DNA of 64,000 nt from Pseudoruegeria sp. SK021. Lineage in GTDB: Bacteria; Pseudomonadota; Alphaproteobacteria; Rhodobacterales; Rhodobacteraceae. Within the stretch, counting starts at the first letter, position 1. The number at the start of each line of letters is the position of its first letter. The position numbers and the translations under genes were made by a program. The stretch is taken from contig NZ_MTBG01000019.1 of NCBI RefSeq assembly GCF_002119405.1, forward strand, positions 1 to 64,000, written 5' to 3'. Positions 1 through 64,000 of the stretch are shown here, in pieces. The notes beneath the pieces were generated by a model, which worked only from the letters and a program-made list of their open reading frames with translations, searched no databases and was not told the DNA's origin.

Positions 1-62
1 CGGATGGCTTCCAGTGCCACCTTTGCCTTGAACTCCGCAGAATAGCGCTTTCGTTTTGTCAT
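1..62 (-). CDS. IS3-family transposase OrfA, N-terminal fragment
   Basis: Reading leftward from the ATG at 62 gives MTKRKRYSAEFKAKVALEAI, the typical start of the helix-turn-helix OrfA of IS3-family elements (HTH_Tnp_1). In this family OrfA binds the element ends, and a programmed -1 frameshift fuses it to the OrfB integrase. Only about 20 residues are inside the window, so whether the gene is intact cannot be judged. It points away from purF. Confidence 0.85.
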   Translation of the reverse strand, partial: MTKRKRYSAEFKAKVALEAI

Positions 63-133
63 CTCAGGTCGGTCCTTCGTCAGTCGCTAAAGCTTAGCAA
101 CTGGTCCGAATTCTTGCGACCACCTCTGTTACA
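1..133 (-). mobile_element. IS3-family insertion sequence, one end (truncated by window edge)
   Basis: The first 62 bases encode, on the minus strand, the N-terminus of an IS3-type OrfA. The bases between its start codon and about 133 look like the upstream terminal region. Read on the minus strand, the proposed end begins TGTAACAGAGGTGGTCGCAA, with the 5'-TG usual for IS3-family ends. The outer boundary at 133 is inferred from this TG and general resemblance; the other end lies outside the window, so the inverted repeat and target duplication cannot be checked. Confidence 0.6.
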
Positions 134-266
134 ATGGCGCTGCTTCTTGTGGCCTCCCTTTGGCCTGTGCTGCACGGAAGCGTCGCAGGTCAGTGATCCT
201 TTCGTGACACTGCCCCGGATAGGGTCTATGTCGTGCCAAATACGAAATGGATTCGGAGCCACCGTT

Positions 267-1790
267 TTGACGTGTGAAATCCCTTCCGGCGCTGCCTTGC
301 CGGAGCCATTGGCCGAGGCGGACCATCGCTTCCCAAGGCACCCCTATTCTCCTGTCGGCGACGACAAACTGCATGAAGAATGCGGCGTCTTCGGTGTGCT
401 TGGCACGGCCGAGGCCGCCAGCTTTGTGGCGCTTGGCCTGCACGCGTTGCAGCACCGGGGGCAAGAAGCAGGCGGCATCGCCGCGCATCACCGCGACTTT
501 GGCTTCAACACCGTGCGCCGCTTTGGCTATGTCCGCGACAACTTTACGTCTGCCGATGTCATGGACGATTTGCCGGGCACTTTGGCCATCGGTCATGTGC
601 GCTATTCGACTTCAGGAAATAAGGGCAAGACGGCGATCCGCGATGTTCAGCCGTTCTTTGGCGAATTTGCCATGGGCGGGGCAGCCATCGCCCATAACGG
701 CAACATCACCAATGCCGATGCCCTGCGCCGCGAACTGATTGAACGCGGTTCGATCTTCCAAAGCTCGTCGGACAGCGAATGCATCATCCATCTGATGGCC
801 CGCTCGCTGCAACGCGACATCCCAGAACGGATGAAAGACGCGCTGCGCCGGGTCGAAGGCGCGTTTTCGATTGTCGCCATGACTCGGTCAAAGTTGATTG
901 GCGTCCGTGACCCGCTTGGGGTGCGCCCCCTTGTCTTGGGGCGGATCGGGGATGGCTGGGCGCTTAGCTCAGAAACCTGCGCCTTGGACATCATCGGCGC
1001 CGAGTTTGTCCGTGAAATCGAACCCGGCGAAATGGTCGTCATCAGCGAAAGCGGCGTCACCAGCTTTTTCCCGTTCGACCGGATCAAGCCCCGATTCTGC
1101 ATTTTCGAACATGTGTACTTCTCGCGCCCCGATTCGATCCTCGGTGGCCGGTCGGTCTATGAAACCCGGCGTCAGATCGGCGTAGAACTGGCCCGAGAAG
1201 CGCCGGTCGATGCCGATCTCGTGGTCCCGATTCCCGACAGCGGCACCCCCGCCGCCATCGGCTTTGCCGCCGAAAGTGGCCTGCCATTTGCGCTTGGCAT
1301 CACCCGCAATCAATATGTCGGCCGGACCTTCATTGAGCCGACCGAACAGATCCGCAACATGGGCGTGCGGCTAAAGCTGAACGTCAACCGGGCCTTGATC
1401 GAAGGCAAGCGCGTCATCCTCGTGGATGACAGCGTCGTCCGCGGCACCACTAGCCGCAAGATCAAGGAAATGGTGCTGGATGCTGGTGCCGCCGAGGTGC
1501 ACTTCCGCATCGCCAGCCCGCCCACGTCTTGGCCCTGTTTCTATGGCGTCGACACCCCAGAGCGCGAAAAGCTGTTGGCCGCGACCATGACCCAAACGGA
1601 AATGCGCGACTACCTTGGCGTTGATTCGCTGCGGTTTATCTCTCTGGATGGTCTGTATCGCGCGGTTGGCGAAGCCGAGGGGCGCAACGACGCACAGCCG
1701 CAATATTGCGATGCCTGCTTCTCGGGCGATTACCCGGTGCGCCCCGCCGACATGCTGGCCAAAGGGTTCACCCTGAAAGCGGCAGAATAA
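267..1790 (+). CDS. purF: Amidophosphoribosyltransferase PurF
   Basis: First committed step of purine synthesis: glutamine plus PRPP gives phosphoribosylamine. The glutaminase half begins at HEECGVFGVLG, whose Cys becomes the N-terminal nucleophile after propeptide removal. The PRPP-binding loop is VILVDDSVVRGTTS. Four cysteines (KPRFCIF, SWPCFYG and the CDAC pair near the C-terminus) match the 4Fe-4S ligands of Bacillus-type PurF. The start is uncertain. TTG at 267 has GGAG eight bases upstream and gives 507 aa; ATG at 228 is possible with weaker spacing. Either leaves an unusually long stretch before the catalytic Cys. An IS end lies about 95-135 bases upstream. A strong terminator follows. 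Confidence 0.95.
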   Translation: MTCEIPSGAALPEPLAEADHRFPRHPYSPVGDDKLHEECGVFGVLGTAEAASFVALGLHALQHRGQEAGGIAAHHRDFGFNTVRRFGYVRDNFTSADVMDDLPGTLAIGHVRYSTSGNKGKTAIRDVQPFFGEFAMGGAAIAHNGNITNADALRRELIERGSIFQSSSDSECIIHLMARSLQRDIPERMKDALRRVEGAFSIVAMTRSKLIGVRDPLGVRPLVLGRIGDGWALSSETCALDIIGAEFVREIEPGEMVVISESGVTSFFPFDRIKPRFCIFEHVYFSRPDSILGGRSVYETRRQIGVELAREAPVDADLVVPIPDSGTPAAIGFAAESGLPFALGITRNQYVGRTFIEPTEQIRNMGVRLKLNVNRALIEGKRVILVDDSVVRGTTSRKIKEMVLDAGAAEVHFRIASPPTSWPCFYGVDTPEREKLLAATMTQTEMRDYLGVDSLRFISLDGLYRAVGEAEGRNDAQPQYCDACFSGDYPVRPADMLAKGFTLKAAE

Positions 1791-1823
1791 GCAGCGCACC
1801 CCGCGTCGATCTGACAGCAAAAA

Positions 1824-1857
1824 GCCCGCGACCTCGGCTGAGGTCGCGGGCTTTTTT
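1824..1857 (+). terminator. Rho-independent terminator of purF
   Basis: A perfect 12-bp stem (GCCCGCGACCTC with its complement), a GGCT loop and six T residues follow the purF stop by about 33 bases. An A run precedes the stem, so it may also work weakly on the other strand. Confidence 0.95.
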
Positions 1858-1921
1858 CTGGTCTGAACTCTCTCGGGGCAACCGGCGTCTCAGCCTAACG
1901 ATCCGATCGGTCTTGCTCAAT

Positions 1922-1954
1922 CCGCGCGCGCAGTAAGAGTCACTGCACGCGCGG
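1922..1954. other. GC-rich hairpin between convergent purF and bioY
   Basis: A 13-base arm pairs with its partner across a 7-base loop with one C-A mismatch (CCGCGCG-C-GCAGT with ACTGC-A-CGCGCGG). It lies just past the bioY stop on the minus strand. There is no T run, so it may be a Rho-assisted 3' end or RNA-stabilising stem for bioY. Confidence 0.5.
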
Positions 1955-1968
1955 GTCGGGCCGCGGTA

Positions 1969-2541
1969 TTATCCGCGACGGCGCAGTAACGACCAGCCAC
2001 CGGTCACGGCCACCGCCGCCAGAACCGACTTGACCACACCGCCCACAAGGAACGGCAGCACACCGGCGGCAAAAGCACCGGACAGGCTAAGCGGCGTCAC
2101 CGCCCACAGCCACAGAGCGCCGGGAACGAACAGCAGGGTCGCCGGGATCAGAGCCGCCACCGACAGCTTTACGATCCCTTGGCTAAAGCCGCGCTCAACC
2201 ATCAGGCCGGTCAGCCACGCCATCGCCATAAAGCCAAACAGATAGCCTGCGGTCGGTCCGAACAGATGGGCCAGACCGGCACCGCCACCGGCAAACACCG
2301 GCAGACCCATGGCGCCCTCGGCCAGATAGGCCAGCATGGTCAATCCGGCCAGACGCGAGCCATAGGTCAGGCCGATGGCCGAGATCGCCAGCGTCTGCAA
2401 CGACATCGGCACCGGGAACATCGGCACGTCAACCTGCGCGCCCAAAGCGACCAGTCCGGAACCGGCCGCCACCAGCGCCAGCGTTTTCAGAAGCGAAGAG
2501 GTGGGCATCAGAGCTTGGCTCAGGGTCGTTTCACGGGTCAT
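1969..2541 (-). CDS. bioY: Biotin transporter substrate-binding component BioY
   Basis: S-component of an ECF-type biotin importer; an integral inner-membrane protein of 190 aa, the usual family length. The sequence shows the BioY pattern: an early hydrophobic helix, DVPMFPVPMSLQTLA, then about five more hydrophobic segments and GPTAGYLFGF. The start MTRETTLSQ at 2541 is preceded by GGAAGGA at good spacing. No bioM/bioN energising genes lie nearby, so it may act alone or with remote ECF parts. The divergent upstream gap shows no clear BioR palindrome. A biotin-protein ligase gene is 18 kb away. Confidence 0.93.
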   Translation of the reverse strand: MTRETTLSQALMPTSSLLKTLALVAAGSGLVALGAQVDVPMFPVPMSLQTLAISAIGLTYGSRLAGLTMLAYLAEGAMGLPVFAGGGAGLAHLFGPTAGYLFGFMAMAWLTGLMVERGFSQGIVKLSVAALIPATLLFVPGALWLWAVTPLSLSGAFAAGVLPFLVGGVVKSVLAAVAVTGGWSLLRRRG

Positions 2542-2700
2542 TCGATGATCCTTCCGGATGGAATTGCAGGACGGTGTGACTGGCTCGCTCCGCCCAGAGT
2601 GGCGCAGCCAAAACACAGATCAGACCGTTTTTTGCCGTTGCAGCATGAAAGTCAAGCGCCCCACCTTGCCTTTACGGTGCGCACACGCCTAAACCGAGCC

Positions 2701-3369
2701 ATGAACACCATTTCGCCTGATCGTCCCGCACTTGTGACCGGCGCTTCGCGCGGGCTTGGCGCGGCGCTTGCCCTCACGCTCGCTGAACGCGGGTATCATG
2801 TCCTTGCCGTCGCCCGCACCACCGGTGGGCTTGAAGAGCTGGATGACCGCATCCAAGCCGCTGGCGGCAGTGCCACCTTGGCCCCGCTCGACATCACCGA
2901 CGATGGTGCAATGCAGCACCTGTGCCGGTCGGTGCATGAACGCTGGGGCGGGCTGTCGCTTTGGGCGCATACCGCCATTCACGCCGCGCCTCTGACCCTT
3001 GCCTCCCATATTGATGGCCGCGACTGGGCCAAAAGCGTTGCCATCAATCTGGAATCCACCCGCCGCCTGATCGCCTATGTCGCCCCCCTACTGGCCGCGA
3101 CCGACGGCGCGCGCGCGCTGTTTTTTGACGACCCCCGTGGTGGCCTGCCGTTCTTTGGCAGCTACGGCACGACCAAAGCCGCGCAAATCGCCCTCGCCCG
3201 CAGTTGGGCCGCCGAATCCGCCCGCACCGGCCCGCCAGTGTCCATCCTCACCCCCAATCCGATGTCCACAGCCACACGGGCGCGATTCTTCCCCGGCGAA
3301 GACCGCACCGTCTTGGCCGATCCCGCAGCCGAAGCCATCCGACTTCTCGACAGCCTGCCACAGGGCTGA
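2701..3369 (+). CDS. Short-chain dehydrogenase/reductase
   Basis: A 222-aa Rossmann-fold oxidoreductase. TGASRGLGAALA is the N-terminal dinucleotide-binding loop and YGTTK is the YxxxK catalytic pair. The Ser normally 13 residues before the Tyr is not present; the region reads FFDDPR, so the triad is altered. The substrate is unknown. It is divergent from bioY and lies 80 bases upstream of surE on the same strand. Family assignment is firm; activity is not. Confidence 0.85.
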   Translation: MNTISPDRPALVTGASRGLGAALALTLAERGYHVLAVARTTGGLEELDDRIQAAGGSATLAPLDITDDGAMQHLCRSVHERWGGLSLWAHTAIHAAPLTLASHIDGRDWAKSVAINLESTRRLIAYVAPLLAATDGARALFFDDPRGGLPFFGSYGTTKAAQIALARSWAAESARTGPPVSILTPNPMSTATRARFFPGEDRTVLADPAAEAIRLLDSLPQG

Positions 3370-3449
3370 TCCACGCCATGTCGTCGGGAAACCTTTACCG
3401 TATCGTTCGCCTGATCTAACAGGGAACCGACTGGTCAGGAGCCGACCCA

Positions 3450-4235
3450 ATGCGCATTCTTGTCACCAATGACGACGGCATCAACGCCCCGGGCCTTGCT
3501 GTGCTCGAAGACATCGCCCGTGAGATCGCAGGCGCGGATGGCGAAGTTTGGACCGTGGCACCGGCATTTGAACAATCCGGCGTCGGCCACTGCATTTCCT
3601 ACACCCACCCCACCATGATCGCGCAACTGGCCGAACGCCGCTTCGCCGCCGAAGGGTCTCCCGCCGATTGCGTGCTGGCCGGGCTGTACGATGTGATCCC
3701 CGGCGGGCGTCCTGATCTGATCCTGTCCGGGGTCAATCGTGGCAATAATGCAGGCGAGAACGTACTCTATTCCGGCACCATCGGCGGCGCCATGGAGGGC
3801 GCACTACAAGGCTTGCCCGCCATTGCCCTGTCGCAATTCTATGGCCCCGGCAACGCCACCCTACCCGATCCGTTCGAAGCGGCCCGGACCAGCGGCGCGG
3901 CGGTCATTCGCCGTCTGCTGGACCACGGCGACTGGGACGATGCCGCTTACCGTCTGTTCTACAACATCAACTTCCCGCCCTGCCCCGCATCCGAGGTCAA
4001 GGGCATCAAGGTCACCAGCCAAGGCTTCCGCCCTGAGACGCGCATGAGGGTGGAACCGCATCTCGCCCCCTCGGGCCGGCGCTTTCTCTGGGTGCGCGGC
4101 GGCCAGCAAGCCGTCGACACCGGCCCCGGCACTGATGTGACCGAAAACTTGGCCGGGCATATCAGCATCACGCCCCTGCGCTGTGACCTGACCGCCCATG
4201 ATCGCCTCGCCGCCCTGCGGGAGCGCCTGGAATGA
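3450..4235 (+). CDS. surE: 5'/3'-nucleotidase SurE
   Basis: Metal-dependent phosphatase that removes phosphate from nucleoside monophosphates, linked to stationary-phase survival. The metal site [15 protein letters not shown] opens the protein; [21 protein letters not shown] is the second conserved block. At 261 aa the length is typical. AGGAG lies about nine bases before the start. Its stop overlaps the pcm start by ATGA, so the two are translationally coupled, as in the enterobacterial surE-pcm-nlpD cluster. Confidence 0.97.
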
Positions 4236-4873
4236 CCGGCCGCGACGAACGCACCCTTCAATTCATCTACACCCTGCGCTCCAAAGGCGTGACCGACACC
4301 CGGGTGCTGACCGCAATGGAACGCATCGATCGCGCCCATTTCATTCGCGGCACCTTTTCGGACCGGGCCTATGATGACATGCCCTTGCCGATTTCCTGCG
4401 GCCAGACCATCAGCCAGCCGTCGATTGTCGGGTTGATGACCCAGACGCTGAACATCGGCCCTCGGGATACGGTGCTGGAAGTGGGCACTGGCTCGGGCTA
4501 TCAGGCCGCGATCCTCAGCCAACTGGCCCGGCGAGTCTATACGATTGACCGCTATCGGCGCTTGGCCGAAGCCGCCGAGGCCCGCTTTCGCGAGCTGGAC
4601 CTGCACAATATTACTGTCTTTACCGGCGATGGCTCTTTCGGGCTGCCGGCACAGGCCCCGTTTGACCGCATTCTCGTGACTGCCGCCGCCGAAGACCCCC
4701 CCGGTCCGCTCTTGGCGCAGTTGCGGATGGGCGGTATCATGGTGGTGCCCGTGGGCCAGTCCGACACCGTCCAGACCCTGATCAAGGTGACCCGGACTGA
4801 CCAAGGCTTCGACTATGACGAACTCAGCCCAGTGCGCTTCGTGCCACTGATCGAAGGGCTGGGACAGGATTGA
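4232..4873 (+). CDS. pcm: Protein-L-isoaspartate O-methyltransferase
   Basis: Repairs isoaspartyl residues in damaged proteins by methyl transfer from S-adenosylmethionine. At 213 aa it is the usual size. Visible marks are [17 protein letters not shown] near residue 50 (substrate side) and the SAM-binding [15 protein letters not shown] near residue 80. The start overlaps the surE stop by four bases. The nlpD-like lipoprotein gene follows after about 50 bases. Confidence 0.97.
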
Positions 4874-4922
4874 TTTGCAAAGCCGCCAGCACCAGAACCG
4901 GCGGCCCATGAGGACACGAGCT

Positions 4923-6110
4923 ATGACCGAGAACCCCGGGACCTTCCGCCTGGCCTTTGCTGTCGGATGCCTTGCCGTGGTCGCAGGGTGCAGCTCCCTG
5001 TCGATCCCAGGCGGCCCTGACCTGATCAACAGCCCCGCCCCGGGCGAGGTCCGCGCCCCCACTGCCGAGCGGCCAAAACCGGACTCACTCGGTGTGATCT
5101 CCTATCCGAATTATCAGGTCGCCGTGGCCCGCGACGGGGACACCGTGCAATCGATCGCCACTCGTTTGGGGCTGAACGCGCAGGCGATGGCCACCACCAA
5201 CGGCCTGCCCCTCGACACCCAACTCAATCCCGGCGAACTGGTACTGCTGTCGTCTCGCGTCGCGGCCAGCCCCACCACGGGCGGCGCCGTCACGCCGGGC
5301 GGATCGGTCGATGTGGCCGTCCTCGCCGGGTCGGCGCTGGACCGCGCCGATGGCAACACCACCACGACCACCGCAACGCCAACCACCACCGCCAAGACCA
5401 CCACACCCGGTGGGGTCGAGCCGATCCGCCATAAGGTTCTGCGCGGCGAAACCGCCTATTCCATCGCGCGCAGCTACGGGATCTCTGTCCGGGCGCTGGC
5501 CGATTGGAACGGCCTCGATTCCGCGATGACAGTGCGCGAAGGTCAGATCCTGTTGATCCCGCCTGTGACCGGTCCGGTCCCTGCGACCGCCGACACCACC
5601 AGTGTTCCGGGTGCCGGCAGTGTCGCGCCCGAACCTCCCAGCGCCGCGGCACCGCAGCCCGCCAAGGACCTGCCCTCGGCCGCCGCGGCCACCGCTGCTG
5701 CGGCCACCCCCGCCGCGACTGCGCCGATATCGGGCAGCCAGACCAGCGCCTCGGACAATGCGCGTCTGCTGCAACCGGTCAGTGGCAAGATCATCCGCGG
5801 CTACCAGCCCGGCAAGAATGAAGGCTTGGATTTCGGCGCTGGTGCCGGGGCGCCGGTGCGTGCCGCCGATTCTGGCGTTGTCGCAGCCATCACCCGGGAC
5901 GTCGATCAGGTCCCGATTTTGGTGATCCGCCATTCCGGCAATCTGCTAACCGTCTATGCCAATGTCGAAGAGATCACTGTCGAAAAAGGCCAGACCGTCA
6001 GCCGGGGCCAGATCATCGCCAAAGTCCGCAGCACCGATCCCAGCTATCTGCACTTTGAGGTCCGCAAGGGCTTCGACAGCGTCGATCCCGTCCTCTACCT
6101 CTCGAACTGA
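4923..6110 (+). CDS. NlpD-like lipoprotein: two LysM domains plus degenerate M23 domain
   Basis: A 395-aa envelope protein with a lipobox (VVAGC, Cys23). One LysM domain lies around residues 60-105 and a second (IRHKVLRGETAYSIARSYG) around 175-225, separated by Thr/Pro/Ala linkers. A C-terminal M23/LytM domain ends the protein. The M23 zinc ligands are lost: the His of HxxxD is Asn (KNEGLDF) and the HxH motif is YLH. E. coli NlpD has the same kinds of loss and acts by activating amidases, so a regulatory role in septal peptidoglycan splitting is inferred. The start at ATG 4923 follows AGGACACGAGCT. Confidence 0.9.
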   Translation: MTENPGTFRLAFAVGCLAVVAGCSSLSIPGGPDLINSPAPGEVRAPTAERPKPDSLGVISYPNYQVAVARDGDTVQSIATRLGLNAQAMATTNGLPLDTQLNPGELVLLSSRVAASPTTGGAVTPGGSVDVAVLAGSALDRADGNTTTTTATPTTTAKTTTPGGVEPIRHKVLRGETAYSIARSYGISVRALADWNGLDSAMTVREGQILLIPPVTGPVPATADTTSVPGAGSVAPEPPSAAAPQPAKDLPSAAAATAAAATPAATAPISGSQTSASDNARLLQPVSGKIIRGYQPGKNEGLDFGAGAGAPVRAADSGVVAAITRDVDQVPILVIRHSGNLLTVYANVEEITVEKGQTVSRGQIIAKVRSTDPSYLHFEVRKGFDSVDPVLYLSN

Positions 6111-6119
6111 TCAATCAAA

Positions 6120-6152
6120 GGTCCCGAAGCGCCCATCAGCCGCTTCGGGACC
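6120..6152 (+). terminator. Hairpin after the nlpD-like gene
   Basis: A perfect 12-bp stem GGTCCCGAAGCG / CGCTTCGGGACC with a 9-base loop begins nine bases past the stop codon. There is no T run, so it is a probable but imperfect terminator. Confidence 0.6.
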
Positions 6153-6277
6153 GCGCCCCTCCGGCTGCAAACGTCCGGGCATCGGGTCGCAAAGCGTCGG
6201 CACGCTACGTGGGTCACCCCAAAATTATTCAGGCTAAAGCCGCGCCACAGGCGGCACTGCGCGGCGCAGCCGCGCCC

Positions 6278-6326
6278 GGCCCAACGCCGGACAAGCGCGC
6301 ATCGCGCGACGGCCCGGTGGCGGGAG
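6278..6326 (+). repeat. Dispersed repeat, copy A
   Basis: This 49-base block recurs in inverted orientation at 11725-11772 with about 45 matching positions. It contains a small palindrome (CGCG-CAT-CGCG) and lies in the non-coding gap between the convergent nlpD-like and DUF815 genes. GC-rich sequence of similar style extends on both sides (about 6240-6345) but aligns less well. No coding function is apparent. Confidence 0.75.
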
Positions 6327-6397
6327 AGCACCTCGCGCCCGGCGGATGTCGCGCCCGATCCGGGACTGCCGTTACCGCTTGGCCATCCGCTTGGACC

Positions 6398-7240
6398 TCA
6401 GTCCAGACGCATGCCCCGCCGACCGGCCAAATCTGTGAAATACTGCCACGCCACCCGGCCCGACCGGGCCCCGCGCGTCGCTTGCCATTCGATGGCCTCG
6501 GCCCGCATCTCCGCAGGGTCGATCTCCAGCCCCCATTCGGCGCAGTAGCCCCGGATCATCTCCAGATATTCGTCCTGACTGCAAGGATGGAACCCCAGCC
6601 ACAGCCCAAACCGATCCGACAGCGACACTTTCTCTTCGGTCGCTTCGGACGGGCTGATCGCACTGGAGCGTTCGTTTTCAATCATGTCACGCGGCATCAG
6701 GTGGCGCCGGTTCGAGGTGGCATAGAACACCACATTCTCTGGACGGCCCTCAATGCCGCCATCCAGAACCGCCTTCAGGCTCTTGTAATGCTGGTCATCA
6801 TGGGAAAACGACAGGTCATCGCAAAACAGCACGAACCGATGGTCCGCGGCGCGCAGCAAGGTCAGAAGGCGACCAATGCTTGGCAGGTCTTCGCGCTGAA
6901 CCTCGACGATCTTGCACGGATGCCCCTGCGCCACGACGGCCGCATGGACCGCTTTGACCAGAGATGACTTTCCCATCCCCCGCGCGCCCCAAAGCAACGC
7001 ATTGTTGGCGGGCAGACCACGGGCAAATTGCAACGTGTTCTCTAGCAGGATGTCCCGGGCACGGTTGATCCCTACCAGCAGCCCCATATCGACCCGGTTG
7101 ATCGCCGTCACCGGCACCAGTCGATCCGGCGCAGCATGCCAGACGAAGGCGTCCGCCCGGCTGAAGTCGGGGGCTTCGGCCGGGGCCGGGCTGATCCGCT
7201 CCAACGCAGCCGCGATACGCATCAGAGCAGAGTCAGTCAT
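6398..7240 (-). CDS. DUF815-family AAA-type ATPase
   Basis: A 280-aa P-loop protein. Walker A is GARGMGKSS around residues 84-92, and Walker B is FVLFCDDLSF near residue 137. YATSNRRHLMPRDM resembles the sensor 1 region. The family is widespread in proteobacteria without an established role. Its start overlaps the tatC stop by four bases, so it is the last gene of a tatABC operon here. Whether it works with Tat translocation or only shares the transcript is unknown. Confidence 0.9.
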   Translation of the reverse strand: MTDSALMRIAAALERISPAPAEAPDFSRADAFVWHAAPDRLVPVTAINRVDMGLLVGINRARDILLENTLQFARGLPANNALLWGARGMGKSSLVKAVHAAVVAQGHPCKIVEVQREDLPSIGRLLTLLRAADHRFVLFCDDLSFSHDDQHYKSLKAVLDGGIEGRPENVVFYATSNRRHLMPRDMIENERSSAISPSEATEEKVSLSDRFGLWLGFHPCSQDEYLEMIRGYCAEWGLEIDPAEMRAEAIEWQATRGARSGRVAWQYFTDLAGRRGMRLD

Positions 7241-8133
7241 GGGGTCGGTCCATCCTTCGCAGTGGTCTCGTCCGTGTCGTCTTCGTCGTCATCCACCCAC
7301 AAGCCCTGGGCGCGCAACTCGGCCTCGCGCTTCCGCTCGACATAGCGAACCAGTTGGATCGACACCTCGTACAACCCGTAGACCACAACGAACAGAACCA
7401 CTTGCGAAATCACATCCGGCGGCGTCACCACCGCGGCAAGCACCAAAATGGCCACCACCGCGTATTTCCGCACGTTCATCAGACCTTCAGCCGATACCAG
7501 CCCAGCCTTGCCCATCAGGGTCAGCAACACCGGCAACTGAAAGCAAAGGCCAAAGGCAAAAATGAACTTCAGCGACAGATCAAGGCTTTCACGCACCGAG
7601 CCCAGAAACACCGTTCTGATCTCGGACGTATTCGGGTCCACCACGACGTTCTCTTGCCCCGCGACCATGCTGGCGAGGGCCGGGATCGCGTCGGAAAAGC
7701 TGATGAAAAAGGTCATCGCCATCGGCGTCACGATGTAATGGGCAAAAGCGGCCCCCATCAGAAACAAGACCGGCGACGCAATCACGAATGGCAAAAAGGC
7801 ATTCTTTTCAGACTTGTACAGCCCCGGCGCCACAAAGCGCCACAGCTGATGCGCAATCACCGGAAAGGCCAGACCGAAGCCACCGATCATCGAAATCCGG
7901 ATCAAGACAAAGAACTTTTCTTGCGGGGCTGTGAAAATCAGTTGCGGGCTTTCGCCACGCGCTTCCATGGCCTGCGCAATCGGCTCGGCCAAAAAGTTCA
8001 GCAGCGGCTCAGCAATCGTGAAACACAGCACGACCCCGACCATGAAGGCCACGACGGACCAGATCAGCCGCGTGCGCAGCTCCGCCAGATGCTCGATCAG
8101 CGGTGCTGAGCTGTCGTCAATCTCGTCACTCAT
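7237..8133 (-). CDS. tatC: Twin-arginine translocase subunit TatC
   Basis: Polytopic inner-membrane receptor for twin-arginine signal peptides. SSAPLIEHLAELRTRLI is the N-terminal TatC signature, and FGLAFPVIAHQLWRFVAPGL is the conserved first periplasmic and second helix region. Six hydrophobic segments are visible in 298 aa. The C-terminus has an acidic tail (WVDDDEDDTDE). It overlaps tatB upstream and the DUF815 gene downstream by four bases each. Confidence 0.97.
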   Translation of the reverse strand: MSDEIDDSSAPLIEHLAELRTRLIWSVVAFMVGVVLCFTIAEPLLNFLAEPIAQAMEARGESPQLIFTAPQEKFFVLIRISMIGGFGLAFPVIAHQLWRFVAPGLYKSEKNAFLPFVIASPVLFLMGAAFAHYIVTPMAMTFFISFSDAIPALASMVAGQENVVVDPNTSEIRTVFLGSVRESLDLSLKFIFAFGLCFQLPVLLTLMGKAGLVSAEGLMNVRKYAVVAILVLAAVVTPPDVISQVVLFVVVYGLYEVSIQLVRYVERKREAELRAQGLWVDDDEDDTDETTAKDGPTP

Positions 8134-8642
8134 GTGGGTTTTTCGTCCATCGCCGAAGAAGAAGGGGCAACCGGTGCCGCGGCATCGGCGGATGCGGTCG
8201 GGCTGTCCGGTAAGTGCGGTGCAGGCCCGGCAGCGTCGGCACTTTGCCGTGCCGTGGCCGTCCGCGCCGCAGCCGCGTCAATCTTCGCCGCTGCGTTGGC
8301 CCGGTCTTCGGTCATTTCGGCGCCGCCCGCGGGCACAGTGCCTTTGCGCTTGGTCTCGTCATCCAGAACCGACCAATCGCCCAGATCCTTGGTCGCATCC
8401 TTGAACGCGTCCATCCCGGTCTGGCGGGGGTTGGTCATCTTGCGCAGATCGCGCTGAATGTCTTTCACGCCAGCCTCATCAGCCGCGTTTTCCATCGCCG
8501 AGGTAAATTCCCGTGCCATCTTGCGCGCCTGACCGGTAAACTCGCCCAGTCTGCGGAACAAGATCGGCAGATCCTTCGGACCCACCACGATCAGGGCAAC
8601 CACACCGACAACCAGAAGCTCTGACCATCCGATATCAAGCAT
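8130..8642 (-). CDS. tatB: Sec-independent translocase subunit TatB
   Basis: 170 aa. It has a single N-terminal membrane helix (MLDIGWSELLVVGVVALIVVG), the GPKDLP hinge and an amphipathic helix, followed by a long Ala/Asp-rich soluble tail. TatB pairs with TatC in recognising folded Tat substrates. The gene lies 31 bases after tatA, and its stop overlaps the tatC start. Confidence 0.95.
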   Translation of the reverse strand: MLDIGWSELLVVGVVALIVVGPKDLPILFRRLGEFTGQARKMAREFTSAMENAADEAGVKDIQRDLRKMTNPRQTGMDAFKDATKDLGDWSVLDDETKRKGTVPAGGAEMTEDRANAAAKIDAAAARTATARQSADAAGPAPHLPDSPTASADAAAPVAPSSSAMDEKPT

Positions 8643-8673
8643 TGCTTACGCGCCTATCCGTCGTGAGCAAAGC

Positions 8674-8901
8674 TCAGACCTTGTCCTTTTCGGGTGCATC
8701 TTCCGCAAGCGGGGTCACATCGCGGGCTTTATCGTCCGACGAGGCATCCTCAATCTCTTGCGACCCGTCCTTGACGCCCCGCTTGAACGCAGTGATGCCT
8801 TTGCCAACTTCGCCCATCAGAGACGAAATCTTTCCGCGTCCGAACAGAACCAGCACCACGACCGCAATCAGAAGCAGGCCGGGAAGACCGATGTTTGCCA
8901 T
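8674..8901 (-). CDS. tatA: Sec-independent translocase subunit TatA
   Basis: 75 aa. An N-terminal transmembrane helix ([16 protein letters not shown]) is followed by the [17 protein letters not shown] amphipathic helix and a charged tail. TatA forms the pore complex for folded proteins. It is the first gene of tatA-tatB-tatC-DUF815; the 150-base gap upstream should hold the operon promoter. Confidence 0.95.
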
Positions 8902-9051
8902 ATCCGTAACTCCTTTGGCAGGGGAATTGTTACCCCGGCCATCCTGTTGATGGTCTGTATGTAATGAGTTTGAGACAGAGATTAAAGCGTCAAAACCAAA
9001 GCCGCCGGGCTTTTCCCCTAAAGCCAGCGCCGCAGCACCGCCCGGCCCTGG

Positions 9052-10146
9052 TCAGGCCTTGGCGCTGACCGCTGGGAAAACGTGACACCGGTCCCGGCGC
9101 ATCATCAGCCACAAGGGCAGTCCCGGTTTGGGCAGAAAGACGGATGGCACCACCGCCTGCAAGGTCGAGCCATCAAAGGCCATTTCAAATTCAATCAGGC
9201 TGTCCCGGCCCAAAAACCGCGCCCGCCGGACATGGCCCAATGCCGGCACCCCGTTCTGCGAGGTTGGCAGCGGCGCCTGGCCGTCGCGGTGAAAATCCAG
9301 CTTCAGATGCTGGGGGCGGATCACAATATCGACAAAATTGCCATCGCTGTGGCCGGGGGCCAGAAATTCGCCAAATGCGGTGCGGGTCAAACCGCCATCC
9401 ACCCGGCCTCGAATCACATTGATATCGGAAAAGAACGCGGCAGCAGCTTTGTCGACGGGACTGTTATACAGGTTATAGGGGGCACCTTGCTGGACGATCC
9501 GGCCATTGCGCATCAGTGCGATGGTATCGGCCATGCGCATGGCCTCTTCCGGCTCATGGGTCACCATCACCACCGCGGTGCCTTCTTCTTTCAGCAGCGT
9601 CAGGGTCTCGTCCCGAATACCGTCGCGTAGGCGGTTGTCCAGCCCAGAGAACGGCTCATCCATCAGCATGACCAGTGGCTTTGGCGCCAAGGCGCGCGCC
9701 AAGGCGACGCGCTGCTGCTCGCCGCCGGACAACTCATGCGGATAGGCGTCGATGTGGCGGCTCAGATCGACCCGATCCAACAGTTCGACCACCCGCGCGC
9801 GCCTGTCGGCCCGTGCCCCGGTTAAGCCAAAGGCGACGTTTTCGGCCACTGACAGATGCGGGAACAGGGCGAAATCCTGAAACATCAGGCCCACGGAACG
9901 CCCCTCGGGCGGCACCGACCGCTGCGGGCTAAAGACCTCGCGGCCATCAACCCGGATCCGGCCCGAATCGGGGGATTCGACCCCAGCAAGCATCCGCAAC
10001 GTGGTGGTCTTGCCGCAGCCCGAGGGGCCCAGCAGACACAGCACCTCGCCCGCGCCAATGGCCAGCGACACGTCGTCCACAACGGCGCGGCCACCGAAAC
10101 GGCGGATCAGTCCCTCAGCCTCTAATCGCTGCGCGGCAGGTGCCAT
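9052..10146 (-). CDS. ABC transporter ATP-binding protein, FbpC/PotA type
   Basis: 364 aa from ATG at 10146. It has Walker A GPSGCGKTTT, signature LSGGEQQRVALARAL, Walker B LVMLMDEPF and switch His in MVTHEPEEA. A C-terminal TOBE-like region follows (VDIVIRPQHLKL). This architecture drives importers for ferric iron, polyamines or similar solutes. No permease or binding-protein gene is in the window. The only upstream partner, 49 bases away on the same strand, is a sodium symporter gene. The substrate therefore cannot be named. Confidence 0.85.
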   Translation of the reverse strand: MAPAAQRLEAEGLIRRFGGRAVVDDVSLAIGAGEVLCLLGPSGCGKTTTLRMLAGVESPDSGRIRVDGREVFSPQRSVPPEGRSVGLMFQDFALFPHLSVAENVAFGLTGARADRRARVVELLDRVDLSRHIDAYPHELSGGEQQRVALARALAPKPLVMLMDEPFSGLDNRLRDGIRDETLTLLKEEGTAVVMVTHEPEEAMRMADTIALMRNGRIVQQGAPYNLYNSPVDKAAAAFFSDINVIRGRVDGGLTRTAFGEFLAPGHSDGNFVDIVIRPQHLKLDFHRDGQAPLPTSQNGVPALGHVRRARFLGRDSLIEFEMAFDGSTLQAVVPSVFLPKPGLPLWLMMRRDRCHVFPAVSAKA

Positions 10147-10195
10147 GGGCGCCCCATTCCCGATGGTTTCAATAAGATACCCGCAGCTAGCACCG

Positions 10196-11581
10196 TCAGG
10201 ATTCGCCTGCAACCCTGCGCCGCTGCCACCCCCCCGCCGTCACGGCCGCAAACCCCACCAGCAGAACCGCGACACAGATAACCAAAAGCTGATCATATTT
10301 CGGGCCGTCAGGCAGGATGCGCGCCACAAACGGCACCGACCGGAACAGAAAGGCCAGCGCCCCCAGCACCGCTGCGGCATAGGCCAACAGATAGGACCAC
10401 AGCGGCACCGCCCGTTGCTGCAACAGGCCGGCCACCAACACCGGGGTCAGGAACATGGACGCGGTGCCGCTGACCGCCACCGCATCAAACAAGGTGGCGC
10501 TGCCCCACAGGGTCAGGCTTGCCCCCAGCGCAAGAAACCCCACCATGGTCACGCGCCCGGCGGTCAAGCTGCGCGGCAGGCCACATTCCTCGACCATCAG
10601 CCGCGCCGCCGAGGACAGTGTCGAATCCAGCGTCGACAGCGCCGAAATCAGCAACGACACCATCAGGGCAATGAAGACCGGCGCCGGAAAGATCGTGCCC
10701 CATGTCCCGATCAACTCGTTCTCATAGGCCGCGCCGACCAGCCCGGCCTGAATGCCAAAGACCCCGAATGCAAAGATACACAGACTGGACAGCCAAAAGG
10801 CGTGCAGGAACGACAGCCGGGTCGTGCGCGGATCGGCCAGAAAGCCGCGATCCATCATCACCGGATCATGGGCCGGGTAGCTGAACACCTGCAACAGCGC
10901 GACCAGCAACAGCACCCACCCTGCCCGGGGGCCGCTCGTGCCCGGCGCCGTCAGCACCGCGCCCAGATCGAAACCGGGCGACAGGACCAGCGCCACAACC
11001 GCGATCCCGAACACCACAAGGAACACCAGCATCTGCACCACGTCAGTGCGCAAGGCCGCCGACAGCCCGCCCCACGCGGAATACGCCAGCGCCAATGCTG
11101 CCACCAGCACGATGGCCCCGGTCCCGGACCCGGGCAACCCCGGCAGAACCGCAGAGGCGATCAGACCGACCACCAGCAGATTGGCAAAAACTTCGGACAG
11201 CAGACGCATGGCGACGATCACGGTGTAACTGACCACGCCGCTGCGCCCGAACCGGGCCCCGAGCCAATCCTGCACCGATCGCCGCCCGTCCCGGCGCAAC
11301 CGGTCGACAATCATCGCGCCAGTCAGAAAAGATCCGTAATACGCGGTGTAGGCCACGACCCCGGCAATGCCGTAATAATAGCCCAGAATGGCCGCGTTCA
11401 TCAGTGAGCGGGCGAAGATCCACGTTGTGACTTGGCTGAAGACCAAAACCCACAGCCCCGGCGGGGTGCCATCCGGGTCAAGCCCGCCGAAAAAGCCCGC
11501 GACAGAGGCGCGGCGCGGCGCCACGGCAAGACTGGCAAGCACCACCAGCGCAAAGGCAGCGAAAACGGCAAAGGCAAGCAT
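10196..11581 (-). CDS. Sodium:solute symporter family protein
   Basis: 461 aa with about 12-13 hydrophobic helices and the SSS-family pattern (WGGLSAALRTDVVQM; ALSTLDSTLSSAARLMVEE). The start at 11581 is chosen over longer forms because GGAG precedes it at good spacing and the helices begin at once (MLAFAVFAAFALVVL). The family imports amino acids, sugars, pantothenate or acetate with sodium; the substrate is not evident. The orphan ABC ATPase gene follows in the same direction. Confidence 0.88.
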   Translation of the reverse strand: MLAFAVFAAFALVVLASLAVAPRRASVAGFFGGLDPDGTPPGLWVLVFSQVTTWIFARSLMNAAILGYYYGIAGVVAYTAYYGSFLTGAMIVDRLRRDGRRSVQDWLGARFGRSGVVSYTVIVAMRLLSEVFANLLVVGLIASAVLPGLPGSGTGAIVLVAALALAYSAWGGLSAALRTDVVQMLVFLVVFGIAVVALVLSPGFDLGAVLTAPGTSGPRAGWVLLLVALLQVFSYPAHDPVMMDRGFLADPRTTRLSFLHAFWLSSLCIFAFGVFGIQAGLVGAAYENELIGTWGTIFPAPVFIALMVSLLISALSTLDSTLSSAARLMVEECGLPRSLTAGRVTMVGFLALGASLTLWGSATLFDAVAVSGTASMFLTPVLVAGLLQQRAVPLWSYLLAYAAAVLGALAFLFRSVPFVARILPDGPKYDQLLVICVAVLLVGFAAVTAGGWQRRRVAGES

Positions 11582-11724
11582 GGGCAACTCCGGTCTGTCG
11601 GAGCGAGCGGTAGCAGCCCGCCGGTCTTTCGACCAGCCAACCAACACGGTTGTGATCGCGCGCGAGCCGCGGGTGTGATCATGCAAAAGCCGTGGAGGCG
11701 TCGGCAGGTTGGCCCCGGGGGGCA

Positions 11725-11772
11725 CTCCCGCCCCCGGCCGTCGCGCGAAGCGCGCTTGTCCGGGGTTGGGCC
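11725..11772 (-). repeat. Dispersed repeat, copy B (inverted relative to copy A)
   Basis: Read on the minus strand, this 48-base block matches 6278-6326: GGCCCAAC, CCCGGACAAG, then a CGCGC-TT-CGCGCG palindrome and GACGGCC. The loop base differs between copies while the palindrome arms are kept. It sits in the 261-base gap between the symporter start and the downstream end of the next dehydrogenase gene, within very GC-rich non-coding DNA. Confidence 0.75.
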
Positions 11773-11842
11773 GCGCAGGACGGGGCAAGCCCCGCCCTGC
11801 GGTTGCGCCCGGCCGCCCGCGCGCAGCGCCAGAAGGCCCGGC

Positions 11843-12625
11843 TTACAGTGTGGCGTTGATCGCGCCGCCATCGGCCAAGATATTCTGGCCGACGATAAAC
11901 CCGGCATGGGCCGAGCACAAAAAGGCACAGGTCGCGCCAAACTCGGCCGCCGTGCCATAGCGGCGGGCCGGAATCGTCGCCTGCCGGTTGGTCCGCGCCT
12001 GATCCATACTGATGCCTTGGGTCTTGGACACGCCGCCATCCAATTGCTGCGCCCGGTCGGTATCATGGATGCCGGGCAACAGATTGTTGATCGTCACCCC
12101 ATGTTCCGCCACTTGCCGCGAGGTTCCGGCAACATAGCCGGTCAACCCGGCCCGAGCCGAATTGCTCAAGCCCAGCTGCGCGATCGGCGCCTTGACCGAA
12201 CCGCTGGTGATGTTCACCACCCGTCCCCAACCGCGGGAAATCATCCCGGGCAGGCAGGCCTTCATCAGGGCAATCGGGGTCAGCATATTGCCATCCAACG
12301 CCTTGATGAAATCGTCCCGGTCCCAATCCGACCACAGGCCCGGAGGTGGACCACCGGCATTGGTGACAAGGATATCCACGTCGCCCGCCGCCGCCAGAAC
12401 CGCCGCCTGTCCGTCCGCCGTCGTCACATCGCAGGCGACCGTCGCAACCTCAACACCATAGGTCGCGCGGATCTCTGCCGCTGTGGCCTCCAGCGCCTCG
12501 GCCCCACGTGCATTCAGCACCAGATTGACCCCGGCCGCGGCCAGCGCCTCGGCGCATCCCCGTCCGAGGCCCTTGGAGCTTGCCGTCACCAAAGCGCGCT
12601 TACCGGAAATTCCCAGATCCATCAT
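11843..12625 (-). CDS. SDR-family oxidoreductase with non-canonical active site
   Basis: 260 aa. The cofactor loop is TASSKGLGRGCA, NAGG is the conserved beta-4 motif, and the protein ends with the usual LADGGAINA. The Ser of the triad is present (NITSGS). The YxxxK pair reads SNSAR in GLSNSARAGL, so Tyr and Lys are replaced by Ser and Arg. A known SDR subgroup of beta-ketoacyl reductase-like proteins shows LSNxARAG here, so this is a lineage trait rather than damage. The reaction is unknown. Confidence 0.85.
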   Translation of the reverse strand: MMDLGISGKRALVTASSKGLGRGCAEALAAAGVNLVLNARGAEALEATAAEIRATYGVEVATVACDVTTADGQAAVLAAAGDVDILVTNAGGPPPGLWSDWDRDDFIKALDGNMLTPIALMKACLPGMISRGWGRVVNITSGSVKAPIAQLGLSNSARAGLTGYVAGTSRQVAEHGVTINNLLPGIHDTDRAQQLDGGVSKTQGISMDQARTNRQATIPARRYGTAAEFGATCAFLCSAHAGFIVGQNILADGGAINATL

Positions 12626-12715
12626 AGTCTCCCAAATCCATTACGCGCCCAACCTGCCAAGGTCCGGCGCCAGATGTCCATGGGGGAATTGACCGCCTGA
12701 TCCAGCTGCGCGGAC

Positions 12716-13075
12716 TTAGTAAAAGAATTCCTCGCGCACGATCTTGCCGCCGGCAACGTGATAGATCGCGACCTCTTTCATTTGCATGCGCCCGCTCTCT
12801 GGCATGGTCACATCCATCTCGAAGATCACCGCGAACTTGTCATCGCCATGCAACATCGGGTCGCTGACCGAGGCCGAATGCATCTGGGCCGTCGCCTCCC
12901 ACCATTCATGCTTGCCGCGAATGCCGTCGCGCCCGTGGGTCTCGCGCCCTTTGCCCATGGGATCGCTCGCCTCGACCGACACGGCATCCTCGGCATAGAG
13001 CTTGTCCAGATTGGCAATGGTCCGGTTTTCGCGGCACCCTGCCACCAATTCATCGGCAATATCTTTCAGTGTCAT
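12716..13075 (-). CDS. SnoaL/NTF2-like domain protein
   Basis: 119 aa, a single NTF2-fold domain. An N-terminal helix pair (DIADELVAGCRENRT) is followed by the LYAEDAVSVEA strand and a C-terminal sheet ending KIVREEFFY. Such proteins are small enzymes or ligand-binding pockets of varied function. It lies 90 bases upstream of the atypical SDR gene on the same strand, so co-transcription is likely. No specific activity can be assigned. Confidence 0.8.
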   Translation of the reverse strand: MTLKDIADELVAGCRENRTIANLDKLYAEDAVSVEASDPMGKGRETHGRDGIRGKHEWWEATAQMHSASVSDPMLHGDDKFAVIFEMDVTMPESGRMQMKEVAIYHVAGGKIVREEFFY

Positions 13076-13158
13076 CTTGTGGCCTCCCGCTGGTGTTCAC
13101 GAAGTGTTCACATCCTACCCTGAGTCGCAGGCATCACCAAGACAAAGGTCAGGTCAGG

Positions 13159-13785
13159 CTAGGCCACCAACGCTTGCAGCACCGGTGCCCACTGCGCCCG
13201 AATGGGCCGGTACAGCGCTTGATTCTTATCGAACACCGTCAGCCCCAACTCTGCCAGATCGCCATAAGCCACCCGCTCGGAAATCCGCGCCAAGGGCTCT
13301 TGGCCGATCTTCTCAAAAAACGCATCCAGCCGCGCATTGGCCCGGCCCCGCGGGGGGACCCGATTGGCCAGCAGTTCAATGCCGACCTTACCTTTGCGCA
13401 CGCGCTTGATGTCCTGCAGGTCTTTCAGAAACCGCTTTGTGCTATCGGCATCAAAGAAAGACGGCATCACCGGGCAAATCACCGCCCGCGCTTCGGCCAC
13501 CAACGTCTGTGCCGCGTCGCTGTCCAGCGCGCCGGGCGCATCGATCACCACCCAATCGGTTTTTTTCGGCGCGGACCCCAGTGCCCCGTCTTCGGTCCAG
13601 TCCAAAGGTGCGATCACCGGCACATCGCCCGGACGCCGCTTTAACCACCGGGTGGTCGACTTTTGCGGATCGGCATCGGCCAGCGCCACCCGGAACCCGC
13701 GTTCGGCCAGCGCCCCCGCCAGCGTAATCGCCACCGTAGTCTTGCCACAGCCGCCCTTGCGGTTCGCGATCAACACAGTCTTCAT
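13159..13785 (-). CDS. Orphan ParA-family ATPase
   Basis: 208 aa. The deviant Walker A (ANRKGGCGKTTVAITLA) opens the protein; ALADADPQKS and WVVIDAPGA are the A' and Walker B regions. ParA/MinD ATPases position DNA or protein cargo by dimerising on nucleoid or membrane. No parB or parS-like site is nearby, so the partner is unknown. The start at 13785 follows a strong AAAGGAGG. The longer reading frame upstream lacks support. Confidence 0.88.
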   Translation of the reverse strand: MKTVLIANRKGGCGKTTVAITLAGALAERGFRVALADADPQKSTTRWLKRRPGDVPVIAPLDWTEDGALGSAPKKTDWVVIDAPGALDSDAAQTLVAEARAVICPVMPSFFDADSTKRFLKDLQDIKRVRKGKVGIELLANRVPPRGRANARLDAFFEKIGQEPLARISERVAYGDLAELGLTVFDKNQALYRPIRAQWAPVLQALVA

Positions 13786-13987
13786 TCCAATCCCTCCTTT
13801 GGGTGCGCCCACAGGCACCACATCCGCCCCAGCGAATCAACCCTCGATCCCCCCCGACCACCCCGGCCCGCCCCATCCATGGTCGCGCAAGGGTCCGACA
13901 CGTTGCCCGACGAAAGTCCGATAAAAGTCCGACGTCAGTCCGACACCCTATTTTCCCCCGATTGCGCCGCCCTGCGCCCACCGCTAT

Positions 13988-15604
13988 ATGGCGCCTATGC
14001 TCGATACACCCACCAACGCCCCGTCCTTGCCGCCCGAGATTGCCCGGCGCCGGACCTTTGCCATCATCTCGCATCCCGATGCGGGCAAGACCACGCTGAC
14101 CGAGAAGTTTTTGCTTTTCGGCGGGGCCATTCAGATGGCCGGACAGGTCCGCGCCAAGGGCGAAGCCCGGCGCACCCGGTCGGACTTCATGCAGATGGAA
14201 AAGGACCGGGGCATCTCGGTCTCAGCCTCGGCAATGTCGTTTGATTTCAAAGAGTACCGCTTCAATCTGGTGGACACGCCCGGTCACTCTGACTTTTCCG
14301 AAGACACCTATCGCACCCTGACGGCGGTGGATGCGGCGGTCATGGTGATCGACGGCGCCAAGGGCGTGGAAAGCCAAACCCAAAAGCTGTTCGAGGTCTG
14401 CCGGATGCGCGACCTGCCGATCCTGACCTTCTGTAACAAGATGGACCGGGAAAGCCGCGATACTTTTGATATCATTGATGAAATTCAAGAAAATCTGGCC
14501 ATCGACATCACTCCGGCCAGTTGGCCGATCGGCATGGGCCGGGATTTTGTCGGCTGCTATGACCTGATCCGCGACCGTTTAGAAATCATGGATCGCGCCG
14601 ACCGGAACAAGGTTGCCGCCTCCATTGAAATCAATGGCATGGACGATCCGAAACTGGCCGATCACGTCCCCGCCGAGCTATTAACCAAGTTCCGGGACGA
14701 GATTGAAATGGCCCGCGAATTGCTGCCCCCCATGGACCGTCAGGCGCTGCTGGACGGCACGCTGTCGCCGATCTGGTTCGGCTCGGCGATCAATTCGTTC
14801 GGGGTCAAGGAACTGATGGACGGGATCGGGACGTTCGGCCCGCAACCGCAGCCGCAATCCGCCTCGCCGCGTCAGGTTGCACCCGATGAAACCGCAGTGA
14901 CCGGATTTGTCTTCAAAGTCCAAGCCAATATGGACCCCAAACACCGGGACCGCGTGGCCTTTGTCCGGCTTGCCTCGGGTCACTTCCTGCGCGGCATGAA
15001 GCTGACCCATGTGCGGTCAAAAAAGCCAATGGCGATCTCTAGCCCGGTGCTTTTCTTGGCTTCTGACAGAGAGTTAGCCGAAGAGGCTTGGGCCGGTGAC
15101 ATCATCGGCATCCCCAATCACGGCCAATTGCGCATCGGCGACACCCTGACGGAAGGCGAGGCGATTCGCGTCACCGGCATTCCCAGCTTTGCGCCGGAAT
15201 TGCTGCAGACCGTCCGCGCCCTCGATCCGATGAAAGCCAAACATTTGGACAAGGCCTTGATGCAATTCGCCGAAGAAGGTGCCGCCAAGGTCTTTAAGCC
15301 GATGATCGGCTCGGGCTTTATTGTCGGCGTTGTCGGGGCCTTGCAGTTCGAAGTTCTGGCCAGCCGGATTGAACAGGAATACGGCCTGCCGGTGCGGTTC
15401 GAGCCAAGCCAGTTCACCTCGGCCCGCTGGGTCACCGGGGCCAAAGCCGCGGTCGACAAATTCGTCAATGTCAACAAGGGCCACATCGCCGAAGACAATG
15501 ACGGCGACACGGTCTACCTGACGCGCCTGCAATGGGATATTGACCGGATCGAGCGCGATTTCCCTGACTTGACCCTCAGCGCCACCAAAGAGATGATGGT
15601 CTAA
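13988..15604 (+). CDS. prfC: Peptide chain release factor 3
   Basis: GTPase that ejects RF1/RF2 from the ribosome after termination. The G1 loop is AIISHPDAGKTTLTEK; DRGISVSASAM is G2, DTPGHSDFSEDTYR is G3 and CNKMDRE is G4. Domains II and III follow to residue 538, a normal length. ATG at 13988 is used; ATG at 13997 (MLDTPTN) is equally plausible, as neither has a clear ribosome site. Confidence 0.97.
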   Translation: MAPMLDTPTNAPSLPPEIARRRTFAIISHPDAGKTTLTEKFLLFGGAIQMAGQVRAKGEARRTRSDFMQMEKDRGISVSASAMSFDFKEYRFNLVDTPGHSDFSEDTYRTLTAVDAAVMVIDGAKGVESQTQKLFEVCRMRDLPILTFCNKMDRESRDTFDIIDEIQENLAIDITPASWPIGMGRDFVGCYDLIRDRLEIMDRADRNKVAASIEINGMDDPKLADHVPAELLTKFRDEIEMARELLPPMDRQALLDGTLSPIWFGSAINSFGVKELMDGIGTFGPQPQPQSASPRQVAPDETAVTGFVFKVQANMDPKHRDRVAFVRLASGHFLRGMKLTHVRSKKPMAISSPVLFLASDRELAEEAWAGDIIGIPNHGQLRIGDTLTEGEAIRVTGIPSFAPELLQTVRALDPMKAKHLDKALMQFAEEGAAKVFKPMIGSGFIVGVVGALQFEVLASRIEQEYGLPVRFEPSQFTSARWVTGAKAAVDKFVNVNKGHIAEDNDGDTVYLTRLQWDIDRIERDFPDLTLSATKEMMV

Positions 15605-15675
15605 CCGAAAACGCACGCTGGCAGCGGCGGCCACGTTCGGGCAATCTTACGACCAGACCCCGAACAGGACCGCCC

Positions 15676-16413
15676 ATGCAGCACGGCAAATACCAATTCA
15701 ACCGGTTGATAGACTGGAAGAAAGCTTGGATTGATGGTGCCGATCTGAGCGATACCAAGACCGTGGTCCTAGCGCAGGCGCGGACGCTTTACATCCCGAT
15801 CCCCAAGGCGGCGAATTCATCGGTCAAGCGGGCGCTTTACCCAACATTGGGGCTGGAGGCGGACCCGAAGATCGACGTTCACCGGGATCGCCGCATTCCA
15901 ACCCTGCCCCTAAGCGAAGCGTTGAAATTGGCGGAGGATGACTGGTTTATATTTACCATCGTTCGCGACCCGTTCGACCGGTCCCTCAGCGCATGGACCG
16001 ACAAAGTCCTGCGAAAACGGGTCGAGAATCAGCGATCGCTTCGGCGGATGGGCCTTCAACCCGATGACAGCCACGCCACCTTGCTCAGTGCGCTGCGCGG
16101 CTGGCCGCCACGGCTGTTGAACGACCACTTCATGCCGCAATCCATGCTGTCGCAACGGGCGCTGGCGACGGGGCGACTCAGTGTGTTCCATTTTGAGACC
16201 CTGAACACCGATTGGCCGGAAATATCCCGGCGAATTACGGCAAATGGCGGCCCGAATCCTGCCCCCTTGCCACATCTGAACACCAGCCGTGCCGACTACA
16301 GCACCGCCTTCACCCCACAAGAAACCAAGCTGATTACGGCAATCTATCGCAACGATCTCGAGACGTTTGGATATTCCACCCAGAGACACGCAACAAACGC
16401 CGAGGCTGTTTGA
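15676..16413 (+). CDS. Sulfotransferase family 2-like protein
   Basis: 245 aa. IPIPKAANSSVKRAL (about residues 39-53) matches the PAPS 5'-phosphosulfate loop, and FTIVRDPFDRSLSAW the 3'-phosphate-binding motif. This resembles carbohydrate sulfotransferases (PF03567 type), which modify surface glycans. It stands between prfC and a helicase gene with no glycan genes around. The acceptor is unknown. A second, unrelated-looking sulfotransferase candidate sits at the right window edge. Confidence 0.8.
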   Translation: MQHGKYQFNRLIDWKKAWIDGADLSDTKTVVLAQARTLYIPIPKAANSSVKRALYPTLGLEADPKIDVHRDRRIPTLPLSEALKLAEDDWFIFTIVRDPFDRSLSAWTDKVLRKRVENQRSLRRMGLQPDDSHATLLSALRGWPPRLLNDHFMPQSMLSQRALATGRLSVFHFETLNTDWPEISRRITANGGPNPAPLPHLNTSRADYSTAFTPQETKLITAIYRNDLETFGYSTQRHATNAEAV

Positions 16414-16528
16414 CCTTTTCAGACCAATCCGTTAAAGGGATGCCCAGCACATAAAGTGCGATGCACGCGGGACGTCAAATTTGCGTCCCTACACAACCGG
16501 CAGGCCGATCTTGCCGAGATGGGACTAT

Positions 16529-17992
16529 ATGACGAAATTTTCCGACCTCAAGCTGGGGCCCAAGGTCCTGAAAGCAATCACCGATACGGGCTATGAGACG
16601 CCGACGCCGATTCAGGCTGGTGCGATCCCGCCCGCATTGGAAGGCCGCGATGTACTGGGAATCGCCCAGACAGGGACTGGCAAAACTGCCGCCTTCGTGC
16701 TGCCGATGATCTCCATGCTGGCGCGTGGCCGGGCCCGGGCGCGGATGCCGCGCAGCCTTGTACTGGCCCCCACGAGAGAGCTGGCAGCCCAGGTCGCCGA
16801 GAATTTCGATAAATACTCCACCCACCTGAAGCTGACCAAGGCGCTGCTCATCGGCGGCGTGTCGTTCAAAGAGCAAGACATGCTCATTGATCGCGGCGTC
16901 GACGTTCTGATCGCAACGCCGGGACGGCTGCTGGATCACTTCGAGCGCGGCAAGCTGCTGTTAACCGGGGTGCAGATCATGGTCGTCGACGAAGCGGACC
17001 GGATGCTCGATATGGGATTCATCCCTGACATCGAGAAAATCTTTTCGCTGACGCCGTTCACCCGCCAGACCCTGTTCTTCTCGGCCACCATGGCCCCTGA
17101 GATCGAACGGATCACCAACACTTTCTTGTCCAATCCGGCCCGGGTCGAGGTTGCACGGCAATCCTCGGCGTCCGAGACCATTGTTCAAAGCGTGGTGGAA
17201 TTCACCGCAAGTCGCAAAGACCGTCAGTCCCAAGAAAAACGCAACGTTCTGCGCGCGATGATCGAAGCCGAAGGTGCCGCTTGCACCAATGCGATCGTGT
17301 TCTGCAACCGCAAGACCGACGTGGATATCGTGGCCAAAAGCCTGAAAACGCACGGCTACGATGCGGCCCCGATCCACGGTGATCTCGAACAGTCCAAGCG
17401 TACCGAAGTGCTGCAAGGCTTCCGTGATGGCAACCTTCGGTTCCTCTGCGCATCGGATGTGGCAGCTCGTGGCTTGGACATCCCCAATGTGAGCCATGTG
17501 TTTAACTACGACGTTCCCAGCCATGCGGAAGACTATGTCCACCGGATTGGCCGCACGGGCCGCGCCGGACGCGCCGGAACGGCACTGATGATCAGCACGC
17601 CGTCAGACGAAAAGAATCTGACCGCCATTGAAACCCTGATCAGTTCCACGATCCCGCGCGCTGAAAACCCGCTTGCAGTAGCCGCGGTCGCTGCAGCGCC
17701 CGCCCCGGCCGCTGATGCGCCCGAGAAAAAGCCAAGCCGCCGCCGGACCTCTGCCAGCCGCACCCGGACTGCCAAGCCCGTGGAAGCAGACGCCGTCGTC
17801 GAAGCCGCGCCGGTCGCAGAACCGCAAGCAAAGCCTGAAGAGGCCAAGCCCCGCACCCGGCCCGAGCGCGCGCCGCGTGGCAAGGCCCGTCAAGAACAAG
17901 ACCGCGGCCGAAGAAATGATCCCGTGGTTGGCATGGGCGATCACCTGCCCAGCTTTATCGCGCTCAGCTTTGAAGAGCGCCGGGTCAGCTAA
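16529..17992 (+). CDS. DEAD-box ATP-dependent RNA helicase, RhlE-like
   Basis: 487 aa. All helicase motifs are present: Q motif (TPTPIQAGAIP), I (AQTGTGKT), Ia (PTRELA), II (VDEADRMLDMG), III (SAT), and HRIGRTGRAGRAG for VI. The core ends near residue 370. A long basic Ala/Pro/Arg-rich tail follows, typical of RhlE-type RNA chaperones acting in decay and ribosome assembly. The start at 16529 (MTKFSDLKL) is chosen because it begins the Q-motif region; the longer form has no support. A hairpin (GGGACG/CGTCCC, 16469-16489) lies just upstream. Confidence 0.93.
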   Translation: MTKFSDLKLGPKVLKAITDTGYETPTPIQAGAIPPALEGRDVLGIAQTGTGKTAAFVLPMISMLARGRARARMPRSLVLAPTRELAAQVAENFDKYSTHLKLTKALLIGGVSFKEQDMLIDRGVDVLIATPGRLLDHFERGKLLLTGVQIMVVDEADRMLDMGFIPDIEKIFSLTPFTRQTLFFSATMAPEIERITNTFLSNPARVEVARQSSASETIVQSVVEFTASRKDRQSQEKRNVLRAMIEAEGAACTNAIVFCNRKTDVDIVAKSLKTHGYDAAPIHGDLEQSKRTEVLQGFRDGNLRFLCASDVAARGLDIPNVSHVFNYDVPSHAEDYVHRIGRTGRAGRAGTALMISTPSDEKNLTAIETLISSTIPRAENPLAVAAVAAAPAPAADAPEKKPSRRRTSASRTRTAKPVEADAVVEAAPVAEPQAKPEEAKPRTRPERAPRGKARQEQDRGRRNDPVVGMGDHLPSFIALSFEERRVS

Positions 17993-18044
17993 GCTGGCCC
18001 GACCGCCTCGCGGCCGCAAGACACCGCGACGCCACACTAAAAAA

Positions 18045-18078
18045 CGCCCGGCGACCTCTCAGGTCGCCGGGCGTTTTT
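18045..18078. terminator. Bidirectional terminator between helicase and rnj
   Basis: A perfect 13-bp stem CGCCCGGCGACCT with a three-base loop is flanked by six A on the left and six T on the right, so it can stop transcription from both sides. It serves the helicase gene and the end of the nuo-birA-coaX-rnj direction. Confidence 0.95.
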
Positions 18079-18153
18079 TATTTCCATGGCGCGTTTCGCG
18101 CGATGTCGTCCTGTCAAATGCCGAAGGCCACCGCCCCCGGCATTGATTTGCGT

Positions 18154-19824
18154 TTACTGCGCCAGACGGCTGACGACGACGGTGACTTCCGGCTTCCGGC
18201 CAATTTCGCTGTTGGCAGCGTTGCGCACGTTGCGCCGCAACGCTTCGCTCAGCTTGCCATCATCGGCCAGAAGGCTGTCATCGGCTCGACCGAGAAACTG
18301 TTCCAGTTCGGCTTCAAGCACCTCGCTTAGCGGTGTCCGCGACCGTCCCGTTTCCGGCAGTCCAAGGATTTCGCACCATGCCTCGCCCAGCGGTTCGTCA
18401 TTCTCATCGATAATGAGGGTGACGGTGACGTGGCCGTTCAACGCCATGCGGATCCGGTCGCGCACAACCCCGTCCATCGCACCGATTTGCACGGTGCCAT
18501 CCAGATAGGTCCGCCCAGTTTCCACGTATCCGACGACCTTCGGCGCATTGCCGGTCAGTTCGACCATGGTGCCGTTCGGCGCCAGCACACCAGCCAATCC
18601 GGTCTCCGCAGCCAAGCCTACATGTTCGCGCAGATGCCGGTGTTCGCCATGCATCGGAATCACGACCTGCGGTTTGACAAGGTTGTGAATCTCTTGCAGG
18701 TCGGGCCGGTTCGCGTGACCAGAGACGTGATACAAGCCGCCACTGTCGTCGACCACGTTGACGCCCATCTCGCTGAACGCATTCATGATCTTCGCCACGC
18801 CGCGTTCGTTGCCCGGAATAGTCTTGGACGAGAAGAGGAAGAGGTCGCCCTCTTTCATGCTAAGTCCAAGGAACTTACCACGCGCCAATTGCGCCGATGC
18901 CGCCCGACGCTCGCCTTGCGACCCAGTTACAATCAACATCAGGTTCTCGCGCGGGATCTGACTGGCCTCTTCGGGCGGGATGGTATGGGGGAAGTCGGAC
19001 ATGATGCCGGTTTCCGCCGCCACTGTCACCATCCGACGCATAGCACGGCCCAGCAAGACCACCGACCGGCCAGCAGCCCGACCGGCTTCGGCCAAGGTGC
19101 GGACCCGGGCGATATTGGACGCGAAGGTCGTCGCCACGACCATGCCGCCTGCCCCTTTGACCAAGGATTCGATCGCCGGACCAACAACAACCTCGGACCG
19201 TCCCGCATTGGGATTGAACACGTTCGTGCTGTCACAAACCAGCGCTAGAACGCCGTCCTTGGACACTTCGGACCACGCCTCGGGAACGAACGGTTCGCCG
19301 ACCAACGGGGTCTTGTCGAGCTTGAAATCCCCGGTATGCACGATCCGGCCCGCTGGCGTGTCGATGACCAACGCCGAGGATTCCGGGATGGAGTGAGACA
19401 TCGGCAAGAAGCCGACCTTGAACGGGCCCGCCGAGACAGTTTCAGGCCATGCTTCAACCGTATGGACCTCGTCCTGATCGTTGCCCTGCTCTTCCATCTT
19501 GCGCCGAGCGATGTTGGCGGTGAAGCGGCGGGCATAGACCGGGGCCTTCAGACGCGACCAGAGGTGGCCAACAGCCCCAACATGGTCTTCGTGGGCATGG
19601 GTAATGAAGATGGCGTCCAGACGGTCCGCACGCTCTTCCAGCCAGGCGATATCGGCGAATATCAGGTCAACTCCCGGCGAGCTGTCCATGTCCGGGAAGG
19701 CCACGCCAAGATCGACAAGGATGTAACGTTCCTTGTTCTCGGGACCATACCCGTAAACATAACAATTCATTCCGATCTCGCCCGCCCCTCCCAGGGGCAA
19801 GTAGATCAATCGGGCAGCACTCAT
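18154..19824 (-). CDS. rnj: Ribonuclease J
   Basis: 556 aa beta-CASP metallo-beta-lactamase nuclease with 5'-exonuclease and endonuclease activity in mRNA decay and rRNA maturation. It has the zinc motif HAHEDH (about residues 76-81), further ligand regions MSHSIPESS and HTGDFK, and HVSGHANRPD plus MHGEHRHL of the beta-CASP part. Its start overlaps the coaX stop by four bases. It is the distal gene of the nuoN-birA-coaX-rnj string. Confidence 0.96.
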   Translation of the reverse strand: MSAARLIYLPLGGAGEIGMNCYVYGYGPENKERYILVDLGVAFPDMDSSPGVDLIFADIAWLEERADRLDAIFITHAHEDHVGAVGHLWSRLKAPVYARRFTANIARRKMEEQGNDQDEVHTVEAWPETVSAGPFKVGFLPMSHSIPESSALVIDTPAGRIVHTGDFKLDKTPLVGEPFVPEAWSEVSKDGVLALVCDSTNVFNPNAGRSEVVVGPAIESLVKGAGGMVVATTFASNIARVRTLAEAGRAAGRSVVLLGRAMRRMVTVAAETGIMSDFPHTIPPEEASQIPRENLMLIVTGSQGERRAASAQLARGKFLGLSMKEGDLFLFSSKTIPGNERGVAKIMNAFSEMGVNVVDDSGGLYHVSGHANRPDLQEIHNLVKPQVVIPMHGEHRHLREHVGLAAETGLAGVLAPNGTMVELTGNAPKVVGYVETGRTYLDGTVQIGAMDGVVRDRIRMALNGHVTVTLIIDENDEPLGEAWCEILGLPETGRSRTPLSEVLEAELEQFLGRADDSLLADDGKLSEALRRNVRNAANSEIGRKPEVTVVVSRLAQ

Positions 19825-20600
19825 GAGGGGTTCGCTTCCTTGTTGTATTTATGAATCACGGTCAACCCGTGCATTGTGAGACCTTCTTCAAACGCGTCGA
19901 ACAGGACAGCCCCTTGTTGAAACAAGGGAGCGAGCCCACCGGTTCCGATCACCTTCATAGGTCGTCCGAATTCAACCCGGATCCGGGAGGTAATTTCCTT
20001 AACCAGACCGACATACCCCCAAAACACCCCGGACTGCATGCAGTCAACGGTATTTCGGCCAATAACGTGGTCCGGCGTGGTGATATCCACGTGAGGCAAG
20101 GCCGCTGCGGCCAGATGCAGGGCCTCAAGGCTCAGGTTCACACCCGGCGCAATCACCCCGCCAACGTAAGCGCCATCGCGATCGACCACATCAAATGTTG
20201 TCGCGGTGCCGAAATCAACCACCACCAGATCCCCGCCAAACAGATCGAAACCGGCAGCCGAGTTCACCAACCGGTCTGGCCCGACTTGCGTTCCGGGATC
20301 GACACGCGGCGCAATCGGCAGCAAACATTCCGGCTTGCCCACCACCAGCGGCCGGCAATCGAAATACCGGTTGGCCAAAACGCGCAAGTTGAACACCACG
20401 CGCGGAACGGTCGACGACAGGATAACCTCGTCAATCGCCACATCCAGCCCCTCAGCCGCGATCAACGCGCTCAGCCAGACGTAATACTGATCCGCCGTAC
20501 GGCTTTGATCCGTCGAGGCGCGCCACGTCGCCAAGAACCTGGTCCCGTCCCAGATCGAAAATACGGTGTTTGTGTTCCCACAATCGATTGCCAGCAGCAT
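19821..20600 (-). CDS. coaX: Type III pantothenate kinase
   Basis: First step of coenzyme A synthesis. 259 aa of the ASKHA fold: MLLAIDCGNTNTVFSIWDG is the phosphate-1 motif with the catalytic Asp, VVDFGTATTFDVVD is phosphate 2, and VGPDRLVNSAAG is the pantothenate-side block. It lies 26 bases after birA and overlaps rnj by ATGA. No other pantothenate kinase is seen in the window. Confidence 0.96.
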   Translation of the reverse strand: MLLAIDCGNTNTVFSIWDGTRFLATWRASTDQSRTADQYYVWLSALIAAEGLDVAIDEVILSSTVPRVVFNLRVLANRYFDCRPLVVGKPECLLPIAPRVDPGTQVGPDRLVNSAAGFDLFGGDLVVVDFGTATTFDVVDRDGAYVGGVIAPGVNLSLEALHLAAAALPHVDITTPDHVIGRNTVDCMQSGVFWGYVGLVKEITSRIRVEFGRPMKVIGTGGLAPLFQQGAVLFDAFEEGLTMHGLTVIHKYNKEANPS

Positions 20601-20626
20601 TGAATATCCCCCGTCAACGATACGGA

Positions 20627-21388
20627 TCAGAAGAAAATATCGGCAGCAGGTACAGAAATTCGACCCGAGGCCGTCACTAGCACGAGCGCACCAGTTTGAT
20701 CGATGCTTTCAAACGTACCCGTCAATTCTTCGCGGCCGGTGCGCGCAGTGATGACCTCACCCAGCCGTGCAGCACGCGCCAAAAAGGCAGTTCGGATCGG
20801 ATCGAAGCCAAAAGTATCAAGCTGGGCCTCCCAGCGGGCAAAGGCAGGTGCCAAGTGGTCCAGCAACGTTTCAGGATCAATCTGCACCCCTGCCGCATCC
20901 AACACCGAAGTCGGACGAAACGCCGTGTTTTCCAGACCGGTGACATCCGGGCTGTTTATCAGGTTCACGCCAATACCGATAGAGAGCAGACCATTGTGTC
21001 CCGCTGCCCCGACATATTCCAGCAGGATCCCGGCCAGCTTCTGGCCGTTCATCAAGACATCGTTCGGCCACTTCAGGGTGATGGCATCGGCGCGGCCCGA
21101 AAGATCAGACACCGCATCGGCCAGAGCCAACGCCGCCACGAAAGACCGCAAAGCGGCCCCCTCTGGGCCGGTGGTCGGGCGTGAGATATAGGTGGCTGCG
21201 AAATTGCCAACGGGATCCGCCCACGGTCGTCCGCGGCGTCCCTTCCCGGCAGTTTGACGCAAGGCCAGTATCCAAGTCGGGCCAGCAAGATCGGCACCGA
21301 TCCGCGCGGCTTCGGCATTGGTGCTGTCAACCTCGGCAAGCACCCGGCGGCCTACGCCGTCGGGCCAGGCCGGTGTCTTACTGGACAA
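20627..21388 (-). CDS. birA: Biotin--[acetyl-CoA-carboxylase] ligase, group I
   Basis: 253 aa. It attaches biotin to the acetyl-CoA carboxylase carrier protein. GKGRRGRPW is the biotinyl-AMP loop and [18 protein letters not shown] the biotin pocket. There is no N-terminal helix-turn-helix, so it is not a repressor. No ATG fits. TTG at 21388 lies 11 bases inside the end of nuoN; TTG at 21421 is an alternative. The overlap implies translational coupling to nuoN. Confidence 0.93.
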
Positions 21389-22820
21389 GTGTTGCCGCCG
21401 CAGCAGCCGCAAGTGCCTCAATCCCGAACAGGTTCACAACACCCACCACCATGGCGGCTGCCGAGACCATCAAGAAGCCCCACAGAACCGGCGAGCGGCC
21501 AACATCCAGCGGCTGATCAACAGGCTCACCGAAGTACATGTAGTACACCACCCGCAGGTAATAGAACGCGCCGATCACAGATGCGATCACACCGGCCACT
21601 GCCAGCCACGCCAAGCCACCCTGATAGGCCGCGGTCAGCACGTAATACTTGCCGAAAAAGCCAACCAAGGGCGGCACGCCTGCCAAGCTGAACAACAGCA
21701 CCAACATCGCCAAAGCCCGCAAGGGATCGCGGCGCGAATACATGTTGAGCGACCGGATATCTGTGACCGGCTGACCATCACGTTCCATCGACAGAATGAA
21801 GGCAAAGGTCCCGACGTTCATGGTCACATAGATGGCCATGTAAATCAGCATCGCCTGCACCCCGAACGCCGTACCCGAGGCCAAGCCCATCAAGGCAAAC
21901 CCCATATGGGCGATCGACGAATAGGCCATCAGGCGCTTGATATTGGTCTGTCCGATTGCCGCGATCGAGCCAAGGAACATTGACGCAACACTGAGCAGCG
22001 CAATCACTTGCTGCCAGTCCGAGGTCATATGTCCGAAGGCGTCATGCATGACCCGCGCAAACAATGCCATTGCTGCCACTTTCGGGGCCGTCGCGAAGAA
22101 GGCGGTAACCGGGGTTGGCGAGCCCTCGTACACGTCGGGGGTCCACATGTGGAACGGCACAGCCGAGACCTTGAATGCAAGACCGGAGATCAAGAAGACC
22201 AGACCGAACAACAGCCCAAGCGGAGCCGTCGTTTCCGTCGCCGCCGTAAGAATGCCGGCAAAGTCGGTGGTGCCCGCGAAGCCGTAGGTCAGCGACGCGC
22301 CGTACAGCAACAAGCCAGAGCTTAGCGCCCCAAGCACGAAGTACTTCATCCCAGCTTCGGTGCTTTTCACGCTGTCGCGCCGCAACGACGCCACGACGTA
22401 AAGCGCCAAGGACTGAAGCTCCAACCCCATATAGAGCGACATCAGGTTCCCGGCCGAAACCATGACCATCATGCCCACCACCGACAAGGTGATCAGAATC
22501 GGGTATTCGAACCGCAGCAAATCGCGGCGCTGCATATAGGTTTCGCTCATCAGCAGGATGGCCGCCGCCGACAGCAGGATCGCCACCTTGGCAAAGCGCG
22601 AGAACGCATCTTCGTAGAACAAGCCGCCAAAGGCCACCCGGTTGCCGCCACCGTTATATCCAACGGATGCCGCCACAAGGATCAGGACCACGGCCGTCGC
22701 CCAAAGCAGGTGCGGTGCAACCTTGTCCTTGCCCGCGAAGGCGCCAAAAATCAGCCCGGCCATTGCGAACAGCGAAAGCAGGACTTCCGGCAGGATGGCA
22801 GAAAAATCAGCAGAGGTCAT
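21378..22820 (-). CDS. nuoN: NADH-quinone oxidoreductase subunit N
   Basis: 480-aa antiporter-like membrane subunit of complex I, the last nuo gene. About 14 hydrophobic helices are visible. Conserved marks are [13 protein letters not shown] (key Glu of helix 5), the [22 protein letters not shown] loop and [15 protein letters not shown]. The start [13 protein letters not shown] at 22820 has AAGGGTGG upstream; the longer frame reads into nuoM. Ten bases separate it from nuoM. Confidence 0.97.
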
Positions 22821-22830
22821 ATCGCCACCC

Positions 22831-24375
22831 TTAATGTTGCGCTGCGATCTGAGATGCAGGCGTCGCATCCAGAACCGCAGTTTCATAGCCGGACACAAGC
22901 GCCTCGACCGATGGCCCGATCACATCCGTCACCAAGCTAGGATAGACGCCAAGCAACAGCGTCATAAACACCAGCGGCGCAAAGATCGCGCGTTCCCGGC
23001 GGGACATGTCCGTGATTGATTTCAGGCTTTCCTTCAGCAATTCGCCCATCACCACCCGGCGATAAAGCCAAAGCGCATAGGCCGCCGAGAAGATCACCCC
23101 AGAGGTGGCCACTGCCGCGACCCAGGTATTGGCTTGGAACATCCCCATCAGGGTCAGGAACTCGCCCACAAACCCGCTGGTCCCCGGCAGACCGACATTG
23201 GCCATCGTGAACAGCAAGAAGATCATCGCATAGGCAGGCATCCGATTGACCAGACCGCCATAGGCGTCGATCTCACGGGTGTGAATGCGGTCGTAGATCA
23301 CACCGACACACAGGAACAGCGCGCCAGAGATGAAGCCGTGGCTGATCATCTGGAAGATCGCCCCGTCGACGCCTTGTTGATTGGCGGAAAAGATACCGGC
23401 GGTGACATAGCCCATATGGGCAACTGACGAATACGCAATCAGCTTTTTCATATCCGTCTGCACCAGCGCCACCAGCGAGGTGTAGACAATCGCGATGGCC
23501 GACAGCCACAGGACGAAGGGCGCCATGATATCGGACGCAACCGGGAACATCGGCAGACTGAACCGCAAGAACCCGTAGCCGCCCATCTTCAGCAAAATAG
23601 CCGCCAGCACCACGGACCCGGCCGTTGGGGCCTGAACGTGCGCGTCCGGCAACCACGTATGCACCGGCCACATCGGCATCTTCACTGCGAAACTCGCGAA
23701 GAAGGCCAGCCACAGCATGGTTTGCAACCCGCCTACCACGTGGAACCCAAGAAGGTTGAAGCTTTCAGTCCCGAACTGATGGTTCAAAAGGGTCGGAATA
23801 TCGGCCGTCCCGGCATCGCTGATCATGGCCACAATGGCGACCAGCATCAGGACCGACCCAAGGAAGGTGTAGAGGAAGAATTTGAAGCTGGCATAGATGC
23901 GGTTCGCCCCGCCCCAGATGCCGATGATCAAGAACATCGGGATCAGGCCCGCCTCGAAGAAGAGGTAAAACAGCACGAGGTCCAGCGCACAGAACACGCC
24001 CAGCATCAGCGTTTCCAGCATCAGGAACGCGATCATGTATTCCTTGACCCGGGTTTCAACCGTCCAGCACGCCGCAATGGTGATCGGCATCAGGAAGGTC
24101 GTCAGCAGGACGAACAGCACCGAGATGCCATCGACACCCATCTTGTACTTCAGCCCTAGCAGCCAGTCATGTTCTTCGACGAACTGGAAACCGGTATTGG
24201 ACGGTTCGAACCCTGTCAGAATGAAGATTGACAGGAAAAAGGTCAGGACCGTGGCGGCCAGCGCGACCCAACGCGCGTTGCGCTTGGCATCCTCGTCCTC
24301 GCCACGCAGGAACAACGCCAGAATGAGCGCCGCAACCGCAGGCAAGAAGGTGACAATGGACAGAAGGTTGTTCAT
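22831..24375 (-). CDS. nuoM: NADH-quinone oxidoreductase subunit M
   Basis: 514-aa proton-pumping antiporter-like subunit in the distal membrane arm. [24 protein letters not shown] carries the conserved Glu of helix 5, [24 protein letters not shown] is the broken-helix loop, and [16 protein letters not shown] is also typical. It abuts nuoL with a one-base overlap (TAATG), so the two are coupled. Confidence 0.97.
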
Positions 24376-26492
24376 TACTCGCTTCCCCCGGTGAGGGTCA
24401 TCAGGGTGATCAATACAGCGATGCCCAGGACCATCGCGAACGCATAGTGAAAGAGGTAGCCCGACTGGACCCGCCCGGCGAGACGCGTGAAGAACGGAAT
24501 GATCCCCATGGCCAAGCCGTTAATGCCGCCATCGATGGTTGCGCCATCGCCGTACTTCCACAAAAGTCGGCCAATCCCGCGCGCTGGACGGACAAAGAGG
24601 AAATCGTAGATTTCATCAAAGTACCATTTGTTCAGCAGAAACTGGTAAAGCGGCCAGTTCGCATCGGCGACCTTTTTGGGAAGGTCGGGCCGACGAATGT
24701 ACATCGTCCATGCCAAGCCGAACCCTAGCAACATCGCCACGAACGGTGACACCTTCACCCAAATCGGGGCATGGTGCGCATCGTCGATCACGTGGTTATC
24801 CGGTCCCATATAGATGGCACCGATCGGCTGAAGGCTGGTGGGCTCTGCCGCAGACCCAACATGGGTCGCAACCGCGTCATGACCTGCCTCATCCGTCGCC
24901 GGAGCGTCATGGTTAGCGGTGGCATCGCCATGGGCGCCCTGCTCGGCTTCGACGTGATGCGGAATACCGAAGAACGTGGTCATTTCGTCATGGTCACCGA
25001 AGAACGACCCGTACCACAGCATCCCCGAGAAGATCGCCCCCAGCGACAACACCGCCAACGGGATCAACATGATCCTTGGGCTTTCATGCGCATGCTCATG
25101 GGTGTGCTTGTCCCCGCGCGGCGTTCCATAGAATGTCAGGAAGATCAGGCGCCAGCTGTAGAACGAGGTAAACGCAGCCGCGATGACCAGCATCCAGAAC
25201 CCGTAACCAGCCATGGAATTGGTCCCGGCAAAGGCGGATTCAATGATTGCATCCTTCGACAGGAAGCCGGCGAACCCGATCCCCGTCAGCGGAATGCCAA
25301 CCCCCGTGATCGCCAGTGTACCGATCATCATCGCCCAGAAGGTTGCGGGAATCTTGCCGCGCAAGCCACCATAGTTCCGCATGTCCTGTTCGTGATGCAT
25401 CGCATGAATGACCGACCCTGCCCCGAGGAATAGCAGCGCTTTGAAGAATGCGTGGGTCAACAAGTGGAACATGGCGACGCCATAAGCGCCAACCCCAACG
25501 GCCACGAACATATAGCCCAACTGCGAACAGGTCGAATACGCAATCACGCGCTTGATGTCGTTCTGCACCAAACCCACCGTCGCGGCAAAGAATGCGGTCG
25601 AGGCGCCGATAAAGGTGACGAAGGTCAGCGCGTTCGGCGCAAATTCCATCAAGGGCGACATCCGGCACATCATGAAGACACCGGCGGTGACCATGGTTGC
25701 CGCGTGGATCAGGGCCGACACTGGGGTCGGACCTTCCATCGCGTCCGGCAACCAAGTGTGCAAGAACAACTGAGCGGATTTCCCCATCGCACCGATGAAC
25801 AGCAAGATGCCAACCACTTCGGCCGCGTTCCAGTCGCGCCACAAGAACGTCAGCTCGGTCTGGGCGATCTCAGGCGCAGATGCGAAGATCACGTTGAAGT
25901 CGATGCTGTCGGTTAGGAAGAACAGCGCAAAGATGCCCAACGCAAACCCGAAGTCGCCGACCCGGTTGACCACGAAGGCCTTGATCGCGGCGGCATTGGC
26001 GGTTGGCTTACGGTAATAGAAACCGATCAGCAAATACGAGGCAACGCCCACGCCTTCCCAGCCAAAGAACATCTGTACCAGATTGTCCGAGGTCACCAGC
26101 ATCAGCATGGCGAAGGTAAAGAAGGACAGATACGCAAAGAAGCGCGGCTTATAGACTTCGCCCTCTTTCCACTGCGGATCGTGGTCCATGTAGCCAAAGC
26201 TGTAGATGTGGACGAGCGTGGACACAGTGGTCACGACAATCAGCATGATCGCCGTGAGACGATCCACGCGGATGCCCCAGCTGGTCGACAAGCTGCCGCT
26301 TTCGATCCAGCGGGCAATCGTGATGCTGTACAGCTCACCGTCAAAGCCAAGGAACACGACCCAAGAAAGGAAGCAGACGTAAATCATCAGGCCGGTCGCG
26401 GTCCACATGGCCGCCTTTTCGCCAATGAACTTCCAGCCGAAGCCACAGATCAGGGCGCCTACCAGCGGCGAAAACAGGATGATCGTTTCCAT
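24375..26492 (-). CDS. nuoL: NADH-quinone oxidoreductase subunit L
   Basis: 705-aa terminal antiporter-like subunit with the long lateral helix at its C-terminus. [20 protein letters not shown] and [33 protein letters not shown] are family hallmarks. It differs from compact homologues by a His/Ala/Asp-rich, poorly conserved insert (about residues 515-570, with [17 protein letters not shown] and DAHHAP) before the last helices. Six bases separate it from nuoK. Confidence 0.97.
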
Positions 26493-26498
26493 CGCAGG

Positions 26499-26804
26499 TC
26501 AGCCTTTCATGTTGTTGATGTCCTCGACCGCGATCGTTCCGCGATTGCGGAAGAAGCAGACGAGGATGGCAAGGCCAATCGCGGCCTCAGCGGCGGCGAC
26601 TGTCAGTACGAACAGCGTGAAAATCTGTCCGGTCAGATCACCGAGATAGCTTGAGAAGGCGACCAGATTGATGTTGACCGCCAACAGGATCAATTCGATC
26701 GACATCAGAATGATGATGACGTTCTTTCGGTTGAGAAAGAGGCCGAAAATGCCAATGACGAACAGCGTGGCCGCCACCGCCAGATAGTGTTCAAGTCCGA
26801 TCAT
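26499..26804 (-). CDS. nuoK: NADH-quinone oxidoreductase subunit K
   Basis: 101 aa with three membrane helices, the usual size. [15 protein letters not shown] carries the proton-channel Glu, with a second Glu in [14 protein letters not shown] at 26804 (MIGLEHYL) is preferred over GTG at 26807 because it matches family N-termini. A perfect hairpin lies between it and nuoJ. Confidence 0.97.
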
Positions 26805-26845
26805 CACATGTCCCTTCGGGTCTTGAGCCCGTTTCGTCGTCTTGT

Positions 26846-26870
26846 GCCGGTACAGAAGAAGTGTACCGGC
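26846..26870 (-). other. Hairpin between nuoJ and nuoK
   Basis: A perfect 9-bp stem (GCCGGTACA with TGTACCGGC) and a 7-base loop sit in the 71-base gap after the nuoJ stop. There is no T run. Inside an operon this is more likely an mRNA processing or stability element than a terminator. Confidence 0.7.
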
Positions 26871-26875
26871 GCATC

Positions 26876-27490
26876 TTATAGCCCTTGGCCCGACTTCACG
26901 TCTTTCAGTTCCATCGCCTTGGCCGGGTCACGGTACATCTGCGCCAACACATCCTGACGTTTGACGTCGGCACGGTGCCGCAGGGTCAAAAGAATGGCGC
27001 CAACCATGGCCACAAGCAGGATCAAACCAGCCAGTTGGAACAGCAGGAAGTACTTGTCATAGATCAATAGCCCAAGCGCCGCCGTGTTGTGCACAACTTC
27101 CGGATCCGGCGTCACGTTGGCCCGAACCGCAAGGGCGTCGTTCGAGTAATCCCAAACCCCAAGAGCCAGCGTCAACTGCATTAGAATGACGACCCCAATC
27201 AACAGGGCCAGCGGAATGTATTTTGCCATCTCCGCCTTAAGCTCGGCAAAATCGACATCCAACATCATGACAACGAACAGGAACAGCACGGCTACCGCGC
27301 CGACATAGACGATGATCAGCAACATCGCGACGAATTCGGCGCCGAGCAGAACAAACAATCCCGCCGAGGACAGAAAGGCAAGGATCAACCAAAGCACCGA
27401 ATGGACCGGATTTCGGGAGATTACCGTAAACAGGCCACCCGCGATCACGCAGATCGCAAAGGCATAAAAGGCAAGGGTTACCACGCTCAT
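26876..27490 (-). CDS. nuoJ: NADH-quinone oxidoreductase subunit J
   Basis: 204-aa membrane subunit with five hydrophobic helices. [24 protein letters not shown] is the conserved third helix with its pi-bulge region. A C-terminal soluble tail follows. The ribosome site GGAGG lies inside a 20-codon reading frame that ends by an ATGA overlap at the nuoJ start. Confidence 0.96.
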
Positions 27491-27549
27491 GCTTTGGCCT
27501 CCTGTCGGTCCGAAACCTGCTGGGCGGACATATGGGTTTCACGGATCAT
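27487..27549 (-). CDS. Mini-ORF of 20 codons joining nuoI and nuoJ
   Basis: ATG at 27549 overlaps the nuoI stop (ATGA), runs for 20 codons (peptide [20 protein letters not shown]) and stops at an ATGA overlap with nuoJ. It fills the gap exactly and contains the nuoJ ribosome site. No domain is recognisable and no own ribosome site is evident. It may be a coupling device, a real micropeptide, or chance. Confidence 0.35.
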
Positions 27550-28040
27550 CGGTACGGCGCATCGATCTCGAGGTTGCGGGCAATCTCGGCTTCCCAGCGA
27601 TCTCCGTTTTCCAGAAGCTTGGTCTTATCGTAGAAGAGTTCTTCGCGGGTTTCCGTCGCGAATTCGAAATTCGGGCCTTCGACAATCGCATCCACCGGAC
27701 AGGCCTCCTGGCAGAACCCGCAATAGATGCACTTGGTCATGTCAATGTCATAGCGGGTGGTGCGGCGCGAGCCGTCTTCCCGTGGCTCGGCGTCGATGGT
27801 GATGGCCTGCGCCGGGCAGATCGCCTCGCACAGCTTACACGCGATGCAGCGTTCTTCGCCGTTCGGATAACGGCGCAGGGCATGTTCGCCGCGAAAGCGA
27901 GGGCTAAGCGGCCCCTTCTCATGCGGATAGTTCAGGGTGGCCTTGGGAGCGAAGAAGTACTTCAGCCCCAGCTTCATCCCGACCGCGAAATCCGCCAGCA
28001 GGAAATATTTCCCGGCTCGGGTCCAGTCCATAACCGTCAT
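27546..28040 (-). CDS. nuoI: NADH-quinone oxidoreductase subunit I
   Basis: 164-aa 8Fe ferredoxin-type subunit carrying clusters N6a and N6b. Two CxxCxxCxxxCP motifs are visible ([12 protein letters not shown] and [12 protein letters not shown]). An N-terminal amphipathic stretch anchors it to NuoH. It starts one base after the nuoH stop. Confidence 0.97.
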
Positions 28041-28041
28041 G

Positions 28042-29079
28042 TCAGCCTCCTACTACCCAGCGGGCATAGGCGCCGCCGAACAGTTCAAATTTCGCCATGA
28101 ACGCCACGAAGACGACCCAGCCCAACGACATCGGCAGAAACACCTTCCAGCCGATCCGCATCAGTTGGTCATAGCGGTAGCGTGGTGTGATGGCTTTCAC
28201 CATGGCGAACATGAAGAAGAAGAACGCCATCTTCGCAACCATCCAAAGCGCCCCATCCGGCAGGAACGGGATCGGGGACAACCAGCCGCCAAAGAACAGC
28301 AGGGTCATCAAGGCGCACATCAAGAAGATCGCAATATACTCGCCCGCCATGAACAGCAGGAACGGGGTCGATGAATACTCTACCTGATAGCCAGCGACCA
28401 GTTCGCTTTCCGCTTCCGGAAGGTCAAACGGCGGCCGGTTGGTTTCGGCCAAGGCCGAGATGAAGAACAGGAAGACCATCGGGAAGTGCGGCAGCCAGTA
28501 CCAGTTGAAAAACCCAAGGTTGCCATCTTGCGCCCGCACGATATCGCCGAAATTCAACGACCCGGTGGTTAGAATGACGCCAACGATAATCAACCCGATC
28601 GAGACTTCATAGGAAATCATCTGCGCCGCAGACCGCAAGCTGCCTAGGAACGGGTATTTCGAGTTGGACGCCCAGCCCCCCATAATCACGCCATACACTT
28701 CAAGAGACGAGATCGCGAAGACATAAAGGATGGCGACGTTGATGTCGGCAAGGACCCATGTGTCCGTGAACGGGATCACCGCCCACGCGACCATGGCCAG
28801 CACGAATGAAGTCATCGGCGCCATCAGGAAGACCGTTTTGTCCGCCCCGGCAGGAACGACGATCTCCTTGACGACATATTTCAGTGCGTCAGCCACCGTC
28901 TGTAGAAGGCCCCAAGGCCCAACAACGTTTGGCCCCCGGCGCATCTGAACCGCGGCCCAGATTTTGCGGTCGCCATAGACCAGAAACAACAGCGAGATCA
29001 TGACAAAAGCGAGCACAGCCAGACATTGCGCCACGATGATCACGGCAATCCCGGCAGTGGTGGCAAAGAAATCAGCCAT
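28042..29079 (-). CDS. nuoH: NADH-quinone oxidoreductase subunit H
   Basis: 345-aa membrane subunit forming the quinone chamber with NuoB and Nuo[28 protein letters not shown] and [27 protein letters not shown] are the diagnostic acidic-loop motifs. GGAGG precedes the ATG at 29079; this site lies inside the short frame that bridges nuoG and nuoH. Confidence 0.97.
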
Positions 29080-29239
29080 TGGCGGTTACCTCCGGATACT
29101 GCGTGTGAACGACAGGCAAGGGCGACACGGCGGCCCCCGTTGAGCGCTGATAAACAGCATGTCCCGCCACAATTCCAGCAGGCACAGGTGGTCTTGTGCG
29201 GAGATGTCGCGGCATTCTGGCTTCGCTTTGCATCATCAT
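29072..29239 (-). CDS. Small ORF of 55 codons between nuoG and nuoH
   Basis: ATG at 29239 overlaps the nuoG stop (ATGA); the frame closes at 29072, eight bases inside nuoH. The peptide is basic and Pro/Val-rich (starts [20 protein letters not shown]), without a membrane helix or known domain. Paracoccus complex I operons are known to carry unidentified reading frames between structural genes; whether this is the same one needs comparison. A second frame on the same strand also crosses this gap, so the coding frame is not certain. Confidence 0.4.
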
Positions 29240-31257
29240 TCCGCCGCCATCGCCGTTGAGGCACGTGCCCGCGCATTGGCGCTAAGTTCCGCCATCAAGG
29301 TCGACGCCCGACAGATCGGATTGGTCAGGTAGTGATCGCTGATCGCCAGACGGAAGTCGGCCTTGGCAGGCTCCGCCACTGGCAATGGCGTCCAAGCGTT
29401 AGCCGGAACCGTGTCGATTTTCTTCAGGTGCGGCACGGCCTTGATCAACGCGGTGCGCAATTGTGCCAGATTGTCGAATGGCAGGGTTTTACCCAGACGC
29501 GGGGACAGCGCCCGCAGGATCGCCCAATTTTCCTTGGCCTCGCCCGGGGGAAAGCTGCCGCGCAGCGCCAACTGAGGACGCCCTTCGGTGTTGACAAACA
29601 GGCCCTGCTCTTCAGTCCATGCGGCCGAAGGAAACACGATGTCGGCCCGATGTGCGCCGCGGTCGCCGTGGCTGCCTTGATAGATCACAAAAGGCCCTGC
29701 CGCGATCTCGATCTCGTCCGCGCCAAGGTTGTAGACCACCTCAGCACCCTCCAGTGCTGCCGTGATTCCACCATCGGTGACACATCCGGCGTCCATCGCC
29801 CCGACCCGGGACGCAGCGGTGTGCAACACCATAAATTTAGAGTTCGACACATCGGCCATGCGCATCGCTTGGCTCAGCACCGCCTCGCCATCGCTTTCGG
29901 TCAAGGCGCCCTGCCCGATGATCACGACGGTATTCTTGTCGCGGGTCGCGTCCGAAACCGTTTCACCTGCCATGGTAACCAACGCGGCACGATCTGTTCC
30001 GGCGTGGAAATAGTCGTAAGTCAGATCACCGGCTTGGCCAATTACGGCCACTTCGGCCCCGGCCAGCCACGCTTTGCGGATCCGGGCGTTCAGAACGGGC
30101 ATTTCTTCGCGGGGGTTGGTGCCGACCAGTAGGATCATCTCAGCCGAGTCGATATCTGCAATCGTCGCCGTGCCCACATAGGCCGAGCGGTTGTCAGCGG
30201 GCAGTTTGCTGCCATCGGTCCGACATTCGACTTTCCCGCCCAAGCCTTCGATCAGCCGCTTCAACGCGAACGCCGCTTCAACCGGCGCAAGATCGCCGAC
30301 CAAGCCCGTCACTTTCTTGCCCGCCATTACTGCTGCGGCCGCGCCAAGGGCTTCCTCCCAGCTTGCCGGACGCAATTTGCCGTTTTCGCGAATATAGGGC
30401 TTGTCCAAACGTTGCCGCCGCAACCCGTCCCACACGAAGCGGGATTTGTCGGACAGCCATTCTTCGTTCACGCCATCATGATTGCGCGGCAAAAACCGCA
30501 TGACTTCGCGCCCTTTAGTGTCGATCCGGATGTTCGCACCCAGCGCATCCATGACATCGATGCTTTCGGTCTTGGTCAACTCCCAAGGCCGCGCCGTGAA
30601 CGCATAGGGTTTGGAGACCAAAGCGCCCACCGGGCAAAGATCAATGATGTTGCCCTGCAAGTTACTGTCGAGCGTCTGCCCCAGATAGCTGGTGATCTCG
30701 GCGTCTTCGCCGCGACCCGTCTGGCCCATTTGGCTGATTCCGGCCACTTCGGTCGTGAAGCGCACGCAACGGGTGCAAGAAATGCAGCGCGTCATGTGGG
30801 TTTCGACCAACGGACCCAAATCCAGATCCTCAGAGGCGCGCTTAGGCTCGCGGTAGCGGCTGAAATCCACACCATAGGCCATTGCCTGATCCTGAAGATC
30901 ACATTCGCCGCCCTGATCGCAGATCGGGCAATCCAGCGGGTGGTTGATTAGCAGGAATTCCATCACGCCTTCACGGGCCTTCTTGACCATGGGCGAATTG
31001 GTTTTGATCACCGGCGGCGCGCCTTCCGGACCGGGACGCAAATCCTTGACCTGCATCGCGCAGGACGCGGCGGGCTTGGGTGGGCCACCGACAACTTCGA
31101 CCAGACACATCCGGCAGTTGCCAGCGATGGTCAGTCGTTCGTGATAGCAGAAGCGCGGAACTTCTACCCCGACCTGCTCACAGGCCTGAATCAGCGTCAT
31201 TGCCGGATCGACTTCGACCTCGTGGCCGTCAATGATGATCTTGCGCAGATTGGTCAT
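29236..31257 (-). CDS. nuoG: NADH-quinone oxidoreductase subunit G
   Basis: 673-aa iron-sulfur subunit of the peripheral arm. The N-terminal 2Fe-2S ligands are around residues 37-67 (CYHE, CRMC, SCAM). The His-Cys cluster is in [17 protein letters not shown], and N4/N5-type clusters in [10 protein letters not shown] and [11 protein letters not shown] molybdopterin-fold domain without cofactor follows. It starts three bases after the DUF3291 gene and is linked by ATGA to the small ORF before nuoH. Confidence 0.97.
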
Positions 31258-31260
31258 TCG

Positions 31261-31761
31261 CTACTCCGCTGCAACTTGCGCGCAGGACTGGGTTTTCCAG
31301 AGCTGCGCGTCGTTCAAATGGGACCAGCCAAAGGCGTGATCCGTGTTTCCATGTGTCTCAAGATGGTCCAGCCGGGCCAGTGCCTCATCTACGGACGGGT
31401 GATGTCCGGCCGGCACCCACCACAGTACGAAATGCGGTTTACCGAGTCCCTCGAACCAGTCTGCCCGGCGGTTGTAGACCTGTCGGTGTACTGTATTCCA
31501 GACGAAACTTTCAAGACTGGGCACATCCGTCCAGACTGTCAGGTTCATCACCGCCTGCGGGTCATTGCCGACCTTGGTGTTGGTATTGCCGGTGCCGGGC
31601 TCTCCCGATCCCTCCATCATCCAAACAAAGCCCGAGCTGCGCTTGCCGATGTCGTTCACCGTATCAAGCGCCGCCATAAAGGCCGCAACGCGCGGATCAT
31701 CGGTCGGCGCAATCAGCCGCCCGATATTCAGCTGCGCAAGATGATGGCCAGCAGGCTGCAT
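31261..31761 (-). CDS. DUF3291 domain protein inside the nuo operon
   Basis: 166 aa, from ATG at 31761. The protein begins HHLAQLNIGRLIAPTDDPRVAAF, and VMNLTVWTDVPSLESFVW plus a WW-containing C-terminal strand (FVLWWVPAGHHP) mark DUF3291, which has a dimeric alpha/beta-barrel (antibiotic-monooxygenase-like) fold. It lies two bases after a small membrane protein gene and three bases before nuoG, so it is made with complex I. A role in assembly or quinone handling is speculation. Confidence 0.82.
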   Translation of the reverse strand: MQPAGHHLAQLNIGRLIAPTDDPRVAAFMAALDTVNDIGKRSSGFVWMMEGSGEPGTGNTNTKVGNDPQAVMNLTVWTDVPSLESFVWNTVHRQVYNRRADWFEGLGKPHFVLWWVPAGHHPSVDEALARLDHLETHGNTDHAFGWSHLNDAQLWKTQSCAQVAAE

Positions 31762-31763
31762 CC

Positions 31764-31964
31764 CTAAGCCACGTCTTTCGCACGGGGGGGCCAGTCCGAA
31801 AATGCCAGAAAGCCAAGCAGACCCACTGCGCCAATCGGCACAACGGAAAGCAAGCCCCACGCACCGTTATACCCCGCCTTCTGGCAAATTTTCCAAAAGC
31901 AAAGCGGTTGGAACACCAGATACAACAGCGCGACAATCAAGGCAGGGACGCCGATATGCATCAT
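31764..31964 (-). CDS. Small membrane protein between nuoF and the DUF3291 gene
   Basis: 66 aa from ATG at 31964, with GTG 31973 and TTG 31970 as alternatives after AAGGAGAGGGG. Two hydrophobic helices flank a short basic, Cys-containing turn (PLCFWKICQKAGYNGAW), followed by VVPIGAVGLLGFLAF. Function unknown. Its pattern resembles the 54-aa protein encoded between nuoC and nuoD. Confidence 0.75.
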   Translation of the reverse strand: MMHIGVPALIVALLYLVFQPLCFWKICQKAGYNGAWGLLSVVPIGAVGLLGFLAFSDWPPRAKDVA

Positions 31965-31981
31965 ATCCAACACCCCTCTCC

Positions 31982-33277
31982 TTATTCCGCCGCCACGGCA
32001 CTGACGCGCCCAGTGCGCTTGTGCTTGATGCGGTCTTCAATCTCGTTCCGGTAGTGACGGATCAGGCCTTGGATCGGCCATGCCGCCGCATCGCCCAAGG
32101 CGCAAATCGTGTGGCCTTCGACCTGCTTGGTGACGTCGAACAGCATGTCGATTTCTTCAACCTCGGCTTCGCCCGTAACCAAGCGGTCCATGACCCGCAT
32201 CATCCAACCCGTGCCTTCACGGCAGGGCGTACACTGACCGCAGCTTTCATGCTTATAGAACTTCGACAACCGCCAGATCGCTTTGATGATGTCGGTGCTT
32301 TCGTCCATGACAATCACGGCCGCCGTTCCCAGACCCGAGCGCTGCTCGCGCAGCCAATCGAAATCCATGATCGCCTCTTTGGCGATCGGCGCCGGCAGAC
32401 ACGGAACCGATGAGCCGCCCGGAATGATCGCCTTGAGGTTGCCCCACCCGCCGCGGATACCGCCGCAATGCTTGTCGATCAGTTCTTGGAACGAGATCGA
32501 CATCGCCTCTTCGACCACACAAGGGTGGTTCACATGGCCCGAGATCGCAAACAGCTTCGTGCCCGCGTTGTTGGGACGTCCAAAGCTGGAGAACCATTCC
32601 GGGCCACGGCGCAGAATGGTCGGCACAACCGCGATGGATTCGACGTTGTTCACTGTGGTTGGGCAACCATACAGCCCCGCGCCAGCCGGGAATGGCGGCT
32701 TCATCCGCGGCATTCCCTTGCGGCCTTCAAGGCTTTCCAGCAACGCGGTTTCTTCGCCGCAAATATAGGCGCCAGCGCCGTGGGCGACGTAGAGATCGAA
32801 ATCCCAGCCCGAACCACAGGCGTTCTTGCCGATCAAGCCGTCTTCATAGGCCTCGTCGATGGCCAACTGAAGGGCTTCGCGTTCCCGAATATATTCACCG
32901 CGGATGTAGATGTAACAGGCATGTGCCTGCATTGCGAAGCTGGCGATCAAGCAGCCTTCGATCAAGGTATGCGGATCATGGCGCATGATCTCGCGGTCCT
33001 TACAGGTGCCGGGTTCGGATTCGTCGGCATTCACCACCAGATAGCTGGGGCGACCGTCGCTTTCCTTGGGCATGAACGACCATTTCAGGCCGGTCGGGAA
33101 CCCTGCCCCGCCACGCCCACGTAGGCCGCTGGCTTTCATCTGGTCCACGATCCATGGAGCACCCTTATCAAGGATGCCCGCTGTGCCGTCCCAATGTCCG
33201 CGCGACTTGGCCCCCGCGAGGGACCGGTCGTGCATTCCATAGATATTGGTGAAGATCCGGTCTTCGTCTTTCAGCAT
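31982..33277 (-). CDS. nuoF: NADH-quinone oxidoreductase subunit F
   Basis: 431-aa NADH- and FMN-binding subunit, electron entry of complex [21 protein letters not shown] is the FMN/NADH loop, and [14 protein letters not shown] is also conserved. The N3 4Fe-4S ligands are [11 protein letters not shown] and a later Cys in HTICALGD. Its ATG directly follows the DUF5337 stop (TGAATG). Confidence 0.98.
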
Positions 33278-33541
33278 TCAGCTATCCTCACTCATATCGG
33301 TCGCTTGCCCGGATCGGCGCTTTCGCCAGATCTGCCATGTCACGACCAGGGACCAGAACATGGCCGCCAATGCCGCGAAATCGAATAAAAACGCATAGCG
33401 CGCAGGCCAGTCGAAATGCTGGCCAAGAAATTGTGCCGCAAGCCACAGCAGCATCGCACCCGCGATGACCAAGGCAACGGTGCGTGCCTGACGCTCCGTC
33501 GCTTTGGCGGCATCACGTTGGGGGGGCGAAGCCGGTGACAT
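33278..33541 (-). CDS. DUF5337 membrane protein between nuoE and nuoF
   Basis: 87 aa from ATG at 33541. A charged N-terminus (RDAAKATERQAR) is followed by two membrane helices (TVALVIAGAMLLWLAAQFLG and YAFLFDFAALAAMFWSLVVTWQIW) and a basic tail. DUF5337 is a small family I associate with rhodobacterial nuo operons. It starts one base after the nuoE stop and abuts nuoF. Accessory subunit or assembly factor are both possible. Confidence 0.85.
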   Translation of the reverse strand: MSPASPPQRDAAKATERQARTVALVIAGAMLLWLAAQFLGQHFDWPARYAFLFDFAALAAMFWSLVVTWQIWRKRRSGQATDMSEDS

Positions 33542-33542
33542 G

Positions 33543-34601
33543 TCAGTCGGCGTCCTTATCATCAGGTGTGGTTGCTTGGCCGTCAGCAACAAGCGCGCGC
33601 GCCTGCGCCACCCACTCATCGCGAGAGACCCGGCCCTTGAACCCCACAAGTTCCTCATCCGCCCAGGCCACGTCCGTGTCGTTCCAGACTGCGATCTGGT
33701 CAAAATGGAAGATCCCGATGGAATTCAAAAGCTTTTCAAGCTTCGGCCCAACACCCTTGATGGTCTTCAGATCGTCAGCCTTGCCATAACGGGCTTCGGT
33801 CAACGCGCCGGGTGCGAGAACAGGATCGTCGCCGACCGCGTCGTCCTCGACTTCGGGGGCGTCATCCAAAGCATCCTCTTCACCTCCTGCGCCGATGCCC
33901 AGCCACGGGGTCGTCAGCGGAACTTCGGTGCCATCAATCCGCTTCAGGGTATCGCCGATCTCGGTCGCCAAGGTCACAGACGCATTCTGAGGAAGGCGAT
34001 TGTCGCCATGTGCAGTCAGGCTGGTGAGACCACCCAAAGGTTCCGCTGCATAACGCCCGTTCTGCGGTCCGGGCACAGGCACTTCGCCCGCGGCCATCCG
34101 GTCCAAAAGGGTCGCGAAACCATCGGTGGTCAGGTCTTCGTAATAATCCTTGCCGATCTGGGCCATCGGCGCGTTGGCGCAGGACCCAAGGCATTCGACC
34201 TCTTCCCACGAAAACTTTCCATCACCGCTAAGGGCATGCGCCTGCGGTGCGATCTTGTCCTTACAGACCGCGATCAGATCCTCGGCCCCGCAAATCATGC
34301 AGGACGTCGTGCCACAAATCTGAATATGTGCGACCGAGCCGACGGGTTGCAGCTGGAACATGAAGTAGAAGGTCGCAACCTCCAGCGCCCGCATATAGGC
34401 CATATCCAGCATCCGTGCGACACCTTCAATCGCAGGCCGGGTCAGCCAGCCCTCTTGTTCCTGTGCGCGCCAAAGCAGCGGAATGATCGCGCTGGCCTGA
34501 CGGCCCTCGGGATATTTGGTGATCTGTGCTTCGGCCCAAGCCTGATTGGCAGGCGTGAAGGCAAAGCTGTCAGGCTGGGTGGGGTGGAGGCGGCGGAGCA
34601 T
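33543..34601 (-). CDS. nuoE: NADH-quinone oxidoreductase subunit E with long C-terminal extension
   Basis: 352 aa, about twice the enterobacterial NuoE. The thioredoxin-like N-terminal part carries the N1a 2Fe-2S ligands Cys96, Cys101, Cys137 and Cys141. After residue 180 comes an acidic linker ([13 protein letters not shown]). A helix-hairpin-helix-like C-terminus follows ([21 protein letters not shown]), a fold used elsewhere for nucleic acid or protein contacts. Such extensions are common in this order. The start [10 protein letters not shown] at 34601 immediately follows a 38-codon frame. Confidence 0.95.
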
Positions 34602-34602
34602 G

Positions 34603-34719
34603 TCAGGCGCAGTCCTTCGAAATCTGAGCAGAGGGCGCACGGCATGGGCGCAGGCCCCCGGCGAGAGTAGGTTGGCCAAGACGCACGAAAGCCCGGCCCA
34701 GTGTTGCAAAATCGGTCAT
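34603..34719 (-). CDS. Mini-ORF of 38 codons joining nuoD and nuoE
   Basis: ATG at 34719 overlaps the nuoD stop (ATGA); TGA at 34603-34605 is one base before the nuoE ATG. The peptide begins [20 protein letters not shown], contains two Cys near the end and has no membrane helix. It exactly spans the gap and could couple nuoE translation to nuoD or be a real small subunit. The alternative is chance openness in GC-rich DNA. Confidence 0.45.
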
Positions 34720-35927
34720 CGGTCGATTTCCCCAAAAACCACATCCAACGTGCCGATGATGGCCGCGACATCCGCAAGTTGATGGCCCTTAGAGATATAG
34801 TCCATGGCCTGAAGATGTAAAAAGCCCGGGGCGCGCAGCTTGGCGCGATACGGCTTATTGCTGCCATCTGCCACCAGATAGACGCCGAATTCCCCTTTCG
34901 GGGCTTCAACCGCGGCATAGACTTCACCGGCGGGGACGTGGAAGCCTTCGGTGTACAGCTTGAAGTGATGGATCAGCGCTTCCATCGAGGTTTTCATGTC
35001 GCTGCGCGTCGGCGGGCTGAGCTTGCCACGCGTCATCACATCGCCCTTTTCAAGGCGCAGTTTGGCGCAGGCCTGCTGCATGATCTTCACGCTTTCGCGC
35101 ATCTCAGCCATGCGGCAGAGATAGCGATCATAGCAGTCGCCGTTTTTGCCCACCGGCACCTGAAACTCAAACTCGTCATAGCATTCATAGGGCTGTGACC
35201 GACGCAAATCCCACGCCAGGCCCGACCCCCGGACCATGACGCCGGAAAAGCCCCAATCCAGAATGTCCTGCTCTGTGACGACGCCGATATCGGCGTTGCG
35301 CTGTTTGAAAACCCGGTTTTCCGTCAGCAGGCCGTCGATGTCGTCCAGCACATGAGGAAAGGTTTCGCACCACGCCTCAATATCATCGATCAAGGCAGGC
35401 GGCAGATCCTGATGCACCCCGCCCGGACGGAAATACGCTGCGTGCAGGCGCGCACCGCAAGCCCGCTCGTAGAACACCATCAGCTTTTCGCGTTCTTCAA
35501 AGCCCCAGAGCGGCGGCGTCAGCGCCCCGACATCCATCGCTTGCGTGGTCACGTTCAGCAGGTGGCTGAGAATTCGGCCCATTTCACTATAGAGCACCCG
35601 GATCAGACTGCCCCGGCGCGGCACTGGGGTGCCCGTCAGCTTCTCAATCGCCAAGCACCACGCGTGCTCTTGGTTCATCGGTGCCACATAATCCAGCCGG
35701 TCCAGATAGGGCAGATTCTGCAGGTAGGTCCGGCTTTCCATCAATTTTTCGGTGCCGCGATGCAACAGCCCGATATGGGGATCGCAACGCTCGACAATCT
35801 CGCCATCCAGTTCCAGAACCAGACGCAAAACGCCGTGCGCAGCCGGGTGCTGCGGCCCGAAATTGATATTGAAGTTCCGGATCTTCTGTTCGCCGGTCAG
35901 GGCGTCTTCGAATTTGGTACCGTCCAT
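34716..35927 (-). CDS. nuoD: NADH-quinone oxidoreductase subunit D
   Basis: 403-aa 49-kDa-type subunit lining the quinone site. [25 protein letters not shown] carries the quinone-binding His region; [14 protein letters not shown] and the C-terminal VVFGEIDR are also diagnostic. NuoC and NuoD are separate genes here. The start at 35927 follows AAAGGA; the longer frame runs through a separate small gene. Confidence 0.98.
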
Positions 35928-35938
35928 CGGGTCGTCCT

Positions 35939-36103
35939 TTATTCGTCCGCCCGCGCGGCCATCATCCACAACAAGATGATCAAGCCAACGGGTAGAATTG
36001 CAACCACCGACCACCACGGGTTCAGCTTATATTTCGGAAGCAACTTGAACAGTGGGTACACTGTCAGCGCGCCAATCAGTAGGAACCACAAAACGCCCAT
36101 CAT
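35939..36103 (-). CDS. 54-aa membrane protein between nuoC and nuoD
   Basis: ATG at 36103 follows GGAGG at five-base spacing. The 54-residue product has two hydrophobic helices ([19 protein letters not shown] and [19 protein letters not shown]) around a basic turn ([10 protein letters not shown]) and ends RADE. The stop is 11 bases before the nuoD ATG. It looks like a genuine small inner-membrane protein; the arrangement PLF-turn-W-PVG resembles the 66-aa protein after nuoF. Function unknown. Confidence 0.72.
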
Positions 36104-36171
36104 ACGGCCTCCGCCGGAGTGCCGTTACGCAAAGCGCCAGCGCATGCCGTTGATGCCAGACCCGACGTCAT
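36100..36171 (-). CDS. Mini-ORF of 23 codons after nuoC
   Basis: Its ATG directly follows the nuoC stop (TGAATG). The 23-codon frame (starts MTSGLASTACAGALRNG) ends in an ATGA overlap with the 54-aa membrane-protein gene and contains that gene's GGAGG. No domain is visible. Treat as a candidate coupling frame. Confidence 0.3.
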   Translation of the reverse strand: MTSGLASTACAGALRNGTPAEAV

Positions 36172-36774
36172 TCAAGCACCTGTCTTTTCGTCTCCGGGAA
36201 GGATGTATTCGGCTCCCTCCCACGGCGACATGAAATCAAACTGCCGATATTCCTGAACAAGGGTCACCGGCTCATAGACGACGCGCTTTTGCACTTCGTC
36301 ATAGCGGACCTCGGTATACCCTGTGGTTGGGAAGTCCTTCCGCAGGGGATGCCCACGAAACCCATAATCGGTCAAAATGCGGCGCAGATCGGGATGGCCA
36401 GAGAACAACAGGCCGAACATGTCAAACACTTCCCGCTCAAACCAGTTTGCAGCCGGGTAGACGTCGATCAGCGATGGCACCATGTCTTCTTCGCGCGCCT
36501 CGATCCGCACACGAATGCGCTGATTTTGGTACATCGACAGGAACTGATAGACCACATCAAAGCGCCGCTCGCGCGAGGGGTAATCGACGGCGGTGATATC
36601 CACCAACGTCGAAAAACGGCAGGTCTGATCGGCCTTCAGAAACTCGCAGAACTGAACCAGTGCCGCCGCGGTCACGGTGACATTCAACTCGCCAAACCCG
36701 ATTGACGTGGTCACGATACAATCAGGGCGCGTGGCTTCCAGATATTCGGCAAGATCGCGAAGCTGTTCGGTCAT
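36172..36774 (-). CDS. nuoC: NADH-quinone oxidoreductase subunit C
   Basis: 200-aa 30-kDa-type subunit of the hydrophilic arm. [25 protein letters not shown] and the signature [41 protein letters not shown] are visible. The start [14 protein letters not shown] at 36774 is preferred, 29 bases after nuoB; the longer frame reads through nuoB. Confidence 0.97.
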
Positions 36775-36803
36775 GGGCAGTGGTGTCCTTGGTCGCGGGC
36801 GGC

Positions 36804-37693
<890 letters not shown>

Positions 37694-37742
37694 GAGATTC
37701 GGCCTCCGTTACGCGGCGTTCAGTCGTTATCGAGTAGCCCTC

Positions 37743-37771
37743 CGTGTAAACCTCCACCCCAAACCGGTCAA
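37743..37771 (-). promoter_or_regulatory. Candidate promoter of the nuo operon
   Basis: On the minus strand, TTGACC (37766-37771) and TACACG (37743-37748) are separated by 17 bases, matching a sigma-70-type layout. Transcription from here would leave a leader of about 40-45 bases before the nuoA TTG. Assigned by sequence only. Confidence 0.5.
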
Positions 37772-38010
37772 CCGCAAGTCCCTATTCTAGGCGATGAAAA
37801 AAGCGCATATTTTTCACAGCCTTACTTGGCGCCACTTTTTGGTAGCGCCGGTATGCCGCATGGCCCTTTTCTGCTTTTTTCCAACCCGTTATCCGGTCCT
37901 TTTGACGTAATTGACGCCGCGTCCGGTTAATCACCCTGCACCGCAACAGCCTGAAATATCAGCGTATCACCGGTGGCAGCGTTTGAATCGCCGCCATGCC
38001 GGAGGACCAG
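37772..38010. other. AT-richer divergent gap upstream of nuoA
   Basis: This is the only gap over 300 bases (37694-38010). It holds the nuoA promoter candidate and an inverted repeat TGAAAAA/TTTTTCA (37795-37801 and 37810-37816). It also has several T runs on the plus strand and tandem TTGACG/TTGACGC near 37900, which could be a plus-strand -35 region. The base composition is clearly lower in GC than the genes around. No coding frame is convincing. Confidence 0.5.
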
Positions 38011-39084
38011 ATGAGCCCAATAATTGCCCTTGCCCTGTCCGTGCTTCCTGATCTCGCCAAACACCTGACCCCGGGCGCCATGCCGGAAATCCAAGACCGG
38101 GTCGTTGCGATAGTCCGCGATGTTCTGGGAACCGACGATCCAGACGAGGCCGCCCTGCGCGTCGCCGACATGCATCTGGCCGGAACCCTGCGCTTGCGGC
38201 TGGCTGAAATCGAAACCGACGCGCAAGCGCAATTTCGGGCTGAGATGGTTCACGACTTTGCGAACCGGTTCAGCAATCAATGGGGCACGCCATCTCCAAT
38301 CGCCCAACCTGCCGCAGGTAATCTGTCCTTGGCCTGGGCACCGGTCGCCGTATCGCTTGTTGTGACCGGGGGCTTCTTCGCCACCCTAATTTTTCTGATC
38401 GCGCTGATCCGGTCACCCGACGCCAGCAGCAGCGCCAATCAAAGCGTCATTCAGATCGTCAACATTACGGTGGGCGCCCTCACCGCTGCATTTGCCACTG
38501 TGGTCAGCTTTTGGCTTGGCTCATCCGAGGGCTCGCGCCTAAAGGACCGGACCGCTTTGCAAAGGGTCAGCACCAATGTCCTGCCCCCGGCACACGTCGC
38601 CCCTTTACAATCCCACGCGCCGACGACGGCACCAAACCCTAAGGATGCCCGGCAGTTCTCGCTCTGCCTCGCGCAGGTGCGCAAACTGTCACTGGCCTTT
38701 CCCGGCACCTGCCTTGATGGCGCTGCCGCCACAGATCGCGATCCGGCCGAGACGGCGGCGCGGTTGCGGATCACCTATTGGAATGGACTGAACTGCGATG
38801 CGCTTGCCCCCGGCGTCGACCTGATGATGTTCGATATCGGTGTGACGTCTGGCGTCGCCACGGCTGCGCGGATGTTGCAACGGATCGTGCATGTGGAACC
38901 GGATGGACAGATCGGAACGGTGACAATTGGCGCAGCCCAGAACTTCCGGGCCGATCACCTCATTGCGGGCCTGTGCAAGGCGCGATTGGCACAAGGGCGA
39001 CACGCCCCTGAGCGCCCTGCCCCGCATAACGCCCAGATGCGGCGCGCTGAAAAATGCCGAACGCTGGCACTGGCGATGATCTAA
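38011..39084 (+). CDS. Holin-like membrane segment fused to degenerate muramidase-like domain
   Basis: 357 aa; the start at ATG 38011 has GGAGGA four bases upstream. Residues 1-100 are soluble and helical. Two membrane helices (about 108-133 and 146-170) end in VVSFWLGSSEGSRLKDR, as in holin superfamily III-type proteins. Residues about 212-320 resemble the end of GH108 N-acetylmuramidases with its peptidoglycan-binding part (RITYWNGLNCDALAPGVDLMMFDIGVTSG, then AARMLQRIV and GQIGTVTIGAA). The EGG catalytic block expected near residue 226 is absent. No phage genes are nearby. Domain calls are by eye and moderate. Confidence 0.6.
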   Translation: MSPIIALALSVLPDLAKHLTPGAMPEIQDRVVAIVRDVLGTDDPDEAALRVADMHLAGTLRLRLAEIETDAQAQFRAEMVHDFANRFSNQWGTPSPIAQPAAGNLSLAWAPVAVSLVVTGGFFATLIFLIALIRSPDASSSANQSVIQIVNITVGALTAAFATVVSFWLGSSEGSRLKDRTALQRVSTNVLPPAHVAPLQSHAPTTAPNPKDARQFSLCLAQVRKLSLAFPGTCLDGAAATDRDPAETAARLRITYWNGLNCDALAPGVDLMMFDIGVTSGVATAARMLQRIVHVEPDGQIGTVTIGAAQNFRADHLIAGLCKARLAQGRHAPERPAPHNAQMRRAEKCRTLALAMI

Positions 39085-39093
39085 ACGCAGCCC

Positions 39094-39594
39094 TCAGCGC
39101 GGTTCGTTGCCGTAGGCCATTCCGTGGCGAAACTGGATCACCCGATCCGAGGTCAGTTCGATCAGGCAGGCCCCGCCGACAATGGATCGGATCGTGCCGC
39201 CGATGAACGTTTGATAAACGTTGGCACATTCCGCATCGCGAAAGGCGATCCAAGCCCGTTGCGCCGCCAGAAGGTGCTCCACATTGGCACCCTGCTGATC
39301 CGGAACATCGACATCGCGGGCCTTAGCGTCGGCAAGGATCGCGGGCCACAGGTCATTCAACACCCGGTCCCACTCGGCGTTTTCGGCAACCAAGCAGGCG
39401 CTCATTCCGTATGTGGTCTGATCGCCGCTGGCAGCTTGGCACGCTTCATAAACCAGATCGCGACAGGCAAGATCGCCGTCTTCCCCGGCGCTGTTCGCCA
39501 GACAGTTGTCAAGAATAGCTGCATAAGTGTCTGCCTGCGCCGGAAACGTCATGATGAGGACCGCGATCCCAACACATCCGAGTAAAACCTTCAT
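39094..39594 (-). CDS. LprI/DUF1311-type lysozyme inhibitor-like exported protein
   Basis: 166 aa with a signal peptide (MKVLLGCVGIAVLIMTFPAQA). Paired Cys residues and a C-terminal block LLAAQRAWIAFRDAECAN are typical of PF07007 (LprI, lysozyme-inhibitor-related). It should act in the periplasm. The gene is convergent with the holin/muramidase-like gene, nine bases between stops. Inhibition of lysozyme is a family property and not shown here. Confidence 0.8.
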   Translation of the reverse strand: MKVLLGCVGIAVLIMTFPAQADTYAAILDNCLANSAGEDGDLACRDLVYEACQAASGDQTTYGMSACLVAENAEWDRVLNDLWPAILADAKARDVDVPDQQGANVEHLLAAQRAWIAFRDAECANVYQTFIGGTIRSIVGGACLIELTSDRVIQFRHGMAYGNEPR

Positions 39595-39716
39595 CGCAAT
39601 CCTGACCCCATGTTAAAATGCCCTGCCCGACTGTCGTCAGATGATCCCCGCGCAACGCGTCGACGTCCAGTGAAAAAACGGCGGGCAGTTCCGTGGCACG
39701 GGACCACGCAATGGCG

Positions 39717-40391
39717 CTACGCCGTGACGGACAACAATGGTTCCAGCACCCGGTCTAGATCATCGAAATGCCGCAGAAGGGCTTCGGGATGCAGCCCCGC
39801 CACGTCCTCGCCATCGGGACCGAAGGTGACCAGCACGCATGGCACCCCCGCGGCTTTAGCCGTGTGACGATCCGTGACCGTATCCCCGATCAAAACGGCA
39901 CGGGCCGGGTTCCCCCCTGCACGGCGTACCGCTTCGACGAACGGCGCCGGATCGGGCTTGCGTACCGGCAAGGTGTCGGCCCCGACAAGCGCCCCAAACC
40001 GATCGCGAATGCCCAACTTGCCTAACAGCAGTTCGGCCAGCGCTTCGGGCTTGTTGGTGCAAATGGCCGTCCGGTATCCGGCAGCCAGCAACCGATCCAC
40101 GGCAGCGATCGCCCCGGGATACAGCGCCGTATGCACATCGATCGCAGCCTCATAGGCCGCCAGAAGATCGGGATACCCGGCTTCAATCGCCGGGCCCGTT
40201 TCGGGCTGGCCAAGGCGGGAAAATCCCAAGGCCAGCATCGCCCGGCCACCGCGGAACGCCGCAGCTTGATCCAGCGCCGGGTCCAACAGATCGCCATGGC
40301 CCATGCCCCGGAACACCTGATTGGCTGCGGCAATCAAATCGCCCGACGTGTCTGCCAATGTCCCATCCAGATCGAAAACTACTGTCGCCAT
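39717..40391 (-). CDS. gph: Phosphoglycolate phosphatase (HAD superfamily)
   Basis: 224 aa. The HAD motifs are [34 protein letters not shown] with the Lys, and [17 protein letters not shown]. The cap domain lies between motifs I and II. Gph-type enzymes remove 2-phosphoglycolate from DNA repair or photorespiration. Related HAD phosphatases share this layout, so substrate assignment is probable rather than sure. Confidence 0.85.
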
Positions 40392-40532
40392 GCCGGTGCC
40401 TGCCCTGTTGTTCCAAACGGTCCCTGTCGCTGTGCCAGTACAGGCCGACGACCGGAAATAAAAGCGCGCCGGCGGTCCGGCGTCCCTGCGTTAGCCCTTG
40501 CCGGGAAAGGCGCGCAGGATTACGACAGAGAC

Positions 40533-41540
40533 ATGACTGCGCCCCTTGTCGACCCTTTCGCCCGCGCAATCACCTACCTGCGGGTATCGGTGACGGATCG
40601 GTGCGACTTTCGCTGCGTCTATTGCATGTCCGAAAACATGACCTTTCTGCCCAAGCGTGAATTGCTGACGCTGGAAGAACTGGATCGCATGTGCACCACC
40701 TTTATCGGCCTTGGGGTGAAAAAATTGCGCATCACCGGCGGCGAACCATTGGTGCGTCGCGACATCCTGACCTTTTTCCGCGCCATGACCCGGCATCTGG
40801 ACAGCGGCGCGCTGAGCGAACTGACCGTAACCACCAACGGCTCGCAATTGGAAAAATACGCCGCCGATCTGGCGGCGTGCGGCGTGCGTCGGATCAATGT
40901 CTCACTCGATACGCTTGATGAGACGAAGTTCGCCACGATCACGCGCTGGGGGCGACTGCCGCAAGTGCTGCGCGGGATCGATGCGGCACAGGCTGCGGGC
41001 CTGCGGGTCAAGATTAACACGGTCGCCTTAAAAGGCTTCAACGAGGATGAACTGTTCACCCTGACCGACTGGTGCGCTCGCCGCGATATGGACCTGACCT
41101 TCATAGAAGTGATGCCGATGGGTGATCTTGGCAACGAAGACAGGGTTGGTCAGTATTGGTCCCTAAAGGACCTGCGCGCCCGCTTGTCAGAGCGCGTCAC
41201 CCTGACCGATCTGGACGAACGCAGCGGTGGCCCCGCCCGGTATGTGCGTGTGGTGGAAACCGGCCAGAAGATCGGCTTTATCACGCCCCTGACCCATAAT
41301 TTCTGTGAAAGCTGCAACCGGGTCCGCCTGACTTGCACTGGCGAATTATACATGTGCCTCGGGCAGGAAGACATGGCCGATCTGCGCAAACCGCTGCGCG
41401 CTGATCTGACTAGCAATGCGCCGCTGGAAGCCGCCATCCGCACCGCGATTTCGCACAAGCCCAAGGGGCACGACTTTGATTATTCCCGGGCACGGCCGGA
41501 TGGGCAGATGACCCGCCACATGAGCCATACCGGCGGCTGA
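40533..41540 (+). CDS. moaA: GTP 3',8-cyclase MoaA
   Basis: 335-aa radical SAM enzyme for the first step of molybdenum cofactor synthesis. CDFRCVYC holds the SAM-binding 4Fe-4S ligands, and [11 protein letters not shown] is also typical. The second cluster uses [11 protein letters not shown] and a later Cys in LYMCLGQ. The protein ends in Gly-Gly (TGG), as required for MoaA function. ATG at 40533 (MTAPLVDPF) is chosen; the longer frame upstream runs antisense to gph. Confidence 0.97.
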
Positions 41541-41571
41541 TCCGCCGCGATCAGAACGACCGCGACGGATC
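41539..41571. terminator. Hairpin between convergent moaA and unknown gene
   Basis: GATCCG-C-CGCG pairs with CGCG-A-CGGATC across an 11-base loop. It begins in the moaA stop codon and ends nine bases from the opposing gene's stop. It has no T run; a shared 3'-end structure is likely. Confidence 0.5.
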
Positions 41572-41579
41572 AAGATCGC

Positions 41580-42086
41580 TTACTGCATGGTCGCAATCTG
41601 ACAATCGATTACAGCTTCAATCGCTTTGGCCGATCCGGTCAGGTCAACAGTCACCGACTCACCGTTGGAGCGGTCAACGATCAGGGTCTGCTGCTTGGCC
41701 AGCTCATAGGCAAAGTTCAGGTTGTTGAAAAAGACGTAGCCGCCCTGAACGCCTTCTTTGTTGTACTCTTTCGCTTCGCCGGTGAAGATAGTTTCACCCA
41801 GCGTCATGGCCACGGGCACGAAATCACCCTCTGTGGTACCTGCCTCGACTTTGGCAAACAGGCCAGCATAGGCTAGCTCTTTTTTGCGGTCGACGCCGAC
41901 CTGAAACTGACGGCCTTCTGCATCGGTGCGCGATGCTAGGCAGCTATCCCCCAAGGCCTTGCTGTAATACAGTGTCCAGTCGCCCAGCTGGTCGACCATC
42001 TGCAGTTCCTGAGCTTGGGCTTGGCTGCCAAGCAGCCCCATCATTGCCCCAACCAGACCGTAGCCAAAATAACGTGCAGAACCCAT
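41580..42086 (-). CDS. Exported protein of unknown function
   Basis: 168 aa with a signal peptide (MGSARYFGYGLVGAMMGLLGSQAQA) and a mature part of about 143 residues rich in beta strands. A Cys pair, one in DSCLAS and one in VIDCQIA near the C-terminus, could form a disulfide. The start at 42086 has AAGG nine bases upstream. The opening LGDWTLYYSKALGDSCLAS recalls IalB-like exported proteins, but the match is too weak to name. Confidence 0.7.
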   Translation of the reverse strand: MGSARYFGYGLVGAMMGLLGSQAQAQELQMVDQLGDWTLYYSKALGDSCLASRTDAEGRQFQVGVDRKKELAYAGLFAKVEAGTTEGDFVPVAMTLGETIFTGEAKEYNKEGVQGGYVFFNNLNFAYELAKQQTLIVDRSNGESVTVDLTGSAKAIEAVIDCQIATMQ

Positions 42087-42109
42087 GGATATCATCCTTG
42101 TATTTGTTC

Positions 42110-42131
42110 CGCGGCAGTCAGCGCTGCCGCG
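42110..42131. other. Perfect hairpin between M20 and unknown exported gene
   Basis: CGCGGCAG and CTGCCGCG form an 8-bp stem with a six-base loop, 24 bases upstream of the exported-protein start. It could end the M20 transcript, although no T run follows on the minus strand. Confidence 0.5.
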
Positions 42132-42219
42132 TTTCGATGACGACACAAGTTTTTGTATCGCGCCCAAGAAGTGACTTATTTTTCAATGTGCGTCCAGTCT
42201 TGTCCGCTCTGCGCCCGCC

Positions 42220-43383
42220 TCAAGCGATGGGTAGGCGGTGTTCGACGATTTCGGCCCACCATGAACAGCCCGCCGGGATGATCTCGTCGTTAAAATTGTA
42301 CTCTGGATGGTGAATCGCCGCGCTGTCGCCATTGCCCACCAAAATATAGGCACCCGGCCGTTCTTGCAGCAGATAGGCGAAATCTTCGCCCCCCATGACC
42401 AGCGGCGCAAGCCCGCATTCGCCGGCCACGCCGCGCGCCACCTCGGCGGCGAAGTCGGTCTCGGATTCGGAATTGACCATCACCGGATAGCCGCGCGTGT
42501 AGGTGACGCTGGCGCTGCCACCAAACATCTCTGCCGTGGCATGGCAAATCGCCGTGATCCGGGCTTCGGCCAGATCGCGCAGCACCGGATCCAGCGTGCG
42601 GACGGTGCCCCGCAGTTGTACCGATTGCGGGATGACGTTAAACGCTTTGCTGTCGCTTTCAATGCTGGTCACAGAGACCACGACCTGCGCCACGGGATCG
42701 GCATTCCGGCTGACGATGGTTTGCAAGGCAAGGACCAGATGGCTGGCCATGACGATGGGATCCACCGTCTCATGCGGTTTAGCGGCATGACCACCGCGCC
42801 CGGTCAGCGTGATCCGAAGGGTATCTGTGGCAGCAAAAAACGCGCCGGGCCGGATGGCAAAGCGCCCATCGGGCAAGCCGGGCCAATTGTGCATGCCATA
42901 GACTTCCTGAATATCAAAGCGGTCCAGCAGACCGTCATCGATCATCACCTTGGCGCCGCCACCGCCTTCTTCAGCGGGCTGAAAGATCACGATGACCGTG
43001 CCATCGAAGTTCCGGGTCTCGGCCAGATATTTCGCCGCGCCCAGCAGCATGGCGGTGTGCCCGTCATGACCGCACGCATGCATTGTTCCCGGCGTGGTCG
43101 AGGCATAGTCCAGCCCCGTCGCCTCTAGGATTGGTAGGGCATCCATATCGGCGCGCAAGCCGATCACCCGTCCCGACTGATCACCGCGGCCGCGGATCCG
43201 ACCAACAACCCCGGTGCGCCCGACTCCGGTGACAACCTCGTCACAGCCGAACTCTTTCAGCCGATCCGCCACAAATGCAGCGGTGCGGTGGGTGTCGAAC
43301 ATCAGTTCGGGATGGGCGTGCAAATCGCGCCGCCACGCGGTGATTTCGGGCAGAAGTTCGGCAAATCGGTTCTTAATCGGCAT
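42220..43383 (-). CDS. M20-family amidohydrolase (hippurate hydrolase-like)
   Basis: 387 aa. WRRDLHAHPELMFDTHRTA opens the protein. GLRADMDALPI, HACGHDGHTAMLLGAA and QPAEEGGGGAKVMI hold the metal ligands, and HNWPGLP and GGEDFAYLLQ complete the site. These enzymes hydrolyse N-acyl amino acids such as hippurate. The metal-site residues are intact; the natural substrate is not known. The start MPIKNRFAELLPEI at 43383. Confidence 0.92.
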   Translation of the reverse strand: MPIKNRFAELLPEITAWRRDLHAHPELMFDTHRTAAFVADRLKEFGCDEVVTGVGRTGVVGRIRGRGDQSGRVIGLRADMDALPILEATGLDYASTTPGTMHACGHDGHTAMLLGAAKYLAETRNFDGTVIVIFQPAEEGGGGAKVMIDDGLLDRFDIQEVYGMHNWPGLPDGRFAIRPGAFFAATDTLRITLTGRGGHAAKPHETVDPIVMASHLVLALQTIVSRNADPVAQVVVSVTSIESDSKAFNVIPQSVQLRGTVRTLDPVLRDLAEARITAICHATAEMFGGSASVTYTRGYPVMVNSESETDFAAEVARGVAGECGLAPLVMGGEDFAYLLQERPGAYILVGNGDSAAIHHPEYNFNDEIIPAGCSWWAEIVEHRLPIA

Positions 43384-43524
43384 GACGCAATTCCCTGACA
43401 GACCTGTCCCGGATAGTCTACCTCGCCGCGCATCACCAGCCCCGGCGCTGTCCGCGCGCCGCCTTTGCCGCATGCGCCGCTTTTTGCGGCAGCTCGCAAC
43501 CGGGTCAGTCGCTGCGTTGTTCGG

Positions 43525-44799
43525 TCAGTGCACCAACCGCCGAATCCGCCGCACCAAACACCAGACCGCCACCACGACCAAGGGCGTCACCATCGCCCCG
43601 ATCACCGGTTTCGACAGGCCGATCGCGCTGCCCACGGGCGCCAGAACATACAGCGAAATGCTGATGGCATAATAGCTGATCGCAACCACACTCAGCCCCT
43701 CGACGGTTTCTTGCAACTGCAATTGCAGTTCGGCACGGCGGTTCATGCCTTCGAGAAGCTGATGATTCTGGGCCGAGCGTTCCACGTCTACCCGGGTGCG
43801 CAGCAACTCTCCCGCCCGATTGGCCCGGTCGGTCATGCCCGCCAGTCGACGTTCGGCCGATTTCACCGTACGCATCGCCGGATCAAACCGCCGCATCATG
43901 AACTCGGCAAAGGTCTGGCGGCCCTGAAAGCGGGTCTCGCGCAGGACCTCGACCCGTTGATTGACCAAGGCCTCATAGGCCCCGGACGCGCCGAAGCGAA
44001 AGCTGGACCGAACCGATAGATTTTCCAGTTCGGCGGCGATTTCAAGCAAGGATTTCAGGGTCTCTTCGGCGCTGTTGGTCGGATCGCTCATGCCCTCCAC
44101 GATCCGGGTCAGCCGGGCCTCAATGGGGGCCATCCCATCCCCCAGATCCCGCGCCATTGCCAGACCCAGCATCGACATGGTGTTGTAAATCTCAATCTCA
44201 CACATCCGCTGCACGATGCGCCCGATCTGCCGCGAGGTGACGTCTGCGGGCGCGAACACCGCAATCCGCTTGTGACCTGCGGCATCAATCCGAAAGTCCG
44301 AGGCGATGATCAGCCCGCTGCCCACCACTTCGCTGACCGCGACGCTTTCATTGACGAACCAGTCCTCAACCTTGCCCGAGACCTCGTCAGGATCGGTATA
44401 CCGCTCAACCCGGATCAGGGCCGAGGTCATCCGCACCCCCGGCGCGGCGTCCAGCCAATCTTCCGGCAACATCTTGAACGACTGGCCATCAAACGCCACG
44501 CCGGTGTCGCCGTCGGAAAACAGCGTATAGGTCACAAATTCGGTATGGCTTTCCCATTTCAGGACATGTTTGCCGATTTCCCCGGAATAATGCGTCGCCC
44601 CCGGCGTCGGATGGGGGGCACCGTGGCGATCCAGCAAATCAATCAGATGGGCCCGGTCGGCCTCGCGGTCACGCCCAGCCGCATCTTGTGGCTGCTTGAT
44701 CGCCAGAAACAACGCCGTGCCGGGGGCCGAGACCACCGGAAAGGGCCGGGCATGAAGTTCATTCGCCAAAGCATAGCGCAGTTCGTGATCCCGGATCAT
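43525..44799 (-). CDS. DUF3422 family membrane protein
   Basis: 424 aa. The first block (ELRYALANELHARPFPVVSAPGTAL) and HVLKWESHTEFVTYTLF are characteristic of DUF3422. A helical region around residues 220-350 is followed by two C-terminal membrane helices (VAISYYAISISLYVLAPVG and VIGAMVTPLVVVAVWCLV). The layout resembles CorA-like proteins with a large cytoplasmic domain, but transport is not demonstrated. It is divergent from selD across a 228-base gap. Confidence 0.88.
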   Translation of the reverse strand: MIRDHELRYALANELHARPFPVVSAPGTALFLAIKQPQDAAGRDREADRAHLIDLLDRHGAPHPTPGATHYSGEIGKHVLKWESHTEFVTYTLFSDGDTGVAFDGQSFKMLPEDWLDAAPGVRMTSALIRVERYTDPDEVSGKVEDWFVNESVAVSEVVGSGLIIASDFRIDAAGHKRIAVFAPADVTSRQIGRIVQRMCEIEIYNTMSMLGLAMARDLGDGMAPIEARLTRIVEGMSDPTNSAEETLKSLLEIAAELENLSVRSSFRFGASGAYEALVNQRVEVLRETRFQGRQTFAEFMMRRFDPAMRTVKSAERRLAGMTDRANRAGELLRTRVDVERSAQNHQLLEGMNRRAELQLQLQETVEGLSVVAISYYAISISLYVLAPVGSAIGLSKPVIGAMVTPLVVVAVWCLVRRIRRLVH

Positions 44800-45027
44800 A
44801 ATTGTCTTAACCTTCCTCGTCGCGTTCGGATCTGTGCGCGCCCCGTATCTGTCAGGCTGCGGCACTCGGTCCAGCGCGTCAACGCGTTGCATCAGGCAGC
44901 CTTGGCGTGGGATAGCACAGCCAGTCCTGTACGAAACGCCTGTCCCATGCGACAGAACGGCCCGTTCGGGACGCCACGCCCCCACGGCCCTCATCCCGGC
45001 CTCACCCCGCACCCGAGGATCCTGACC

Positions 45028-47223
45028 ATGCACATGCCTTTGCCTCTGACCCGCGATCTGGTGCTTGTTGGCGGCGGTCATACCCATGCTTTGGTGCTGA
45101 AGCGGTGGGCGATGCGGCCCCTGCCCGGGACACGCCTGACCCTGATCGATCCGCAGCCTGCTGCCGCCTATTCCGGCATGCTGCCCGGCCATGTGGCCGG
45201 ACATTATTCCCGTCAGGACCTAGAGATCGATCTGGTGCGTCTGGCCCGGATGGCCGGAGCGCGCCTGATCCTTGACGCTGCCACTGGCCTTGACCGGGCC
45301 GCCCGCAAGGTGCTGTTGGCCGGGCGTGCCCCGGTGGCCTATGATGTGGCCTCCATCGATATCGGCATCACCTCGGCCATGCCGGACCTGCCGGGCTTTG
45401 CCGACCACGCCGTTCCGGCCAAGCCATTGGGGCCCTTCGCCGCCCGGTGGCGGGCGTTTACCGAAACCGGCGGTCAGGCGGACGGCGCAGTCGTAGTGAT
45501 TGGCGCAGGGGTCGCCGGGGTTGAACTGGCCATGGCCATGGCGCACCGCCTGCGGCAGATCGGCGGGAGGCAGCCAAAGGTCACGCTGATTGAGGCGCAC
45601 ACCGCACTCGCAGCCCTGCGTCCCCCGGCCCAAGCCCGGCTGCGCACGGCGCTGGACCAACAGGGCATCACCCTTCTGGAACAGCGCCAGATCACCCATA
45701 TATCCGCCAACGAAATCCATCTGGCAGATGGCCAGAGCCTCAGCTTCGACTTTTGCACCGGCACGGCTGGCACCCGCCCACATAATTGGCTGGCCAGCAC
45801 GGGCCTGCCGCTGACCGACGGGTTCGTCGACGTGGGCGCCGATCTGTGTAGCACCGGCGACCCGGCGATTTATGCGGTTGGCGATTGCGCCCATCTGACC
45901 CATGCGCCGCGCCCCAAAGCCGGAGTTTTTGCGGTGCGCGAAGCCCCAATTCTGGACCACAACCTGCGTGCTGATCTGACCGAAGGCGCGCGCCGGTCCT
46001 ATTGGCCGCAGCGGGATTACCTCAAGCTGATTTCGCTTGGCGAGCGGGCCGCCCTTGTCGAGAAAGGCCCGGTGACCCTTGCGGCCCCGTGGCTGTGGCG
46101 GCTGAAGGACCGCATTGATCGCCGCTTCATGGATCAATTCCGGCAGGCCCCGGCGATGCCCGCGCCGCCGTTGCCCGACCTCGTCGCCGCCGGGGTTCAC
46201 GATGAACTGGCTGGCGGCAAACCGTTATGCGGGGGGTGCGGTTCAAAAGTCGGCGCGGGCACGCTGCACAGCGCAATTGACTTGCTGCCGCCGACGATCA
46301 GGACCGACATCTTATCCGCACCGGGCGATGACGCTGCGGTTCTGGACATCGGCGGGCAGCGCCAAGTGCTGACCACTGATCACTTGCGCGCCGTCACGGA
46401 CGACCCGTGGTTGATGGCCCAAATCGCCGCGCATCATGCTTTGGGCGATGTCTGGGCCATGGGCGCGACACCGCAATGCGCGCTGTCATCCTTGATCCTG
46501 CCGCCGCTGTCTGCCGCGCTGCAAGCCCGAACCTTGCACGAGATCACCCGCGCCGCCGCCGACGTATTCCGCGCCGCCGGTGCCGACATTGTCGGCGGGC
46601 ACACCACCTTGGGCGCCGAACTGACCATTGGCTTCACCGTCACCGGCCTTGTGCCCGACCGCCCCTTGACCCTTGCCGGAGCGCGCCCCGGCGACGCCCT
46701 GATCCTGACCCGGCCCATCGGCAGCGGCGTCTTGCTGGCCGCCGAGATGCAGGGCCGGGCCGAAGGCCGATGGATGGCAGCACTTTATAGGGCGATGACC
46801 AAAAGCCAAGGCCCGGCCGCCGCCATTCTGGCCCCGGTTGCCCATGCGATGACCGACATCACCGGCTTCGGTCTGGCGGGTCACGTGCTGGGCATGGCGG
46901 ACGCTTCAGGCACCGCCATGACCCTTAATCCTGCCGCCTTGCCACTTTACGACGGGGCCGCAGACCTCGCCGCCGCCGGACTACGCTCGTCGCTGTTTCC
47001 GTCGAACCGGGATCACGTCTTGCCGCGGATGTTTGGCTTTGACGACAGCCCACAAACCGATCTGCTGTTCGACCCGCAGACTTGTGGCGGTCTGCTGGCC
47101 GCGGTTCCCAAGGATCAGATGTGCCGGTTGTTGGCCGAACTGGAGGCGCAGGGCCTGCCGTCGCACCACATCGGGGACGTCGAACCGGGACCGGCCTGCC
47201 TGCACCGACGCGCGGGGGCCTAA
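45028..47223 (+). CDS. selD: FAD/NAD-dependent oxidoreductase fused to selenide, water dikinase
   Basis: 731 aa in two parts. The N-terminal ~375 residues are an NDH-2/pyridine-nucleotide-disulfide oxidoreductase-like domain: LVLVGGGHTHALVL, VVVIGAGVAGVELAMAMA and YAVGDCAHLTHAP. The C-terminal part is SelD, which makes selenophosphate from selenide and ATP. Its catalytic Cys404 and Lys407 lie in CGGCGSKVG, followed by APGDDAAVLD, ALGDVWAMGA and VGGHTTLGAEL. Cysteine, not selenocysteine, is used. Such fusions are known in many bacteria; the flavoprotein may reduce the selenium source. ATG at 45028 follows GAGGA. mnmH lies nearby. Confidence 0.95.
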   Translation: MHMPLPLTRDLVLVGGGHTHALVLKRWAMRPLPGTRLTLIDPQPAAAYSGMLPGHVAGHYSRQDLEIDLVRLARMAGARLILDAATGLDRAARKVLLAGRAPVAYDVASIDIGITSAMPDLPGFADHAVPAKPLGPFAARWRAFTETGGQADGAVVVIGAGVAGVELAMAMAHRLRQIGGRQPKVTLIEAHTALAALRPPAQARLRTALDQQGITLLEQRQITHISANEIHLADGQSLSFDFCTGTAGTRPHNWLASTGLPLTDGFVDVGADLCSTGDPAIYAVGDCAHLTHAPRPKAGVFAVREAPILDHNLRADLTEGARRSYWPQRDYLKLISLGERAALVEKGPVTLAAPWLWRLKDRIDRRFMDQFRQAPAMPAPPLPDLVAAGVHDELAGGKPLCGGCGSKVGAGTLHSAIDLLPPTIRTDILSAPGDDAAVLDIGGQRQVLTTDHLRAVTDDPWLMAQIAAHHALGDVWAMGATPQCALSSLILPPLSAALQARTLHEITRAAADVFRAAGADIVGGHTTLGAELTIGFTVTGLVPDRPLTLAGARPGDALILTRPIGSGVLLAAEMQGRAEGRWMAALYRAMTKSQGPAAAILAPVAHAMTDITGFGLAGHVLGMADASGTAMTLNPAALPLYDGAADLAAAGLRSSLFPSNRDHVLPRMFGFDDSPQTDLLFDPQTCGGLLAAVPKDQMCRLLAELEAQGLPSHHIGDVEPGPACLHRRAGA

Positions 47224-47229
47224 GCGGGA

Positions 47230-47667
47230 TCAGTCGGCCCCGGCCAATACCCGCGGGCCCGGAACCGGGAACACCACATCGTACACCCAATTAAACACCA
47301 GCGCGTAGACCAGATAGAAGCCGGCAAAGCCGATATCCATCCACAGGGCCTGCATTACCGAGATCCCCATGTACCACGCAATAAACGGTAGCAAGCTGAC
47401 CAGAATGCCAATCTCAAACAGAACAGCATGGCCAAGGCGCAACCACAGCGTCTTGCGGGTATGCCCGAAGCTGCGCATCATCGCCTTATCAAAGACAAGG
47501 TTGTAGACATAGTTCCACACCGTCGCGATGGTGGCCCCCACCAGTGCGACGATGCCAATATGGCCCATCGGGGTGCCGAACGCCCACGCGCCCAGCGGGG
47601 TAATCAGGGCCAACCCGAAAATTTCAAACGATATTGCGTGACGCAAACGATCTTTGGACGTGCGCAT
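47230..47667 (-). CDS. PACE-family (AceI-like) efflux protein
   Basis: 145 aa with four membrane helices arranged as two tandem bacterial transmembrane pair domains (RLRHAISFEIFGLALITPLGAWAF and RLGHAVLFEIGILVSLLPFIAWYMG). The conserved Glu is in helix 1 (FEIF), and TIATVWNYVYNLVFD and ALVFNWVYDVVFP follow the second helix of each pair. The family exports biguanides such as chlorhexidine and short diamines. AGAGG precedes ATG 47667. It is convergent with selD. Confidence 0.9.
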   Translation of the reverse strand: MRTSKDRLRHAISFEIFGLALITPLGAWAFGTPMGHIGIVALVGATIATVWNYVYNLVFDKAMMRSFGHTRKTLWLRLGHAVLFEIGILVSLLPFIAWYMGISVMQALWMDIGFAGFYLVYALVFNWVYDVVFPVPGPRVLAGAD

Positions 47668-47762
47668 GACGACCTCTTCATTGATATTGGGTCGTCCCAA
47701 TCAAAAACCCAAGTGGGGGAGGTCGTCCTCGCACGCCTTAAGTACGGCCTCTGCCGCCAGTT

Positions 47763-48836
47763 TCAAGAGGCAACAGCGCCGTTGTCTGCCAGTTCAATCG
47801 CCGCTTCCAGTTCCGGCAGGGCTGCGGTCACAGCGTCGGGGCTGAGATCGTCCAAATGCACACCGGCGACGACGGCATCGCTGTGCCGGTCTGCGGATTT
47901 ACCATAGCGCGGATCGTAATGGTGCAGCATCAACGCCGCAGCCACCTGCTGAAACGCGCCCTCGGCCACCAGCCCTTGCCATTCGGCGATACGCGCCGCG
48001 CCGTGCAACGGCTTCAACTTGCCGATCAAGGCGCTGAATCCCGCTGGATCTGCGACAAGATCGGCATAAGCATGCGGGAAGAACGCCGCACGCGCCGCCA
48101 ACGGCACCTCGATCTGTACCCGAGGCGCGATGATCATGCCGCGCCAGATTTGCGGCGGCACCAGCAGATTGCCGACCTTGCTGCTTTCGGCCTCGACCAG
48201 AACCGGACGCGCCGGATCAAACCGCGACAAGGTGCGCGCGATCGTGCTTTCAAACCATTTCTGGCTGGGTTGCGGATCCGCCTGCCCGCCAAAGACCGAG
48301 CCGCGATGCCGGGCCAGCCCTTCCAGATCCAGCACCTGCGCGCCGCGCTCGGCCAGACGGTGCAGCAACGCGGTCTTGCCGGTACAGGTCATGCCTTCCA
48401 GCACCACCAGCCGATGCGCCAAAGGCCGGTCATACAGCGCCTCAACCACCAACCGACGATAGGTCCGATAGCCGCCATTAAGGATCTCGGCCCGCCAACC
48501 GATCTCACGCAACAGCCAGCCAAAGGTGCCCGAGCGTTGCCCGCCGCGCCAGCAATAGACCAAGGGCCGCCAAGCCCCATCCCGATCCGCCAATGCTGTA
48601 TCCACATGGTGGGCCACATTCCGCAGCACCAGCGCGGCCCCCATCTTGCGGGCCCCGAAACGGCTTTGTTGCACATACATGGTGCCAACCCGGGCGCGTT
48701 CGTCATTGTCGAGAACCGGCAGGCTGATCGCCCCCGGCACCCGGTCTTCGGCAAATTCATCGGGCGAGCGGGCATCGATGAGGTCATCGAACCCGGCGGC
48801 GTCCAGATCGGACAGGTTGGTCAGGTGAAAAGTCAT
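47763..48836 (-). CDS. mnmH: tRNA 2-selenouridine synthase
   Basis: 357 aa. The N-terminal rhodanese domain carries Cys95 in LVYCWRGGQRSG. A P-loop domain follows (GMTCTGKTALLHRL, residues 148-160), with LDLEGLARHRGSVFGG. The enzyme swaps sulfur for selenium at wobble 2-thiouridine of tRNAs for Lys, Glu and Gln, via a geranylated intermediate, using selenophosphate from SelD. selD is 0.6 kb away in convergent orientation. It is 46 bases downstream of the ABC permease gene on the same strand. Confidence 0.94.
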   Translation of the reverse strand: MTFHLTNLSDLDAAGFDDLIDARSPDEFAEDRVPGAISLPVLDNDERARVGTMYVQQSRFGARKMGAALVLRNVAHHVDTALADRDGAWRPLVYCWRGGQRSGTFGWLLREIGWRAEILNGGYRTYRRLVVEALYDRPLAHRLVVLEGMTCTGKTALLHRLAERGAQVLDLEGLARHRGSVFGGQADPQPSQKWFESTIARTLSRFDPARPVLVEAESSKVGNLLVPPQIWRGMIIAPRVQIEVPLAARAAFFPHAYADLVADPAGFSALIGKLKPLHGAARIAEWQGLVAEGAFQQVAAALMLHHYDPRYGKSADRHSDAVVAGVHLDDLSPDAVTAALPELEAAIELADNGAVAS

Positions 48837-48882
48837 GCCCGTCGATACACTGCCCTTAGCGCCGGGGAAAGGGACCGGCCCG

Positions 48883-51417
48883 TTAATCCTGATTGCGCAA
48901 AATGCGGGCCGGACGCACCGCAAGCGGACGCCATGCAAAGGCCAATCCTGAGATCAGCGTCGCCAGAACCCCGCCCAGAATGATCGTCAGTGCCGACCCC
49001 CATGCCAGCGCGAAGGGCGCGTCCATCACATAAGTCATCACCCCCCATCCCGCAGCCGCCCCAGCGGCCAGCGCCACCAGCCCAGCCGCGCCGCCAAGCA
49101 AGGCGGACCGCAGCGCGAAACTGCCCAAGATGCGTCCACGCGTGGCCCCAAGCGTCTTCAGGATGGCCGCTTCATAGATCCGGCCCCGCTCGCCCGCAGC
49201 CGCCGCACCGATCAACACCACGAAGCCGGTGAGCAGCGTCGCCGCCGCCCCATAGGACGTCGCCGCCGCGATCCCGGCCAGCACGCCCGCGACATTGTCG
49301 ATGGCATCCCGGACCCGGATGGCGGTGATGTTGGGATAGGCCGTCGCCAGATCGCGCAACACGGCGGCCTCCGTCGCCTCATCGGCATAGACCGTCGAGA
49401 TATAGGTATGCGGCGCCCCGGCCAGCGCAGCCGGGTTCATCGTCATCACGAAGCCAATCCCAGCGGTCGAGAAATCCACCACCCGAAAGCTGGTCACCTC
49501 GGCCTCGATCTCGCGCCCCAGCACGTTGACCGTCACCCGGTCACCCAGTTTGAGACCAATTTCCAGCGCCTCTTCTTCGGCAAAGCTCATCTGGGGTGGG
49601 CCAGTGTAATCTTCCGGCCACCAAGCGCCTTGCGTCACGATGGTGCGCGGCGGCGGTGTTGCCGAATAGGTCAGCCCCCGGTCGCCGCGCACCACCCAGT
49701 GATCGCCCGCAACCTCACGCGCCGGACGCCCATTGATCTTGGTAATAACGCCGCGCAGCATCGCCGCCGTATCGGTGCGGCTGACGCCCGCATCACCGTC
49801 CAGCCGGTCGCGGAAGCCGTCGATCTGGTCGGGCTGAATGTCGACAAAGAAATACGACGGCGCCACCGCGGGCAATTCGCCCTGAATGGCCGAGCGCAGG
49901 TTGGTGTCGATCTGGCCAACCGCCGCCAGCACCGTCAGCCCCAGCCCAAGCGACAGCACCACGGACACCGCCGCTTCGTCCGGCCCGCCAACGGCCGCAA
50001 GGGCCAAGCGCAAGGCGGGTCGCCCGCGCAAGACCGGGCTGCGCGACAAGCGCCGGGCCATCCAACGCAACCCCCGCGCCGCCAGTGCCAGCACGGCCAG
50101 CGCCCCGGCAATTCCGCCCGCCGTCCACAACGCCAGCCCCGGCACCCCCGAGAACAGCGCCGCGGCCCCGACCAGCAACAGCAACAGTCCGGCAATCACC
50201 GCCAGATAGGGCAATCGCGGCCAGCCGCCATCCCCCGGCCCCGTCCCCCGGAACAACGCGGCGGGGCGGACCCGCTCGGTCTGGGCCAGCGGCCACAGCA
50301 CGAAAATCAGCGCCGTCAATGTCCCGTACAACGCCGCCTCCAGCAACGGAGCGGGAAAGACGCCAAAGGCAACCGGCACCGGCAACTGCGCCTGAATAAG
50401 CGGTGCCAGCGCCAGCGGCAGTGCCGCGCCCAGAACCACCCCAGCGGTCACTCCGACCACTGTCAGCACCCCCACCTGAATGAGATAGGTGGCAAAAATC
50501 GTGGCGCGGTCAGCGCCCAAGGTTTTCAGCACCGCAATGACCCCGGTTTTGCCCGCCAGATAGGCCCGCACCGAGGCCGAGATCCCGACCCCGCCCACGG
50601 CCAGCCCCGCCAGCCCGACCAACACCAGAAACGCGCCGATGCGTTCGACAAAGCGCTGCACCCCCGGCGCGCCGTTGCGGCTGTCACGCCAGCGCATTCC
50701 GGCATCGCGGAACCGGGTCTCGGCCACGACTTCCAGCGCGGCAAGATCGGTGCCTTCGGGCAGGCTCAGGCGGTATTTCGCGTCAAACAGCGTGCCCTCG
50801 CTTAACAAGCCTGATCCATCCAGATCACTGGCCCGCACAATGGTGCGCGGTCCCAAGCCAAACCCAGCCGATGACGCATCCGGTTCGGTGACCAGCACCG
50901 CCGTCAGGCGGAAGGTCTGCACCCCCAGTTGAAAGGTGTCACCGACCGCCAAGCCCAACCGGTCGATCAGTCCGCGCTGCATCACGGCCCCCGGCAGATC
51001 GCCGGACCCATCCAAAGCCGTCGCCAACGGCATGACCGGGTCCAGGACCACCGCGCCCACCAACGGATACGCAGCGTCCACCGCCTTGACCTGCGTCAGC
51101 CCGCGATCGGCTGCGGTGCCCGCGCCGACCACGGCCATGGACCGAAAATCAATCACCTCCGACAGGCCCGTCGCCGTATCGGCCATCCATGCCCGCTCTG
51201 TCGCGTCGGCCCGGCGATAGGTGAATTCCATCTCGGCATCGCCGCCCAGAATGACCGCGCCTTGATCCGTCAAGCCTGCCTCAATCGCAGCACGGACCAT
51301 GCCGACCGCGGCAATCGCCGTCACCCCAAGGGTCAGGCACAACAGGAAAATCCGAAAGCCCGCCAAGCCACCACGCAATTCACGCCGGGCGATCCGCGCC
51401 GCAACGCGCAGCGTCAT
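48883..51417 (-). CDS. FtsX-type ABC permease, YbbP-like
   Basis: 844 aa. One N-terminal helix precedes a large periplasmic domain. Two FtsX core repeats follow (around residues 250-400 and 715-840), each with about three helices, plus extra helices mid-protein. The C-terminus ends RPLAVRPARILRNQD. This is the YbbP layout, encoded beside ybbA and tesA in many proteobacteria. Substrate unknown; a role in moving lipid or hydrophobic molecules is often suggested. It overlaps the ATPase gene by four bases. Confidence 0.9.
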   Translation of the reverse strand: MTLRVAARIARRELRGGLAGFRIFLLCLTLGVTAIAAVGMVRAAIEAGLTDQGAVILGGDAEMEFTYRRADATERAWMADTATGLSEVIDFRSMAVVGAGTAADRGLTQVKAVDAAYPLVGAVVLDPVMPLATALDGSGDLPGAVMQRGLIDRLGLAVGDTFQLGVQTFRLTAVLVTEPDASSAGFGLGPRTIVRASDLDGSGLLSEGTLFDAKYRLSLPEGTDLAALEVVAETRFRDAGMRWRDSRNGAPGVQRFVERIGAFLVLVGLAGLAVGGVGISASVRAYLAGKTGVIAVLKTLGADRATIFATYLIQVGVLTVVGVTAGVVLGAALPLALAPLIQAQLPVPVAFGVFPAPLLEAALYGTLTALIFVLWPLAQTERVRPAALFRGTGPGDGGWPRLPYLAVIAGLLLLLVGAAALFSGVPGLALWTAGGIAGALAVLALAARGLRWMARRLSRSPVLRGRPALRLALAAVGGPDEAAVSVVLSLGLGLTVLAAVGQIDTNLRSAIQGELPAVAPSYFFVDIQPDQIDGFRDRLDGDAGVSRTDTAAMLRGVITKINGRPAREVAGDHWVVRGDRGLTYSATPPPRTIVTQGAWWPEDYTGPPQMSFAEEEALEIGLKLGDRVTVNVLGREIEAEVTSFRVVDFSTAGIGFVMTMNPAALAGAPHTYISTVYADEATEAAVLRDLATAYPNITAIRVRDAIDNVAGVLAGIAAATSYGAAATLLTGFVVLIGAAAAGERGRIYEAAILKTLGATRGRILGSFALRSALLGGAAGLVALAAGAAAGWGVMTYVMDAPFALAWGSALTIILGGVLATLISGLAFAWRPLAVRPARILRNQD

Positions 51418-52109
51418 TCTGCCGCCCTCGCCGATGCGTCATCGATCACCCGGCCATCCGCCAGATGCAGCACCCGGTCACAGCGCGCCGCCAGTTCCGG
51501 CGCATGAGTGACAAGCACCAGCGTCGCGCCATGTCGGTCCCGCAATCCAAACAGCAGATCCATGATCGCCTGCCCATTGGCCCCGTCCAGATTGCCCGTC
51601 GGCTCATCGGCCAACAGGATCGCCGGGCGCGGTGCCGCCGCCCGGGCCAACGCCACGCGCTGCTGCTCGCCCCCGGACATCTGCGAGGGGTAATGGTCCG
51701 CCCGACTGGCCAGTCCGACCGCCGCCAGTTCTTCGGCGGCACGGTCGAACGCGTCCTTATGTCCGGCCAATTCTAACGGGGTTGCGACATTTTCCAGCGC
51801 GGTCATGGTCGGGATCAGGTGGAAGGATTGAAAGACAACCCCCATATGATCCCTGCGGAACACCGCAAGCTGGTCTTCATCCAGCGCCCCTAAATCGCGG
51901 CCCAGCGCCGTGACTTGCCCCCCCGTGGCGCGGTCCAAGCCGCCCATGAGCATCAGGAGAGACGATTTGCCGGACCCGGATGGCCCCACCAGCCCCAGCG
52001 TTTCACCAGCACTTACCGCCACCGTGATCCCGTGCAGGATGTCCACCGGCCCGGCATTGCCGTCAAGCGTCAGACGCACATCGGTGAGGGATAGGATCGG
52101 GTCGGCCAT
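51414..52109 (-). CDS. ABC transporter ATP-binding protein, YbbA-like
   Basis: 231 aa. Walker A GPSGSGKSSL, Q-loop VVFQSFHLIP, signature MSGGEQQRVALARA, Walker B ILLADEPTGNLD and switch THAPEL are present. This is the LolD/MacB/YbbA class, which pairs with FtsX-type permeases. ATG at 52109 is 17 bases from the divergent tesA start region, so their promoters overlap each other's coding starts. Confidence 0.93.
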   Translation of the reverse strand: MADPILSLTDVRLTLDGNAGPVDILHGITVAVSAGETLGLVGPSGSGKSSLLMLMGGLDRATGGQVTALGRDLGALDEDQLAVFRRDHMGVVFQSFHLIPTMTALENVATPLELAGHKDAFDRAAEELAAVGLASRADHYPSQMSGGEQQRVALARAAAPRPAILLADEPTGNLDGANGQAIMDLLFGLRDRHGATLVLVTHAPELAARCDRVLHLADGRVIDDASARAAE

Positions 52110-52125
52110 AAGTGCGCTCCTGCGG

Positions 52126-52812
52126 TTGCGGCATCCCCTTGCATATGGCGCGACAGCCGCCCATCGCAAGCGCCTGTCGGCAGTTGCCTTGGTCGCCGTC
52201 CTTTCAAGCGGCGCTGCGGTCTGGGCCGAACCGGTTACCATCGCTGCGCTTGGCGACAGCCTGACCCAAGGCTACGGCCTGCCCGAAGGCGACGGATTCG
52301 TCCCGAAAATGGACCAATGGCTGCAAGATCATGGTGCAGAGGCCATAATTCTGAATGCCGGAGTGTCGGGGGACACCACGGCGGGTGGCCTGTCTCGTCT
52401 GGGCTGGACCCTGACCCCTGATGTCGATGCCATGATTGTGTTCTTGGGGGGCAATGACATGCTGCGCGGGCTTGATCCGGCCACCAGCCGCGCCAATCTG
52501 GATGCGATCCTATCCGAGGTTCAGACCCGCAACCTGCCGGTTCTGCTGATTGGCCTGCCCGCCGCCGGAAATTACGGCGCGACGTTTAAATCCGACTTCG
52601 ATGCGATCTATCCCGAGTTGGCGGCCAAATACGGCACCCTTCTGGTGCCAGATTTCTTCGCGGCGCTTCAGGCACAGCCCGGCGGCACGGCCGCGATCCG
52701 TCAGCGCTATTTTCAGGCCGATGGCATTCACCCCAATCCCGATGGTGTGACCCTGATCGTTGACCAGATCGGCCCTGAGGTTGCGAAGCTGATTGAACTG
52801 GCGCAAGACTGA
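52126..52812 (+). CDS. tesA: Arylesterase / thioesterase I (TesA-like SGNH hydrolase)
   Basis: 228-aa periplasmic esterase. A signal peptide (about residues 1-33, ending AAVWA) is followed by block I GDSLTQGYG (nucleophile Ser), NAGVSGDTT, GGND and DGIHPNPDG (Asp-His). There is no ATG before the signal peptide; TTG at 52126 is the best guess. It is divergent from the ybbA/ybbP-like operon, the common tesA-ybbAP arrangement. Confidence 0.92.
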   Translation: MRHPLAYGATAAHRKRLSAVALVAVLSSGAAVWAEPVTIAALGDSLTQGYGLPEGDGFVPKMDQWLQDHGAEAIILNAGVSGDTTAGGLSRLGWTLTPDVDAMIVFLGGNDMLRGLDPATSRANLDAILSEVQTRNLPVLLIGLPAAGNYGATFKSDFDAIYPELAAKYGTLLVPDFFAALQAQPGGTAAIRQRYFQADGIHPNPDGVTLIVDQIGPEVAKLIELAQD

Positions 52813-52874
52813 CCACGCCCCCTGTCCCGCCCCTTTCCGCGCCCTAGGTGACGGGGGGCACGGAGGGCACATCG

Positions 52875-53540
52875 ATGCTGCTACAGGTTCAATCTCTGAC
52901 CAAGACTTATCCGGCAGCACCGGGTACGGATGCGGCTCGGCATGTTCTGTCCGGCGTCTCGCTGACGCTAGATGCTGGCGAGACGTTGGCCCTGACCGGT
53001 GAAAGCGGCAGCGGCAAAAGCACGTTGATGACCCTGATTGCGGGCTTGGACCGCCCCGATAGCGGCCAGATCCGAATCGAAGGGGCCGACATCGCTGGTT
53101 GGCCCGACCGACGCCTTGCCCAGATGCGCCGTCGCCAGATTGGCTTGATCTTTCAGCAGTTCAATTTGATCCCCTCTTTGGATGTCGCGGCAAATCTGGC
53201 GTTTCAGGCCCGGCTTGCGGGCCGCTTTGACCAAGGCTGGACCGCGATCGTGGCCCAGCGGCTGGGCCTTGACGGGCATCTGTCGCTCTATCCCGAACAG
53301 TTGTCCGGTGGCCAGCAGCAGCGCGTCGCCATCGGGCGAGCTTTGGCCGCGCGGCCCGCGCTGGTCTTGGCGGATGAGCCGACCGGCAATCTGGACGAAG
53401 CCACCGCCGACCGGGTCATCGATCTGATGCTGGAGCTGGTGATCGACAGTGGCGCGGGGCTGTTGATGGTCACCCATTCCAGCCGCCTCGCCGCACGGCT
53501 GGGGCGCCGCACCCATCTCAGCCATGGGCGGCTGGCATGA
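52875..53540 (+). CDS. ABC transporter ATP-binding protein, AttE-like
   Basis: 221 aa of the MacB/LolD class. Walker A GESGSGKSTL, Q-loop LIFQQFNLIPS, signature LSGGQQQRVAIGRAL and Walker B LVLADEPTGNLDE are visible. ATG at 52875 has GGAGG eight bases upstream. Its stop overlaps the permease gene by four bases. With the next two genes it forms an AttEFGH-like operon, distinct from the ybbA-like ATPase on the other side of tesA. Confidence 0.92.
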   Translation: MLLQVQSLTKTYPAAPGTDAARHVLSGVSLTLDAGETLALTGESGSGKSTLMTLIAGLDRPDSGQIRIEGADIAGWPDRRLAQMRRRQIGLIFQQFNLIPSLDVAANLAFQARLAGRFDQGWTAIVAQRLGLDGHLSLYPEQLSGGQQQRVAIGRALAARPALVLADEPTGNLDEATADRVIDLMLELVIDSGAGLLMVTHSSRLAARLGRRTHLSHGRLA

Positions 53541-55945
53541 AACGCGCCGCCGCCCACGCGCTGTGGTCCCATTGGCGGCGTCACCCCGGTCAGGCCCTGA
53601 CGCTGGTGCTGGGGCTGGCGCTGGCAACGGCGCTATGGACCGGCGTACAGGCGATCAACGCCGAGGCCCGCGCCAGCTATGCCCGCGCCACCGCCGTGCT
53701 GACACAAGACGCCCAGACAACGCTAATCGCCCGAGATGGCGGCACGATTCCGGTGGCGACCTATGTGCGCCTGCGCCGAGCCGGGTGGCAGGTTGCCCCG
53801 GTGCTGGAAGGTACCACCCGGCTGGCCGGACGCACCGTGACCCTGCTGGGCCTCGATCCGCTGTCCGGGCCGGTGTTGCCCCAAACTGCGCCGCTAGGAT
53901 CCGGTGGCATTGCCCCGTTCATTGGCCCGCCCGGTCAACTTTATGCCGCGCCCGACACCGCCGCCCAACTGAACGGCGCGGTCCAGCCCGAGATCGTCGT
54001 ATCAGACGATCTGCCACCGGATCATCTGATCGGCGATATTGCCCTTGTGGCCCGCCTGCTGGGGCGACCCGATCACCTGACCCGTCTGGTCCTTGCCCCC
54101 GCGCAAGCCACCGACCTGCCCCCCCTCGACCAAATCGCCCCGGCCCTGATCCGGGCCGATCCCGCCCCCGGCTCCGACCTTGCCGGGCTGACCGACAGTT
54201 TTCACCTGAACCTGACCGCCTTCGCCGCGCTGGCCTTCGCGGTGGGCCTGTTCATCGTCCACAGCGCCATCGGCTTGGCGTTCGAACAGCGCCGGCCGAT
54301 GTATCGAACGCTGCGGGCTTTGGGCCTGTCAGCCCGCGCCCTCACCGGCCTTCTGGCGCTGGAACTGCTGGCCGTGGCGCTGATGGCCGGGCTGCTGGGC
54401 GTCGCAATGGGCTATGGCATCGCCGCAGCCCTGCTGCCGGACGTGGCCGCCACCCTGCGCGGTCTCTACGGCGCACCGGCCCGCGATAGCCTTGGGCTGC
54501 GGCCCGGGTGGATCGCCGCCGGGCTGCTCATGTCGCTATTGGGTACGGTGGTGGCGGGCGGTCAGGCCCTGTGGCGTCTGCACCGCCTGCCCATTCTGGC
54601 CAGCGCCGCGCCGCGGGCATGGCGCCGCGCCTCGACCAAGGGGCTGGGCTGGCAGGGTGGGTTGGCGGGGCTGCTGTTGCTGGCGGCAGGCTTGCTGACC
54701 CAAACCGCCGCCCCGCCGCACCTTGGCAGCGCCTTCGCCAGCCTTGCGGCGATGATGCTGGGCGCGGCCCTCGCCCTGCCACCGCTTCTGGCGGGGCTAT
54801 TGGCGCTGGGAACCCGGCTGGCCCGCGGCCCCGTCGCCCAGTGGTTCTGGGCCGACAGCCAACAGCAACTCCCCGGCCTGTCGCTGGCCCTGATGGCGCT
54901 GCTGCTGGCGCTGGCGGCCAATATCGGTGTCTCAACCATGGTCGGCAGTTTTCGCACCACCTTCACCGGGTGGCTGGACCAACGCCTTGTCGCGGACGTT
55001 TATATCGACGCAGGATCGCCCGAAACGGCGCAGGCAGTGTTGCCGGCCCTCCGCCAGACCGCCACCGCCATCCTGCCCCGCATCACCACCGAGGCCCGGC
55101 TGAATGGCCACCCCGGCGAGGTGCAACTTTTGTCCGACGATCACAGCTATCGCGATCACTGGCCGTTGCTCAGCCCCGCCGCCGGGGTGTGGGAGGGGCT
55201 GGCTGAGGGCCGCGGCGCGCTGATCAACGAACAACTGGCCTATCGCAGCGGTCTTGCTCCGGGCGATCCCGTGACCCTCGACGGCACCGCGCTGCCGATC
55301 CTAGCCATCTATTCCGATTACGGCAATCCGCGCCCGCAGGCGATCGTCGGCGCAGCCACCTTTGCCGCGCTGTTCCCCGACCGCGCGGTCCAACGCTACG
55401 GCCTGCACATGGACCCCGAGGACCTGCCCGCCTTGCGCCTTGATCTGGAGGGCCGGTTCGGGTTGCGCCCGGATCAGATCATCGATCAGGCCAGCATCAA
55501 GGCTGCGTCGCTGCGGGTTTTTGAACAGACCTTCACCGTCACTGCCGCACTGAATGTTCTGACCTTGGGGGTCGCTGGCGTCGCGATCCTGACCAGCTTG
55601 CTCACCCTCGCCAGCTTGCGCTTGCCGCAGATTGCGCCGCTCTGGGCGCTGGGGATGACCCGGGCACGTCTGGGGCAGCTTGAACTGTTGCGTGCAGGTG
55701 TCCTTGCCCTGTTCACCGCCATTCTGGCGCTGCCGGTGGGGCTGGCCTTGGCGTGGATATTGCTGGCCCGGGTCAATGTCGCGGCGTTCGGCTGGCGCCT
55801 GCCGATGGTGCTGTTTCCCGGCGATTGGGCGCTATTGGGCGGCATCGCCGTGCTGGCGGCGCTGGCCGCAGCCGCATGGCCCGCGCGCCGCCTTGCCACC
55901 CGCCCTGCCGCCGATCTGCTAAAGGTATTTGCCAGTGAGCGTTAG
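53537..55945 (+). CDS. FtsX-type ABC permease, AttF/AttG-like
   Basis: 802 aa. There is an N-terminal helix (ALTLVLGLALATALWTGVQA), a periplasmic region, FtsX helices around residues 225-350, further helices and a second periplasmic part. A last FtsX set (about 675-800) closes the protein. The length suggests one protein does the work of the separate AttF and AttG permeases. It is very GC-rich. The stop lies inside the next gene's start. Confidence 0.87.
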   Translation: MKRAAAHALWSHWRRHPGQALTLVLGLALATALWTGVQAINAEARASYARATAVLTQDAQTTLIARDGGTIPVATYVRLRRAGWQVAPVLEGTTRLAGRTVTLLGLDPLSGPVLPQTAPLGSGGIAPFIGPPGQLYAAPDTAAQLNGAVQPEIVVSDDLPPDHLIGDIALVARLLGRPDHLTRLVLAPAQATDLPPLDQIAPALIRADPAPGSDLAGLTDSFHLNLTAFAALAFAVGLFIVHSAIGLAFEQRRPMYRTLRALGLSARALTGLLALELLAVALMAGLLGVAMGYGIAAALLPDVAATLRGLYGAPARDSLGLRPGWIAAGLLMSLLGTVVAGGQALWRLHRLPILASAAPRAWRRASTKGLGWQGGLAGLLLLAAGLLTQTAAPPHLGSAFASLAAMMLGAALALPPLLAGLLALGTRLARGPVAQWFWADSQQQLPGLSLALMALLLALAANIGVSTMVGSFRTTFTGWLDQRLVADVYIDAGSPETAQAVLPALRQTATAILPRITTEARLNGHPGEVQLLSDDHSYRDHWPLLSPAAGVWEGLAEGRGALINEQLAYRSGLAPGDPVTLDGTALPILAIYSDYGNPRPQAIVGAATFAALFPDRAVQRYGLHMDPEDLPALRLDLEGRFGLRPDQIIDQASIKAASLRVFEQTFTVTAALNVLTLGVAGVAILTSLLTLASLRLPQIAPLWALGMTRARLGQLELLRAGVLALFTAILALPVGLALAWILLARVNVAAFGWRLPMVLFPGDWALLGGIAVLAALAAAAWPARRLATRPAADLLKVFASER

Positions 55946-57014
55946 ATCCCTTCTCTGCGCCGGGCTCATCGCCCTGCAACCAAGCCTTGGTCTTGCACAG
56001 GGCTTTGCCGGTCTGGCCAGCGATGCCGAGGGCTTTGCCCTGCCCCAGCCGAACCCAAGTTTCAGTTTTCCCCGCGATCACGGCCCCCATCCGGCGTTTC
56101 GCATTGAATGGTGGTATGTCACCGCCAATCTCAGCGACACGGCCGGGCGCGATTACGGCGTTCAGTGGACCCTGTTCCGCTCGGCCCTGCATCCCGGCGA
56201 GACCGCCGGCTGGGACTCGCCGCAAATCTGGTTTGCGCATGCTGCGGTGACCAGCGCCCAGCGCCATCTGGTCGGACAAAGCTATGCCCGGGGCGGCATC
56301 GGGCAGGCCGGCGTCACCGCGACGCCCTTTGCGGCGTTCATTAACGACTGGGCAATGACCGGACGCGCCGGACCGGGCCAAGACGGCCTCAGCGCCCTCG
56401 ACCTGACCGCGCGTGGACCCGATTTTGCCTATGACCTGCAACTGGATGCCGACGGACCGCTCATTCGCCACGGCGATGGCGGCTATTCGGTGAAATCGCC
56501 GCGCGGTCAGGCCAGCTATTACTACGCGCAACCCGGCTACCAAGTCAGCGGTCATCTGGATTTGCCCTCCGGTCCGGTGGCGGTCACCGGGCAGGCGTGG
56601 CTGGACCGGGAATGGTCGTCGCAACCCCTCGCGCCGTCCCAGACCGGCTGGGACTGGTTTTCATTACATCTGGACAGCGGCGACAAGCTGATGGTGTACC
56701 GCCTGCGCGACACCGATGGCGCAGATTTCAACCCCGGCACTTGGATTGGCCAAGATGGCACCGCGCACTATCTGAATGATGGCGAGATCACCCTAACCGC
56801 GCAGGAGACCACCTCAATTGCAACCGCAACCCTTCCCACCACATGGCGGATCACCGTGCCCCATCGGCAGATCGACGTGATCGTCACCGCCCTCAACCCG
56901 CAGGCTTGGATGGACACGACCCCGGCCTATTGGGAAGGTCCGGTGCAGGTCACTGATGCCGCCAGCGGCGGCGCGGTCGGGCGCGGCTATCTTGAGATGA
57001 CCGGCTATGACTGA
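55935..57014 (+). CDS. AttH-like / CrtC-fold lipocalin-type exported protein
   Basis: 359 aa from GTG at 55935, overlapping the permease end by 11 bases, with AAAGG nine bases upstream. A signal peptide (to about residue 22, SLGLAQ) precedes paired lipocalin-like barrels with FRIEWWYVTANLSD and GQAWLDREWSSQPLAPSQTGWDWFSLHL. This is the AttH/hydroxyneurosporene-dehydratase fold. In an ABC operon it is the AttH-type periplasmic partner, so it is probably not a carotenoid enzyme. Confidence 0.88.
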   Translation: MSVRSLLCAGLIALQPSLGLAQGFAGLASDAEGFALPQPNPSFSFPRDHGPHPAFRIEWWYVTANLSDTAGRDYGVQWTLFRSALHPGETAGWDSPQIWFAHAAVTSAQRHLVGQSYARGGIGQAGVTATPFAAFINDWAMTGRAGPGQDGLSALDLTARGPDFAYDLQLDADGPLIRHGDGGYSVKSPRGQASYYYAQPGYQVSGHLDLPSGPVAVTGQAWLDREWSSQPLAPSQTGWDWFSLHLDSGDKLMVYRLRDTDGADFNPGTWIGQDGTAHYLNDGEITLTAQETTSIATATLPTTWRITVPHRQIDVIVTALNPQAWMDTTPAYWEGPVQVTDAASGGAVGRGYLEMTGYD

Positions 57015-57567
57015 CTGGTGGGCCGAGCTCGGACAATTGCAGGACAGGTTCTGGACCTGCCTGTGCGACGGTGCTGCCGGACGCCACCCGGCGGCGCGGT
57101 TTTTGGCCCTTGCAACCGCCGGACAGACCGGCGGCGCCGAGGCGCGCATGGTGGTCCTGCGCGGCGCGGATCGCGGCAACGGCAGCCTAACGGTGCATAC
57201 CGACACCCTATCCGCCAAAGTCAGTGAATTGCGGGCGGATCCCCGGGCATCGCTGCTGTTTTGGGACCCTGATCTGCGCCTGCAAGTGCGCCTGAAGGTC
57301 GAAGTTGGCATCGACACCGGACAGGTGGTGGACGCGGACTGGCAGCGCGTTCCCGAACCGGCCCGCCGGGTTTATGGCATCCTGCCGCCCCCCGGCGCGG
57401 ATCTGACCGCTCCGGTCGATCTGGCAACCTTGCCTGATCGCAGCCGTTTTGCGGTTATGACCTGCACCATCACCCGGATCGACGCTCTGCATCTGGGCCG
57501 CACCACCCACCGGCGGGCCATGTTCCGGCGCAGCGATGATTGGATCGGCCAGTGGATCGCCCCCTAA
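57007..57567 (+). CDS. Pyridoxamine 5'-phosphate oxidase-like flavin-binding protein
   Basis: 186 aa of the split-barrel fold. ARMVVLRGADRGNGSLTVHTDTLSAKVSEL is the FMN/phosphate-side block, and SLLFWDPDLRLQVRLKVEV follows. It overlaps the AttH-like gene by eight bases, so it is in the same operon. It lacks the full PdxH C-terminus; the true substrate may be another flavin- or haem-related compound. Confidence 0.85.
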   Translation: MTDWWAELGQLQDRFWTCLCDGAAGRHPAARFLALATAGQTGGAEARMVVLRGADRGNGSLTVHTDTLSAKVSELRADPRASLLFWDPDLRLQVRLKVEVGIDTGQVVDADWQRVPEPARRVYGILPPPGADLTAPVDLATLPDRSRFAVMTCTITRIDALHLGRTTHRRAMFRRSDDWIGQWIAP

Positions 57568-57676
57568 CCCGCGGCAGGCAAGATGCGCCCCTTGGCGGAT
57601 GGATCCCCGTCCGGTTCAATCTTGCGTTAACCAAGACGCGCTAGCGCTGGTCAGGTGCCCCTGACCGGAGACCCGC

Positions 57677-58687
57677 ATGACCCGCCTGATTTCGCCCGAC
57701 TTCACGCCGCCTTGCCGGACCGATGTGCCCGCCTTTGCCCGCGCCTTGTCCAACCGGCTGTGGGAGGACAGAAACATTGCCGGTCTGGACAACCTGCTGG
57801 CCCCGGACGTGATCCTGCGGACCCCGGATCAGGTGCTGCATGGGGCGGGGGCGGTGCTTGCCGCCCTGTTGGCCGAACGCGCCGCCTGCCCGGACCTGCA
57901 AGCGCTGTGCGAAGACACGATCTGGTGCGATACCACCGCCCGCCAAGGCGACGGAGAGCCGGGCTTTTTATGCGCGAACCGGCTGACGGCACTGGCGGGG
58001 CACAGTGGCGACGGTCTGTTCGGCCCGGCCAGCGGCACCCGGCTGCGCGCCCGAATGATGCTGGATGTCTGGTGCACCGGTGACCGGGTCCGAGAAGGCT
58101 GGTTGATCCGCGACACCGCCGCCATTCACCGCGCGCTGGGGCAAGACCCCAAATCCGCAGTCCGGCAAAGCCTCAGCCAAGACAGCGGCCTTGAAAGCTG
58201 CGCACCACCCCTGACCCCCGACACCGATCCCGACGGCGCCTATGGGGGGCGCGGCGACGACAGCCCAACCGGCGACCACCTGTCAGACCTCGTCAAACGC
58301 ATCATGACCGGTGAATTCTCGGCCATCGCCCATCACTACGACCGCGCCTGTGCGCTGGCCTATCCCGGCGGCACCGATGAGATCGGCCATCTGGCTGCGG
58401 AACGCTTCTGGATGGGGCTGCGCAGCGCCTTTCCCTCGGCCAGCTTCCGCATCGATCACTGCATGGGCCTGAAAGACGCCGGCGCCGCCCCCCGCGCCGC
58501 CCTGCGCTGGTCGCTTTATGGCAAGCATGACGGCTTCGGGGCGTTCGGTCCGCCCACCGGTGCCTATGTCTATGTGATGGGCATGACCCATGCCGAGTTC
58601 GGGCCGCACGGGCTGCGCCGCGACTGGACCCTCCTAGACGTCGCCGCCATCTGGAAACAGATCCTTTTGGCCACCGGCGCGGTCTAG
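57677..58687 (+). CDS. Protein with two SnoaL/NTF2-like domains
   Basis: 336 aa in two similar halves (about residues 15-150 and 200-335), each ending in a helix-strand unit with WLIRDTAAIHRALG or WTLLDVAAIWKQILL. The first half starts RLWEDRNIAGLDNLLAPDVILRTPD, a SnoaL/ester-cyclase-like opening. The linker is Asp/Gly-rich. The stop overlaps the opposing MATE gene (CTAG). Function unknown; tandem NTF2 folds can bind small ligands. Confidence 0.75.
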   Translation: MTRLISPDFTPPCRTDVPAFARALSNRLWEDRNIAGLDNLLAPDVILRTPDQVLHGAGAVLAALLAERAACPDLQALCEDTIWCDTTARQGDGEPGFLCANRLTALAGHSGDGLFGPASGTRLRARMMLDVWCTGDRVREGWLIRDTAAIHRALGQDPKSAVRQSLSQDSGLESCAPPLTPDTDPDGAYGGRGDDSPTGDHLSDLVKRIMTGEFSAIAHHYDRACALAYPGGTDEIGHLAAERFWMGLRSAFPSASFRIDHCMGLKDAGAAPRAALRWSLYGKHDGFGAFGPPTGAYVYVMGMTHAEFGPHGLRRDWTLLDVAAIWKQILLATGAV

Positions 58688-60048
58688 CCCCGCCCGACCT
58701 CGACCGACGGCAAAATCCGCAGCCAGAACCGGTGCAGCATCAGCGCCGCCGCCATCACCAGACCGGCCAGCAACCCCAGCCAGACCCCGGCGGCACCCAT
58801 CTCAAGCACAAAGCCCAGCACATAGGCCACCGGCACCCCGACCCCCCAGTAACTGACCGCAGCGAAGATCATCGGCACCCGGGTGTCCTGCACCCCGCGC
58901 AGCAGCGCCAGCACCATGACCTGAGCGCCGTCCGACAACTGGAACAGCGCCGCCAGCACCATCAACGTCACCCCGGTCGCCAAGATCTGATCCTTCAATG
59001 GATCAGACGCGTCCAGAAACACCAAAATCAATGGCTCAGGCACCAGCAGAAACACCACCACAGTCACGAAACTGACCAACAAGGACAAGATCAGCCCCGC
59101 AGTCCCGTCCCGGCGCAACAACGCGCCATCAGACCGGCCATACGCCGATGCGGCCCGGATTGTTGCGGCCTGCGACAGGCCCAGATGCACCATGAACGTC
59201 GCCGTGGCCAGTTGCAGCACGATCCCATGCGCCGCCAACGGCACCACACCGACCCAGCCCACCATCACCGCCGAGGCCGAGAACATCCCGACCTCGGCCA
59301 GCAGGGTCAACCCAATCGGCCAGCCCAAACGGAACACCCGCCCCAGCCCGACCCAGTCGGGCCGCCACAGCCGCACGAAGATCGCGTGATCCGGGTGTTT
59401 CCACGCGGCGTAGGCACCCAAGGTGGCCGCACCCATCAGATTGGTGCCCACTGTCGCCACCGCCGCGCCCTGCACCCCCAGTTCGGGCAGGCCCAGCCGA
59501 CCGAAAATCAGCACATAATTCAGCCCCGCGTTCAGAACCGCGCTGGCCAAGGTCACGACCATCACCACCCGGGTCTGCTCCAGCGCCGCAAGATAGCTGC
59601 GCAACACCATAAAGATCAGCGCTGCGGGCAAGCCCCATGCCGCGACCCGGATGTAATCTCCGGCCAGAATGGCGACCTGATCGGGCTGGCCCAGCGCCGC
59701 AAACAGCGACCGCCACATGATCAGCACCGGCACCACGAGGGCGGCAAAGCCCATGGACGCCCACAGCCCCATCCGCGTCACCCGGCGAATTTGCACCACA
59801 TCGCCCACTGCCGCCGCCGCCGCAACCAGCGGCATGACCGCAAAGGCAAAACCCGACCCCAGCAGAATCATCGTGAACAGGATCGACGTCGCCACCACCA
59901 GCGCCGCCAGTTCAGGCACGCCATACCAGCCGATCATCACCGTATCGGTGAGCGTGATCAGAAATTGCGCCAGCTGACTGCCGATCAACGGCAGCCCCAG
60001 CGTCAGAATCGCCGCCATATGCGACCAAAGGGATTTTGTCTGAACCAT
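58684..60048 (-). CDS. MATE-family multidrug exporter
   Basis: 454 aa with 12 hydrophobic helices in two six-helix halves. LGLPLIGSQLAQFLITLTDTVMIGWYG opens the first half and GWPIGLTLLAEVGMFSASAVMVGWVG the second, as in NorM-type proteins that expel cationic drugs with sodium or protons. Its 3' end overlaps the convergent SnoaL-like gene. Confidence 0.93.
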   Translation of the reverse strand: MVQTKSLWSHMAAILTLGLPLIGSQLAQFLITLTDTVMIGWYGVPELAALVVATSILFTMILLGSGFAFAVMPLVAAAAAVGDVVQIRRVTRMGLWASMGFAALVVPVLIMWRSLFAALGQPDQVAILAGDYIRVAAWGLPAALIFMVLRSYLAALEQTRVVMVVTLASAVLNAGLNYVLIFGRLGLPELGVQGAAVATVGTNLMGAATLGAYAAWKHPDHAIFVRLWRPDWVGLGRVFRLGWPIGLTLLAEVGMFSASAVMVGWVGVVPLAAHGIVLQLATATFMVHLGLSQAATIRAASAYGRSDGALLRRDGTAGLILSLLVSFVTVVVFLLVPEPLILVFLDASDPLKDQILATGVTLMVLAALFQLSDGAQVMVLALLRGVQDTRVPMIFAAVSYWGVGVPVAYVLGFVLEMGAAGVWLGLLAGLVMAAALMLHRFWLRILPSVEVGRG

Positions 60049-60098
60049 GCTTGCCCTTAATCGCTTGGCAGGCGCGGCTCAAGCATCAAGACGCGGGC

Positions 60099-60845
60099 TT
60101 ATTGCACCTCGACATACCGGGCCATCATCCGCGCGATATTGCTGCGGCGGAACTGGCGCAGCGTGTCTTTGCCGGGGATATAGCGGATGCCGCCGCTCAC
60201 CGCACTGAAGCCGCTGTCGCCGCGATAATCATTGATGGCGCTGCCGTATTCCAAAAACAGGCTCGAGCTCCAGCCTTGCGGCCGGTACTCCGTGCCCACG
60301 CCCCAGACCTGACCGTCCGTATCGGCCATCAATCCGGCGTTCACGCTCCAGTTGTCGGTGACATAGTAATCGACCTCGCCCTGCGCAAAGAGCGAGCTTT
60401 GGCTGCGCCCCGGAACCGGGTCCGTGTGGCTGAGATATTGCAACCCGCCCATTCCGCGCCACGTCAAGGATTGCCCGAAATGCTCGGCGGTATAGGCCAA
60501 CTCGCTGCTGGTGCTCAGATCCTTGGCATCGCGGATTCGCGCCCCGATGCCGAACCGGTTGGTCCCGACCGAGCGCGCGAATTGCAGCTGCCCGCCGCTT
60601 GAGGCCGGAAACGGCCCGCTCAGATCATCAGGCAGCACACCCAATTCCAGTGCGCCGCGGACTTTGCCATCGCCCACCCCCCACGTCAGACCCGCCGTCA
60701 GCCGCAGATAATCGCTGTTGGCCCCGCCCACCGGATCACTGTTGGAATAGGCCAGCGCCACATCCCCATCTGCCGCATGCGCCGCGCTGCCGCTTGCTAG
60801 CACGACCAAAGCGGTCACCGCATATGCGGTCATGGTCTGCTTCAT
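60099..60845 (-). CDS. Outer-membrane beta-barrel-like protein
   Basis: 248 aa with a signal peptide (MKQTMTAYAVTALVVLASGSAAHA). Repeated short amphipathic strands follow (DYLRLTAGLTWGVGDGKVRGALELGVL; SSLFAQGEVDYYVTDNWSVNAGL; SSSLFLEYGSAINDY). The protein does not end in the usual terminal aromatic residue. GAGG precedes ATG 60845. A porin-like or barrel role is inferred from composition only. Confidence 0.65.
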   Translation of the reverse strand: MKQTMTAYAVTALVVLASGSAAHAADGDVALAYSNSDPVGGANSDYLRLTAGLTWGVGDGKVRGALELGVLPDDLSGPFPASSGGQLQFARSVGTNRFGIGARIRDAKDLSTSSELAYTAEHFGQSLTWRGMGGLQYLSHTDPVPGRSQSSLFAQGEVDYYVTDNWSVNAGLMADTDGQVWGVGTEYRPQGWSSSLFLEYGSAINDYRGDSGFSAVSGGIRYIPGKDTLRQFRRSNIARMMARYVEVQ

Positions 60846-60996
60846 GGCTCTGCCTCATTGGTTTTTTCTTTGACGAAAACAAACCATGGCCCACCCGCCA
60901 ATGCAACTGCCGCACCGCTGCGGATTGTGCCGGGCGGTGGTTTTGCCCTAGACTGAGCATCCATGGACGCCACCCCAAAAAAGAACGAGCAGCACA

Positions 60997-62958
60997 ATGG
61001 CCGATGATCTCCTGTCCTCCGCACCTGCGGCCTCTGACTATGACGCCTCCTCCATCGAGGTTCTCGAGGGGCTGGAGCCGGTGCGCAAACGTCCCGGCAT
61101 GTATATTGGCGGTACCGATGAACGGGCGCTGCACCATCTGGTGGCCGAGGTTCTTGACAACTCCATGGACGAAGCGGTCGCCGGGCACGCCTCGCGCATT
61201 GAGGTTGAACTGCTGGCGGACGGCAGCTGCACGGTGCGCGACAATGGCCGCGGCATTCCGGTGGACCCGCACCCGAAATTTCCGGGCAAATCCGCGCTTG
61301 AGGTGATTTTGTGCACCCTGCACGCGGGCGGCAAATTCTCGGGCAAAGCCTATCAGACCTCCGGCGGCCTGCACGGCGTCGGCATCTCGGTGGTCAATGC
61401 GCTGTCCGATCACGTCCGGGTCGAGGTTGCCCGCAATCGCCAGCTTTACGTCCAAGAATTTTCCCGCGGCATCCCCCAAGGGCCGGTGACCGAGGCCGGT
61501 GCGGCCCCCAACAGACGCGGCACCTCGGTCACCTTCCACCCAGATGCCGAGATCTTCGGTAAGTTAAGGTTAAAGCCGGCACGATTGCTGAAAATGGTGC
61601 GCTCGAAAGCCTACCTATTCTCGGGCGTCGAAATCCGCTGGAAATCGGCCATCGACGATGGCGAAACCCCGCTCGAGGCCACCTTCCACTTCCCCGGCGG
61701 CCTATCCGACTACTTGCGCGAAACACTTGACGGCGCAGCCACTTATGCCGACCGCCCGTTCGCGGGTAAAGTCAGCTTCGAAGAACGCTTCAAACTGCCC
61801 GGTCAGGTGGAATGGGCGATCAACTGGACCCCGTCGCGCGACGGCTTCATCCAATCTTACTGTAACACCGTGCCGACCCCCGAAGGCGGCACCCACGAAG
61901 CCGGGTTCTGGGCCGCTATCCTCAAGGGCATCCGCGCCTATGGCGAGTTGGTCAACAACCGCAAGGCCAAGGACATCTCGCGCGAGGACCTGCTAACCGG
62001 GGGCTGCGCGCTGGTCTCTTGCTTCATCCGCGACCCTGAATTCGTCGGCCAGACCAAGGACCGGCTGGCCACAACCGACGCCGCCCGTCTGGTCGAAGGC
62101 GCGGTGCGCGATCACTTTGACAACTGGCTGGCCGCCGACACCAAATCCGCCGGGGCGATCCTCGATTTCCTGATCCTGCGCGCCGAAGAACGCCTGCGCC
62201 GCCGTCAGGAAAAGGAAACCGCCCGCAAGACCGCCACCAAGAAGCTGCGCCTCCCCGGAAAATTGGTCGACTGTTCGCAATCGGCCCGCGACGGCACCGA
62301 AATTTTCCTCGTCGAAGGCGACAGCGCCGGTGGCTCCGCCAAGATGGCCCGTGACCGCAAGACCCAGGCCCTGCTGCCTCTGCGCGGCAAGATCCTGAAC
62401 GTGCTGGGGGCGGCCTCGTCCAAGATGGGCGCGAACCAAGAAATCAACGACCTGTGCCAAGCCCTTGGGGTCGGCATGGGCAGCCGGTTCAACGTCGAAG
62501 ACCTGCGCTATGACAAGGTCATCATCATGACCGACGCCGATGTGGACGGCGCCCATATCGCCGCCCTGTTGATGACCTTTTTCTTCAGCCAGATGCGGCC
62601 ACTGATCGATGCTGGCCACCTCTACCTCGCCTGCCCGCCGCTCTACCGCCTGACCCAAGGGGCGCACCGGGTCTATTGCCTCGACGAGGCCGAGCGCGAT
62701 GCGTGGATGGAAAAAGGCGTCGGCGGACGCGGCAAGATCGACGTCTCACGCTTCAAGGGCTTGGGCGAGATGGATGCCAAGGATTTGAAAGACACCACCA
62801 TGAACCCGCTGACGCGCAAGCTGATCCGGGTCAATATCGACGAGGACGAGCCGGGCGAAACCGGCGATCTGGTCGAACGCCTGATGGGCAAGAAGCCCGA
62901 AAAGCGGTTCGAGTATATTCAGGAAAACGCCCGCTTCGTCGAAGAGTTGGATGTTTAA
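60997..62958 (+). CDS. parE: DNA topoisomerase IV subunit B
   Basis: 653-aa GHKL ATPase subunit that decatenates chromosomes with ParC. LEPVRKRPGMYIGGTDERALHHLV opens the ATPase, EVLDNSMDEAVAG holds the catalytic Glu, and TSGGLHGVGISVVNALS the ATP lid. Toprim motifs EGDSAGGSAKMARDR and MTDADVDGAHIAALL follow. RYIQE-like ending FEYIQENARFVEELDV is typical. A hairpin follows the stop. Confidence 0.96.
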   Translation: MADDLLSSAPAASDYDASSIEVLEGLEPVRKRPGMYIGGTDERALHHLVAEVLDNSMDEAVAGHASRIEVELLADGSCTVRDNGRGIPVDPHPKFPGKSALEVILCTLHAGGKFSGKAYQTSGGLHGVGISVVNALSDHVRVEVARNRQLYVQEFSRGIPQGPVTEAGAAPNRRGTSVTFHPDAEIFGKLRLKPARLLKMVRSKAYLFSGVEIRWKSAIDDGETPLEATFHFPGGLSDYLRETLDGAATYADRPFAGKVSFEERFKLPGQVEWAINWTPSRDGFIQSYCNTVPTPEGGTHEAGFWAAILKGIRAYGELVNNRKAKDISREDLLTGGCALVSCFIRDPEFVGQTKDRLATTDAARLVEGAVRDHFDNWLAADTKSAGAILDFLILRAEERLRRRQEKETARKTATKKLRLPGKLVDCSQSARDGTEIFLVEGDSAGGSAKMARDRKTQALLPLRGKILNVLGAASSKMGANQEINDLCQALGVGMGSRFNVEDLRYDKVIIMTDADVDGAHIAALLMTFFFSQMRPLIDAGHLYLACPPLYRLTQGAHRVYCLDEAERDAWMEKGVGGRGKIDVSRFKGLGEMDAKDLKDTTMNPLTRKLIRVNIDEDEPGETGDLVERLMGKKPEKRFEYIQENARFVEELDV

Positions 62959-62971
62959 CTGGCGCGGCCAT

Positions 62972-62993
62972 CCCAGCCTTGCCTAAGGCTGGG
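62972..62993 (+). terminator. Hairpin downstream of parE
   Basis: A perfect 9-bp stem CCCAGCCTT / AAGGCTGGG with a four-base loop, 13 bases after the parE stop. It has no T run. The rest of the gap to 63166 shows no gene. Confidence 0.55.
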
Positions 62994-63166
62994 CTTGGCG
63001 GCAACGTCAGAGGGATCACCCCGTGCAGCCCGTCCATGTGCGCCAACGCGGTCGCCTATGCCTGCAACCACGGCATCATACGCCACTGTTGCAGGTGATC
63101 AAACAGGCCTGACATCAAGCGCATTTTCTTCAGCCAAGCCCTGACCCATCCGCCCTGTTTCGCCAC

Positions 63167-64000
63167 CTAAGGCCGTGGACCAGACACCTTCCCCCGCTTC
63201 AAAACTGATTTTTTAATCCAGTCTTTGACTGGGAATCGTGGCTTGGGCAGCACCGGAAGCGGAACAGCCTTATTCTTGCCCGTGTCGATGCCAGCAATGA
63301 AGTCACGCAACGCGCGGTCCAAAAACTTCTTCATCTCCGGAACGGTACTCCGCGAGAGGTCTGAATCTATAACCGGCTCGTCCAAATCAATGCCGAACTC
63401 GTCCTTCAGCCAAAGCAATTCTGGCACTGCTTGCTGCCGGATCAAATCAATTGTCTCTGGAGGCAGGACAAATTTCGGGCCGCCAATTTTTGTCAGATAA
63501 CGCCTGTTCGCGACGTTATAAGCCGCCTCTCCTAATATTTTCCGGTGCAGGTCGGCCATGAACACAGCTTTCATAGATAAGCTCGTATTCACACGGATAC
63601 GCTCGATGTCCGCAATTGGTCCTGAATAGCCGATTGCCGTCAAGATATCGAATTCGGCCGCAAAAGATTTTGAGGTCGCGAAAGGACGCACGAGAATTCG
63701 ATCTTTTCCCAAAGCATTTAGAAACGGACGTAATTTGGTTACTTTAGGCCAAATCGGATCCGCAAGCAGTTTGGAAAGTGAATGCGCCCCCATTTTGACC
63801 GATTGATTGATCACACTTGTGGAAAGGGCGATTGGGTGCCGCACGTAGTACACAACATTCAGCTCAAATCCAATGTTGGAAAAATATGCGTCCAATTTCT
63901 TGATTTGTGGAATCATCAAATCAAAGAAATACTCTGTCGACAGTAATATATCGCCATCGAAGCCGCGAACCTCTTCCTCTAATTTTGAAAGAAATTCTTT
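63167..64000 (-). CDS. Sulfotransferase-like protein, 5' end beyond window
   Basis: The frame stays open from the stop at 63167 to the window end (at least 277 codons); an internal ATG near 63916 is unlikely to be the start. ELNVVYYVRHPIALSTSVIN resembles the 3'-phosphate-binding motif region of bacterial sulfotransferases; the expected 5' loop would lie outside. The second half is helical and basic, ending KKSVLKRGKVSGPRP. The sequence is visibly AT-richer than its neighbours, suggesting transfer, perhaps a surface-polysaccharide locus continuing to the right. Confidence 0.55.
   Translation of the reverse strand, partial: KEFLSKLEEEVRGFDGDILLSTEYFFDLMIPQIKKLDAYFSNIGFELNVVYYVRHPIALSTSVINQSVKMGAHSLSKLLADPIWPKVTKLRPFLNALGKDRILVRPFATSKSFAAEFDILTAIGYSGPIADIERIRVNTSLSMKAVFMADLHRKILGEAAYNVANRRYLTKIGGPKFVLPPETIDLIRQQAVPELLWLKDEFGIDLDEPVIDSDLSRSTVPEMKKFLDRALRDFIAGIDTGKNKAVPLPVLPKPRFPVKDWIKKSVLKRGKVSGPRP

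Follow-up and report, generated by a model that had tools for sequence, protein, structure and literature searches.

A gene of Pseudoruegeria sp. SK021 appears to unite the two parts of a phage lysis system, a holin-type membrane protein and an endolysin, in one polypeptide, and its endolysin part appears to have lost the residues with which it would cut the cell wall. This raises the question of how such a gene comes to lie in a chromosome, and what it could still be doing there. The answer that we favour, at a probability of roughly 0.57, is that the gene is a chromosomal, vertically kept holin-lysin fusion that has been detoxified in SK021 and whose membrane half is still in use.

The fusion gene and its muramidase half

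An open reading frame of 362 amino acids occupies positions 37996-39084 on the forward strand of the window, by which we mean the whole 64,000-nt stretch of contig NZ_MTBG01000019.1. We place the fusion gene, with its holin-type half and its apparently dead GH108-type half, at 38011-39084 (forward strand; 357 amino acids, numbered here from 38011). This start fits best because a ribosome-binding site, GGAGG, can be read directly at 38001-38005, five nucleotides before the ATG, and because the resulting MSP start aligns with an MSP or MNP start in five of six orthologues from the same genus, the start of the sixth (G004) being different. Purine-rich sites of a similar kind precede several of the sibling genes.

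According to profile matches and alignment, a holin half and an endolysin half share a single polypeptide both in SK021 and in its genus siblings. Residues 1-91 (38011-38283, forward strand) form a helical region in the AlphaFold2 model, are aligned across the fusions and correspond to the region matching phrog_1544 in stand-alone relatives. A predicted two-helix membrane hairpin follows (38347-38517, forward strand), with helices at residues 113-133 and 149-169 in hydropathy windows and at 110-134 and 142-187 in the model. After the second membrane helix comes a GSSEGS motif (38518-38535, forward strand), whose GSS is invariant in a 26-row alignment and occurs also in stand-alone hairpin relatives. 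Hydropathy thus bears out the initial annotation of this locus, which had described two membrane helices ending in GSSEGS. A linker of low model confidence connects this motif to the GH108 remnant (residues 211-357; 38641-39081, forward strand), which profile matches, the AlphaFold2 model and structural comparison all identify, and in which a helical lobe is kept.

The initial annotation had also described this C-terminal region as GH108-like but lacking the EGG block, and here the similarity proved real but partial. PF05838 matches the SK021 protein at 21.5 bits (cut-off 21.2) over profile positions 49-85 of 85 only, and PF09374 (PG_binding_3) reaches 18.5 bits, under its cut-off of 24.6. The PHROG endolysin family 315 matches at an E-value of 1.3e-17, and the GH108 similarity is backed by the orthologues and by comparison with solved GH108 chains. 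The fusions of the six siblings score 104.7-116.1 bits against PF05838; their frames, of 426-470 amino acids, all contain EGG...DPGGATNMGIT and a GW motif.

In the SK021 protein, SLA stands at residues 227-229 (38689-38697, forward strand) where six of six genus orthologues have EGG, the Glu of which we take to be the catalytic residue of GH108. The first 32 residues from KDARQF align ungapped, with EGG replaced by SLA and DPGGAT by DGAAAT. At a junction at 38734-38739 (forward strand) the residues that follow GGAT in the siblings, from NMGIT onward, are missing, a net loss of 23 residues against five siblings and of 31 against G004; the segment that opens with KDARQF and closes with YWN has 48 residues in SK021, 71 in the five and 79 in G004. 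The C-tail is without the GW motif. Judged by this alignment, the muramidase half of the SK021 fusion is one that has lost its active site. The initial annotation had proposed that the protein binds peptidoglycan rather than cutting it. Such a role is unsupported because the GW motif, which lies in the PG_binding_3 part, is gone too, and PF09374 stays below its cut-off.

Could the catalytic segment have been overlooked? A six-frame tblastn search of 900 bases around the region with two sibling peptides gave only the gapped in-frame match and pieces at chance level, with no second copy of the catalytic block, and we therefore rejected a frameshift or missed block. A paralogue supplying the activity from elsewhere was likewise rejected: across the whole genome the fusion is the sole match to PF05838 (24.0 bits; E up to 0.1), and PF09374 alone gives none at 0.001. 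It is also very improbable that a local mis-assembly or sequencing error removed the segment. The genome is a draft in 189 contigs, which leaves some room for such an error, but the frame stays open, no other frame holds a catalytic segment and there is no second GH108 in the genome. Moreover, the deletion is accompanied by a substitution (EGG to SLA) and the divergence spans the whole GH remnant and the tail, so that a single deletion error cannot account for them.

Structure models of the SK021 protein and of a sibling (from 24- and 22-row alignments) had mean pLDDT values of 80.3 and 82.0, and their pTM values of 0.46 and 0.44 make the placement of the domains uninformative. Within the remnant, residues 251-330 reached pLDDT 90-97 per ten-residue block. 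The best solved match to the GH108 half is Brucella SagA (7dnp), whose solved chain comprises 174-182 residues without a membrane hairpin. The intact sibling half superposes on 7dnp with Z 26.1 and an rmsd of 1.6 over 171 aligned residues, the SK021 half with Z 18.7 and an rmsd of 2.0 over 140. Short strands at about 285-301 in the sibling model are absent from the SK021 model. As modelled, the retained part of the SK021 remnant keeps a GH108-like helical lobe, a fold that is partly assumed because the alignment behind the model included homologues.

The hairpin half, its relatives and its genomic setting

The N-terminal half matches phrog_1544, a family labelled 'unknown function', at 2e-4 over residues 6-187 of the 362-aa reading frame, and this family is matched in SK021 and in five of the six siblings. 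The SK021 protein matches no holin family in Pfam, and a match to phrog_689 ('holin') is weak (0.048) and found in one of the six siblings. Stand-alone relatives of the hairpin, all four of which match phrog_1544 among those scanned, have an endolysin gene as their immediate neighbour at three of the five loci that we read. At L094 the hairpin gene overlaps a gene encoding GH108 and PG_binding_1 domains by four bases; at L095 and L096 it follows a phage lysozyme gene, and the genes around look tail-like by eye. No clear endolysin was seen at the other two loci (L098 and L099), and the annotation of a Vibrio phage that carries this hairpin domain lists none within 6 kb. Because stand-alone relatives lie beside endolysins, and because the hairpin is fused to lysins of different types (see below), the evidence supports the interpretation of the hairpin half as a holin-type membrane protein. 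Both similarities for which the initial annotation had suggested profile searches, to GH108 and to holin-type proteins, were thus found. The three prophage-type cassettes share with SK021 the hairpin domain with its GSSxGS motif, and L094 shares the enzyme family as well. However, the cassettes consist of separate adjacent genes, an endolysin gene followed by a holin-like gene in surroundings that look phage-like by eye, whereas SK021 has one fused gene at a non-phage locus.

In the fusions, two to four K or R residues occur within 20 residues after the second helix, compared with none to two in the short loop. These positive charges weakly favour a topology in which both ends of the fusion are in the cytoplasm. 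For the hairpin half no clear match emerged from structural comparison; matches to residues 103-198 of the SK021 model go up to Z 7.0 and are helical arrangements of a common kind. When the sibling was compared with viral models by Foldseek, 12 rows appeared at E up to 1e-3, mostly named as lysozymes and some unnamed; a 3TM-holin row had an E-value of 0.26 and is not significant.

A search of 61 genomes with the SK021 protein (SK021 itself, six others of the genus, 30 of other genera in the family and 24 of the same class) found the fusion in all six other genomes of the genus. The other genera of the family yielded one weak GH108-only match (in G029), and two genomes of the class yielded GH108-only matches. 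The orthologous locus is marked by nuoA (PF00507; 37328-37693, reverse strand in SK021), from which the fusion is divergently oriented in all six genus orthologues, with moaA downstream in the five whose contig extends that far. The neighbourhood is therefore conserved across the genus, as the initial annotation had asked. According to Pfam, one side of the SK021 fusion is taken up by the complex I subunits nuoA-E and the other by a HAD hydrolase, a MoaA-type protein and an M20 peptidase, with DUF3422 also among the neighbours. Eight neighbours were compared with PHROGs and five had no match; the HAD, MoaA-type and M20 proteins matched PHROG families annotated as HAD, polynucleotide kinase and radical SAM, as well as three whose function is unknown. 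No phage genes were thus seen beside the fusion in the Pfam and PHROG comparisons of its neighbours, in agreement with the initial annotation, and we rejected a prophage remnant on the grounds of these neighbours. A GTA-type lysis gene was rejected as well: model NF040573, which we take to be linked to GTAs, gives 15.9 bits for SK021 and 90.4 for one sibling against a cut-off of 240. Also in this neighbourhood, positions 41580-42167 on the reverse strand encode a protein of 195 amino acids that begins with or soon reaches a signal-like stretch close to the N-terminus; it has no Pfam match above cut-off and no PHROG match, and a 58% identical copy is present in the same neighbourhood of G004.

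A search of contigs with the hairpin half gave 25 loci: the six genus siblings, 18 further loci with a GH108-type tail, among them loci from Halochromatium, Ruegeria, Phaeobacter, Pseudovibrio, Roseibium and Bradyrhizobium, and L060, from Ancylobacter, in which the hairpin half is joined to SLT and M15 domains. On a viral contig (L061) it is joined to a sub-threshold GH19 match. We found the hairpin domain in at least seven of 385 genomes of the class (two with a frame of more than 300 amino acids), at least seven of 394 genomes of the family (six frames of 365-487 amino acids and one of 183) and at least three of 195 genomes of the genus to which the Bradyrhizobium locus belongs; these tallies are minimum values, since not every first candidate of a genome was scored. 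The fusion family is uncommon, being sparse in Alphaproteobacteria outside the genus, with Halochromatium in addition. At 16 fusion loci none of the neighbours looked phage-like by eye, with Pfam scans covering one listed neighbour at L058 and one at the genus locus L031. L050 adjoins a transposase-like pair. By eye, the fusions at two of the 16 loci, L043 and L058, also adjoin nuoA.

The LprI-type neighbour and an upstream element

The initial annotation had suggested that the locus could be a module for lysis or secretion that binds peptidoglycan, and that the LprI-type protein of the periplasm could be its lysozyme guard. The convergent neighbour at 39094-39594 (reverse strand) is indeed an LprI-domain protein (PF07007, 79.1 bits), and it begins with what by eye is a signal-peptide-like stretch, so that a periplasmic location is probable. 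A profile built from four LprI proteins of the genus located such a gene near the fusion, adjacent and convergent, in four of seven genus genomes (SK021, G001, G004 and G005). With this narrow profile, it was not found in the available stretches of G002, G003 and G006, though the muramidase is intact there, nor in stretches of 3 to 17 kb around 19 fusion loci outside the genus. All seven genus genomes encode at least one PF07007 protein somewhere. MliC (PF09864) has no match in the SK021 neighbour in Pfam at E up to 10. One study attributes the inhibition by LprI of Mycobacterium tuberculosis to its MliC domain, and reports that the LprI-domain protein ScwA of Salmonella affects the levels of wall hydrolases but confers no lysozyme resistance (PMC7933661).

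A guard role is unlikely because the co-occurrence is patchy, MliC is absent, the enzyme beside the gene is dead in SK021 and ScwA gives no lysozyme resistance. The LprI gene is probably not a functional partner of the fusion; it may have some looser role in wall upkeep. Taken as a whole, the interpretation as a guarded wall-binding module therefore appears improbable to us: the adjacency in four genomes and the weak PF09374 score speak in its favour, but the gene is missing from the other fusion loci and the GW motif from SK021. The result is a warning that PF07007 'LprI' neighbours should not be taken as lysozyme guards.

Upstream of the fusion, at 37844-37861 (forward strand), SK021 has a degenerate copy, with four mismatches, of an 18-nt element, AGCGCCGTAATGACGCAG, which is present exactly at the same place in all six siblings (G001-G006), at a distance of 150-174 nt from nuoA in those where this was measured (five siblings). 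At up to one mismatch the element occurs in six of 41 genomes, all in the genus. The nuoA upstream regions of 15 other genomes of the family contained a near match, with three mismatches, only in L143 (G013). Because this near match is upstream of nuoA, the element may be part of nuo and not of the fusion gene. A scan for sites of CtrA and LexA type, using motifs that we take to represent these regulators, found TTAACCAT in two of 18 upstream regions and one LexA-like site in one of 18, nothing that was usable.

Divergence of the two halves and the possible role of the fusion

The two halves of the SK021 fusion have diverged unequally. Identities between the SK021 protein and eight other proteins from the nuoA site run from 0.62 to 0.73 in the membrane part, where those eight share 0.59-0.96 with one another; in the GH remnant they run from 0.43 to 0.50, against 0.55-0.90 within the eight. 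The C-tail of SK021 is only 0.19-0.33 identical. On a fixed tree, with support of 52-65 at some nodes, the protein branch leading to SK021 measures 0.39 in the holin half (other terminal branches 0.05-0.89; only one of the nine is longer) and 1.24 in the GH remnant, where the other terminal branches reach at most 0.36. In a home-made codon model, omega for SK021 was 0.089 in the holin half against a background of 0.066, which is no difference (2dlnL 0.23), and 0.150 in the GH remnant against 0.051 (2dlnL 11.94), and omega = 1 was rejected in both halves (7.38 and 7.16, respectively), all of these values being rough because synonymous sites are saturated. The rate figures are indicative given this saturation, several branch lengths at the bound of 8, the low node support and the record of G004, in which nuoA is split, so that rates involving this genome need caution. 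The split consists of separate matches to two pieces of nuoA at G004:C58:5415-5773 and is probably a base error in a MAG. With this reading of the figures, the alignments indicate that the holin half still looks constrained and that change in the muramidase remnant is rapid but not neutral.

The main rival to our reading, which we consider a serious though clearly less probable one, is incipient pseudogenisation: the loss of the catalytic segment would be the first step of decay, and the holin half would look conserved merely through recency. Indeed, purifying selection prior to a recent loss would yield the same omega pattern. The strong divergence of the GH remnant and the C-tail fits such decay, as does the degraded upstream 18-nt element, and most of the family does without the fusion, which occurs in fused form in at least six of 394 sampled genomes. 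However, the frame is open over 357 codons behind a good ribosome site, the codon-position GC pattern is retained, and omega = 1 is rejected for both halves, if roughly. Furthermore, the unequal divergence of the two halves disfavours neutral decay of the gene as a whole. Since SK021 retains nothing recognisable with which to cut, the choice is between a role at the membrane or as a scaffold and a gradual loss of the gene.

For the detoxified fusion that we favour, we infer membrane integration, oligomerisation, triggering and present function along the following lines. A phage lysis cassette may have given rise to the fusion gene. In the siblings, the hairpin would form oligomers in the inner membrane, both ends of the protein being cytoplasmic. 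The muramidase would then stay in the cell until the hairpin opened or flipped over, an arrangement proposed also for a fusion in Clostridium sporogenes (see below). Upon a trigger, the hairpin would weaken or open the membrane, allowing the tethered muramidase to reach and cut the wall, and the outcome could be local lysis or protein release. In SK021 the cutting step would be gone and selection would keep the membrane part, leaving a holin-like oligomer or scaffold that does not lyse the cell and bears a muramidase lobe still folded but dead, that is, a detoxified lysin; the LprI protein would be a neighbour and not a guard. The idea in the initial annotation of a domesticated, non-phage fusion of a holin and a GH108 domain minus its cutting site is, to this extent, supported.

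The nearest known system is the natural TpeE-holin-endolysin fusion of C. sporogenes, found in six genomes and held to couple membrane weakening to lysin transport (PMC9527704). Like the SK021 family, it combines holin and endolysin in one polypeptide with the lysin C-terminal. However, it is described as having a one-helix TpeE-type holin, whereas the SK021 family has a two-helix hairpin and GH108, occurs in several Proteobacteria and has a dead enzyme in SK021. In Type 10 secretion, TtsA-type enzymes (6v40; PMC9527704) have the GH108 fold in common with the fusion, and the holin dependence is drawn by analogy; the gene of TtsA stands apart as an endolysin gene with a link to a toxin, whereas the SK021 enzyme is fused and inactive. 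No cargo gene was identified next to the SK021 fusion locus. The endolysin of Hafnia phage Enc34 is described as likewise combining a catalytic domain and a transmembrane part in one polypeptide (PMC8943055), and is set apart by the C-terminal position of its transmembrane part and by another catalytic family.

A comparable fate may be that of SpmX. Its structure (6h9d) appears as a row in the structural comparison of the sibling model, and Randich 2019 is said to be a further reference for it. SpmX of Caulobacter and Asticcacaulis (PMC5347347) resembles the SK021 protein as an alphaproteobacterial phage-lysozyme-like domain with two membrane helices that was co-opted for a cell function, and differs from it in having the lysozyme domain N-terminal and the helices C-terminal; SK021 has the reversed order, GH108 and no known localisation partner. 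Among the matches listed from the open-licence literature, we found no published description of a proteobacterial hairpin-GH108 fusion, only the C. sporogenes fusion. Natural holin-endolysin fusions are already in print for Clostridium, and what we have not seen in the literature listed is a proteobacterial chromosomal family with repeated disarming.

That the disarming was repeated is suggested by the 28 GH108-bearing fusions, of which 25 retain EG; it is absent in SK021, L046 and L051, and GW is absent in these three and in L054. Losses of EG or GW probably occurred at least twice, since L046 and L051 are of Bradyrhizobium type and L054 is from Xanthobacteraceae. The decay of GH108 in these three loci may have a cause other than in SK021, because they carry extra N-side domains of wall-binding or hydrolase type. 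We tentatively suggest, as a possibility that we do not consider probable, that Proteobacteria carry non-prophage single-gene holin-lysins as all-in-one devices for wall crossing or lysis, in which the lysin was disarmed at least twice and the holin kept for a non-lytic role. This suggestion includes variants in which the hairpin is combined with GH108 and also with CHAP-, GH19- or SLT/M15-type domains. If true, there would be a natural series from the two-gene phage cassette through the intact chromosomal fusion of the siblings to the disarmed fusion of SK021. Genetics could then take the membrane step of a lysis machine apart from the cutting of the wall, and the usefulness of holin-type membrane proteins without any lysin would become testable.

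Larger arrangements of the hairpin also occur. At L046, L051, L054, L056 and L059 it lies inside frames of 671-1021 amino acids, with PG_binding_1 before it and GH108 after it, and three of the five have sub-threshold N-side matches of CHAP or GH19 type (GH19 in L054). The Xanthobacteraceae genome of L054 (G780) encodes a second copy at L113 (1273-3099), a protein of 608 amino acids with the hairpin, GH108 and a sub-threshold CHAP match.
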